Positions 1 to 44,907 of a stretch of 44,907 nucleotides of DNA are shown here, piece after piece. Both the position numbers and the translations under genes were made by a program. The stretch spans positions 1-44,907 of the forward strand of contig JAIENA010000065.1 in assembly GCA_019751755.1 (NCBI GenBank), in the 5' to 3' direction. This DNA comes from Burkholderiaceae bacterium. GTDB taxonomy: Bacteria; Pseudomonadota; Gammaproteobacteria; Burkholderiales; Burkholderiaceae_D. Within the stretch, counting starts at the first letter, position 1, and every line of letters starts with the position of its first letter. Below the pieces are notes generated by a model, which had not been told where the DNA came from, ran no database searches, and saw nothing but the letters and a program-made list of their open reading frames with translations.

Positions 1-65
1 TACAGGTCTTCCAGCCGCAACAACGTGCGTATGCGCTCGTTGAAAGGGTATTCGTAGACAATCAA
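1..65 (-). CDS. zapD: Cell division protein ZapD, N-terminal fragment
   Basis: Only the first ~21 codons lie in the window; the gene runs off the left edge. Read on the minus strand from a TTG start at 65, the protein begins (M)IVYEYPFNERIRTLLRLEDL, which matches the conserved N-terminus of ZapD (YacF), a cytoplasmic protein that bundles FtsZ filaments. A GAGGGAAG-type ribosome binding site sits just upstream of the TTG, and no ATG fits. Its position downstream of coaE and pilD is the classical order in beta- and gammaproteobacteria. The identification rests on few residues but both sequence and context agree. Confidence 0.85.
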   Translation of the reverse strand, partial: MIVYEYPFNERIRTLLRLEDL

Positions 66-128
66 AATGACTTCCCTCTAAAGATGGGCCTGAAAGAATT
101 CCGTGATTCTGAACCAAGCTAGCCGAAA

Positions 129-767
129 TTACAAACGTTGCGACGGTATTGTTATCGTTCCTGCTGAAAATGCCAGGTATACATCGTGGAAATGGGCAAC
201 TTGTTCCTCCAGTGCACTCAAATCTCCACCATTATTGATGATATCGTCCGCCGCTGCCGCACGTTGCGCGCGCGTGGCCTGGTTGGCCATGATCGCCCGC
301 ACCTGACTTTCCGGCATGCCGTTGCGGGCCATGACGCGCTCAAGCTGCACCGTTTCCGGGCAATCGACCACCAGCACGCGCGACACGCGCTGTTTCCACG
401 TGCCGGACTCCACCAGCAGCGGCACGTCATACATCACATAGGCGCCGGTCGCGGCGGCGGCGGCGGCCAATGCCGCGTCGCGGATGCGCGGATGCAAAAT
501 GGCTTCCAGCCGGGCCTTGGCGGTCGGATCGGAAAACACCAGCACGCGCATTTTAGCGCGGTCCAGCGCACCCTGTGCGTCGGCATACTGTGCGCCAAAC
601 TCGGCGCGGATGGCGGCCATCGCGGGGCCATCGGGGCCGGTCATGCCATGGGCGATCTGGTCGGTGTCGACAATGGTGGCGCCGCGTGCCGCAAACAGCC
701 GGGCCACCACGCTTTTGCCGCTGCCGATGCCACCGGTCAGGCCAACGCTAAAGGTCGTCGGCATCAT
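129..767 (-). CDS. coaE: Dephospho-CoA kinase
   Basis: CoaE phosphorylates the 3'-hydroxyl of dephospho-CoA with ATP, the last step of coenzyme A synthesis, in the cytoplasm. The 212-residue protein is the normal family length. It opens with a P-loop GLTGGIGSGKS at about residues 9-19, followed by the family's DTDQIAH segment (about residue 35) and YDVPLLVESG in the middle. Its ATG overlaps the stop of pilD by 4 bp (ATGA), so the two are translationally coupled. The following gene is zapD, 63 bp downstream. Confidence 0.95.
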   Translation of the reverse strand: MMPTTFSVGLTGGIGSGKSVVARLFAARGATIVDTDQIAHGMTGPDGPAMAAIRAEFGAQYADAQGALDRAKMRVLVFSDPTAKARLEAILHPRIRDAALAAAAAATGAYVMYDVPLLVESGTWKQRVSRVLVVDCPETVQLERVMARNGMPESQVRAIMANQATRAQRAAAADDIINNGGDLSALEEQVAHFHDVYLAFSAGTITIPSQRL

Positions 768-1633
768 TGCCCCAGTACGGCGGCGAGGAAGCCTTGTAAT
801 GGCGCCTTGTACACCAGGGCAATCATGCCGGCCGCCGCCAGGTAAGGGCCGAACGGGAATTTATAGCCAAGGCCGGCGCGCGCCATGACCATCTGGATGA
901 TGCCGAACACGGCGCCCGAGACCGCCGACAGGATGACGATGATCGGCAACATGGTCCAGCCCATCCAGGCGCCCAGCGCCGCCAGCAGCTTGAAGTCGCC
1001 GTAACCCATACCTTCCTTGCCCGTCGCCAGTTTGAACAGCCAGTACACGCTCCACAGCGCCAGGTAGCCCGCCGCGGCGCCGATCACGGCCTGCTCCAGC
1101 GGGACAAACATGGCGTGGACGTTGACCAGCAAGCCGGCCCACAGCAGCGGATAGGTCAGCACATCGGGCAGCATCATCGTGTCGAGGTCGATGAAGGTCA
1201 TGGCGATCAGCAGGTAGGCGAACAGCAAGGTGGCCATGCCGGTCCAGCCACTGCCGAACTGCCACACCAGGGCGGCCGAGACCAGGCCCGTAAAAGCTTC
1301 CACCAGCGGATAGCGCGGCGAGATGCCGGCCTGGCACTGGCTGCATCGGCCTTTCAGCACGGCATAGCTGATGACGGGGATGTTTTCCAGCGCCGTGATC
1401 TGGTGTCCGCAATGGGGGCAGGCCGAGCGCGGCATGACCAGGTCATAGCGGTCGGTATGGGGTAACGGTTCGCTGCGGATTTCCGCAATGGTGTTGTCGG
1501 TTTCGCGCTGTTCCATGATGGGCAGGCGATGGATGACGACATTCAGGAAGCTGCCAATCAATAAGCCAAAGATGCCGGCGGCGATCGCGGCGATCAGGGT
1601 GGCGGGTGGGGCAAACAGCAAGAGTTCCTGCAT
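764..1633 (-). CDS. pilD: Type IV prepilin peptidase / N-methyltransferase PilD
   Basis: A polytopic inner-membrane aspartic protease that cleaves the leader of type IV prepilins and type II secretion pseudopilins and methylates the new N-terminus. At 289 residues it is full length. It has an N-terminal membrane segment with GSFLNVVIHRLP, then two zinc-type CxxC pairs (CPHCG and CSQCQ) in the cytoplasmic methylase loop. The two catalytic aspartate motifs are FIDLDTMMLPD and GYGDFKLLAALG. It follows pilC after 109 bp and overlaps coaE by 4 bp. Confidence 0.96.
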   Translation of the reverse strand: MQELLLFAPPATLIAAIAAGIFGLLIGSFLNVVIHRLPIMEQRETDNTIAEIRSEPLPHTDRYDLVMPRSACPHCGHQITALENIPVISYAVLKGRCSQCQAGISPRYPLVEAFTGLVSAALVWQFGSGWTGMATLLFAYLLIAMTFIDLDTMMLPDVLTYPLLWAGLLVNVHAMFVPLEQAVIGAAAGYLALWSVYWLFKLATGKEGMGYGDFKLLAALGAWMGWTMLPIIVILSAVSGAVFGIIQMVMARAGLGYKFPFGPYLAAAGMIALVYKAPLQGFLAAVLGQ

Positions 1634-1695
1634 CGGTAGGGTTCCGTTGGTTGATGGTCGTCGTAGGGTCGTATACTAAGGGAAATGCGGCAAGC

Positions 1696-1720
1696 CGGCG
1701 GCGGTGATTGACCGCCGCCG
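1696..1720 (-). other. Intercistronic GC hairpin between pilC and pilD
   Basis: In the 109 bp between pilC and pilD there is a perfect 10-bp inverted repeat (arms 1696-1705 and 1711-1720, loop GATTG) made almost only of G and C. On the transcribed (minus) strand it is not followed by a T run, so it is unlikely to be a full intrinsic terminator. It could stabilise the 3' end of the pilC message or tune pilD expression; this role is inference. Confidence 0.45.
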
Positions 1721-1742
1721 CTTCAGAGAGGGAGTGCCGGGC

Positions 1743-2966
1743 CTACACCACCGAGCCCAGTTTGAAGATCGGCAGGTACATCGCCACCACCAGGCCGCCA
1801 ATGATGGTGCCAAGGATCACCATGATCAGCGGCTCCATCAGGCTCGACAGTGAAGCCACCGCTTCATCGACTTCTTCTTCATAAAAATCGGCCACCTTGC
1901 TCAGCATGGAGTCCAGCGCACCGGATTCTTCGCCGATGGCCACCATTTGCGTGACCATGCTGGGGAACACGTCGGCGTTTTGCATCGCCACCGTCAGGCT
2001 GGTGCCGGTCGATACTTCGTTCTGGATGCGCTTGGTCGCTTCCAGGTAGACGATATTGCCGGACGCGCCGCCGACCGAATCGAGCGATTCCACCAGCGGC
2101 ACGCCGGCGGCAAACATGGTCGACAGGGTGCGGGTCCAGCGCGCCACCGTGGCTTTGCGGATCACTTCGCCAAAGATCGGCAACTTCAGCATGATGACGT
2201 CCATCGCGCGCTGGACTTTGGGTGAGCGTTGCCAGGCCTGGAAGAAGAAATAAATCGCACCGAAAATACTGCCGAAAATCAGCCACCAGTATTGGACAAA
2301 ATATTCCGACACCGCCATGACAAACAGCGTGGGCGCCGGCAAGTCCGCGCCAAAGCTTTTGAACACTTCCTTGAAGGCCGGCACCACCCAGATCATGATG
2401 ACGGCCGTAACAATGAAGGCCACGCCCAGGATCGATACCGGATACGTCAGCGCGGACTTGATCTTGGCCTTCATGGCCAGCGTCTTTTCCTTGTAAATCG
2501 CCAGCCGTGTCAACAGGTCTTCGAGGATGCCGGCCTGTTCGCCGGCGCCCACCAGGTTGCAGAACAAGGGATCGAAATACAGGGGGAATTTGCGAAACGC
2601 CTGGTTCAGGCTGGTACCGGTTTCAATATCGGCCCGCAAATCCATGATCATTTTCGCCACCGATGGATTGGAGTGGCCTTTGCCGACAATGTCGAACGAT
2701 TGCAGCAGCGGCACGCCGGCCTTCATCATCGTCGCCAGTTGACGGGTGAACAGCGTGATGTCCTTGTCGGTGATTCTCTGGCCGGAGCGGTAGGTCTTTT
2801 TCTTGACCTTGGTGACCATGATGCCCTGGCGCCGCAAGGTCACGTTGACCACGGCGACGCCGCCGGCACGCAATTCGCCGCGCACGGTTTTGCCGCTCTT
2901 GTCCTTGCCTTCCCACGCGAACACGGATTCCTTCACCGGTCCGCCGGCGTTGCTTGATGTGGCCAT
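1743..2966 (-). CDS. pilC: Type IV pilus inner-membrane platform protein PilC
   Basis: PilC is the GspF-family platform protein that couples the PilB/PilT motors to pilin insertion in the inner membrane. The 407 residues match the family. An N-terminal basic region (FAWEGKDKSGKTVRGE) precedes two GspF domains, each with a glycine-rich helix pair: GVPLLQSFDIVG near residue 93 and GVPLVESLDSVGG near residue 290. Long hydrophobic segments lie around residues 170-195, 220-245 and the C-terminal 30 residues. It starts 11 bp after the pilB stop, so the pair is one transcription unit. Confidence 0.97.
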   Translation of the reverse strand: MATSSNAGGPVKESVFAWEGKDKSGKTVRGELRAGGVAVVNVTLRRQGIMVTKVKKKTYRSGQRITDKDITLFTRQLATMMKAGVPLLQSFDIVGKGHSNPSVAKMIMDLRADIETGTSLNQAFRKFPLYFDPLFCNLVGAGEQAGILEDLLTRLAIYKEKTLAMKAKIKSALTYPVSILGVAFIVTAVIMIWVVPAFKEVFKSFGADLPAPTLFVMAVSEYFVQYWWLIFGSIFGAIYFFFQAWQRSPKVQRAMDVIMLKLPIFGEVIRKATVARWTRTLSTMFAAGVPLVESLDSVGGASGNIVYLEATKRIQNEVSTGTSLTVAMQNADVFPSMVTQMVAIGEESGALDSMLSKVADFYEEEVDEAVASLSSLMEPLIMVILGTIIGGLVVAMYLPIFKLGSVV

Positions 2967-2977
2967 CGTCCTAACCC

Positions 2978-4708
2978 CTATTCATTGGTGCAGCCCAGCA
3001 CTTCTTCCAGGCTGGTCAAGCCATTTTTGACCTTGACGAGGCCTGACTGGCGCAGCGACTTGACGCCTTCCTTTTCCGACTGTTCGGCGATCTGCATGGC
3101 ATTGCCGTGGGCCAGGATAATGCTTTCAATCGCCGGCGTGATCGGCATGATCTGGTAAATGCCGACCCGCCCCTTGTAGCCGCCGCCGTTGCAGCGCTCG
3201 CAGCCAACCGGGCCGTAGGGCTTCCAGCTGCCGTCCAGGTCATCCTCCTTGAAACCGGCTTTCAGCAGCAGGTCGCGTGAAATATCGACCGGTTGCTTGC
3301 AGGTGCATAAACGCCGCGCCAGACGCTGCGCGGTAATTAAAATCACCGACGAGGCGATATTGAAGGGGGCCACACCCATGTTCATCAAGCGCGTCAGGGT
3401 CGACGGCGCGTCATTGGTGTGCAGGGTGGAAAACACCATGTGCCCGGTTTGCGCCGCCTTGATGGCGATGTCGCCCGTTTCCAGGTCGCGGATTTCGCCC
3501 ACCATGATGATATCCGGATCCTGCCGCAGGAAGGCCTTTAACGCGACCGGGAACGTCAGCCCGGCCTTGTCATTGACATTGACCTGATTTACGCCTGGCA
3601 AGTTAATTTCCGCCGGGTCTTCCGCCGTTGAAATATTGATGCCGGGTTTGTTGAGGATATTCAGGCACGTGTACAGCGACACGGTCTTGCCGGAGCCGGT
3701 TGGCCCCGTCACCAGCACCATCCCGTACGGGCGCTGGATCGCCTCCATCAGTAATTGCTTCTGGTCCGGGTCGTAGCCCAGCGAATCAATCCCCATTTGC
3801 GCTTGTGTGGCGTCCAGGATACGCATGACGGTTTTTTCGCCAAACAGCGTCGGCAGGGTGGAGACCCGCAAGTCGATGGTTTTGGTGGGCGAGACGATCA
3901 GGCGCATGCGGCCATCCTGCGGCACGCGCTTTTCTGAAATGTCGAGCCGGGCCAGCACCTTGATGCGCGACACCAGCTTGTCCTTGATCGAGACCGGCGG
4001 CTGCGCATGCTCGAGCAGCACACCGTCGACCCGGAAGCGGATGCGGTAAAACTTTTCAAACGGCTCGAAATGCAAGTCGGAGGCGCCCTGGTTGACGGCA
4101 TCCATCAGCATCTTGTTCAGGAAGCGCACGATCGGCGCGTCTTCGACGTCGGTCGCGCCGGGGTCGGCGGCTTCGGGGGAGGCTTCCTGTTCTTCCGCGA
4201 ACTGGATGTCTTCCTGTTCGCCAGCCAGTTCATTGAGGCTTTGTTCGGCACTGCGGCCCAGCGCCGCCAGCAGTTGCAGCAGGCTGTCGTGCGGCACGAT
4301 CACCGGTTCCACCGACGACTCGGTCTGGAACTTGATCTGATCGAGCGCCTGGGTATTGGTGGGGTCGGAAATCGCCACCGCCATCTTGTTGCCCCGTTTT
4401 GACAGCGCAATGACGCGCTGCGCCATCATCAGCTTGGGGTCGATGATTTTCTGCGGCAACTGGTCGACGGCAAAGGCCGCCAGGTCCATCAGCGGGTAGG
4501 CAAAGGTTTCCGAGCAAAAGCCGGCCAGCTCGCGGGACGAGATCGCGCCGCTGGCCAGCAGCGTATCAATGAACGGCTGTTTGTCGGCCTGGGCTTTTTT
4601 TTGCAGCGCGTCGGCCTGCACTGGCGTCAGGCGGCCGGCCTGCATCAATGCTCGCGCCAACCCTGGCAAGGGCGGAGTGGAGGCTGGATTGGGTTGGACT
4701 GCAGCCAT
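2978..4708 (-). CDS. pilB: Type IV pilus extension ATPase PilB
   Basis: Hexameric cytoplasmic ATPase that powers pilus extension. The 576-residue protein has an N-terminal MshEN-type domain (about residues 20-160) followed by the secretion-ATPase core. The core shows a Walker A GPTGSGKT, the Asp-box/Walker B stretch IIMVGEIRDLETGD and the His-box FSTLHTND. A zinc tetracysteine is formed by CTCKQP and CERCNGG. It is the first gene of the pilB-pilC-pilD-coaE-zapD series. No pilin gene is in the window. Confidence 0.97.
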   Translation of the reverse strand: MAAVQPNPASTPPLPGLARALMQAGRLTPVQADALQKKAQADKQPFIDTLLASGAISSRELAGFCSETFAYPLMDLAAFAVDQLPQKIIDPKLMMAQRVIALSKRGNKMAVAISDPTNTQALDQIKFQTESSVEPVIVPHDSLLQLLAALGRSAEQSLNELAGEQEDIQFAEEQEASPEAADPGATDVEDAPIVRFLNKMLMDAVNQGASDLHFEPFEKFYRIRFRVDGVLLEHAQPPVSIKDKLVSRIKVLARLDISEKRVPQDGRMRLIVSPTKTIDLRVSTLPTLFGEKTVMRILDATQAQMGIDSLGYDPDQKQLLMEAIQRPYGMVLVTGPTGSGKTVSLYTCLNILNKPGINISTAEDPAEINLPGVNQVNVNDKAGLTFPVALKAFLRQDPDIIMVGEIRDLETGDIAIKAAQTGHMVFSTLHTNDAPSTLTRLMNMGVAPFNIASSVILITAQRLARRLCTCKQPVDISRDLLLKAGFKEDDLDGSWKPYGPVGCERCNGGGYKGRVGIYQIMPITPAIESIILAHGNAMQIAEQSEKEGVKSLRQSGLVKVKNGLTSLEEVLGCTNE

Positions 4709-4761
4709 AGCGCCGTTAGGAAAACTACAAGATTGATAGTCTGGCCCGAAGGCATCCGCCG

Positions 4762-4785
4762 ATGATGCCCGTAGGCATCATTTTT
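4762..4785 (+). terminator. Hairpin with T-run upstream of pilB, oriented to plus strand
   Basis: An 8-bp perfect stem (ATGATGCC at 4762-4769 and GGCATCAT at 4774-4781, loop CGTA) is followed by TTTT on the plus strand. It lies in the 117-122 bp between the end of the CorC-like gene and the start of pilB, both on the minus strand. The T run therefore faces antisense to both genes. It may stop antisense transcription, or the stem may act in the minus direction as a weaker terminator for the CorC-like gene. Confidence 0.45.
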
Positions 4786-4825
4786 GTAAAGCCAAGGTCC
4801 AACCGTGCGCACTGCCGCCGTGGTT

Positions 4826-6103
4826 TCAGCTGCGCCGACGTATCAATTTCACGACTTTGATCGACTGGTTCTGCACTTGCACCACTTCGATCACGCATCC
4901 ACCGGTTTTGACGCAGATGGGCGATTCCGGGATATCTTGCAAGTATTCCAACAGCATCCCATTCAAGGTTTTCGGCCCATCCAGAGAAAAGTTTAATCCC
5001 AAGCGCTTGTTAATGTCACGCAGCGCAACGGAACCTTCCAGCAGGCAGTCGCCCTGGGCGCTCCAGGCAAACGAATCGGCCCGCGCGGCACCCGGGGTCG
5101 AGGTGGTGAATTCGCCAATCATTTCTTCAATGATGTCGTCCAGCGTGACCAGCCCCTGCACTTCGCCATATTCATCGACGATGATGCCAAGGCGTTCCTT
5201 GTTTTCCTGGAAGTATTGCAATTGTGTCAGCACGCCAGTGTCCTGCGGGATGAAATACGGTTCCGTCAGCAGCGCGCGGAAGTGCTCGGCCGTCAGTTCG
5301 TCTTCCTGCGTCAGCAGCGCCATCGCCTTGCGCACATGCAAGATGCCGGCGATCCGGTTGATTTCGCCCTCATAGACGGGCAGCTTGTTGTGGTAGCAGG
5401 TGGTCAGCTGGCGCTTGATTTCCGCCACTGGCGCGGCCAGGTTCAGCGCTTCGATCTGCGCCCGCGGCGTCATGATGTCTTCCACCGAGATGGCTTCAAG
5501 GTCGAACAGGTTGAGCAGGATGCTGCGGTGCTTTTGCGGCATGGCGTTGCCACCATCTAACACCAGCGTGCGCAATTCATCGGGTGACAGCCGGGCATCG
5601 TGCAGCGGCGTGCCCATCCGGATGCCGAACACCCGCAAGACCGTGCTGGTGAACAGGTTGACGAACCACAGCAGCGGGCGGGCCGCCGACAGCAGCGGCC
5701 GCAGCAGCATGGCGGTGGGCAGTGCGATCTGTTCGGCATAGGTGGCGCCGATCATCTTGGGCGAGATTTCCGCAAACACCACCAGCAGGAACGTCATGGC
5801 GGCGGTGGACGCCACCACCAGCCATTCGTCATAGCCGAAGTTATGGATGACGAGGGCTGTCACCAGGGCAATCGCGGTGGCATTGATCAGCGTATTGGCG
5901 ATCAAGACCAGTGACAGCAGTTTATTGGTGCGCTCAAGCAGCCACAGGGTGGCGAGGGCGCGCCGGCTGCCGCGCTTGGCCTTGTGGCGCAGGCGGTGCC
6001 GGTTGGCGGCCATCAGGGCGGTTTCCGCCATGGCGAAAAACGCGGAACACAGAATCAGGAAAGCAAGCGCAGTCAGTTGCGCCCATAGGGGTACGGTATC
6101 CAA
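4826..6103 (-). CDS. HlyC/CorC family membrane protein (DUF21-CBS-CorC_HlyC)
   Basis: Inner-membrane protein of the CNNM/CorC type, linked in other bacteria to Mg2+/Co2+ efflux. The N-terminal ~190 residues form a DUF21 domain with 3-4 hydrophobic segments and the signature FFAMAETALMAANRHRLR. A CBS pair follows (contains EDIMTPRAQIEALN and the acidic NKERLGIIVDEYGEVQGLVT). A C-terminal CorC_HlyC domain ends the protein. The start is uncertain: a TTG at 6103 gives 425 residues beginning near (M)DTVPLWAQ, which resembles relatives; a TTG at 6157 would add 18 residues without better support. The substrate cannot be told from sequence. Confidence 0.85.
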   Translation of the reverse strand: MDTVPLWAQLTALAFLILCSAFFAMAETALMAANRHRLRHKAKRGSRRALATLWLLERTNKLLSLVLIANTLINATAIALVTALVIHNFGYDEWLVVASTAAMTFLLVVFAEISPKMIGATYAEQIALPTAMLLRPLLSAARPLLWFVNLFTSTVLRVFGIRMGTPLHDARLSPDELRTLVLDGGNAMPQKHRSILLNLFDLEAISVEDIMTPRAQIEALNLAAPVAEIKRQLTTCYHNKLPVYEGEINRIAGILHVRKAMALLTQEDELTAEHFRALLTEPYFIPQDTGVLTQLQYFQENKERLGIIVDEYGEVQGLVTLDDIIEEMIGEFTTSTPGAARADSFAWSAQGDCLLEGSVALRDINKRLGLNFSLDGPKTLNGMLLEYLQDIPESPICVKTGGCVIEVVQVQNQSIKVVKLIRRRS

Positions 6104-6289
6104 TGGGTCACCGTCAAAAAGCAGGCATGGGAATGGTCTATCGGCGGGGGGCGGCAACCGGCCCGTGGCGGCACCCGCAAGGCACGGGTCCGAGGATTTT
6201 AAGGCAAGCAGGGTTGCCGGGCAAGCGAGCGCGCCGGCCCGGAGTGCAGTCCATCGCGCCGCCGGCCGGCAGTCAGCATGACGCGGTGT

Positions 6290-6640
6290 TTATTTTTTGG
6301 CGCTCAGGCAGGTTTTCATGAAGGCCTTGCGATCGTCGCCCTTCATCCCTTCGGCATCCTTGTTGCAGGATTTCATCTTGTCCTGCTGGGTGGCGGGCGT
6401 GGCAGGGGCGGCCTCGGCGGGTTTGTTGCTCAGGCACTCTTTCATAAAGGCTTTGCGCTCATCGCCTTTCTTGCCTTCGGCATCCTTGTTGCAGGTGGCC
6501 ATCTTGTTTTGCTGCGTGGTTTTCGGCGCGGAAGCGGCGGCCGATGCCGAAGCCGATGCCTGGGCAAAGGCGGACGAGGAACACAGCGAGGCAAACGCGG
6601 CCAGGGCGGCAATGGCGGAGACGGCGATCAGTTTTTTCAT
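6290..6640 (-). CDS. PsiF-repeat periplasmic protein
   Basis: A 116-residue exported protein with a Sec signal peptide (cleavage near SSSAFAQA, about residue 27). An alanine/serine-rich linker follows, then two copies of the PsiF repeat. Each repeat has the form KMxxCNKDAEGxKGDxRKAFMxxCL, at roughly residues 46-70 and 88-112, with two cysteines per repeat that could form a disulfide. PsiF was named as phosphate-starvation inducible in E. coli; its biochemical role is not established. It stands alone between the CorC-like gene and uraH. Confidence 0.85.
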   Translation of the reverse strand: MKKLIAVSAIAALAAFASLCSSSAFAQASASASAAASAPKTTQQNKMATCNKDAEGKKGDERKAFMKECLSNKPAEAAPATPATQQDKMKSCNKDAEGMKGDDRKAFMKTCLSAKK

Positions 6641-6754
6641 GGCAAAAAGTCCTGTTCAGTAAGAGGTGCGATCCGAATTACTATACGACAAGTTTGATCC
6701 GTGTCATGTCTCAAACGTGCGCCAGTAGCTGCCGGTTGACATGAGTCAATATCG

Positions 6755-7108
6755 TCAACTGCCGCGATAGGTCGAATACGCCCACGGCGACACCACCAGC
6801 GGCACGTGGTAATTCTGGCTGGCGTCGGCAATGCCGAACGCGATCGTCACTTGGTCGATAAAGCGCGGCTCCGGCACCTTGGCGCCCTGGGCTGCAAAGT
6901 AATCGCCGGCATCGAACACCAGTTCGAATTTGCCGGTTTTCATGGACGCCCCCTCCAGCAGTGGCGTGTTGCAACGGCCATCGGCGTTGGTCACATCGTT
7001 TTTGACCAGCACGCGGCCTTCCGGCAGGATTTCATACAAGGCGAGGTTGACACCGGCGCCGGGTTTGCCCGCCGTGGTATCCAATACGTGGGTGCTGAGT
7101 TTGCCCAT
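6755..7108 (-). CDS. uraH: 5-hydroxyisourate hydrolase (transthyretin-like)
   Basis: UraH hydrolyses 5-hydroxyisourate, the product of urate oxidation, to OHCU, the step before allantoin. The 117-residue protein begins MGKLSTHVLDTTAGKPG, the family's N-terminal motif with its active-site His, and ends with the diagnostic YSTYRGS. It has no signal peptide, so it acts in the cytoplasm. It diverges from puuE, with 118 bp between the two starts. Neither the OHCU decarboxylase (uraD) nor a urate oxidase is in the window. Confidence 0.96.
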   Translation of the reverse strand: MGKLSTHVLDTTAGKPGAGVNLALYEILPEGRVLVKNDVTNADGRCNTPLLEGASMKTGKFELVFDAGDYFAAQGAKVPEPRFIDQVTIAFGIADASQNYHVPLVVSPWAYSTYRGS

Positions 7109-7163
7109 TGCATGACTCCTATATAAGTTGGGAAAGAGACGATATCGTTCAAATCTTATACTG

Positions 7164-7179
7164 ATGTCGGTATCGACAT
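7164..7179. promoter_or_regulatory. Palindromic operator candidate between uraH and puuE
   Basis: A perfect dyad ATGTCG-GTAT-CGACAT lies in the short divergent region, about 48 bp upstream of the puuE ATG and 56 bp from the uraH ATG. The 16-bp length with a 4-bp centre suits a dimeric repressor (GntR- or MarR-like size). A related TGATGT..ACATCA dyad occurs upstream of the xdhA remnant. No regulator gene for purine catabolism is present in the window, so the binding protein is unknown. Confidence 0.45.
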
Positions 7180-7226
7180 ATATTATTGGTGAAATGCATC
7201 ATCATCGCCACTGCTAACCGAGACCT

Positions 7227-8183
7227 ATGAGCACCTACGATAACTACCCACGCGACATGATCGGCTACGGCCGCACGCCGCCCCACCCGCAATGGCCGAA
7301 CGGCGCCCGCGTGGCGTTGCAATTCGTGCTCAATTACGAGGAAGGCGCGGAAAACAACGTGCTGCATGGCGACCCGGCCTCGGAAACCTTCCTGTCCGAA
7401 ATTATCGGCGCCCAGGCATTCCCGACCCGCCACCTGTCGATGGAAACCATTTATGAATATGGTTCCCGTGCCGGCCTGTGGCGCTTGATCCGCATGTTTG
7501 AAGAGCGCAAGCTGCCGCTGACGATCTTTGGCGTGTCGATGGCGCTCAAGCGCAACCCGGAAGCGGTGGCGGCCTTTATGGAACTGGGCCACGAAATCGC
7601 TTGCCACGGCTTGCGCTGGATTTCCTACCAAAATGCCGATGAAGCCACCGAACGCGCGCACATGAAGGAAGCGGTGGAGATCATCAAGGAATTGACGGGA
7701 TCCGCACCGCAGGGCTGGTACACCGGCCGCGATTCCCCTCATACCCACCGGCTGGTGATGGAACACGGCGGCTTCCGCTATGACGCCGACCACTATGGCG
7801 ATGATTTGCCGTTCTGGATGCAGATTGAGCACAAGGATGCCGACAGCGGTCTGACCGTGGTGAAACCGCAACTGATCGTGCCCTACACGCTGGACACCAA
7901 CGACATGCGCTTTGCCGCCATGCAAGGCTTTAATTCCGGCACGCAATTCTTTGATTACCTGAAAGATGCCTTCGACACCTTGTACGCGGAAGGCGATCCG
8001 GAAGGCTTGAATGCGCCGAAGATGCTGTCGATCGGCTTGCACTGCCGTCTGGTCGGCCGTCCGGCCCGCGCCGCCGCGCTGGCGCGCTTCCTCGACTACG
8101 TGCAAAGCCATGACAAGGTCTGGGTCACGCGCCGCATCGACATCGCGGAACACTGGCATCAACACCATCCGTTTGTAAAATAA
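7227..8183 (+). CDS. puuE: Allantoinase PuuE (polysaccharide-deacetylase fold)
   Basis: PuuE opens the hydantoin ring of allantoin to give allantoate. It belongs to the NodB-like deacetylase superfamily rather than to the metal amidohydrolase allantoinases. The 318-residue length is typical. Family stretches visible are YPRDMIGYGRTPPHPQWP at the N-terminus, LNYEEGAENN near residue 35, GHEIACHGLRWISYQ near residue 125, GWYTGRDSPHTHRLV near residue 170 and a C-terminal LHCRLVGRPAR. There is no signal peptide. It is divergent from uraH and precedes the xdh remnant by 118 bp. Confidence 0.94.
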   Translation: MSTYDNYPRDMIGYGRTPPHPQWPNGARVALQFVLNYEEGAENNVLHGDPASETFLSEIIGAQAFPTRHLSMETIYEYGSRAGLWRLIRMFEERKLPLTIFGVSMALKRNPEAVAAFMELGHEIACHGLRWISYQNADEATERAHMKEAVEIIKELTGSAPQGWYTGRDSPHTHRLVMEHGGFRYDADHYGDDLPFWMQIEHKDADSGLTVVKPQLIVPYTLDTNDMRFAAMQGFNSGTQFFDYLKDAFDTLYAEGDPEGLNAPKMLSIGLHCRLVGRPARAAALARFLDYVQSHDKVWVTRRIDIAEHWHQHHPFVK

Positions 8184-8213
8184 AGTCAAACACGGCGTGC
8201 TGCCGTATTGACC

Positions 8214-8238
8214 ATGGCTGATGTGCGACATCAGCCAT
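8214..8238. promoter_or_regulatory. 25-bp dyad downstream of puuE / upstream of xdhA remnant
   Basis: Perfect 11-bp arms ATGGCTGATGT and ACATCAGCCAT flank GCG. There is no T run after the second arm, so this is as likely an operator for the following xdh promoter as a terminator for puuE. The inner part (GATGT..CGACATC) resembles the dyad between uraH and puuE. Confidence 0.5.
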
Positions 8239-8301
8239 TTCATATAAGGGTCGTGGCAGGGAACTGATAGTCTTGTAGGTACTCAGGGGAGCGAGGCTGC
8301 G

Positions 8302-8410
8302 ATGTCAGAACCGATTCGTTTCCCTGCGCCGCTCAATGCACCGGCGGCTTCCGAATCCATTTTTGAAGGCCATTGCCGCTGTCACAAGCGCAGTGCGATA
8401 CCATGACTGA
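8302..8410 (+). pseudogene. xdhA-xdhB deletion scar (xanthine dehydrogenase subunits lost)
   Basis: An ATG at 8302 with a GGGGAGCGAGG ribosome binding region begins MSEPIRF, the usual start of the XdhA small subunit. From codon 8 it continues PAPLNAPAASESI, which looks like the C-terminal tail of the XdhB large subunit. A run of five T (8360-8364) then shifts the frame, giving a stop at 8404-8406. With one T fewer the frame would continue LKAIAAVTSAVRYHD and stop at 8408-8410, overlapping the xdhC start, as expected for an intact xdhB-xdhC junction. The simplest reading is a fused remnant of xdhA and xdhB after loss of several kb, plus a +1 frameshift. An assembly gap cannot be excluded. Family assignments are from memory of the conserved ends. 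Confidence 0.72.
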
Positions 8411-9464
8411 CTGGCTCACTGACCCTGCGGCGCCCGCCGTGTTGATCACCGTTGCGAAAGTGGAGGGCTCCGGCCCGCGCGAAACCGGTGCCAAGATGCT
8501 CATCACCGCCGACGCTGAATGTGACACCATCGGCGGCGGCCACCTGGAAATGCGCGCCATCGATATCGCGCGCGACATGGTGCGCCAGCACAGTGGTCCG
8601 GCCGTCCGCTATGAACGCTTTGCGTTGGGGCCCAGCCTGGGACAGTGCTGCGGCGGCGTGGTGTATCTGCTGTTTGAGAAAATCGATGCGCGCCTGGCGC
8701 CCGTCATGGACCAGTTGCGCAAGCGCCTGCGCGAAGACAGCTGGCGCCTGACGGCACTCGATGGCCCGGCCGCTTGCGCGCTGTTTGATGCGCAAGGCCA
8801 GCCGCTGACCGTGTCTGAATTCGGCGCGCCCAAGTTCGATAGCAAGCAGGCCGCCCATTTGATGACCGATGACGCGGGCCGCCGCTGGCTGGTCGATCCG
8901 GTACTGGCGCCGCGCGCGCACCTGACCCTGTTTGGCGCCGGCCATGTCGGCGCCGCCATCGTGCGCGCACTGGCGCACTTGCCGTGCACCGTCACCTGGG
9001 TCGATGAGCGCGAAGACATGTTCCCGGACGCGGCCGAGATTCCGGCCAATGTCGTGGTGGAAGCATCGGAGGTACCGGAAATGTGCGTGGCCGATGCGCC
9101 GGCCCATGCCAGCTACCTGGTGATGACGCACAACCACGCGCTGGACCAGCGCCTGACGGAAACCATCATGCGCCGCGACGATGTCTACTGGTTCGGCCTG
9201 ATCGGCTCGAAAACCAAACGCATGCAGTTTGAACACCGCCTGCAAGCCAAAGGCTTTGATCAGGGCCGGATCGATGCGATGGTGTGCCCGATCGGCATTG
9301 CCGGCATCACCAATAAAGCGCCGGCCGTGATTGCCGCCTCGGTCGTGGCGCAATTGCTGGGCGTGTGGGAGCAGCAGGAAATGGAACGCCTGCCGCGCAA
9401 GCTGTCGCAAACCATGACGATGTTGCGCGCGGCCGGTGATGGTGGATTACGCGCTGCGCGCTAA
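8403..9464 (+). CDS. xdhC: Xanthine dehydrogenase accessory protein XdhC
   Basis: XdhC binds molybdenum cofactor, promotes its sulfuration and hands it to xanthine dehydrogenase. The start chosen is the ATG at 8403 (MTDWLTDPAAPAVLITVAKV), which overlaps the remnant xdhB end; an in-frame ATG 30 bp upstream is less likely. The 353-residue protein has an N-terminal XdhC/CoxI domain with GSGPRETGAKM and GGGHLEMRA and a cysteine pair in LGQCCGG. A C-terminal Rossmann domain begins LTLFGAGHVGAAIVRAL. The gene looks intact, although its two client genes appear deleted just upstream. Confidence 0.93.
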   Translation: MTDWLTDPAAPAVLITVAKVEGSGPRETGAKMLITADAECDTIGGGHLEMRAIDIARDMVRQHSGPAVRYERFALGPSLGQCCGGVVYLLFEKIDARLAPVMDQLRKRLREDSWRLTALDGPAACALFDAQGQPLTVSEFGAPKFDSKQAAHLMTDDAGRRWLVDPVLAPRAHLTLFGAGHVGAAIVRALAHLPCTVTWVDEREDMFPDAAEIPANVVVEASEVPEMCVADAPAHASYLVMTHNHALDQRLTETIMRRDDVYWFGLIGSKTKRMQFEHRLQAKGFDQGRIDAMVCPIGIAGITNKAPAVIAASVVAQLLGVWEQQEMERLPRKLSQTMTMLRAAGDGGLRAAR

Positions 9465-9470
9465 TCCACC
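9441..9470 (+). other. Hairpin over the xdhC stop codon
   Basis: Arms GGTGGATTA (9441-9449) and TAATCCACC (9462-9470) form a perfect 9-bp stem, with a further GCGC/GCGC pairing inside the loop. The xdhC stop codon lies in the second arm. It is not followed by a T run. It may protect or separate the xdhC part of the message from guaD, which starts 43 bp downstream. Confidence 0.45.
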
Positions 9471-9512
9471 AATGCGTGCATCCCCGCAGCATCAGCACAG
9501 AGGAGCCGTCCC

Positions 9513-10835
9513 ATGCCAGCGACCACCCAAGCCTTCCGCGCCAGCCTGCTGCACTTCAGCGCCGACCCGGCCTTCGCCCAAGATGCCCACCACTGGCACG
9601 CAGACGGCCTGCTGATCATCGACAACGGCAAAGTGACAGCGGCCGGTGACTACGCCACCCTGCACGCGACCCTGCCACCCGGGACAACCGTCACCGACTA
9701 TCGCGGCAAACTGATCACCCCCGGCTTTATCGACACCCACGTCCACTACCCGCAAACCGACATGATCGCCTCGCCCGCCCCGGGTTTGCTGCCATGGCTC
9801 GATCAATTCACATTCCCCACCGAACGCCGCTTCGACGACCCGGCCCATGCCGCGGCCACGGCGACCTTCTTCCTTGATGAACTGCTGCGCAACGGCACCA
9901 CCACGGCACTGGTGTACTGCACTGTGCACCCGCAATCGGTCGACGCGTTTTTCGACGCCAGCAGCCGGCGCGGCGTGCGCATGGTGGCCGGCAAAGTCTT
10001 GATGGACCGCCATTGCCCGGACTTTTTGCGCGATAGCGCCGAGTCAGGCGGGCGTGACAGCGAAGACTTGATTCGCCGCTGGCACGGCAAGGAGCGCCAG
10101 TTGTATGCCCTGACACCGCGCTTTGCGCCCACCTCCACCGAGGCCCAGTTGCAGGTGACGGGCGAACTGGCGCGCGCCTATCCCGACGTGTATATCCAGT
10201 CCCACGTCGCGGAAAACCAGGACGAGTGTCGCTGGGCGATGGATCTGTTCCCCGGCGCGCGCAGCTATCTCGACGTGTACGACCGTTACGGCTTGCTGCG
10301 TCCGCGCGCCGTCTATGGCCACTGCATCTGGCTTGATCAACACGATCGGGCGCGCATGGCGGCCACTGGCGCCGCCGCCGCCGTGTGCCCGACCTCGAAC
10401 CTGTTTCTCGGCAGCGGCCTGTTTGATTTTCGCGCCGCCGACCACGCCGGCATGCTGCTGTCGCTGGCAACCGACGTCGGCGCCGGCACCTCGTTCTCGC
10501 TGTTGCAAACGATGAATGAAGCCTATAAAGTAGCGCGCTTACAGGGCAGCTACCTGCCGGCCCTGCGCATGTTTTACCTTGCCACCCTGGGGGCGGCCCG
10601 CAGCCTGCAACTGCAAGGCACGATCGGCCATTTCGCCGCCGGCGTGGAAGCGGACTTTATCGTGCTCGACCCCAAGGCGACGCCGTTGCTGGCGCGCCGC
10701 ACCGCCCATTGCAACAGCCTGGAGGAATTGCTGTTCGCGCTGGCGCTGCTGGGCGACGACCGGGCGGTGGCCGCGAGCTATGCGCAGGGGCGATTGGTGC
10801 ATGAGCGCGTGTCGGAGGCTGCCCCTGAACCATAA
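9513..10835 (+). CDS. guaD: Guanine deaminase
   Basis: Zinc amidohydrolase that converts guanine to xanthine and ammonia in the cytoplasm. The 440 residues match the family. Visible motifs are the metal-binding GFIDTHVHYPQTD near residue 75, the substrate loop LPWLDQFTFPTERRF near residue 95, TPRFAPTSTEAQL near residue 205, QSHVAEN near residue 230, YGHCIWLD near residue 270 and SLATDVGAGTSFS near residue 325. An AGAGGAG ribosome binding site precedes the ATG. The product xanthine would normally feed xanthine dehydrogenase, whose genes are missing at this locus. Confidence 0.96.
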   Translation: MPATTQAFRASLLHFSADPAFAQDAHHWHADGLLIIDNGKVTAAGDYATLHATLPPGTTVTDYRGKLITPGFIDTHVHYPQTDMIASPAPGLLPWLDQFTFPTERRFDDPAHAAATATFFLDELLRNGTTTALVYCTVHPQSVDAFFDASSRRGVRMVAGKVLMDRHCPDFLRDSAESGGRDSEDLIRRWHGKERQLYALTPRFAPTSTEAQLQVTGELARAYPDVYIQSHVAENQDECRWAMDLFPGARSYLDVYDRYGLLRPRAVYGHCIWLDQHDRARMAATGAAAAVCPTSNLFLGSGLFDFRAADHAGMLLSLATDVGAGTSFSLLQTMNEAYKVARLQGSYLPALRMFYLATLGAARSLQLQGTIGHFAAGVEADFIVLDPKATPLLARRTAHCNSLEELLFALALLGDDRAVAASYAQGRLVHERVSEAAPEP

Positions 10836-10851
10836 CCAGACAGGGCACTCC

Positions 10852-12330
10852 ATGCACAAGACTCTCCCGAAACTGTTGATCGCAGCGGCCGCCGTGGCGT
10901 CCACCTTCGCCGCCACCGTGCCCGCGCAAGCGGCTGGCAATGAATCCATCGTCAAGCGCCACTTCGCCTCGCTGGTGGCGGGCGGCCAGCCGAAGCTGGC
11001 GGAATTGACGATGTTCTTCACGATGATGCCGAAGGGCGGCGACCTGCACCACCACTATTCGGGCGCCATCTATGCGGAACAGTTCCTGGACTGGGTCGAC
11101 CGCGAAAAGTATTGTGTCAACAAAGCCACTTACCGGATTGAAATCGACGCCGCCCTCAACGCCGCCCAGCGTGCCCTGGCGAGCAAGGACCGCAGCTGCC
11201 TGACCGGCGCCGATGTCCTGCTGGACAATACGGTGCTGGCGGAAGTGCTGCAGCGCTGGGCCACCAAGGATTTTTATAACCACAGCGGCCAGCAAACGCC
11301 GCCTGACCGCACCTTCTTCGATACCTTCCCGTATTTCGGCCCGGTGTCATCCACCAATACGGCCGATGGCCTGCGCACGCTGAAGCAGCGCGCCATCAAT
11401 GAAAACGTGGCCTACATTGAAACCGTGTTCGAGATCGCGCCGCTGGCGCAGTACGCGGACTTCGACCAGGCGGTGCTGGCGCCGGGCGCCAACTTGCACA
11501 CGCACTTCGAGTCGCTGATGACGGCGCTCGACAAGGACGCCGGCTGGAATGGCTGGCTCGCGGCCTACGACGCCAACGTCAACACCGCCAGCGCCGGCAT
11601 CGACGATGCCCAGTTCACCATGCGCTACCAGCCCTTCGTGCTGCGCTTCCTGTCGCCGTCGCAAGTGTTTTCCGGCATGGTGTCCGCGTTCAAGCTGGCG
11701 CGCCAGAACCCGAAAATCGTTGGCGTCAATATCGTCGGCCAGGAAAGCACCCATGTCTCGATGCGCGATTACACCTTGCATATGCAGATGTTCGGCTTCC
11801 TGAAAAAGAAATTCCCGCAGGTGAACCTGTCGCTGCACGCGGGTGAGCTGGCGCTGGGCATGGTGCCGCCGGAAGGCTTGCAGTCGCACATCGCCGAAGC
11901 CGTGCATACGGCGGGCGCGGGCCGCATCGGCCACGGCATGGACATCGCCCATGAACGCCAGGCGCCGGCCTTGCTGAAAGCCATGCGCGACAAGAACATC
12001 CCGGTCGAAGTCAACTTGACCAGCAATGAATTCATCCTGGGTATCAAGGGCGCGCAGCACCCCGTTACCTTGTATCGCCAATATGGCGTGCCATTTATTT
12101 TGTCTACCGATGATGCGGGCGTATCGCGCAATAACTTATCGAATGAATATGTGTTGTTCGCCAGTCGCTACAAAACCGATTACGCTGAAGTTAAGAAACT
12201 GTCATATGACAGTATCCGCTATGCGTTCCTGGCCAACGGCGATAAACAGCGCCTGCTGAAATCGCTGGACGCGCGCTTCGCGCAATTCGAAGCGGATGTT
12301 GTTGCGGCGCTGCAGTCGGCAAAAAAATAA
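10852..12330 (+). CDS. Exported adenosine deaminase (ADGF/ADA2-like)
   Basis: A 492-residue adenosine deaminase-family hydrolase with a clear Sec signal peptide (cleavage near VPAQAA, residues 27-28), so it acts in the periplasm or outside. The metal site is visible: GGDLHHHYSGA (H66, H68), SLHAGELALG (His and catalytic Glu), GRIGHGMDIAH and LSTDDAGVS. Compared with cytoplasmic Add it has an extra stretch after the first motif containing Cys88 and Cys116, reminiscent of the inserted, disulfide-bearing region of ADA2/CECR1 growth-factor deaminases; that comparison is inference. The start is the ATG at 10852; a longer upstream reading overlaps guaD and lacks a signal peptide. It follows guaD by 16 bp. 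Confidence 0.88.
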   Translation: MHKTLPKLLIAAAAVASTFAATVPAQAAGNESIVKRHFASLVAGGQPKLAELTMFFTMMPKGGDLHHHYSGAIYAEQFLDWVDREKYCVNKATYRIEIDAALNAAQRALASKDRSCLTGADVLLDNTVLAEVLQRWATKDFYNHSGQQTPPDRTFFDTFPYFGPVSSTNTADGLRTLKQRAINENVAYIETVFEIAPLAQYADFDQAVLAPGANLHTHFESLMTALDKDAGWNGWLAAYDANVNTASAGIDDAQFTMRYQPFVLRFLSPSQVFSGMVSAFKLARQNPKIVGVNIVGQESTHVSMRDYTLHMQMFGFLKKKFPQVNLSLHAGELALGMVPPEGLQSHIAEAVHTAGAGRIGHGMDIAHERQAPALLKAMRDKNIPVEVNLTSNEFILGIKGAQHPVTLYRQYGVPFILSTDDAGVSRNNLSNEYVLFASRYKTDYAEVKKLSYDSIRYAFLANGDKQRLLKSLDARFAQFEADVVAALQSAKK

Positions 12331-12837
12331 GCGTTCATCCATGCGCCAGCGGCATGGCCGCTGGCATGATGCAATTCGTTCAATTGTGTGGCTGGCATGC
12401 TACAAGGGCATATTTTTTGTGCGATTAGTATGCATTTTCCACATGAATCCTATTCAAGTCCTCTTATAATCCCGCCTTAATCCCTCATTCCGGTCACGCT
12501 CGACCGACTAAAACCAGCGGATTTATATATTTAGCGTCTCAATTCGAGAAGAAAATCGAATTTGTCATGCATTTTTGCTTCGTGCATAGTGGATTGCAGT
12601 GCCGCAAAAATGCTCGTTTTGCAATAGGAATTCAAACAGCATTCAGAATTTTCTTGTGTGTCATGGTATTGAAACATTGCAAAGTTAGACTCATTCGTAG
12701 CTCAGCAGAATAAAGTACGGCGCCTCGGTCGCCGCACAACAAGTTTGCAGCAAAAGTAAAAGAGGAAGTACGGACGGCCGGCCAAATGGACGGCTGCCAG
12801 TGCTTTCATGAATATTTGTCTTTTTTGGGGTTATACA
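12331..12837 (+). promoter_or_regulatory. 507-bp upstream region and structured leader of the Oar-like receptor
   Basis: No gene is visible here. A GC hairpin with arms GCCAGCGGC and GCCGCTGGC (12345-12353, 12357-12365) follows the adenosine deaminase gene. A TATAAT -10-like box lies at 12465-12470, without a good -35. If used, it leaves a leader of about 360 nt. That leader contains two dyads: AATTCGA (12541-12547) with TCGAATT (12556-12562), and GCATTTTTGC (12569-12578) with GCAAAAATGC (12604-12613). The region is AT-rich compared with its neighbours. I recognise no known riboswitch class. Confidence 0.5.
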
Positions 12838-15800
12838 ATGATGAATCATCCACGGCTCCGGTTGACGCAGATAGCGCTCAGCCTGTCTATCGCGCTTGCG
12901 GCAGCACCGTCCTTCGCACAGAACACCACGTCGAACATCGGCGGCCGCATCGCCGGCGCCGATGGCAAGCCTGCGGCTGGCGCGACCGTGACGATCGTGC
13001 ACAACGAATCCGGTTCGGTCAGCAATGTGACGACCGACGCCGAAGGCCGTTACCTGGCGCGCGGCCTGCGCGTAGGCGGTCCTTACACGATCACCGTGAC
13101 GAAAAACGGTGTGACCGAGAAGCGTGAAGAGATCTACACGAATCTGGCCGAAACCGCGAACGTGGATGCAACGCTGGGTACCCCGGGCGTGCAGACCGTG
13201 ACGATCGCCGGCACCGCCGGTGGCCGTTCGGAAAAATTCTCGAAAACCACGATGGGTTCCGGCACCAGCGTGTCGGCGACCGAACTGGCGATCCAGGGTT
13301 CGATCAACCGTAACCTGCAAGACTATGCGCGTTCCGACCCACGTGTCTCGCAGACCGACAAAGAGCGCGGCGAAATGTCCGTGGCCGGCCAGAACAGCCG
13401 CTTCAACTCGCTGACCATTGACGGCGTGGCCGTCAGCGATACCTTCGGCCTGGAAGCCAACGGCTCCCCGACCGCGAAGCAGCCAATCTCGATTGAAGCG
13501 ATCCAGTCGGTGCAGGTGAACGTCGCCAACTACGACGTGACGCAAAAGGGCTACACGGGCGGCAACATCAACGCCGTGACCAAGTCCGGCACCAACAAGG
13601 TCAAAGGCAGCGTCTACTACGTCTTCCGTAACGACAGCCTGGCTGGCGACCGCTTTAATGCCACCAACGGCACGTATGCAGCACCAGCGCCATTCAAGGA
13701 AACCACCAAGGGCTTCACGCTGGGTGCGCCGCTGATCAAGGACAAGCTGTTCATCTTCGCCAACTACGAAAAACTGCAATCGACCCGTACCGCGCCAGCA
13801 TTTGGCCCGATCGGTAGCGAGAAAACCAACGTTGGCGTCACCAGCAGCGCGATTGCCGCCGCGACCAAGATCGCCAAGGACCGCTACGGCCTCGATATCG
13901 GCTCCTCCGACGTGCCGAGCGGTACCGCATTGAACGTGACCGACAAGCTGGTCAAGCTGGACTGGAACGTCAACGACGACCACCGCGTGATGGTGCGTTA
14001 TGCGAAAACCGAGCAGGCTGACCCGATCTTCCCGCTGCTGAGCGCAACCGGCATTTCGCTCAATTCGACCTGGTATAGCCAGGAAAAAGCCATCGAAACC
14101 AAAGTCGCGCAGTGGACCGCCGACTGGAGCCCGACCTTCTCGACCGAATTGAAACTGTCGCAGCGCGACTATGATTCCGTGCCGCGCGTGAATGCGCAAA
14201 TGCCGCTGGTCGCACTGTCGTTCTCCGGCGCATTGCCAGCGGGCGCACCAGCAGGCTTGTCGACCGGTTCCCGTTTCATCAACTTCGGTACGGAAAACAG
14301 CCGCCAGCGCAACATCCTGGGTACCAAGACCGATGACGTTTACCTGGGCGCCAACTGGAGCCTGGGCGACCACGAAGTCAAGTTCGGTACCGACTACCAG
14401 AACAACAAGGTCTACAACGCCTTCCTGCAAAACGTCTACGGCAATTACCAGTTCAACTGCTCGAACAATCTGCAGTACAACACGGTACCAGGCCTGTCGC
14501 CGACCGCCACCAACTTCAACTGCGCGACGGCGACCAACGCCCAGGTGGAAGCTGCCGTGCTGGAAAACTTCAGCCGCGGCCGTCCGAACCAGTACCAGAC
14601 CCAGATCGCCAATGCTGGCTTCACGATGGAAGACGCCGTTGCCAAGTTCAGCATGAAGAACACCGGTCTGTTCCTGCAAGATACGTGGACCGTGAGCGAG
14701 CGTCTGACCCTGAACGGTGGCCTGCGCATCGACATGAATAGCATGGCTGATCGTCCACGCGCCAATGCCGTGGTGGCTGCGCCAACCCTGGCACGCACCG
14801 CGCAATATGGCCGCCAGACCGGTGGTTTTGGCATGGATAACACCAACACCTTCGATGGCCAGAAACTGTGGCAGCCACGTGTAGGCTTTAACTACCAGTT
14901 CGACAGCTCGCGTCCAATGCAATTGCGCGGCGGCGCAGGCCTGTTCCAGGGTGCTGCGGCAACCGTGTGGGTATCGAATGCCTTCTCCAACCCAGGCGTC
15001 GTAACGAAAACCGTGGGCTGTGGCGTGTCGCCATTCGGCGCTTGCGCTACGGGTGACAACTTCTTCACCCCGGACATCACCAAGCAGCCAGTCATCGCTG
15101 GTGTCACCCCGGCTGCCAACGTCGATATCCTGGCACCTGGCCTGCGCCAACCATCGGTATGGAAAGCCAACATCGCGTTTGACCATGAGTTGCCATGGTA
15201 TGGCATGGTGTTCGCTGCGGAATTCTTGAAGCTCGACGTCAAGGATGGTATCTACTACCAGAACTTGAATATCGGCGAAGCGACCAAGACCGGTACCGAC
15301 GGCCGCCAGCTGTTCTACACGGAACAACTGTATAACACTGCTTGCTGGAGCGGCACCGCGTCCGCGCTGAGCACCGGCGCTTGCGCCGGCCAGCGTTCGC
15401 GTTCGGGTTCGAACGCCGCCTTCAACAACGTGCTGCTGGCGCAGAAAACCAGCAAGGGCGGTTCCAACCTGATGACCCTGTCGCTGTCGCGTCCTTTGAC
15501 GGCAGGCTTGGGCTGGTCCGTGGCGTACACCTACACGGAAGCCAAGGAAGTGTCGCCACTGACGTCGTCGACCTCGAACTCGAACTGGTCTGGTCGTTCG
15601 GTATTCAACCCGAACGAAGAAGTCAGCGCGAACTCCAGCTATCTGGTGAAAGACCGTATCAACGCGGTGGTCAACTTCCAGAAGAAGTTCTTCGGCACGT
15701 ATAACACCCGCATCGGCATGTTCTATGAAGGCCGTTCCGGCAAGCCATACAGCTGGACTGTCAACAATGACTTGAACGGCGACGGCCTGGCGGGTAACGA

Positions 15801-16272
15801 CCTGATGTACATCCCATCGGCGCCAGGTTCGGGCGAAGTGATCTTCCGTGGCGATACCGCGACCAATCACGCCAACGAAGACAAGTTCTGGAATGTTGTT
15901 AACCAGAACGGCGTGTTGAAGCGTTCGGCTGGCAAGGTTGTTGATCGCAACAGCGATTTCGCACCATGGACCAACAGCTTTGACGTGCGCGTTTCCCAGG
16001 AAATCCCAAGCTTCTTCAACGGTCACAAAGCCACCTTCACGTTCGATATCTTCAACGTGGGCAACCTGCTCAACAAGAAGTGGGGCCGTATCAACGAAGT
16101 GGGCTTCCAGTCCGCTGGTGCGCAAGCACGTAGCTTCGTCGATTACGTTGGTCTGGACGCCAACGGCAAGTACATCTACCAGGTTCGCGACAAAGTCGAA
16201 GACATGGATGTGCGCCAGGCGAAAGGCGAATCGCAGTGGGCCATCCAGGCGACGCTGAAGTACGAGTTCTAA
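12838..16272 (+). CDS. Oar-like TonB-dependent receptor with carboxypeptidase-regulatory domain
   Basis: Large outer-membrane receptor of 1144 residues. It starts MMNHPRLRLTQ with a signal peptide ending near AAAPSFAQ. A carboxypeptidase-regulatory-like beta domain follows (about residues 28-110; contains GGRIAGADGKPAAGATVTIV and TTDAEGRYLARGL). Next come a plug-like segment (about 115-270, with LTIDGVAVSDTFG and GGNINAVTKSGTN) and a long beta-barrel ending in ATLKYEF, whose final Phe is typical of outer-membrane barrels. This layout is that of Oar/OmpA-related TonB receptors. Codon choice is rich in CGT, GGT and AAC, suggesting high expression. The substrate is unknown; it lies between an exported deaminase and exported nucleases. 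Confidence 0.9.
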   Translation: MMNHPRLRLTQIALSLSIALAAAPSFAQNTTSNIGGRIAGADGKPAAGATVTIVHNESGSVSNVTTDAEGRYLARGLRVGGPYTITVTKNGVTEKREEIYTNLAETANVDATLGTPGVQTVTIAGTAGGRSEKFSKTTMGSGTSVSATELAIQGSINRNLQDYARSDPRVSQTDKERGEMSVAGQNSRFNSLTIDGVAVSDTFGLEANGSPTAKQPISIEAIQSVQVNVANYDVTQKGYTGGNINAVTKSGTNKVKGSVYYVFRNDSLAGDRFNATNGTYAAPAPFKETTKGFTLGAPLIKDKLFIFANYEKLQSTRTAPAFGPIGSEKTNVGVTSSAIAAATKIAKDRYGLDIGSSDVPSGTALNVTDKLVKLDWNVNDDHRVMVRYAKTEQADPIFPLLSATGISLNSTWYSQEKAIETKVAQWTADWSPTFSTELKLSQRDYDSVPRVNAQMPLVALSFSGALPAGAPAGLSTGSRFINFGTENSRQRNILGTKTDDVYLGANWSLGDHEVKFGTDYQNNKVYNAFLQNVYGNYQFNCSNNLQYNTVPGLSPTATNFNCATATNAQVEAAVLENFSRGRPNQYQTQIANAGFTMEDAVAKFSMKNTGLFLQDTWTVSERLTLNGGLRIDMNSMADRPRANAVVAAPTLARTAQYGRQTGGFGMDNTNTFDGQKLWQPRVGFNYQFDSSRPMQLRGGAGLFQGAAATVWVSNAFSNPGVVTKTVGCGVSPFGACATGDNFFTPDITKQPVIAGVTPAANVDILAPGLRQPSVWKANIAFDHELPWYGMVFAAEFLKLDVKDGIYYQNLNIGEATKTGTDGRQLFYTEQLYNTACWSGTASALSTGACAGQRSRSGSNAAFNNVLLAQKTSKGGSNLMTLSLSRPLTAGLGWSVAYTYTEAKEVSPLTSSTSNSNWSGRSVFNPNEEVSANSSYLVKDRINAVVNFQKKFFGTYNTRIGMFYEGRSGKPYSWTVNNDLNGDGLAGNDLMYIPSAPGSGEVIFRGDTATNHANEDKFWNVVNQNGVLKRSAGKVVDRNSDFAPWTNSFDVRVSQEIPSFFNGHKATFTFDIFNVGNLLNKKWGRINEVGFQSAGAQARSFVDYVGLDANGKYIYQVRDKVEDMDVRQAKGESQWAIQATLKYEF

Positions 16273-16298
16273 GCACGCGTTCTTTGCGTTAGCCTCGT

Positions 16299-16334
16299 AA
16301 AGACGGCCGGTGGCGACACCGGCCGTCTTTTTTT
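16299..16334 (+). terminator. Intrinsic terminator of the Oar-like receptor gene
   Basis: A perfect 14-bp stem (AAAGACGGCCGGTG and CACCGGCCGTCTTT, loop GCGA) runs into a T tract at 16328-16334, 27 bp after the receptor stop. This is a textbook intrinsic terminator on the plus strand. Confidence 0.95.
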
Positions 16335-16421
16335 GTAACGCACCGTGTCTTCGGTGCGGCGGTGCGCCGGACCGCATAATCCGGGCGCTACAATAACGCC
16401 ACCTGTTCCAGAGCTCCCGCA

Positions 16422-18149
16422 ATGACCCCACCATCGATATTTCGCGCCAGCAAGTTGCTGACGCCATTCTTGACCACGCTGCTGGTCGCCTCGCTGTCCG
16501 GTTGCGCGCTGCTAACGCCGCGTGACCCCGCGATTGCCACCATCAACTTCGCCACGCTGAACGATTTCCACGGCCACCTGGAAGCCAGCAAGATCACTTA
16601 TACCGATGCCGACGGCAGGGAGCGCACCGTCACGGCCGGCGGCATCGCCACCATCGCCGGCGCGCTCAATACCTGGCGCCGCGAAGACCCAGAGTTGCTG
16701 CTGGTGGCGGCCGGCGATCTGGTGGGCGCCAGCCCGGCGCTGTCGCTGATGTGGGCCGATGAACCCACGCTGGCGGCGATGGACCGGCTGGGTTTGCGCG
16801 CCAGTTCGGTTGGCAACCATGAATTCGATGCCGGACGGGTGGAATTGCTGCGCCAGCAAAAGGGCGGTTGCGTTTCGCCCCGGCCGGACAAGGCCTGCCG
16901 TTTTGACGGCCCTTGGGCGGGGGCGAAATTCCAGTACCTGGCCGCCAATGTGTTCGACATGGTCACCAATAAACCGTTCCTGCCGGCCTACCGCATCGAA
17001 GAGGTGCGCGGCGTCAAAGTGGCCCTGATCGGCGCCGTGCTGCGCGATACCACCGCCAGCGTGCTGGCGTCCGGCGTGGCGGGTCTGAACTTTGCCGATG
17101 AGGCGCAATCGATTAACCGCGTCCTGCCCGAGTTGCGCGCGCAGGGCGTGCATGCTTACGTGGTGTTGATCCATGAAGGCGGACGCACGCAGTCCTCACC
17201 GCAACAGCCCGATTGCTCGGACTTGAAGGGGCCGATTGTCGATGTGGTGAAAAAACTCGACCCCGCGATCCGCGTGGTCATCAGCGGCCATTCACACAAG
17301 GGCTACCTGTGCCGGGTTGATGGCCGTCTCGTGACGCAGGCGGAAATGGGCGGCCATGTGATGTCGCGCATCGCCATCGATATCGACCGCGCCAGCGGCA
17401 AGGTGGTGGCTGAACGGGCCAGCAATGTGGTGCTGGAGCAGGGCGTGTTCACGCCCGATGCCGCGATGGACGGCTTCCTGCAAACCGTGCGCACGCGCAG
17501 CGGCGAGGCGCTGGTGCGCCCGGTGGGGCGGCTGGCGGTGGACTCGCTGGAGCGCATCGTAGATGAAGATGTCGATGAAACCGCGCTGGGCGACCTGATT
17601 GCCGATTCGATGTTGTACGGCGCCCGTTCCTATGGTGCGCAAATCGCCTTCATGAATCGGGGCGGCATCCGCACCTCGCTGCGCACCGGCGCCGGCAATG
17701 TGGCGAACCTGGGGCATTTGCAGACTGTGCTGCCGTTTGGGAATATGCTCGAAGTGGTCAACATGACGGGCGCGCAAATCTACGCTGTGCTGGAAGAACA
17801 GTTCATCGCCGGACGCCACCTCACGCGCGGCTTGCTGCAGGTGTCAAACGGCTTTAGTTATCAATGGAACCCGGCGCGCCCGGAAGGCATGCGCATCGTT
17901 GACAAGAGCGTGCTGCTGCATGGCGTGCAAATCGAGAAGGATAGTAGCTACCGGGTCGCGATTCACCACTTCCTGGCCGAAGGCGGCGATTTCTTCCCGA
18001 CGTTTACGCGTGCCACCAACGCTGCACCGACCAATATCCGCGACCTCGATGCGCTGGCCGAGTACATCATCAGCCGTGACCGCGCCGGCAAACCGGCCGG
18101 CGCCGCAACCCACGCGGGCCGCATTACGCGCGCTGGCCGCGCCAAATAA
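16422..18149 (+). CDS. Lipoprotein 5'-nucleotidase / metallophosphatase (UshA-like)
   Basis: A 575-residue protein with a lipobox SLSGC (Cys28, next residue Ala), so it is probably anchored to the outer membrane facing the periplasm. The N-terminal calcineurin-like phosphoesterase domain shows the metal motifs NDFHGHLEASK, GDLVGASPA, SVGNHEFDAG, VVLIHEGG and VISGHSHKG. The C-terminal 5'-nucleotidase domain (from about residue 360) contains AFMNRGGIRTSL and a substrate-stacking type segment VSNGFSYQWNP. The family removes phosphate from nucleoside monophosphates and splits some nucleotide sugars. It is the first gene of a run with the PLD-like and S1/P1 nuclease genes (24 bp, then overlap). 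Confidence 0.92.
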   Translation: MTPPSIFRASKLLTPFLTTLLVASLSGCALLTPRDPAIATINFATLNDFHGHLEASKITYTDADGRERTVTAGGIATIAGALNTWRREDPELLLVAAGDLVGASPALSLMWADEPTLAAMDRLGLRASSVGNHEFDAGRVELLRQQKGGCVSPRPDKACRFDGPWAGAKFQYLAANVFDMVTNKPFLPAYRIEEVRGVKVALIGAVLRDTTASVLASGVAGLNFADEAQSINRVLPELRAQGVHAYVVLIHEGGRTQSSPQQPDCSDLKGPIVDVVKKLDPAIRVVISGHSHKGYLCRVDGRLVTQAEMGGHVMSRIAIDIDRASGKVVAERASNVVLEQGVFTPDAAMDGFLQTVRTRSGEALVRPVGRLAVDSLERIVDEDVDETALGDLIADSMLYGARSYGAQIAFMNRGGIRTSLRTGAGNVANLGHLQTVLPFGNMLEVVNMTGAQIYAVLEEQFIAGRHLTRGLLQVSNGFSYQWNPARPEGMRIVDKSVLLHGVQIEKDSSYRVAIHHFLAEGGDFFPTFTRATNAAPTNIRDLDALAEYIISRDRAGKPAGAATHAGRITRAGRAK

Positions 18150-18173
18150 CATCAATCAACTGGAGTGCTGACC

Positions 18174-19388
18174 ATGCGCAAACTGTTACTTGTTTCCCTG
18201 CTCGCCGCAACGACCTGCGCGCGTGCTGATTTTTCCATTCCCGGCTATGAGCTGGTCTTGACCAACCCTGTGGAAACGGCGCTGCCGAACCCGGACTTGC
18301 GCGATACCGTCACGGTCTGGAGCGAGTTGTTCGACAACGCGAAAAAAGAAATCGTCATCGGCCAGTTTTACGCGGTGGTGAAACCCGGCTCGCCGTTTGA
18401 GCGTGTGGTGGAGCGGCTCGAAGCGGCCGGCAAACGTGGCGTGAAAATCCGCTTCCTGCTCGACAAGAAAGGCGTCAACCTGTCGGAAGCGCCGACCATC
18501 GAACGCCTGAAGGCCATCCCGAACCTGGAGTTGCGCATCCTCGACTTCAGCCAGTTGACGGGCAACGGCATCATCCACGCGAAGTACCTGGTGGTGGACC
18601 AGCAAGTGGCCTTCCTGGGCAGCCAGAATTTCGACTGGCGCGCGTTCACCCACATCCACGAAACCGGCTTGCGCATCACGGACCCGAAAGTCGTGGCGCA
18701 AGTCCAGGCCATTTTTGAGCAGGACTGGCGCGCGCAGGCGCAACTGGCGCAAGGCAAATCGGTGGCGCCGGTCGCGCAAGCGTCCCACAGTGCCAATTAC
18801 GCGCCGGAGGCGTTTCTGATGGCCAGCCCGTACCCGTACAACCCGGCCGGCGTGGCCGATTCCGAGCGTGGCTTGCCGGCCATGCTGGCCGAAGCGCAAA
18901 GCGAAGTGCGGGTGCAGGTGCTGGACTATGCGCCGCTGTCGTATGGCCCGAAAGGCACGCGGCCTTACTATGCCGTGATCGACAACGCGGTGCGCGCGGC
19001 GGCGCAGCGCGGCGTGAAAATCAAATTGATGGTGTCGAACTGGAATACTGAAAAGCCTGCCATTGATTACCTGAAAAGCCTGGCCATGGTGCCCAACGTG
19101 GAAATCCGCGTGGTGACGTTGCCGCAGGCGTCGGAGGGCTTTATTCCCTTTGCCCGCGTGATCCACAGCAAGACCATGTCGGTGGATGGCAAGCTGGCCA
19201 TGGTCGGCACCAGTAACTGGGCCGGCGGCTATTTCGACTTGTCGCGCAACCTGGAAATGGTGCTGCGCAATCCGGCCATGGCGCAGCGCGTGGCGGCCTT
19301 GCATGAACAATTGTGGAGCTCGCAGTACGCGGCGCCGCTCGATGTCAACAAGACCTATCCGAAACCGGTCAAGGGCAAGGAAGAGTGA
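18174..19388 (+). CDS. Exported phospholipase-D-fold protein, PLD3/PLD4-like (probable nuclease)
   Basis: A 404-residue protein with a Sec signal peptide (cleavage after about residue 18, CARA|D). It carries two HKD motifs: HAKYLVVD (H135, K137, D142) followed by GSQNFDWRAF, and HSKTMSVD (H331, K333, D338) followed by GTSNWAGGYF. The spacing, the DWR and NW segments and the DYAPLSY...PYYAVID stretch resemble animal PLD3/PLD4, which are 5'-exonucleases for single-stranded nucleic acid rather than lipases. Placement between a 5'-nucleotidase and an S1/P1 nuclease supports a nuclease role (inference). The ATG at 18174 has TGGAG 9 bp upstream; a GTG at 18165 is possible. It could still be a lipase. 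Confidence 0.82.
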   Translation: MRKLLLVSLLAATTCARADFSIPGYELVLTNPVETALPNPDLRDTVTVWSELFDNAKKEIVIGQFYAVVKPGSPFERVVERLEAAGKRGVKIRFLLDKKGVNLSEAPTIERLKAIPNLELRILDFSQLTGNGIIHAKYLVVDQQVAFLGSQNFDWRAFTHIHETGLRITDPKVVAQVQAIFEQDWRAQAQLAQGKSVAPVAQASHSANYAPEAFLMASPYPYNPAGVADSERGLPAMLAEAQSEVRVQVLDYAPLSYGPKGTRPYYAVIDNAVRAAAQRGVKIKLMVSNWNTEKPAIDYLKSLAMVPNVEIRVVTLPQASEGFIPFARVIHSKTMSVDGKLAMVGTSNWAGGYFDLSRNLEMVLRNPAMAQRVAALHEQLWSSQYAAPLDVNKTYPKPVKGKEE

Positions 19389-20356
19389 TGCGGCGCCTTG
19401 TGTGCGCGGCGCTGGGCGCCGCTGCCTTGTGTGCATCAAACCCGGCGCTGGCATGGGGCTTTGACGGCCACCGCACGGTGGGCGCCATCGCCGACCAGTT
19501 GATTCGGGGCAGCAATGCGGAAAAACAGGTCAAGGCCTTGCTGTTGCCCGGTGAAAACCTGGAAAAGATCGCCGTCTGGATGGATTGCGTGAAAGGCTCG
19601 GCATGTGGTCCGCAAACGCAGGAAATGCAGGATTACGTGCAGGCCAATCCGCGGCACGCCGAGTATCACTATACGAATCTGCCGTTGCAGGCGCTGGAGT
19701 ACCAGCAGGGCGCGGTGGGCGCCCAGGGACACGACATTGTGCAATCGATGCGCCAGGCCGTGTGGGTGTTGCAGGGCAAGGATGGCGCGGCGGTCAATCC
19801 GCATCAATTGACCCGGCGCCAGGCCTTGCTGTTGCTGGCGCACCTGGTGGGCGACATGCACCAACCACTCCACGTCGGCAATGCCTACCTGGACCAGCAG
19901 GGCGCCTATGTCCTGCCCATCAAGCCGGAGCAGGTCGATGACGTGACGGTGTTTAGCACGGCGGGCGGCAATGCGCTGCTGCTGGAGGGCAACCGTTCGC
20001 TGCACAATTACTGGGATTATCCGCTGGTCCAGTATGCGATGAAGCGGAGCGCCGCGCCGACGCCGGAACAGTATGCGCGCCTGGTGTTGGCGGCCCGGCC
20101 AGCGGTGGCGCAGTTCGATGGCGATCCGGCGGAATGGGCGCCGCTGCTGGCGGCCGAAGCGCTGGCGGTGTCCAAACGGGCTCATGCGGGCTTGAAGGTG
20201 GGGCCGATGCAGGCGGTGCCGACCCGTGAAACCAAGGTGTCGTGGCCGGTGACGGCGCCGGACGATTATGCGGTGACGTCGTCGGCGCAGGTGAAGGAAC
20301 AATTGGCCCGGGCCGGCATCCGCTTTGCCGCGATGCTGCAGGCGATTTGGCCGTGA
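19388..20356 (+). CDS. Exported S1/P1-family nuclease
   Basis: A 322-residue zinc-dependent nuclease that cuts single-stranded DNA and RNA and removes 3'-phosphates. The signal peptide ends at ALA|W, leaving Trp as mature residue 1, which in P1 nuclease ligates zinc with its amino group; mature His6 follows in WGFDGHRTVG. Other zinc ligands lie in HYTNLP, LAHLVGDMHQPLHVG and SLHNYWDYPL. The ATG overlaps the stop of the PLD-like gene (TGATG), so the two proteins are made from one message. Length and motif order are complete. Confidence 0.94.
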   Translation: MRRLVCAALGAAALCASNPALAWGFDGHRTVGAIADQLIRGSNAEKQVKALLLPGENLEKIAVWMDCVKGSACGPQTQEMQDYVQANPRHAEYHYTNLPLQALEYQQGAVGAQGHDIVQSMRQAVWVLQGKDGAAVNPHQLTRRQALLLLAHLVGDMHQPLHVGNAYLDQQGAYVLPIKPEQVDDVTVFSTAGGNALLLEGNRSLHNYWDYPLVQYAMKRSAAPTPEQYARLVLAARPAVAQFDGDPAEWAPLLAAEALAVSKRAHAGLKVGPMQAVPTRETKVSWPVTAPDDYAVTSSAQVKEQLARAGIRFAAMLQAIWP

Positions 20357-20449
20357 TGATGAATCGTCTTATTCCGGGCCAACAGCTTCCGATGTATTCA
20401 CAGCCGCGTTAGTGCGGACGCCGCGCGCGCCATGCTGCCGCAGCCCGAC

Positions 20450-21109
20450 TCAGTCGCCGCCGCCACAACCGCCGCCGCCATCGCCACCGGAATCGCTGGA
20501 GGAATCGCCGCCGCAACCACTGCCACCACCGCCGCAACCGGCCAGGTCGGCGCCGCAATGGACCGTGCCATCGGTCTGGCGCAATGTGGCGCAATCGAGT
20601 GCATAAATAAAACCGCCGGCGATGCCCAGCTTGGTGTCGAGCGCGAACAGCAAGGGCAGGCGGGTCGGCGCTTTCGGATTGATGTTTTCTTCCAGGCACG
20701 CATAGCGCCAGCAGCGGCGGATGCCGTCGTTGTTGCGCCGGGCCGGGGCCAGCACGGTGGCCGGCGTATGGTGCAGGAAGCGGCCGAAGGCCTGCTTGCA
20801 GAATTGTTCGTAGTTCTTCGTGTACAGGATGAATTCATGCCACAAGTCATCGGCCACCTGGGACGGCATCGACACGTACAGCCGGCCCGACTTCAAATGC
20901 GCCAGGAAGAATTGGCGCAAGCCGTGCGACACCAGTTGGCAATCGCGCAGGCTCAAGTGCGGGTGACGCTTGACGAGCTTGTCGAACAAGCCTTTCGGCA
21001 AATCAAACGTGCGGATGAAACTTTCCCGCTTCAGTCGCACATTGCGGCGCCACAGGTGGATGCTGACACCGGCAAACAGCAGGCAGGCGAGCAGGGCGGG
21101 GATGGCCAT
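20450..21109 (-). CDS. Membrane-anchored glycine-rich-domain (GRDP)-like protein
   Basis: A 219-residue protein with one N-terminal hydrophobic segment (about residues 3-18, PALLACLLFAGVSIHLW) and a basic region. Its soluble domain contains VADDLWHEFILYTKNYEQFC near residue 85, the signature of glycine-rich-domain proteins of unknown function. The last ~35 residues are a low-complexity tail of Gly, Cys, Ser and Asp with four cysteines (GCGGGGSGCGGDSSSDSGG and on). The gene converges with the nuclease gene, 93 bp apart. No function is known. Confidence 0.75.
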   Translation of the reverse strand: MAIPALLACLLFAGVSIHLWRRNVRLKRESFIRTFDLPKGLFDKLVKRHPHLSLRDCQLVSHGLRQFFLAHLKSGRLYVSMPSQVADDLWHEFILYTKNYEQFCKQAFGRFLHHTPATVLAPARRNNDGIRRCWRYACLEENINPKAPTRLPLLFALDTKLGIAGGFIYALDCATLRQTDGTVHCGADLAGCGGGGSGCGGDSSSDSGGDGGGGCGGGD

Positions 21110-21149
21110 CAGAGCACCTCGTTGAAAGAGATGAAACGCAAGGCTCAGG

Positions 21150-21587
21150 CTACGGCTTCACCGCTTCCATCACGGTGAGCTTGCTGTCGGCCACGCCAGT
21201 GTATACCACCACCAGCTTGACCGGCCCGGTCCCCACGTTGCGGCCATTGTGCAAGGTGTTGACCACTTCGGCCAGCATGTCGCCCGCTTTCAGGCGTTTG
21301 ACGGCGCCATCTTTCAAATGCACTTCCAGCTCGCCTTCGGTCACCATGGCAAATGATGGCACCGTGTGCAAATGCCAGCCGGTCTCACTGCCGGGCGCGA
21401 TTTCAATCAGCATGCCGGTCACTTGTGCCGGGCCTTGCGGATACGCCAGCGGCTTGCCGTCCCAGCTGGTTTGCGTCTTCAGCACGGTGGAGGCCTTGAC
21501 GGCGGCGGACTGGTCGAGCGCGTAGGCGGGCGGCAGCAGCAGGGCGGCCGATAGCGTGGCCAGCAGGGCGGCGGTGATTTTTTTCAT
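21150..21587 (-). CDS. Exported cupin-domain protein
   Basis: A 145-residue protein with a signal peptide (cleavage near PPAYA|LDQ, residue 23) and one small cupin barrel. The metal-binding motifs are GSETGWHLHTVPSFAMVTEGELEV (first cupin motif with His-x-His and Glu) and GDMLAEVVNTLHNGRNVG (second motif). Substrate and activity cannot be told. It has its own ribosome binding region (GGAGACCATCACAATG) and lies just downstream of the ABC importer operon in the same direction, but is separated from it by a hairpin. Confidence 0.85.
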   Translation of the reverse strand: MKKITAALLATLSAALLLPPAYALDQSAAVKASTVLKTQTSWDGKPLAYPQGPAQVTGMLIEIAPGSETGWHLHTVPSFAMVTEGELEVHLKDGAVKRLKAGDMLAEVVNTLHNGRNVGTGPVKLVVVYTGVADSKLTVMEAVKP

Positions 21588-21651
21588 TGTGATGGTCTCC
21601 GGGAATTGACTGCCGCAGGGCGCGGCGCGGAGCCATTATGGGGGGAGGGGA

Positions 21652-21679
21652 ATGGGGAAGGCAATGTCGCCTTCCCCAT
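21652..21679 (-). terminator. Hairpin after the nucleoside ABC operon
   Basis: A perfect 11-bp stem (ATGGGGAAGGC at 21652-21662, GCCTTCCCCAT at 21669-21679, loop AATGTC) starts 16 bp past the last permease stop. On the minus strand it is followed by a C-rich stretch rather than T residues, so it may be a processing or stability hairpin or a factor-assisted terminator. Confidence 0.55.
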
Positions 21680-21694
21680 GGAGACTATTGACGA

Positions 21695-22666
21695 TCAGCG
21701 CGACTTCACAAACGGCACGCCAATCGCCTTCGGCGCCACCGACTTGGCCATCAGGCCAGCCAGCACCACCACCGTCACCACGTACGGCACCATCTGGATC
21801 AGTGCGCCAGGGATACGGCCGATGACCGGCAAATCGACGCCTTCGAGCTGGATTTGCACCGCGCCGAAGAAACCGAACATCAGGCAGCCGAGGAAGGTGT
21901 AGACCGGACGCCAGTTGCCGAACACCATCGCGGTCAACGCCAGGTAGCCGGCGCCGGCCGACATGTCGCGCAGGAAGAAGCCGCTCTGCACGATGGCCAG
22001 ATACGCGCCCGAGAACGAGCACAGCACGCCGGCAATGATCATCGCGCGGTAGCGGGTCCATTCCACCGAGACACCGGCCGCATCGGCCGCGTGCGGGTTT
22101 TCGCCGCAGGCGCGCAGGCGCAGGCCGAAGCTGGTGTGGTACAGCACCCAGTGCACCAGCGGCACCAGCGCAAACGCCAGGTACACCAGCACCGAATGGC
22201 CACCGATCAGCTTGGTATAGAACCAGCCGAGGAAGGGAATGTCGGCCACCGCCGCGCTGCCCGGCAGCACCACGTCAAACAAACGCGCCTCGCCCAGGTC
22301 CGGCGTGCGGCCGCCCTGCTGGAAGAAGAATTGCGCGATGACGAAGGTCAGGCCGCTCATCGCGATGTTGATCGCAATGCCGCCTACCAGTTGGTTGCCC
22401 TTTTGCGTGATGGCGACATAGCCTTGCAAGGTGGCCAGCACGACGGACACTGCGACACCGGCCGCCACGCCATACCAGGGGTTTTGCGTGGCAAAGGCGA
22501 CGGCGGCCGAGACGAAGGCGGAGGCCAGGATCTTGCCTTCCAGGCCGATGTCGATGACGCCGGAGCGTTCGGCAAACAGGCCGGCCATGGCGGCGAAAAT
22601 CAGCACCGGCGCATTGCGCACGGTGGACACGATGATGGAGCCGAGGTGGAGGTCTTCGAAAGTCAT
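21695..22666 (-). CDS. Nucleoside ABC importer, permease subunit 2
   Basis: A 323-residue polytopic inner-membrane protein of the BPD_transp_2 family (NupQ/YufQ type). Family stretches include AAMAGLFAERSGVIDIGLEGKI near the N-terminus, GLRLRACGENPHAADAAGVSV in the middle and GAYLAIVQSGFFLRDMSAG. It begins 4 bp after the other permease gene and ends the operon of substrate-binding protein, ATPase and two permeases. By family it imports purine and pyrimidine nucleosides. Confidence 0.92.
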   Translation of the reverse strand: MTFEDLHLGSIIVSTVRNAPVLIFAAMAGLFAERSGVIDIGLEGKILASAFVSAAVAFATQNPWYGVAAGVAVSVVLATLQGYVAITQKGNQLVGGIAINIAMSGLTFVIAQFFFQQGGRTPDLGEARLFDVVLPGSAAVADIPFLGWFYTKLIGGHSVLVYLAFALVPLVHWVLYHTSFGLRLRACGENPHAADAAGVSVEWTRYRAMIIAGVLCSFSGAYLAIVQSGFFLRDMSAGAGYLALTAMVFGNWRPVYTFLGCLMFGFFGAVQIQLEGVDLPVIGRIPGALIQMVPYVVTVVVLAGLMAKSVAPKAIGVPFVKSR

Positions 22667-22670
22667 GGTA

Positions 22671-23753
22671 TCAGCCCTTGCGCGACTTGATCAGTTTGAG
22701 GATAGCCGGCGCATACAGGTTTTCCATCGCGCCGCAGAACAGGATGATCAAACCCTGGATGAAGATGAAGGTTTCGGTCGGGATGTTCGGCTTTTCCAGC
22801 GACAGGTCGAAGCCGCCCTGGATCAGCGCGCCAAACAGCACCGACGACAGGAAAATGCCGACCGGGTGCTGGCGTCCCATTAACGCGATGGCGATGCCGA
22901 TAAAGCCGGCGCCACCGACGAAGTTCAGCGACAGATAGTGGGTCGAGCCCATGATCGAGTTGACCGCGCCCAGGCCGGCCAGTGCGCCGGACAGCGCCAT
23001 CACGATGATGATCATGGCGCTGATCTTGACGCCGGCATAGTGGGCGGCGTGCTGGTTCAGGCCCAGTGCGCGCACCTTGTAGCCCCAGGCGGAACGTTTC
23101 ATGACGACGCCGTAGACGACCAGCGCCAGGATCGCCAGGAAGAAGCCGATATTGAGCGGCGTTTCACCCAGGATCGGGAACCAGGCGTTCAGGCGCGGCA
23201 TTTCCGCGGCGGCCGAGAACACGCGCGACGCGGTGTTTTGCTCGCCTGGCGGAATCAGGTATTTGACGATGATGAAGTTCATCAGCGAGGCCGCGATGAA
23301 GTTGAACATGATGGTGGTGACCACGATGTGCGAACCACGCTTGGCTTGCAGGTAGCCGGGGAGATACGCCCACAGCGCGCCGAACAGCGCGGCGCCCAGC
23401 ATGCCCGCCGGGATCAGCAAATACCACGGCAGCGTGGCGTCAAAGTAAATCATCACCAGCGTCAAGCCGAGGCCGCCGAAATACATCTGGCCTTCGGCGC
23501 CGATGTTGAACAGGCCGGCCTGCATCGCCAGCGACACGGCCAGTCCGGTGAAGACGAACGTCGACGCATAGAACAGCGTATAGCTCAAGCCTTCCGGATT
23601 GATGATGGCGCTGTTGACCAGGATGCGCAGCGAGTCGACCGGGTCTTCGCCCAGCATGTGGATCACCAGCGCCGCCACCAGCAGCGCCGACAGCAGGTTC
23701 AGTACGGGCAGGACAAACGCCGTGGCCCAGCGTGGCATATCGTTAGTCGTCAT
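22671..23753 (-). CDS. Nucleoside ABC importer, permease subunit 1
   Basis: A 360-residue polytopic permease (NupP/YufP type). It shows SLAMQAGLFNIGAEGQMYFGG near residue 75, KRGSHIVVTTIMFNFIA near residue 140, VRALGLNQHAAHYAGVKIS near residue 230 and FVGGAGFIGIAIALMGRQHPVG near residue 280. Its ATG overlaps the ATPase stop by 4 bp. It forms the membrane channel together with permease 2. Confidence 0.93.
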   Translation of the reverse strand: MTTNDMPRWATAFVLPVLNLLSALLVAALVIHMLGEDPVDSLRILVNSAIINPEGLSYTLFYASTFVFTGLAVSLAMQAGLFNIGAEGQMYFGGLGLTLVMIYFDATLPWYLLIPAGMLGAALFGALWAYLPGYLQAKRGSHIVVTTIMFNFIAASLMNFIIVKYLIPPGEQNTASRVFSAAAEMPRLNAWFPILGETPLNIGFFLAILALVVYGVVMKRSAWGYKVRALGLNQHAAHYAGVKISAMIIIVMALSGALAGLGAVNSIMGSTHYLSLNFVGGAGFIGIAIALMGRQHPVGIFLSSVLFGALIQGGFDLSLEKPNIPTETFIFIQGLIILFCGAMENLYAPAILKLIKSRKG

Positions 23754-25285
23754 GATTTATGCATGCCTCCCATCAGCAGACCGATGCGAGTCGTGTCGAA
23801 TTCGTCGATTTTCAGTTCACCCGTGATGCTGCCGCCGCACATCACGAGGATGCGGTCGGCCAGCGCGCGGACTTCTTCCAGTTCCACCGATACCAGCAGG
23901 ATCGCCATGCCGGCATCGCGCAGCGCCAGCAACTGGCGGTGGATCGCTTCAATGGTGCCGATATCGACGCCACGGGTGGGCTGGCCGACCAGCATCAGCT
24001 TGGGATTGGCCAGCACTTCGCGCGCAATCACGACTTTTTGCTGGTTACCGCCGGACAGCAGGCCGATACGCAAATCCGGATTGGCCGGACGCACGTCGAA
24101 GGTTTGCAGTAAACCTGCGCAGCGCTGGGCAATGCCTTTGAAGTCGATCAGGCCCCAGCGGTTGGTCAGCGCCTTGTCGTCCTGGTGGCCGAAGAAGGTG
24201 TTGTGCATGACCGAAAAGCCTTTGATCACGCCGTCACGCAAGCGGTCTTCCGGCACATGGCCGATGCCCAGTTCACGGAAGGTGCGCGGCAAGCCGTCGG
24301 CGTCGCTGCGACCAGTGTAGGGGAGGGCCTTGCCTTCGAACGTCAGTTCGCCCGAGGTCGGCAAACGCATACCGGACAGGATTTCCATCAATTCGCTCTG
24401 GCCATTGCCGGATACGCCGGCAATGGCGACGATCTCGCCCGCGCGCAAGGTGAAATTCAACTTGTTCAGCAGGGTGACGCCGTTGCTGTCTTTCAGCTCC
24501 AGGTCGCGCACTTCCAGCACCGGCGTGCCGGGATTGTAGGCGCCGCGCGGCAGGTTGTTTTCAATCGGGCGGCCCACCATCATGTTGGCCAGTTCTTCCT
24601 TCGAGGTCTGCGCGGTCTGCACCGCGCCCACCACTTTGCCGCCGCGCATCACGGTCACGGTGTCCGTGATGTCCATGATTTCCTGCAGCTTGTGGGTGAT
24701 CAGGATGATGGTTTTGCCCTGTTCCTTGAACAGGCGCAGGATCTCGAACAGCGACGCGGTTTCCTGCGCCGTCAGCACGGCGGTCGGTTCATCGAGGATC
24801 AGGATGTTCGCGCTGCGGTAAATCTGCTTGAGGATTTCGACCCGCTGCTGGGCCCCGACCGACAAGTCGTGGATGGTGGCCAGCGGATCGACGTCGAGCC
24901 GGTAGCGCGCGCAAATCTCGCGCAGCTTGGCTTCCACCCCGGCGCGCTGGCCGGCCAGTTTAAACCCGCCTTCCGCGCCCAGCATCACGTTGTCGAGCAC
25001 CGTCATGTTTTCAACCAGCATGAAGTGCTGGTGCACCATGCCGATGCCAAGCGCGATCGCCTGGTGGGAACTGTGGATGGACTGGACTTGTCCGTCGAGC
25101 AGGATATCGCCGCTGTCAGCGCGGTAATAGCCATACAGGATGCTCATCAGGGTCGATTTGCCGGCGCCATTTTCGCCCACGAGGCCGTGGATGGCCCCCT
25201 TGGCAATCGAAAAGCTGACGTCCGTGTTCGCTTTCACCGCCCCAAATTGCTTGGAAATGCCGCGAAATTCTACTGCTGGGTGCAT
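23750..25285 (-). CDS. Nucleoside ABC importer, double ATPase subunit
   Basis: A 511-residue fusion of two nucleotide-binding domains (NupO/YufO, sugar-importer-like). Domain 1 has GLVGENGAGKST, LSVGAQQRVEIL and ILILDEPTAVLT. Domain 2 has AGVSGNGQSELME, LLSGGNQQKVVIARE and the altered Walker B LMLVGQPTRGVDIG, in which the usual Asp-Glu pair is absent. That is normal for the second half of this family. It is separated from the upstream substrate-binding gene by a strong terminator-like hairpin and overlaps the next permease gene. Confidence 0.95.
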   Translation of the reverse strand: MHPAVEFRGISKQFGAVKANTDVSFSIAKGAIHGLVGENGAGKSTLMSILYGYYRADSGDILLDGQVQSIHSSHQAIALGIGMVHQHFMLVENMTVLDNVMLGAEGGFKLAGQRAGVEAKLREICARYRLDVDPLATIHDLSVGAQQRVEILKQIYRSANILILDEPTAVLTAQETASLFEILRLFKEQGKTIILITHKLQEIMDITDTVTVMRGGKVVGAVQTAQTSKEELANMMVGRPIENNLPRGAYNPGTPVLEVRDLELKDSNGVTLLNKLNFTLRAGEIVAIAGVSGNGQSELMEILSGMRLPTSGELTFEGKALPYTGRSDADGLPRTFRELGIGHVPEDRLRDGVIKGFSVMHNTFFGHQDDKALTNRWGLIDFKGIAQRCAGLLQTFDVRPANPDLRIGLLSGGNQQKVVIAREVLANPKLMLVGQPTRGVDIGTIEAIHRQLLALRDAGMAILLVSVELEEVRALADRILVMCGGSITGELKIDEFDTTRIGLLMGGMHKS

Positions 25286-25319
25286 AGGATCAGTGGAATG
25301 GCTGAAAAGTTAGGGGATT

Positions 25320-25357
25320 AAAAAACGCGCCGCACGGGAAGACCCCGCCGGCGCGTT
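25320..25357 (-). terminator. Attenuating terminator between substrate-binding protein and ATPase genes
   Basis: On the minus strand, AACGCGCCG and CGGCGCGTT arms (25349-25357 and 25324-25332 in plus numbering) form a 9-bp GC stem, followed by six T residues. It sits 16 bp after the stop of the BMP-family gene and 34 bp before the ATPase start. It should end most transcripts after the binding protein, with read-through supplying the less abundant ATPase and permeases. Confidence 0.85.
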
Positions 25358-25373
25358 CTCTGGAATGACATGA

Positions 25374-26369
25374 TCAGGCTGGGCAGGCAACGCCCGTGCG
25401 GATGTCGATGACTTTGACTTTGCCATCGATAATATCCTTGCGTGCAGCCAGGACTTTCTTTTCGATGTCAGGGGTGATCAGCTTGCGGTTGTGCTCATCG
25501 AGCGCCCAGTCCACGCCGCCTTCTTTCAAGCCCTTGGCGGTGACGCCGGCTTGCCAGGTACCGTTCTTTTGCTGCATGAACGAGTCGTACACAGCGTTAC
25601 CAACGTTCTTGACCATCGAGGTCAGGACGCTGCCGGGATACAGGCTGTTCTGGTTCGAATCGACGCCGATCGACAGCTTGCCTTTTTCCTTGGCGGTCTG
25701 CAGCACGCCGTTACCGGAGCCGCCGGCCACCGCGAACACCACGTCCACGCCGCGTTCGAATTGCGAGCGCGCCAGTTCGCCACCCTTGGCCGGATCGTTC
25801 CAGGCGGCGGCGGTGGTGCCGACCATGTTCGAGAACACTTCGGATTTCTTGTCGACCGACTTGGCGCCTTGCGCGTAGCCGCAGGCAAAGGTGCGGATCA
25901 GCGGAATGTCGATGCCGCCGATGAAGCCCAGCTTCTTGGATTTCGATGCCATGGCGCCGGCCACACCGGCCAGGTACGAGCCTTCTTCTTCCTTGAAGGT
26001 GATCGAGTTGACGTTGGCGCCCTGCGCCACGCCGTCGATCAGCACAAAGCGCACTTTCGGGAATTCCTTGGCGACCTTTTGCACCGCCTGGGTCTGGGCG
26101 AAGCCGATCGAGGCGATCAAGTCCAGATTTTTGCGGGCCAGGCCGCGCAGCACCTGTTCGGCCTGCGTATCGCTGCTCGCTTGTACTTCGATGAATTTAA
26201 TGCCGGTCTCTTTCTGGAAGCGCTGTGCGCCTTCGAAAGCGGACTGGTTGAACGATTTGTCGAACTTGCCGCCCGCATCGTAGACGATGCCCAGTTTTGG
26301 GTCCGCGGCGGAAGCGCCAGCTGCGACACAGATAGCGGCAACGGCCATGCTGAGGTGTTTGATTTTCAT
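25374..26369 (-). CDS. BMP-family nucleoside-binding periplasmic protein
   Basis: A 331-residue solute-binding protein for an ABC importer. The signal peptide ends near AAGASA|ADPK (residue 22) with no lipobox, so it is free in the periplasm. Family motifs are LGIVYDAGGKFDKSFNQSAFEGAQ near residue 27, EEEGSYLAGVAGAMASKSKKLGFIGG near residue 127 and VVFAVAGGSGNGVLQTAKE near residue 210. BmpA/PnrA relatives bind purine nucleosides; the Asp and Asn in the GGKFDKSFN loop are of the type that contacts ribose and base. A CAGGGAG ribosome binding site precedes the ATG. Confidence 0.92.
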   Translation of the reverse strand: MKIKHLSMAVAAICVAAGASAADPKLGIVYDAGGKFDKSFNQSAFEGAQRFQKETGIKFIEVQASSDTQAEQVLRGLARKNLDLIASIGFAQTQAVQKVAKEFPKVRFVLIDGVAQGANVNSITFKEEEGSYLAGVAGAMASKSKKLGFIGGIDIPLIRTFACGYAQGAKSVDKKSEVFSNMVGTTAAAWNDPAKGGELARSQFERGVDVVFAVAGGSGNGVLQTAKEKGKLSIGVDSNQNSLYPGSVLTSMVKNVGNAVYDSFMQQKNGTWQAGVTAKGLKEGGVDWALDEHNRKLITPDIEKKVLAARKDIIDGKVKVIDIRTGVACPA

Positions 26370-27077
26370 GAGTTGGCTCCCTGGAAGTTCGGTATTGTAT
26401 ATTTTTTGGGGATGGTCAAACCCCTTTTAAGAGTATTTGCCACACCAAACGCCCGATTTATCGAAGTTTATTTATTTTTTTAGCACGGTCGTACCAAATA
26501 CAGCATGGCGAGCCGGTCACTAATTTGTAACTATCAGTTTATTTGTTTCATCGTCTGTGGCCCAAACGCAACAATTTAGAAATATTTCTCAAACAACTGA
26601 CTGTTGTTTTTGTACAAATTTCGTGTTTACGTGATAGTAAATTGACACGAAAAACCCGGATCCGCCTGCCGTCGCCGTCCGCCATATTTTCGCCCTGGCA
26701 AGCGATTCTCCTATGAAGAAGGATCCTGCTAGCATTTTCCGGGCGCGCTGCATAGCGCTTGGACAGTCGCTTACTATGCATGAGCGTATATATGTATGAC
26801 AAATACGTTTTTCGTTGGTTATTTATACGATGAAAATATAAATCAGAGTGGGGTTTTCCGTAATTTTCCGTCAAAACAATTCGTGCTAGGATGCCCCCTT
26901 ACGTCGTTTTTTCTTTGCTTTTTGCAAAGCTTTACGAGGTATTGAACGGAACACACAACGTGCCGTGCGCAGCAAACCGCCATGTGGGCGGTTTGTACCG
27001 GCAGCGTTATCGGACCCACGAAGTCCGCTTACAGAATTTTTATAACTGGTGTTGCACCCCCCACAAGGAGTTGGTTT
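26370..27077. promoter_or_regulatory. 708-bp divergent control region, nucleoside importer / TonB receptor
   Basis: No gene is convincing here. The middle part is AT-rich and holds several dyads: AGAAATATTTCT (26578-26589); AAACAAC-TGACT-GTTGTTT (26591-26609); and a two-part dyad with TCGTGT/ACACGA outside (26621-26626, 26645-26650) and TTTAC/GTAAA inside. Nearer the receptor are tandem TTTTCCGT copies with an extended -10. A leader hairpin with arms CAAACCGCC and GGCGGTTTG lies at 26973-26995. The arrangement suggests joint regulation of both transport genes. Confidence 0.5.
26854..26892 (+). promoter_or_regulatory. Candidate promoter with tandem TTTTCCGT sites
   Basis: Two copies of TTTTCCGT start exactly 10 bp apart (26854-26861 and 26864-26871), so both face the same side of the helix. 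The second covers the place of a -35 element for an extended -10 TGCTAGGAT at 26884-26892. A poor -35 overlapped by direct repeats is typical of activator-dependent promoters. It would drive the receptor gene starting at 27078 with a leader of ~180 nt. Not tested. Confidence 0.4.
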
Positions 27078-29342
27078 ATGACGAACAAGAATACGTACGC
27101 AAGTCGTACGCTGATCGCACTGGCCGTTGCCGCGGCCTTCCCGCTGCAGTACGCAGTCGCTGATGAAGGTCAGGCCCAGGAACCGGCCGCACAGGTCAGC
27201 GCCGCGAAGAAAACCGACGGCCAGCTGGAAACCGTGATCGTGACGGCGCAGCGCCGCGCGGAAAACATCAAGGACGTGCCGATGGCGATCGCCTCCGTCA
27301 AGGGCGAAAAACTGGACGTGCTGACGTCCGGCGGCCAGGACATCCGCTTCCTGGCGGGCCGTTCCCCATCGCTGAACGTGGAATCGGACTTCGGCCGTAC
27401 CTTCCCGCGCTTCTATATTCGCGGCCTGGGCAATACCGACTTCGACTTGAACGCATCGCAGCCGGTTGGCTACGTGATGGACGACATCGTGATGGAAAAC
27501 CCGATGCTGAAGGGTTTCCCCGTGTTCGACGTGGACCAGGTGGAAGTGCTGCGCGGCCCGCAAGGAACGCTGTTCGGCCGTAACTCCCCGGCCGGCGTGA
27601 TCAAGCTCGACTCCGCCAAGCCCGTGTTCAAGACGGAAGGTTACGCCAACGTCGGCTTCGGCAAAGACAGCGTGCGCAATCTCGAAGGCGCGGTCAACCT
27701 GCCGTTGTCCGACACCGTGGCGATGCGCTTCTCGGCCCAGAGCCAGCACCGCGACGACCGCGTGCACAACGGCCGCCAGACCGGCACCCAGGACTTAGAA
27801 GGCTATGACGACAGCGCCGCCCGTATCCAGGTGCTGGTCAAGCCAACCCGCGACTTCAGCGCCCTGTTCAACGTGCACGCCCGCACCATGGACGGCAGCG
27901 CCACGCTGTTCCGCGCCAATATCCTGAAAAAGGGTACCAACGACCTGATCGACGGCTTTGACTACAAGAGCTACCCAACCGACGGCGTCAACGAGCAATG
28001 GCTGCGCACCCGTGGCGCCAATGCCCGCCTGCGTTGGGATCTGTCAGGCATGACCCTGCACTCGATCACCGGCTACGAAACCCTCAAGCTGTTCAGCCGC
28101 GCTGACGTCGACGGCGGCTATGGCGCGTCGTATGCGCTGCCGATGGGTCCTGGCTTCATTCCATTCCTGGTTGAAACCGCCGACCTGATGCCGAACCACC
28201 GCCAGTTCTCGCAAGAGTTCCGCGCTGAATCGCAGATGGCCGGTCCGCTGCAGTGGATCGCGGGCGCCTATTACTTCAATGAAGGCATCCAGATCGATTC
28301 GATCAGCTTCAACTCGGCAGCCAAGGGCAATCCGCAGAATCCTGAATATTCACGCCAGTTCCAGAACACCGAATCGTACGCACTGTTCGGTACCCTGAAC
28401 TACACCGTGTCGGATCGCCTGAAAATGCGCGGCGGCCTGCGCTATACCAAGGACAAGAAAGACTTCCTGGCGCAGCGCGTGGAAAACCGTACCGCGACGC
28501 GCGGATTGAACAGCGACTCGACCAACTTGAGCTGGGACGTCAGCGGCACCTATACGCTCGACAAGGACACCAACGTGTTCGCCCGCGTCGCGACCGGCTA
28601 CCGCGCACCGTCGATGCAGGGCCGCCTGTTCGGCCTGGACAGCTTGCCGACCATGGCTGACGCCGAAAAAGTGCTGTCGTTTGAAACGGGTGTGAAGGCA
28701 GACTTGTTCAATCGCCGTGCGCGCCTGTCGGCCACCGTGTTCCACTATAGTGTCAAAGACAAGCAGCTGACCGCTGGTTCCGGTTCCGTCAACCAGAACG
28801 TGCTGGTCAACGCCGACAAGGCGATCGGCCAGGGTATCGAACTCGATATGCAAGCGAACCTGGGCAACGGCTTCACCGGCAGCGTGGGTTCCAGCTACAA
28901 CGATACCGAAATCAAGGATGCCGGTCTGTTCGTGGCGCCTTGCGGCTCCGGCTGCACCGTGACCAACCCGACCCGCACGCTGAACGGTTCGACCGTGGCG
29001 TTCGTGAACGGCAACCCGTTGCCGCGCGCACCGAAGTGGCAGCACAACTTCACGCTGAAGTATTCGACCGACCTGGGTAACGGCGAGTTGTATGCGTACA
29101 CCGACTGGACCTACCGCAGCACCTACAACATGTTCCTGTACTCCGCCAAGGAATACACCGCCAAGGCGCTGACCGAAGGCGGCCTGCGCGTGGGCTACAA
29201 GTGGGACAACTATGAAATCGCTGCTTACGGCCGCAACATCACCAACCGTATCCAGTCGGTTGCCGCGATTGACTTCAACAACATGACGGGTATCGTGACC
29301 GAACCACGCACCTATGGTGTGCAGTTCAAGGCCACGTTCTGA
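27078..29342 (+). CDS. TonB-dependent receptor, likely for nucleosides
   Basis: A 754-residue outer-membrane receptor. The ATG at 27078 has an AAGGAG ribosome binding site. The signal peptide ends near QYAVA|DEG, a TonB-box-like ETVIVTAQRR lies near residue 53, and the plug domain follows (about 60-170) with PRFYIRGLGNTDFDLNASQP and VEVLRGPQGTLFGRNSPAG. The barrel ends GVQFKATF with a C-terminal Phe. It is of the FyuA/OMR family common in Xanthomonas and Sphingomonas relatives. The divergent neighbour is a nucleoside ABC importer, so nucleosides or oligonucleotides are the likely cargo (inference). Confidence 0.9.
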   Translation: MTNKNTYASRTLIALAVAAAFPLQYAVADEGQAQEPAAQVSAAKKTDGQLETVIVTAQRRAENIKDVPMAIASVKGEKLDVLTSGGQDIRFLAGRSPSLNVESDFGRTFPRFYIRGLGNTDFDLNASQPVGYVMDDIVMENPMLKGFPVFDVDQVEVLRGPQGTLFGRNSPAGVIKLDSAKPVFKTEGYANVGFGKDSVRNLEGAVNLPLSDTVAMRFSAQSQHRDDRVHNGRQTGTQDLEGYDDSAARIQVLVKPTRDFSALFNVHARTMDGSATLFRANILKKGTNDLIDGFDYKSYPTDGVNEQWLRTRGANARLRWDLSGMTLHSITGYETLKLFSRADVDGGYGASYALPMGPGFIPFLVETADLMPNHRQFSQEFRAESQMAGPLQWIAGAYYFNEGIQIDSISFNSAAKGNPQNPEYSRQFQNTESYALFGTLNYTVSDRLKMRGGLRYTKDKKDFLAQRVENRTATRGLNSDSTNLSWDVSGTYTLDKDTNVFARVATGYRAPSMQGRLFGLDSLPTMADAEKVLSFETGVKADLFNRRARLSATVFHYSVKDKQLTAGSGSVNQNVLVNADKAIGQGIELDMQANLGNGFTGSVGSSYNDTEIKDAGLFVAPCGSGCTVTNPTRTLNGSTVAFVNGNPLPRAPKWQHNFTLKYSTDLGNGELYAYTDWTYRSTYNMFLYSAKEYTAKALTEGGLRVGYKWDNYEIAAYGRNITNRIQSVAAIDFNNMTGIVTEPRTYGVQFKATF

Positions 29343-29388
29343 TTGTTTTCCGATTGTTGTAGATAGTTGTAGATTGTTGTAAGCATGT

Positions 29389-29424
29389 AAAAGCCCGCAC
29401 GTCGTAAGATGTGCGGGCTTTTTT
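29389..29424 (+). terminator. Intrinsic terminator of the TonB receptor gene
   Basis: A 12-bp stem AAAAGCCCGCAC / GTGCGGGCTTTT with loop GTCGTAAGAT ends in a run of T. It lies 46 bp after the receptor stop. The gap before it holds short repeats of GTTGTAGAT. Confidence 0.93.
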
Positions 29425-29446
29425 ACATACATAACAAGGAGACGAC

Positions 29447-30193
29447 ATGCAGTCCGCAGTGAACCTATGGCCTTTGCTGGGCGTGGTCGTGATCGTGCTC
29501 GGATTCGTGCTGCGCGCGCATCCCGTGCTGGTGGTGGTGGCCGCCTGTTTTACCACCGGTTTTGCCGCCGCCATGCCGGTCGAAGCCCTGCTGGCGTCGC
29601 TGGGCGCGGCCTTCATCAAGACCCGCAACCTGCCGTTGATTTACTTGCTGCCGCTGGCCGCGATCGGCTTGCTGGAACGGTTTGGCTTGCGCGAACATGC
29701 ACAAACGGTGATTGCCAAGGTGCGCGGTGCCACCGCCGGACGTATCCTGATGGTCTATCTGACCGTGCGCGAAGGCGCCGCCGCGCTGGGGCTGACCAGC
29801 CTGGGCGGCCATCCGAACATGGTGCGTCCGCTGGTGGCGCCAATGGCCGAAGGCGCGGCGGAAAACCGCCATCCCGGCATCAGCGACCGCATGCGCCACA
29901 AGGTGCGCGCGATGGCGGCCGCCACCGATAACGTGGGCCTGTTCTTTGGCGAAGACATCTTTGTCGCCTTTGGTGCGATCGTGCTGATGCAAACCATCCT
30001 GCGCGGCGAGGGCATCGAGGTCGACCCGCTGCATATTGCGCTGTGGGGCATTCCGACCGCGATTTGTGCCTGGATTATCCATGCGTGGAACTTGCGCCGG
30101 CTGGACATCGAACTGCGGCGCGACATGCTGATGGCCGCGACATCGGCGGTGCAAGCGGCGCTGACGGACAAGCAGCCGGGGAGTCCATTGTGA
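29447..30193 (+). CDS. DUF969 family membrane protein, probable 5-oxoproline transporter subunit
   Basis: A 248-residue polytopic inner-membrane protein with hydrophobic segments at the N-terminus (LWPLLGVVVIVLGFVLRAHPVLVVVAACF) and after residue 60. Conserved DUF969 stretches are LPLIYLLPLAAIGLLERFGLREHA, TSLGGHPNMVRPLVAPMAEGAAE and ATDNVGLFFGEDIFVAFGAI. DUF969 and DUF979 genes pair with pyroglutamyl-peptidase genes and are annotated as a two-part 5-oxoproline transporter in other genomes. Here the same three genes follow one another. An AAGGAG site precedes the ATG. Confidence 0.85.
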   Translation: MQSAVNLWPLLGVVVIVLGFVLRAHPVLVVVAACFTTGFAAAMPVEALLASLGAAFIKTRNLPLIYLLPLAAIGLLERFGLREHAQTVIAKVRGATAGRILMVYLTVREGAAALGLTSLGGHPNMVRPLVAPMAEGAAENRHPGISDRMRHKVRAMAAATDNVGLFFGEDIFVAFGAIVLMQTILRGEGIEVDPLHIALWGIPTAICAWIIHAWNLRRLDIELRRDMLMAATSAVQAALTDKQPGSPL

Positions 30194-31149
30194 TGGCCGC
30201 GATATTTAAACTTGAATATTTTTACCTGCTGCTGGGCGCCATGCTGGCCTTGCTGTCGGTGCTGACGGTACTCGATAAATCCAATCCACGGCGCTGGAGC
30301 ACGGCCTTGTTCTGGGCGCTGTACGCCACCGCGTATCTCGGCGGCGAGGCGCTGCCGCCGGCGTGGGCCGGCGCGTTGATGGTGACGATGGCGCTGCTGG
30401 CCGGCTTTGGCGGCGTGCGTATGGGCCAGCCTGCGGTGCTGCCGGAAGCCGAACGGCGCACCCATGCGCAGCGCCTCGGACATCGATTGTTTATCCCGGC
30501 GCTGGTGATTCCCGCCGTGACGATGGCCTGTTCCACCCTGCTCAAAGACGTGCAGTTCGGCGGCCTGTTCCTGTTCGACCAGAAGCACCTGACGCTGGCC
30601 GCGCTCGGGGTGGCGTCGGTGCTGGCGTTGGCCATCGCCTGCCGCACCTTGCGCACCACGCCGCTGCAGGGCGCGCGCGAATTCCGCCGCCTGGTCGATG
30701 CGATGGGCTGGGCGATTGTCTTGCCGCATATGCTGGCGGTACTGGGGCTGCTGTTTTCCGAAGCCGGTGTCGGCAAGGCGGTGGCCCATGTCAGCACGTC
30801 CTATATCAACATGGACTGGAAGCTGGTGGCAGTCTCCGTGTATTGCGGCGGCATGGCGTTATTTACCATTGTGATGGGCAATGGCTTTGCCGCCTTTCCG
30901 GTGATGGCGGGCGGGGTCGGGATTCCGGTGCTGGTGGGCGTGTACCACGCGAATCCCGCCGTGATGGCGGCGATTGGCATGTTTTCCGGCTATTGCGGTA
31001 CCCTGATGACGCCGATGGCGGCCAATTTTAATCTGGTGCCGGTGGCGCTGCTGGATTTGCCGGACCGGCATGCCGTCATCAAGGCGCAAATCCCGACCGC
31101 ACTGCCGCTGCTGGCGGCGAATATATTGTTGCTGTATTTCCTGATGTGA
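30193..31149 (+). CDS. DUF979 family membrane protein, probable 5-oxoproline transporter subunit
   Basis: A 318-residue membrane protein with about nine hydrophobic segments. The ATG at 30193 overlaps the DUF969 stop (TGATG), so the two are coupled and probably form one complex. Recognisable parts are [24 protein letters not shown] near the N-terminus, [21 protein letters not shown] near residue 230, and [24 protein letters not shown] near residue 265. It is followed by pcp after 8 bp. Confidence 0.85.
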
Positions 31150-31157
31150 GAGTGCTG

Positions 31158-31826
31158 ATGCGTAAAAAGATTGTGCTGTTGACGGGGTTTGAACCGTTTA
31201 ATCATGAACCCGTCAATCCCGCCTGGGAAGCCGTGCGCGCGCTGGCCGGCTGGGGTGGGGAGGACTTTACGGTGGAGGTGCGCCAACTGCCTTGTGTGTT
31301 TGGCCAGGCGCTCGACGAACTGGCGGCCGCCGTCGATGACCATCAACCGTCGGTTGTCATCGCGGTGGGACAGGCGGGCGGGCGCTGCGACCTGTCGGTT
31401 GAACGTGTCGCCATCAATGTCGACGATGCGCCGATTCCCGACAACCGGCAGCGCCAGCTGGTCGACCAGCCCGTGGTCGCGGAAGGCCCGGCGGCGTATT
31501 TTTCGACCTTGCCGATCAAGGCCATCGTGCACGAATTACGCGCGGCCGGTTTGCCCGCATCGGTGTCGCAGACCGCCGGCACGTTCGTCTGTAATCACGT
31601 GTTCTACGGCTTGATGCACCTTGCCGCCGCGCGCCAGCAGGCCGGCGGTGTTGCGCCGCTGCGGGCGGGCTTTATCCACATTCCGTATTTGCCCGAGCAG
31701 GCCGCGCGCCATCCGGGCGCGCCCAGCATGGCGTTGAGTCAGATGGTGGCAGGACTAAAAATTGCGATCGAGACGGCGCTGGCGGTCGAGCGCGATGTGC
31801 GCGAGTGGGGCGGGGCGACGCATTAA
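31158..31826 (+). CDS. pcp: Pyroglutamyl-peptidase I
   Basis: Cysteine peptidase (C15) that removes N-terminal pyroglutamate from peptides, giving 5-oxoproline. The 222-residue protein starts [14 protein letters not shown], the family N-terminus; a GTG 12 bp upstream is possible but the ATG fits better. The catalytic triad is visible: Glu in [17 protein letters not shown], Cys in [15 protein letters not shown] and His in [11 protein letters not shown]. It overlaps no gene but follows the two transporter genes closely, which gives the unit a peptide/5-oxoproline theme. Confidence 0.95.
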
Positions 31827-31841
31827 GCGTTGCCTGCAGAA

Positions 31842-32144
31842 TTACTTTTCGTAATGGTAGCGGCATTGGACGATATAAATGCCGCCGTCTTCAGGGAGAT
31901 ACACCAGGCGGTGTTCCCGGTTGATGCGTCTGGACCAGAAGCCGGTCAGTTCGCCTTTTAACGGCTCCGGCTTGCCTGTGCCGGTGAAGGGTGTCCGCAG
32001 GCATTCGTCTATCAAGTCATTGATTTTATGAATGATGGCAAAATCTTCACGTTGCCAGTGCAGGTAGTCTTCCCAGGCGTGTGGTGTCCACGACAGGCTG
32101 GTTTCTTTAGCCGCCTGTTTGTTTTGCGCTTTCTTGCTTGTCAT
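31842..32144 (-). CDS. yoeB: YoeB-family mRNA interferase toxin
   Basis: A 100-residue RelE-superfamily toxin that cleaves mRNA at the ribosome. The core (from about residue 17, LSWTPHAWEDYLHWQ) aligns with E. coli YoeB, with GKPEPLKGELTGFWSRRI, NREHRLVY and CRYHYEK carrying the Glu, Arg and His-Tyr residues of the active site. The ATG lies 38 bp inside the antitoxin gene and adds about 15 lysine/glutamine-rich residues in front of the usual start. No ATG or GTG occurs nearer the core. The gene converges with pcp 15 bp away. Confidence 0.94.
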   Translation of the reverse strand: MTSKKAQNKQAAKETSLSWTPHAWEDYLHWQREDFAIIHKINDLIDECLRTPFTGTGKPEPLKGELTGFWSRRINREHRLVYLPEDGGIYIVQCRYHYEK

Positions 32145-32394
32145 CGCGTATCAGCTCCTGTGGTCGCGCCTTTCCAGCTTTAAGCTGAGCGATGGACTCC
32201 ATTAGTCGATTGGCATTCTTTGCCGAGCCGAGGAGGTACATGGTTTCCTCGATGCTGTTGTAATCTGCCAGTGACAACATCACGACATGTTCGCCGCTGA
32301 CGCGGGTAATCACGGTGGGAGTGTGGTCGGTGCAAACGTTGTCCATCACCGTCTTTAAGCTCGCGCGTGCTTCGCTAAAAGTAAGGATGTTCAT
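32107..32394 (-). CDS. yefM: YefM/Phd-family antitoxin
   Basis: A 95-residue antitoxin starting MNILTFSEARASLKTVMDNV, the DNA-binding N-terminus of YefM, with VITRVSGEHVVMLSLADYNS and the EETMYLLGSAKNANRLMESI segment typical of the family. The C-terminus is charged and presumably wraps YoeB. The ATG at 32394 is chosen over one 30 bp upstream because relatives start here. It overlaps the toxin gene by 38 bp and lies just downstream of TGTACA operator repeats. Confidence 0.94.
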   Translation of the reverse strand: MNILTFSEARASLKTVMDNVCTDHTPTVITRVSGEHVVMLSLADYNSIEETMYLLGSAKNANRLMESIAQLKAGKARPQELIRDDKQESAKQTGG

Positions 32395-32499
32395 TTTCTG
32401 TTGGCCTCGTATGGTGAAAGGCAAAGTAGTCTGCCCGACAACGTAGTTTGTCTCACCGTTTGGGTTTTCGTGGATGGGGCACTTCAGTCTATTGGGGAT

Positions 32500-32547
32500 T
32501 GTACAGAATCCGGTACATGCGTCAGTGATTGTACAGGATTCTGTACG
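32500..32547. promoter_or_regulatory. Duplicated YefM-type operator (TGTACA repeats)
   Basis: Two near-identical dyads, GTACAGAATCCGGTAC (32501-32516) and GTACAGGATTCTGTAC (32531-32546), lie 30 bp apart upstream of the antitoxin gene. Each holds a pair of TGTACA-like cores: TGTACA/GGTACA and TGTACA/TGTACG. Cores within a pair are 12 bp apart centre to centre, the spacing described for the long and short repeats of the E. coli yefM-yoeB operator. The expected binder is YefM or the YefM-YoeB complex. Confidence 0.75.
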
Positions 32548-32569
32548 ATAAAGGGCTTTGCTGGACGTG

Positions 32570-33472
32570 TTATGCAGCCGGCGGATTCAGGATATTCAAA
32601 AACGCCCGCACCACCGGCGCATCGTCCAGCGTGGTGTAGGTGATGTACAAATTGGCCGATGGCGGATTGGTGCGGATCGGCACGAACACCACGCCGGGCC
32701 AGCCGATGCGGCTGGTGGTTTCCGGCAGCAGCGCCACGCCGAGGCCGGCGCCGACCATGGCCAGCAAGGTTTGCGGCTCGTTGGCTTCCTGGAAGATTTG
32801 CGGCTGGAAGCCGGCTTTGACGCAGCACTGGATCAGGTAGCGGGGGAACGCGGATTTATCCAGCGCCAGTGTCAGCATCGGTTCATCGGCGATATCCATC
32901 AATTCGATGGCGTCCATTTTCGCCAGCGGGTGGTGTTCATTGATGGCGACGCAGATGTTTTCGCGGAAGCACAGTTCCTGGCGCAGGTTGTCGTTTTTGA
33001 GGTCGTCTTCGTCGAGCTTGGGTTCGCGCCAGAAGCCCACGTCAATTTGCTTGGCGCGCAGCGCGTCGTATTGCACGGTGGGGCCGTATTCGTGAATGGT
33101 CCATGTCACGCGCGGGTACTTGCTCTGGAATTCCTCCAGCATGGTGGGGATCGGGCCCCACATCGCGGAGCCGACGATACCCACCCGCAGGCGGCCCACT
33201 TCGCCGCGGTCGATCTGGCGGATGGTGTCGATTGTCATGCGCATTTTCGACAGCAAATCGGCCGCTTCATTCATTAGCGCCTTGCCGGCCACCGTCAGTT
33301 CAAAGGTGCGCGTGGTGCGGGTAAACAGCTTGACGCCCAACTCGCTTTCCAGCTTCATGATCTGCTGCGACAGGGGCGGCTGCGAAATATGCAGCCGTTC
33401 GGCGGCGCGGCTGAAACTTTTTTCTTCGGCGACGGCGAGGAAGTAGCGTAGCTGTTTCAGGTCGATGGACAT
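32570..33472 (-). CDS. LysR-family transcriptional regulator
   Basis: A 300-residue regulator. The N-terminal winged helix-turn-helix is clear (MSIDLKQLRYFLAVAEEKSFSRAAERLHISQPPLSQQI spans it), followed by the LysR substrate-binding domain from about residue 90 (GRLRVGIVGSAMWGPIP) to the end, with AMVGAGLGVALLPE near residue 255. It starts 13 bp after psuG, so it is co-transcribed with the HTH-kinase and psuG genes. The effector is unknown; pseudouridine or nucleoside catabolism would be a natural target (inference). Confidence 0.92.
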   Translation of the reverse strand: MSIDLKQLRYFLAVAEEKSFSRAAERLHISQPPLSQQIMKLESELGVKLFTRTTRTFELTVAGKALMNEAADLLSKMRMTIDTIRQIDRGEVGRLRVGIVGSAMWGPIPTMLEEFQSKYPRVTWTIHEYGPTVQYDALRAKQIDVGFWREPKLDEDDLKNDNLRQELCFRENICVAINEHHPLAKMDAIELMDIADEPMLTLALDKSAFPRYLIQCCVKAGFQPQIFQEANEPQTLLAMVGAGLGVALLPETTSRIGWPGVVFVPIRTNPPSANLYITYTTLDDAPVVRAFLNILNPPAA

Positions 33473-33485
33473 GGCGGTACTCGGT

Positions 33486-34406
33486 TTATGCGACAGGGTG
33501 CTCCACTAATGCGCGGGCCAATTTGGCTCCCACCCGCGCATTGTTTTTCACCAGTGCGATATTGGTGTCCAGGCTGCGGCCCGACGTCAATTGCTTGATG
33601 CGCGCCAGCAGGAAGGGCGTCACTTTCTTGCCTGTCACACCCTGGTCGCGCGCCTCATTGAGGGCCTGGGCAATGATGGCGTCGATTTCCTCTTTCGGCA
33701 TCGCCTCATCAGCCGGCACCGGGGCGCTGACGACGATACCGCCTTTCAAACCCAGTTGCCACTTGGTGTGGATAAACGCGGCCTGTTCGGCCGGCGTATC
33801 GAGCTGGAAGTCGCCATTAAAGCCGCTGTCGCGGGTGAAGAAGGCAGGGAAGCCGGGCTGGCCGACCGTCACCACGGGCACGCCGTGGGTTTCCAGGTAT
33901 TCCAGCGTCAGGCCGATGTCGAGGATGGATTTTACGCCCGCGCACACCACGGCCACCGAGGTTTGCGCCAGTTCCTGCAAGTCGGCGGAAATGTCGAACG
34001 AGGTTTCCGCACCCCGGTGCACGCCGCCGATGCCGCCGGTGACAAACACGGCGATGCCGGCCAGTTGCGCGCAAATCATGGTGGCCGCCACGGTGGTCGC
34101 GCCCAGCTTGCCGGTTGAGAGCACGTACGGCAAATCGCGGCGCGACACTTTCATGGCGTCCGGCGAATTGCCCAGGGTTTCCAGTTGCTGGTCCGACAGG
34201 CCGATGCAAATCTTGCCGCCGATAATGGCAATGGTGGCGGGAACGGCGCCCGCATCGCGGATCAACTGCTCCACTTCGCGTGCCGTCTGCACGTTTTGTG
34301 GATACGGCATGCCGTGCGAAATGATGGTCGATTCCAGCGCGACGATGGGCTTGCCGGCGGCGCGGGCATGGGCCACTTCAGGCGAGAACAAGAGGAATTG
34401 GTGCAT
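33486..34406 (-). CDS. psuG: Pseudouridine-5'-phosphate glycosidase
   Basis: PsuG splits pseudouridine 5'-phosphate to uracil and ribose 5-phosphate, breaking a C-C glycosidic bond. The 306-residue protein has [17 protein letters not shown] (active-site Glu) near residue 22, [23 protein letters not shown] (active-site Lys region) near residue 85, [20 protein letters not shown] (second Lys) near residue 150 and a C-terminal [18 protein letters not shown]. The ATG at 34406 sits 4 bp after the kinase stop; an upstream ATG overlapping the kinase is unlikely. The kinase in front would supply its substrate. Confidence 0.95.
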
Positions 34407-34410
34407 GGCG

Positions 34411-35550
34411 TCAGTCCTGCAAGGTGGGAGCGAATTCAGTGGTGAATTCGTTGATTTCATCAAGGATGTCGGCGGCCAGCAACGGCGACACCGAATCCGG
34501 GCTTTCCAGCGTCATGGCCGCCACTTTCAGGCCACGGCGGCAGGCCAGCGACAAGTCGCCATTGCCCTGGTACAGCGACCAGCAGACGCCGGCCGAGAAG
34601 GCGTCGCCCGCGCCCGTCACATCAATGACGTCCACTTGCGGCGCCGGCAGCCAGTCGACGCCCTCCGGATGCGTGTAATACACGCCTTCGCCGCCACAGG
34701 TGACGATGACATCTTGCGCGCCTTGGGCCTGCACATCGCGGCAGGCCTGGCCGACCGCCGCTTCATCGGGCAGCTTGCGGCCGACCCGGGTTTCCAGTTC
34801 GGCGCGGTTCAGGATCAGCAGGCGGCAACCGTGCAAATTGTGCGGCAGGCGCGCCATCTTGGGTTGCGATACGGCCACAATGATCAGCGGGGCGGCGCCG
34901 ACGCGGGCGTCTTCGAGCAGCATGGAGACGCTCGCCAGCGGCAAGTTCAGGTCGGCCACCAGCATCGCGGCGGCGGTGCGTTGCGGTGCGCGGCTGGCCA
35001 GGAAGTCGGGCGTCAACTGGTCGTACAAGGCCATATCGGCCAGCGCCAGCAGCATTTCGCCGCGTTCGTCCAGCACGGCGGTATAGGTGCCACTGTAGGT
35101 ATTGGCCAGCCTTAAGGTGCCGCGCGCATCGATGCCGTTGTCTTCCGCGTGCTGCAGCAGCGACATGCCGGCGGTATCGTCGCCGACGGCCGTGAGCAGG
35201 GCGGAAGGCAGGCCCAGGCGGGCCAGGTTTTCAGCGATATTGCGCGCCACGCCGCCATGGACTTCTTCGGCGGTGGCAGGGTTGGAGGTGCCCATTTGCA
35301 TGGGGGCGATCGAGCGGAGTTTGCGGTCCAGGTTGGCGGCGCCGATGCACATCACCGGGCGCTTGCCCGGCAAGACATACGCGCGGCCGAGCAGGCGGCG
35401 TTCACGGATCAGGCTAGCAATGTGGCCTGCCACGGCGGACCGTGACAGGCGCAGTTCGACCGCCAGGTCTTGCTGCGATACAAAGGGGTTGGCCCGTATC
35501 AGCTCGTATAACTGTTCCTTTTTGGATAGGTCGTTCACGGCAGTCTTCAT
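34411..35550 (-). CDS. HTH-PfkB kinase, probable pseudouridine kinase
   Basis: A ~379-residue fusion. The first ~60 residues form a winged helix-turn-helix ([41 protein letters not shown]), followed by a PfkB sugar kinase with [27 protein letters not shown] near residue 100 and the ATP/catalytic motif [17 protein letters not shown] near residue 310. The layout resembles E. coli YeiI; the pairing with psuG points to pseudouridine as substrate. The start is unsure: ATG codons at 35550, 35574 and 35583 lack good ribosome sites. The HTH may let the kinase regulate its own promoter. Confidence 0.88.
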
Positions 35551-35618
35551 GTTGGATAAACATTTGTCGCTCATTGTGGACATTTGTTTGGCTGCTGTCA
35601 ATCTGTGCACTTTGAGTG

Positions 35619-35652
35619 TTTATACTAGTTATTTATACTTCATTCGTATAAA
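35619..35652. promoter_or_regulatory. TTTATAC repeat cluster in the kinase/punA divergent region
   Basis: TTTATACT occurs at 35619-35626 and 35632-35639 (13 bp apart), and the inverse GTATAAA at 35646-35652. The last two form a dyad with a 7-bp spacer. The cluster lies 69-100 bp upstream of the kinase ATG and 130 bp upstream of punA. It contains TATACT and TATAAA boxes that could serve as -10 elements either way. A good candidate operator for the HTH-kinase or the LysR protein; binder unproven. Confidence 0.45.
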
Positions 35653-35781
35653 TAGTAAAGAAAAATGGTATTTGCCATACATATAGCCAATACTGCATAG
35701 TATCGCTTCACTCGAAAGTCATCTGGCGCAAGCGGTTTCGCGCTACAGCGCCTATACCTATAAATCCATAACGAGGAACCC

Positions 35782-36621
35782 ATGTCTAACAACGCTCCCT
35801 TCCAGGCCGCCGCCCTTGTCCGCTCCCGTATGCCGGCGAATTTCCAGCCTCGTCTCGCGCTGGTGCTCGGTTCCGGCCTTGGTGTGCTGGCTGAGCAGAT
35901 GCAAGATGCGGTGACGATTCCGTTCGATGAATTGCCAGGTTTCCCGATCAGCACCGTGCACGGCCACGCCGGCGCGATGGTGCTGGGCACCTTGTCCGGC
36001 GTCCAGGTGGTGTGCCTCAAAGGGCGCGGCCATTTCTATGAAGGCTACGGCCTGGGCGTGATGACGTCCGCCGTGCGCACCTTGAAGCTGCTGGGCGTGG
36101 ACTTCCTGTTTGTGACCAATGCGGCCGGTTCGCTGCGTCCTGAAGTGGACGCCGGTTCGCTGGTGGCGCTGACCGACCATATCAACCTGTTGCCCGGCAC
36201 GCCGATGATCGGCCCGAACGACGAGCGTTTCGGCCCGCGCTTCTTCTCGATGTCGAATTGCTACGACGCCGACCTGCGCAATGCGCTCAAAGCCACGGCA
36301 GTGGAAACCGGCATCACGCTGCACGACGGCGTCTACATCGCCTACTCCGGCCCGAACTTTGAAACCGCCGCCGAAATCCGCGCCTTTAAAGTGCTGGGCG
36401 CCGACGTGGTCGGCATGTCGGTGGTGCCGGAAGTGATCCCGGCCCGCCACTGCGGCCTGAAAGTCATGGGCGTGTCGGTGGTGACCAACCTGGCTGAAGG
36501 CATGTCGCCATTCCAGCTGTCGCACGAGCAGACGCTGAAATACGCCGCCATCGGCGCGGAAAGCCTGGTGAAACTGATCCTGGCGTTCCTGGCGAACGTG
36601 GCGAAAACGCCGCGCGCATAA
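35782..36621 (+). CDS. punA: Purine-nucleoside phosphorylase (trimeric type)
   Basis: Cytoplasmic enzyme that splits purine (deoxy)nucleosides with phosphate to the base and (deoxy)ribose 1-phosphate. The 279 residues match the class II/trimeric family. Visible are LVLGSGLGVLAE (phosphate loop), GFPISTVHGHAGAMVLG, KGRGHFYEGY, VTNAAGSLRPEVDAGS, SGPNFETAAEIRA, VVGMSVVPEVIPARHCGL and VVTNLAEGMS. The Asn in that last segment contacts the purine. An ACGAGGAA ribosome site precedes the ATG. It ends with its own terminator, so it is probably separate from the deoB operon. Confidence 0.94.
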   Translation: MSNNAPFQAAALVRSRMPANFQPRLALVLGSGLGVLAEQMQDAVTIPFDELPGFPISTVHGHAGAMVLGTLSGVQVVCLKGRGHFYEGYGLGVMTSAVRTLKLLGVDFLFVTNAAGSLRPEVDAGSLVALTDHINLLPGTPMIGPNDERFGPRFFSMSNCYDADLRNALKATAVETGITLHDGVYIAYSGPNFETAAEIRAFKVLGADVVGMSVVPEVIPARHCGLKVMGVSVVTNLAEGMSPFQLSHEQTLKYAAIGAESLVKLILAFLANVAKTPRA

Positions 36622-36637
36622 GGCGCAAGCAAGCAGA

Positions 36638-36665
36638 AAAAGAGCGGCTCGACCGCTCTTTTGCA
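36638..36665 (+). terminator. Intrinsic terminator after punA
   Basis: A perfect 10-bp stem AAAAGAGCGG / CCGCTCTTTT with loop CTCGA lies 16 bp after the punA stop and runs into T residues. The A-rich left arm could let it work in both directions. deoB, 58 bp beyond, would need read-through or a promoter in the gap; TTGCAT and TACACT boxes are there but with unsuitable spacing. Confidence 0.88.
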
Positions 36666-36722
36666 TTGCATGCTTTCGAATCGCCTACACTGAATTCTCC
36701 AACTTAACCGACGAGCACGATC

Positions 36723-37916
36723 ATGTCACGCGCCTTTATCCTCCTGCTGGATTCCTTTGGCCTCGGCGCCACGCCGGACGCCGACAAATACGGCGACGCC
36801 GCCACCAACACCTTTGGTCACATTGCCGCCTGGGCGGCGCAACAGGGCAAGCCGATGGCCTTGCCCCACCTGGAAAAGCTGGGCCTGGCCGCCGCCGCCC
36901 ATGCCGCTTGCGGCGAATGGGCCGCCGGCTTCAGTCAGCGCGACGGCTTCACGGCCGCCTATGGCGCCGCGCGCGAGCAATCGACCGGCAAGGATACCCA
37001 ATCGGGCCACTGGGAAATCGCCGGCGTGCCGGTGCTGTTCGACTGGGGTTATTTCCCGAAAACCGTGCCATCGTTCCCGCAAGAATTGACCGACCAATTG
37101 CAGGCATTGAGCGGCGTGCCGGGCTTCCTCGGTAATTGCCACGCGTCCGGTACCACCATCATCAATGAACTCGGCGATGAACACGTGGCGACCGGTAAGC
37201 CGATCTTGTATACGTCGGCCGACTCGGTGCTGCAGATCGCGTGCCACGAACAGCATTTCGGCCTGCAGCGCCTGTATGACATGTGCGAACAGGCGTATGA
37301 ACTGGTCAAGCCGTACAACATCGGCCGCATCATTGCGCGTCCGTTTACGGGTGAAAACGGCAACTACAAGCGTACCGCCAACCGCCACGACTACGCGATC
37401 CCGCCGCACGCGCCGACCTTGCTGGACCATGTGAACAACGCCGGTGGTGAAGTCATCGCGCTGGGCAAGATCAGCGATATTTATGCAGGGCAGGGCGTGT
37501 CGCGCGTGGTCAAGGGCCCGGACAACATGGCGCTGTTCGACGCGCTGCTGAAGGTGCAGGACGAAGCCGGCGACAAGTCGCTGACGTTCGTCAATTTCGT
37601 CGACTTCGACCAGGCCTTCGGCCACCGCCGCGACGTCGCCGGTTATGCCAACGCGCTGCATGAAATGGATGCGCGCCTGCCGGAATTCTTCGCCAAGATG
37701 CGGGACGGCGACCTGTGCGTCATCACGGCCGATCACGGCTGCGATCCGACCTCGCCGGGTTCCGACCATACGCGTGAACACATCCCTGTGATCTTCTTCG
37801 GCCCCGGCGTGGCACCGCGCGCGCTCGGCATTTCCGACACGTTCTCGGATATCGGCCAGACCATTGCCCACCACCTCGGCGTGCAACCTCTTTCCAACGG
37901 AACCAACGTCCTATGA
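36723..37916 (+). CDS. deoB: Phosphopentomutase
   Basis: Manganese enzyme that moves the phosphate of (deoxy)ribose 1-phosphate to position 5. The 397-residue protein starts MSRAFILLLDSFGLGATPDADKYGD with metal-binding Asp and has STGKDTQSGHWEIAG (the phosphorylated residue region) near residue 85. It also has VNFVDFDQAFGHRRDVAGYA near residue 285 and ITADHGCDPTSPGSDHTREHIP near residue 335. It overlaps deoC by 4 bp and begins the run deoB-deoC-ALDH-deoA-cdd-deaminase. Confidence 0.97.
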   Translation: MSRAFILLLDSFGLGATPDADKYGDAATNTFGHIAAWAAQQGKPMALPHLEKLGLAAAAHAACGEWAAGFSQRDGFTAAYGAAREQSTGKDTQSGHWEIAGVPVLFDWGYFPKTVPSFPQELTDQLQALSGVPGFLGNCHASGTTIINELGDEHVATGKPILYTSADSVLQIACHEQHFGLQRLYDMCEQAYELVKPYNIGRIIARPFTGENGNYKRTANRHDYAIPPHAPTLLDHVNNAGGEVIALGKISDIYAGQGVSRVVKGPDNMALFDALLKVQDEAGDKSLTFVNFVDFDQAFGHRRDVAGYANALHEMDARLPEFFAKMRDGDLCVITADHGCDPTSPGSDHTREHIPVIFFGPGVAPRALGISDTFSDIGQTIAHHLGVQPLSNGTNVL

Positions 37917-38872
37917 CCATTGAACATTTCAAGCGCAATGAGGCGATGCCGCTCGACCTGGGCTGGCTGAATCATATCCACGTGAACAAAGCCGCGGCCG
38001 ACCGCCGCGCCGCGTCGCTGGCCAACCGCCGCACCGTCAAGAAGGAGTACCAGGCCGCGTGGCTGGTCAAAGCGATCGAACTGATCGACCTGACCACCCT
38101 GGCCGGTGACGATACGCCGGGCCGCGTCGAGCGCTTGTGCATGAAGGCCATGCGTCCGCTGCGCAGCGATCTGGTGGAGGCTTTGGGCCTGCAGGAGCGC
38201 AACCTGATGACCGGCGCGGTGTGCGTGTACCACGAAATGATCCAGCACGCCGACAAGGTGCTCAAAGGACGCCTGCCGATCGCCGCCGTGTCGACCGGCT
38301 TCCCGGCCGGCTTGACCAGCATGGAAACCAAGGTTCGTGAAATCGAACTGTCGGTGGCTGCCGGCGCCAAGGAAATCGACATCGTCATCACGCGCCAGCA
38401 CGTCCTGACGGGCAACTGGCAAGCGCTCTACGATGAAATGGCGGCCTATCGCAAGGCCTGTGGCGAAGCGCACGTGAAAGCCATTCTGGCGACGGGCGAC
38501 CTGGTGACCCTGGAAAACGTGGCGAAAGCATCGTGGGTTTGCATGATGGCGGGCGCCGACTTCATCAAGACCTCGACCGGCAAGGAAGGCGTCAACGCCA
38601 CCATTCCCGTGTCGCTGGTGATGGTGCGCGCGATCCGTGAATACTATGAGCGCACCGGTTTCCAGATCGGCTACAAGCCGGCCGGCGGCGTCGGCACGGC
38701 CAAGGCTGCGCTGCAATACATGACGGTGATGAAAGAAGAACTGGGCAATGAATGGCTGGAACCGCACCTGTTCCGCATCGGCGCATCGAGCCTGCTGACT
38801 GACATCGAGCGCCAGCTCGAACACCATGTCACCGGCAACTACTCGGCCGTACACCGTCACGCGCAACCTTAA
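37913..38872 (+). CDS. deoC: Deoxyribose-phosphate aldolase
   Basis: Class I aldolase that cleaves deoxyribose 5-phosphate to acetaldehyde and glyceraldehyde 3-phosphate. At 319 residues it belongs to the longer DERA group similar in size to the human enzyme, not the ~250-residue E. coli type. Key parts are VCVYHEMIQHA near residue 100, VSTGFPAGLTSMETKVREIELSVAAGAKEIDIVI near residue 125, and the Schiff-base lysine in DFIKTSTGKEGVNATIP. The GYKPAGGVGTAKAAL segment carries the proton-relay lysine. Its ATG overlaps deoB (ATGA). Confidence 0.96.
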   Translation: MTIEHFKRNEAMPLDLGWLNHIHVNKAAADRRAASLANRRTVKKEYQAAWLVKAIELIDLTTLAGDDTPGRVERLCMKAMRPLRSDLVEALGLQERNLMTGAVCVYHEMIQHADKVLKGRLPIAAVSTGFPAGLTSMETKVREIELSVAAGAKEIDIVITRQHVLTGNWQALYDEMAAYRKACGEAHVKAILATGDLVTLENVAKASWVCMMAGADFIKTSTGKEGVNATIPVSLVMVRAIREYYERTGFQIGYKPAGGVGTAKAALQYMTVMKEELGNEWLEPHLFRIGASSLLTDIERQLEHHVTGNYSAVHRHAQP

Positions 38873-38882
38873 GGATCCACTC

Positions 38883-41267
38883 ATGCCAACTATCAACGAC
38901 ATTCTGAAGACCATGGACTACGGCCCCGCACCAGAAAGCCAGAAAGAAGCGCAAGCATGGCTGGATCAGCAAGGCCGCCAATTCGGCCTGTTCATCGACA
39001 ACGCCTGGACCGAGCCGACCGACTTGTTCGCCTCGAACAACCCGGCCGACGGCAAGCCACTGGCGCAATTGACGCAAGCGTCCGCGGATGATGTGAACCG
39101 CGCCGTCGAGGCGGCGCGCCGCGCGCAGCCGGCCTGGCAAGGGCTGGGCGGCCATGGCCGCGCCAAGATCCTGTACGCGATTGCACGCCTGATGCAAAAG
39201 CACGCGCGCCTGTTCGCCGTGCTGGAAACGCTGGACAACGGCAAGACCATCCGCGAAACCCGCGACGCCGATTTGCCGCTGGTGGCGCGTCATTTTTACT
39301 ATCACGCAGGCTGGGCCCAGTTGCAGGACGAAGAATTCGCCGGCCACCGTCCGGTCGGTGTGGTGGGCCAGATCGTGCCGTGGAATTTCCCGCTGCTGAT
39401 GCTGGCGTGGAAGATTGCACCGGCGCTGGCCGCTGGTAACACCGTGGTGTTCAAACCGGCCGAATTCACGTCGCTGACCGCCATGCTGTTCGCCCACATC
39501 TGCGTGCAAGCGGGCGTGCCGGCCGGTGTCGTCAATATCGTGACCGGCGACGGCCGCGTGGGCGAAGCCATCGTCAAGCACGAAGGCATCGACAAGCTGG
39601 CGTTTACCGGTTCGACCGAAGTGGGCCGCATCATCCGCGAAGCCACCGCCGGTTCGGGCAAGAAACTGTCGCTGGAACTGGGCGGTAAGTCGCCGTTCAT
39701 CGTGTTCGACGACGCCGACCTCGATGCGGCGGTCGAAGGTCTGGTCGATTCGATCTGGTTCAACCAGGGGCAAGTGTGCTGCGCCGGTTCGCGTCTGCTG
39801 GTGCAGGAATCGGTTCAAGATCGCTTCCTGGCGAAATTGCGGGCCCGCATGGACAACCTGCGCCTGGGTTCCCCGCTGGATAAATCGATGGACATCGGCG
39901 CCCTGGTCGATCCGGTCCAGCGCCAGCGCATCGCCGGCCTGGTGGACTCGGCGCGCGCCGAAGGCTGTGATGTGTACCAGCCGGCCGGCTGCGAGATCCC
40001 GGCCGATGGTTCGTGGTTCCCACCGACCCTGATCACCGGCGCATCGACGTCGGCTGCCGTGGCACAGGCTGAAATCTTTGGCCCGGTGCTGGTGGCGATG
40101 AGCTTCCGCACGCCGCAAGAAGCGGTACAACTGGCCAACAACACCGTGTACGGCCTGGCGGCGTGCGTCTGGTCGGAAAACATTTCGCTGGCGCTGGACG
40201 TGGCCCCGGCCATCAAGGCCGGCGTGGTCTGGATCAACACCGCCAACCAGTTCGACGCCGCCTGCGGCTTCGGCGGCTACCGCGAGTCCGGCTATGGCCG
40301 TGAAGGCGGCCGTGAAGGCATGCTGGAATACCTGGTCCCGCTGTCGGAAGATGCACGTCCGGCCGCGCCACTGGCCGCCGAGAAGGGCAAAGCCAAGGCC
40401 GCCGCCGCATCGTCCGACCCGTTCGCGATCGACCGCACCGCCAAGATGTACATCGGTGGCAAGCAGGCCCGTCCTGACGGCGCCTACAGCCGCGCCATCC
40501 ACGGCGCCGACGGCAAGTTGCTGGGCGAAGTGGGTGAGGGCAGCCGCAAGGACATCCGCAACGCGGTGGAAGCGGCGCACAAGGCGACCGGCTGGACCAA
40601 AGCAACCGCCCACAACCGCGCGCAAGTGCTGTTCTACATCGCCGAAAACCTGGCGGCGCGCGGCGCCGAATTCGCCGAACGCATCGCGGCCCAGACCGGC
40701 GCCAAGAATGCCGAGAAGGAAGTGCAAGCGGCGGTGGAACGCCTGTTCTACTGGGCCGCGTGGGCCGACAAATACGACGGCCTGGCGCACCAGCCGCCGA
40801 TGCACGGCATCACCGTGGCGCTGAACGAAGCGATTGGCGTGATCGGCATCGTGGCACCGAACGAAAACCCGCTGCTGGGCTTTATTTCGCTGGTGGCGCC
40901 AGCCATCGCCGTGGGCAACCGCGTGGTGGTGGTGCCATCGGAAGCGCATCCGTTGAGCGCGACCGATTTGTACCAGGTGTTCGACACGTCCGACCTGCCG
41001 GGTGGCGTGGTCAACATCGTCACCGGTTCGGCCGACGAACTGGCGCGCACGCTGGCCACCCACTCGGACGTTGACGCGCTGTGGCGGCACGATGGTTCGG
41101 CCGCCGGTTGCGCCGAAGTCGAGCGCCTGTCGGCCGGTTCGCTGAAGCGCACCTGGACCGGTGGCGCCAAGGGCCGCGACTGGTTCAGCACGGCGCAGGC
41201 CGGCGGCCGCACGGTGCTGGCGCATGCGTCGCAAGTGAAAAATATCTGGATTCCTTACGGCGTATAA
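38883..41267 (+). CDS. Two-domain aldehyde dehydrogenase (ALDH16-like)
   Basis: A 794-residue fusion of two ALDH domains. Domain 1 (about 45-480) is complete: [48 protein letters not shown] with the base Glu, and catalytic Cys about residue 299 in [11 protein letters not shown]. Domain 2 (about 510-794) keeps [19 protein letters not shown]-like parts but lacks the GQxCxAGSR motif and is shortened, as in ALDH16 enzymes. Next to deoC it would oxidise acetaldehyde to acetate (inference). The ATG at 38883 lies 10 bp after the deoC stop; an upstream in-frame ATG inside deoC is rejected. Confidence 0.9.
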
Positions 41268-41292
41268 CGTCATCACTGGATCATCCATCACA

Positions 41293-41325
41293 GGGCCGCA
41301 GACCGGGAAAACCGGCATGCGGCCC
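41293..41325 (+). other. Branched hairpin between the ALDH gene and deoA
   Basis: Outer arms GGGCCGCA (41293-41300) and TGCGGCCC (41318-41325) enclose inner CCGG arms (41303-41306, 41312-41315) around GGAAA-type loop bases. It lies in the 94-bp gap inside the deo operon and has no T run. It may block 3' exonucleases or set relative expression of the flanking genes. Confidence 0.5.
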
Positions 41326-41361
41326 GAATACCTTACAAGACAACACACCAAGAGAGCGACT

Positions 41362-42684
41362 ATGTTCCTGACCCAAGAAATCATTCGCAAAAAACGCGAC
41401 AAGGGAGCGCTGACTCCGGAAGAAATCCAGTTCTTCGTGCGCGGCATCACGGACGGCAGCGTCAGCGAAGGGCAGATTGCCGCGCTGGCCATGGCCGTCT
41501 ATTTCAACGACATGAACATGGACGAGCGTGTGGCGTTCACGCTGGCCATGCGCGATTCCGGCGCGGTGCTGGACTGGTCCAAGCTGGACTTGCCGGGCCC
41601 GGTGGTCGACAAGCATTCGACCGGCGGCGTGGGCGATGTGGTGTCGCTGCTGCTGGGCCCCATGGTGGCGGCCTGCGGCGGCTACGTGCCGATGATTTCC
41701 GGCCGTGGCCTGGGCCACACCGGCGGCACGCTCGACAAGTTTGATTCCATCCCCGGCTACAACACGGTGCCGGACAATGAACTGTTCCGCAAAGTGGTGA
41801 AGGAAGTCGGCGTCGCCATCATCGGCCAGACCTCGAACCTGGCGCCATCCGATAAACGTTTCTACAGCATCCGCGACGTGACGGCGACGGTGGAATCGGT
41901 GGCCATGATCACCGGTTCGATCCTGTCGAAGAAATTGTCGGCCGGCCTGCAGGCGCTGGTGATGGACGTCAAAGCGGGCAGCGGCGCCTTTATGCCGACC
42001 TATGACAAATCGGTGGAACTGGCGGAATCGATCGTCAAGGTCGGCAATGGCGCGGGCATGATGACGTCGGCGATCCTGACCGACATGAATGAATCGCTGG
42101 CGCCGTATGCCGGCAACGCGGTGGAAGTACGCGGCGCGATCGATTACCTGACCGGCAAATCGCGTCCGGCACGCCTGCACGAAGTCACCATGGCGCTGTG
42201 CGCGGAAATGCTGGTGCTGGGCAAGCTGGCGGCCGACGACGTCGAAGCGCGCCAAAAACTGCAGGCGGCCCTGGATAGTGGCGCGGCCACCGAGCGCTTC
42301 GCGCGCATGGTGGTGGCGCTGGGCGGCCCGGCCGACCTGGTGGAAAACCCGGACAAGCACCTGGCGGCAGCGCCGATCCTGGTGCCGGCGCCGGCCCTGC
42401 ATTCCGGCTACGCCGCAGCGACCAACTGCCGTGGCATCGGCCTGTCCGTGGTCAGCCTGGGTGGCGGTCGTCGCCGTCCGTCCGACGCGATCGACTTCGC
42501 GGTCGGCCTGACCGACCTGGTCGGCCTCGGTGACCGCATCGAAGCAGGCCAGCCGCTGGCCATGGTGCACGCGCGCACCCAAGCCGCGGCCGAGCAGGCC
42601 ATCGCGGAAATCCAGGCGGCGTACACCATCGCCGAAGACAAACCGGCGGCCAACCCGGTCATCTACCGCACGATCCGCCCATAA
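41362..42684 (+). CDS. deoA: Thymidine phosphorylase
   Basis: Splits thymidine and deoxyuridine with phosphate to the base and deoxyribose 1-phosphate. The 440-residue protein starts [21 protein letters not shown] at the ATG at 41362 (an upstream start would use a non-conserved leader). It shows the family signature in [20 protein letters not shown] and has [18 protein letters not shown] near residue 83 and [14 protein letters not shown] near residue 200. The C-terminal domain has [21 protein letters not shown]. It feeds DeoB and DeoC encoded upstream. Confidence 0.96.
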
Positions 42685-42704
42685 AATTAACCGATCACCC
42701 CGCG

Positions 42705-42724
42705 ATGTCCCCCCCGGGGGACAT
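42705..42724 (+). other. C/G hairpin between deoA and cdd
   Basis: ATGTCCCCC and GGGGGACAT arms form a 9-bp stem with only two C in between (stem of 8 with a 4-base loop in practice). It ends 14 bp before the cdd start, close to the TGGAGAG ribosome binding site, so it could affect cdd translation. Confidence 0.5.
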
Positions 42725-42738
42725 GTTTGGAGAGCACT

Positions 42739-44363
<1,625 letters not shown>

Positions 44364-44403
44364 TTGCGCAGTACCGCCTGCGCCTGCGATCGTGGCGGCG
44401 TGC

Positions 44404-44826
44404 TTACCACGGGCTATAGCTTCCAATGCTCCAAAGGTTGCCTTCTGGATCGCGGCATGTGAAGCCGCGTCCGCCGTAGTCTTCATCTTGCAAGGGCATT
44501 TCGATCACCGCGCCAGCCCCGGCCGCACGCGCGTGTACCGCATCGGCATCGTTGACGACCAGGTAGCTGCACTGTGTGACCCGCATGCCGGTTTCCGAGG
44601 GATGCGCCATCAGGCGTCCGAACGCCGTGTCAAAAATCGAACTCAGCATGATCATGCCATTGCCGAAGCCGAGTTGTGCATGCGCGATGGTGCCATCGTC
44701 GTTGGGCACCACCAGGTCTTTGGAAAAGCCCAGCGTATCGCACAGCCACGCAATGGCGGCGGGCGCGTCGTGGTAGCGCAGGCAGGGGATGACGGTGGCG
44801 CGGGTATCCTTCGGTATGCTTGGCAT
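44404..44826 (-). CDS. VOC-family (glyoxalase/bleomycin-resistance-like) protein
   Basis: A 140-residue protein with the two beta-alpha-beta-beta-beta halves of the vicinal-oxygen-chelate fold: TVIPCLRYHDAPAAIAWLCDTLGF at the N-terminus and VTQCSYLVVNDADAVHARAAGAGA in the middle. It ends with the typical GGRGFTCRDPEGNLWSIGSY. The start at 44826 follows an AGGGGG ribosome site; an ATG 54 bp upstream would add a non-conserved tail. It converges with the deaminase gene, 40 bp apart. Substrate unknown; it resembles the PhnB/YdeN-like group. Confidence 0.87.
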   Translation of the reverse strand: MPSIPKDTRATVIPCLRYHDAPAAIAWLCDTLGFSKDLVVPNDDGTIAHAQLGFGNGMIMLSSIFDTAFGRLMAHPSETGMRVTQCSYLVVNDADAVHARAAGAGAVIEMPLQDEDYGGRGFTCRDPEGNLWSIGSYSPW

Positions 44827-44845
44827 CTTGCCCCCTTTGCTTGGA

Positions 44846-44907
44846 ATAATGGGTGCCGGGCCTTCAGGCCGGACATCCACATCATCGGATAATGGGTGCC
44901 GGGCCTT
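44846..44907. repeat. Direct repeat of a 19-bp unit at the right edge
   Basis: ATAATGGGTGCCGGGCCTT occurs at 44846-44864 and again at 44889-44907, a period of 43 bp. Between them CCGGGCCT..AGGCCGG can fold into a hairpin. The window ends exactly with the second copy, so a longer tandem or REP-like array may follow. The first copy overlaps the region just upstream of the VOC gene. Confidence 0.7.

Follow-up and report, generated by a model that had tools for sequence, protein, structure and literature searches.

An intact xdhC beside a deletion scar of xdhAB, and its probable service to a second XdhAB encoded elsewhere in the genome

We have found that xdhA and xdhB are deleted from between puuE and xdhC in the genome analysed here, and that xdhC, which encodes their molybdenum-cofactor insertion chaperone, is intact beside the scar. 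The genome holds another xdhAB pair (type II, the deleted pair being type I) on a separate contig, and xdhC has most likely been retained because XdhAB type II has no xdhC of its own. Overall, we consider it quite probable, judging from sequence comparisons, that redundancy allowed type I xdhAB to go and that XdhC would still be needed in trans by the remote XdhAB type II. In this report the window is the whole stretch of 44,907 nucleotides, its genome is G000 in our genome set, and the sisters are G017 and G067. The nearest named relatives of the window are Pseudoduganella, which supports an earlier note, made from the letters alone, in its view of an Oxalobacteraceae-type genome; we take the family to be Oxalobacteraceae.

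The scar between puuE and xdhC

The features around the scar are given in Table 1, where uraH, puuE, xdhC and guaD have been called by curated NCBIfam cut-offs. The syntenic site of G017 reads uraH-puuE-xdhA-xdhB-xdhC-guaD in the same order, and the G067 locus is likewise intact. These two loci, which we match to Pseudoduganella ginsengisoli KCTC 42409 (G017) and P. rivuli FT92W (G067), share the gene order of the window and 89–91% DNA identity with it in puuE and xdhC, but xdhAB is intact in them and deleted in the window.

Table 1 Features of the window around the xdhAB scar.
Feature	Position	Strand	Basis or remark
uraH, hydroxyisourate hydrolase	6755..7108	-	TIGR02962 above cut-off
puuE, allantoinase	7227..8183	+	TIGR03212 above cut-off; likewise upstream of xdhA in sister locus
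Perfect 11-bp inverted repeat ATGGCTGATGT/ACATCAGCCAT, 3-base loop, in old xdhA leader	8214..8238		read by eye
Kept xdhA leader with TGATAGTCT and strong ribosome-binding stretch before ATG 8302	8265..8301	+	sister comparison
xdhA remnant, start codon and first 20 bases	8302..8321	+	alignment to G017, G067
Scar ORF, 34 codons from xdhA ATG; TGA overlaps xdhC ATG	8302..8406	+	translation
Deletion junction, 5 bases belonging clearly to neither side	8322..8326	+	alignment to G017, G067
xdhB 3' end remnant and single base preceding xdhC; frameshifted, stop TAA to TAC	8327..8402	+	sister alignment
xdhC, molybdenum-cofactor insertion chaperone, 353 aa, intact	8403..9464	+	TIGR02964
guaD, guanine deaminase, first copy	9513..10835	+	NF006679, TIGR02967 above cut-off

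In the window, puuE and xdhC are 219 bases apart, and the last 101 of these are the start of xdhA followed directly by the end of xdhB. In the alignment, the xdhA remnant is identical to the G017 xdhA start, the xdhB remnant matches the G017 xdhB end, and both pieces match the G067 locus as well. When window positions 8230–8480 are searched by blastn against 41 genomes, G017 gives two matches ~3.7 kb apart, one to 8230–8321 (87%, E 1.7e-25) and the other to 8327–8480 (93%, E 3.3e-59). The xdhA and xdhC ATGs are 101 nt apart in the window, versus 3,810 in G017 and 3,789 in G067. The net loss of ~3.7 kb starts at xdhA codon 7 and leaves roughly the last 25 codons of xdhB in place. An xdhABC operon has intact xdhA and xdhB next to xdhC; here 20 and ~75 bases of them remain, both ends still lie in order at the syntenic site, and G000 has no intact type I xdhAB elsewhere. 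The comparison confirms, at the level of sequence, that the scar is real and appears to come from one clean deletion. The earlier note had read xdhA and xdhB as collapsed to a ~100-bp scar, and this is borne out by the alignment and blastn to the syntenic intact locus.

Since G000 is a draft of 520 contigs, we have weighed whether an intact xdhAB exists and its ends were misjoined in assembly. This is very improbable: type I xdhA and xdhB have been found nowhere else in the assembly (the one XdhA above cut-off lies on contig C493 and is type II), the remnant bears substitutions of its own and is without the xdhB stop, the ends carry no repeat to mislead an assembler, and a similar scar exists in an unrelated assembly, itself a MAG. 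Exact matches near the two ends (within 60 nt) are at most 7 nt long in each of the sisters, a length reached by 93 and 109 of 200 shuffles (for the two sisters), so that a deletion between repeats was rejected. We have also rejected a scar common to another genome of the genus, as none among the 74 genomes compared has the same one.

The window has five T at 8360–8364 where both sisters have four, and this extra T, already noticed in the earlier note, frameshifts the xdhB remnant. With one T omitted, the scar frame would indeed reach a TGA at 8408–8410, overlapping xdhC as had been claimed; however, it does so only because the sisters' xdhB TAA is TAC in G000, and that TGA is not the ancestral stop. 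Both the five-T run and the lost stop are further decay.

Read as it stands, the scar ORF stops at a TGA and overlaps the start of xdhC by 4 nt (ATGA). The overlap had been thought to be as in intact loci, and we can no longer accept it as evidence for the scar, because it is present in only 5 of 27 intact type I loci and in neither sister. In these 27 loci, with starts chosen by script, the spacing from xdhB stop to xdhC start ranges from -4 to +185. It is +1 in both sisters, so the overlap in the window was not inherited from the intact neighbour. The strong evidence for the scar, as we read these loci, is the sister alignment and not the overlap. The longer xdhB-xdhC gaps of L119, L096 and L108 (89, 115 and 185 nt) have repeat-like stretches just upstream of xdhC.

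The second XdhAB and the two xdhAB lineages

Model searches of G000 itself have found an intact, adjacent xdhA-xdhB pair on C493, and these are its only matches above the NCBIfam cut-offs (TIGR02963 and TIGR02965). When the sister XdhB is searched in G000, the best match, at 74%, is this type II copy. The same contig encodes an allantoate amidohydrolase and a second guanine deaminase (each above cut-off), together with a Urate_ox_N protein (urate oxidase), a Xan_ur_permease protein (purine permease) and a second uraH-like frame of 72% identity; C501 encodes another Urate_ox_N protein. Of the route from guanine to allantoate, the steps that were looked for, a set that leaves the uraD decarboxylase step outside, thus have genes. 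The check for a second xdhAB suggested in the earlier note has thus turned up an intact pair. The same note had suggested that guanine, if the scar is real, would stop at xanthine with no local enzyme to take it further. A complete loss of xanthine oxidation fits the window locus, which is without xdhAB, but we give it almost no credence because the same genome has an intact second XdhAB together with urate oxidase and allantoate amidohydrolase, and a broken purine pathway is rejected. The C493 cluster (L113 2906–19001, L039 3717–7560) has a Lyase_aromatic gene as well.

No xdhC was found on C493, neither in the stretches 6000–32000 nor in the XdhC search. The window xdhC is the sole close XdhC in G000, and the other XdhC-family matches, on C467 and C340, are only 30% and 28% identical.

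We have compared the loci of 25 genomes of the same genus (G000 to G024), annotated with reference proteins. Type II xdhAB is present in 12 of them, and in an XdhB tree of 118 sequences, some entered twice under two locus ids, these 12 form one clade of exactly these leaves (support 0.994). Five of the 12 have an adjoining xdhC (G004, G005, G012, G014, G019). The seven without (G000, G002, G006, G009, G016, G017, G022) make up a subclade with support 1.0. Three of the 25 genomes, namely G000, G005 and G019, lack type I xdhAB. In G005 and G019 the entire type I xdhABC is absent, so that puuE adjoins guaD, and their type II has its own xdhC; we read this absence, from the gene order, as a probable loss. 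In G000, only type I xdhAB is gone, xdhC is kept, and type II is without xdhC. That type I xdhC is absent where type II has one and kept where it has none counts for a need in trans, a rule of complementarity drawn from three genomes and one MAG. The puuE-guaD junctions of G005 and G019 (L112 8619–8650, L116 1509–1646) are short and different from each other.

The same relation can be followed over the genus, where a close XdhC and an XdhB above cut-off are present in 74 of 74 genomes. Genes were taken as paired within 1,500 nt on one strand (E 1e-40 for xdhC, 1e-200 for xdhB), by which a remoter xdhC escapes. A single xdhB paired with xdhC is seen in 47 genomes, two such pairs in six, and in 20 a pair is accompanied by one or two further xdhB that have no xdhC next to them (one of the 20, G084, is interrupted by contig ends). 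G000 is the sole genome with no pair, its single xdhB and single xdhC being at separate places. The surroundings of the unpaired xdhB were read fully in seven of the 21 genomes concerned and judged by coordinates in the rest. An xdhC away from any xdhB occurs among the 74 genomes only in G000 and as a contig-edge fragment in G084.

The state of xdhC and its likely role

The window XdhC scores 308.4 bits against TIGR02964 (cut-off 161.6) and covers model positions 1–246 of 246, with the query lacking its first residue. It retains 98 of 99 near-invariant columns, and the sole exception is common to both sisters. Cys82, Cys83, Cys195 and Cys295 are invariant in all 113 rows of the XdhC alignment, which includes some genomes twice. 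The conserved XdhC cysteine in R. capsulatus is Cys82, as given in a 2010 review (PMC2997495), and the window protein has Cys82 and Cys83 in our alignment, outside which the R. capsulatus protein itself lies. The earlier statement that xdhC is undamaged holds on these grounds.

Between G000 and G017, the dN/dS values are 0.070 for xdhC, 0.035 for puuE, 0.083 for uraH, 0.168 for guaD and 0.105 for the permease, and in type II they are 0.035 for xdhA and 0.039 for xdhB. That xdhC is somewhat above puuE and type II xdhAB speaks against our explanation. On the G000 branch, with G016 as outgroup, xdhC has 16 silent substitutions and one changing. Where G017 and G067 agree, the codon changes found only in G000 are 33 silent and 6 changing in xdhC, versus 1 silent and 4 changing, including the lost stop, in the xdhB remnant (Fisher p 0.007, for a remnant of only five such codons, counted with one base of the T run omitted to keep the register). 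This difference counts for a need for xdhC. An attempt to date the deletion by the xdhC dN/dS was dropped, as it concerns a single branch.

The earlier note had further suggested a recent loss. We do not regard this as established: the scar is in no other member of the 74-genome set, and the deletion therefore probably postdates the divergence of G000 from the sisters, but by now the xdhB remnant is without its stop, is frameshifted and differs mostly by amino-acid changes. For the undamaged xdhC, continued need is a better explanation than short time, though lack of time is a possible reason too.

On the other hand, a recent deletion could have left xdhC as an idle, decaying relic, with XdhAB type II depending on a distant XdhC-family protein or on no such protein at all. 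The matches on C467 and C340, which might serve type II, and the confinement of the scar to G000 would agree with this, and the good state of xdhC may partly predate the deletion. Still, the near-complete set of near-invariant columns and all four invariant cysteines are kept beside a remnant that has decayed, if over few codons, and the other 20 genomes with unpaired xdhB each have a close xdhC at another xdhB. We consider the relic unlikely.

Based on the above analyses, our preferred explanation, a need for XdhC in trans, can be put as follows. The ancestor would have had two XdhAB, type I in a puuE-xdhABC-guaD operon and type II in a purine cluster without xdhC. If type II is active in the other six members of the subclade without a type II xdhC, both of their enzymes would already be served by the type I xdhC. 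Type I xdhAB would then be dispensable and xdhC indispensable. The single deletion of ~3.7 kb seen in the comparison removed type I xdhA and xdhB, leaving the leader, the start codon, the 34-codon ORF and xdhC. Thereafter XdhAB type II would continue xanthine oxidation, as its intact genes suggest, and the type I XdhC would load sulfurated molybdenum cofactor into it in trans. Less firmly, xdhC would probably be translated by coupling to the scar ORF.

XdhC of R. capsulatus is described in the review as binding the molybdenum cofactor, having it sulfurated and then inserting it into XdhB (PMC2997495). The R. capsulatus xdhABC resembles the intact relatives of the window in that the split-subunit genes xdhA and xdhB are followed by the gene of an XdhC-family chaperone, and differs from the window, where xdhA and xdhB are deleted, xdhC stands alone and the remaining XdhAB is on another contig. 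The same text describes E. coli YqeB as an XdhC-family protein encoded outside its enzyme's operon and proposed as possibly serving several enzymes (PMC2997495). The window xdhC is likewise apart from any molybdoenzyme gene; unlike YqeB, as presented there, it scores as a TIGR02964 XdhC and was separated by a traceable deletion. The review treated as speculative the question of whether XdhC-type chaperones are dedicated to their operon partner or serve several enzymes (PMC2997495). G000 is a natural test case for such sharing: it has a single close XdhC and a single XdhAB, which are encoded at separate loci and belong to different lineages. It also indicates that an apparent pathway lesion in one window can prove harmless at the whole-genome level. 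Our literature search, mostly at title and abstract level and with subscription literature largely outside it, found no published account of this locus.

A parallel scar in Janthinobacterium and the kept xdhA leader

The similar scar mentioned above is in L133, from a Janthinobacterium MAG, the only one among 80 named loci where xdhB is absent within 400 nt of xdhC (these are the best 80 of 94 matches to the window XdhC, many from the same genomes as the genus set). L133 has uraH, puuE, xdhC and guaD in order, with xdhAB gone; in its stretch 5934–5996 the start codon of xdhA survives with a few bases at 5934, and the end of a 20-codon ORF overlaps the start of xdhC at 5989 (frames read by eye). 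Its XdhC scores 302 bits against TIGR02964. The only XdhB of the MAG above cut-off is on another contig beside xdhA, and the 14.6 kb that were read there contain no xdhC. By similarity this XdhB is equally close to type I (77%) and type II (76%), and its clade in the tree takes in the 12 type II sequences and six others (19 leaves, support 0.884). As the junction and the genus differ, the Janthinobacterium and window events look independent, and a second scar with an intact xdhC counts for our explanation as a parallel case.

In both the window and L133, the xdhA leader and start codon are kept, and the short ORF (34 and 20 codons, respectively) ends over the xdhC start. The duplex with the anti-SD is -8.3 kcal/mol at 8302 versus -2.4 at xdhC 8403. 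The weak duplex before xdhC proves little, since that of puuE is weak too (-3.0). It is plausible from this arrangement that the scar ORF acts as a leader ORF coupling translation to xdhC. A wider generalisation is tentative and in our view rather doubtful: that XdhC is shared by the two XDH lineages, and that xdhABC has repeatedly been turned into leader-ORF-xdhC, with the old promoter and coupling serving a remote enzyme.

The motif TGATAGTCT in the leader also occurs in G017, G067 and G062 and is promoter-like by reading only. The arms of the inverted repeat upstream of it are unchanged in the G017 and G067 leaders, according to the alignment, and the repeat could be a puuE terminator or an operator. 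A related CTGAT...ATCAG motif is seen in some more distant leaders.
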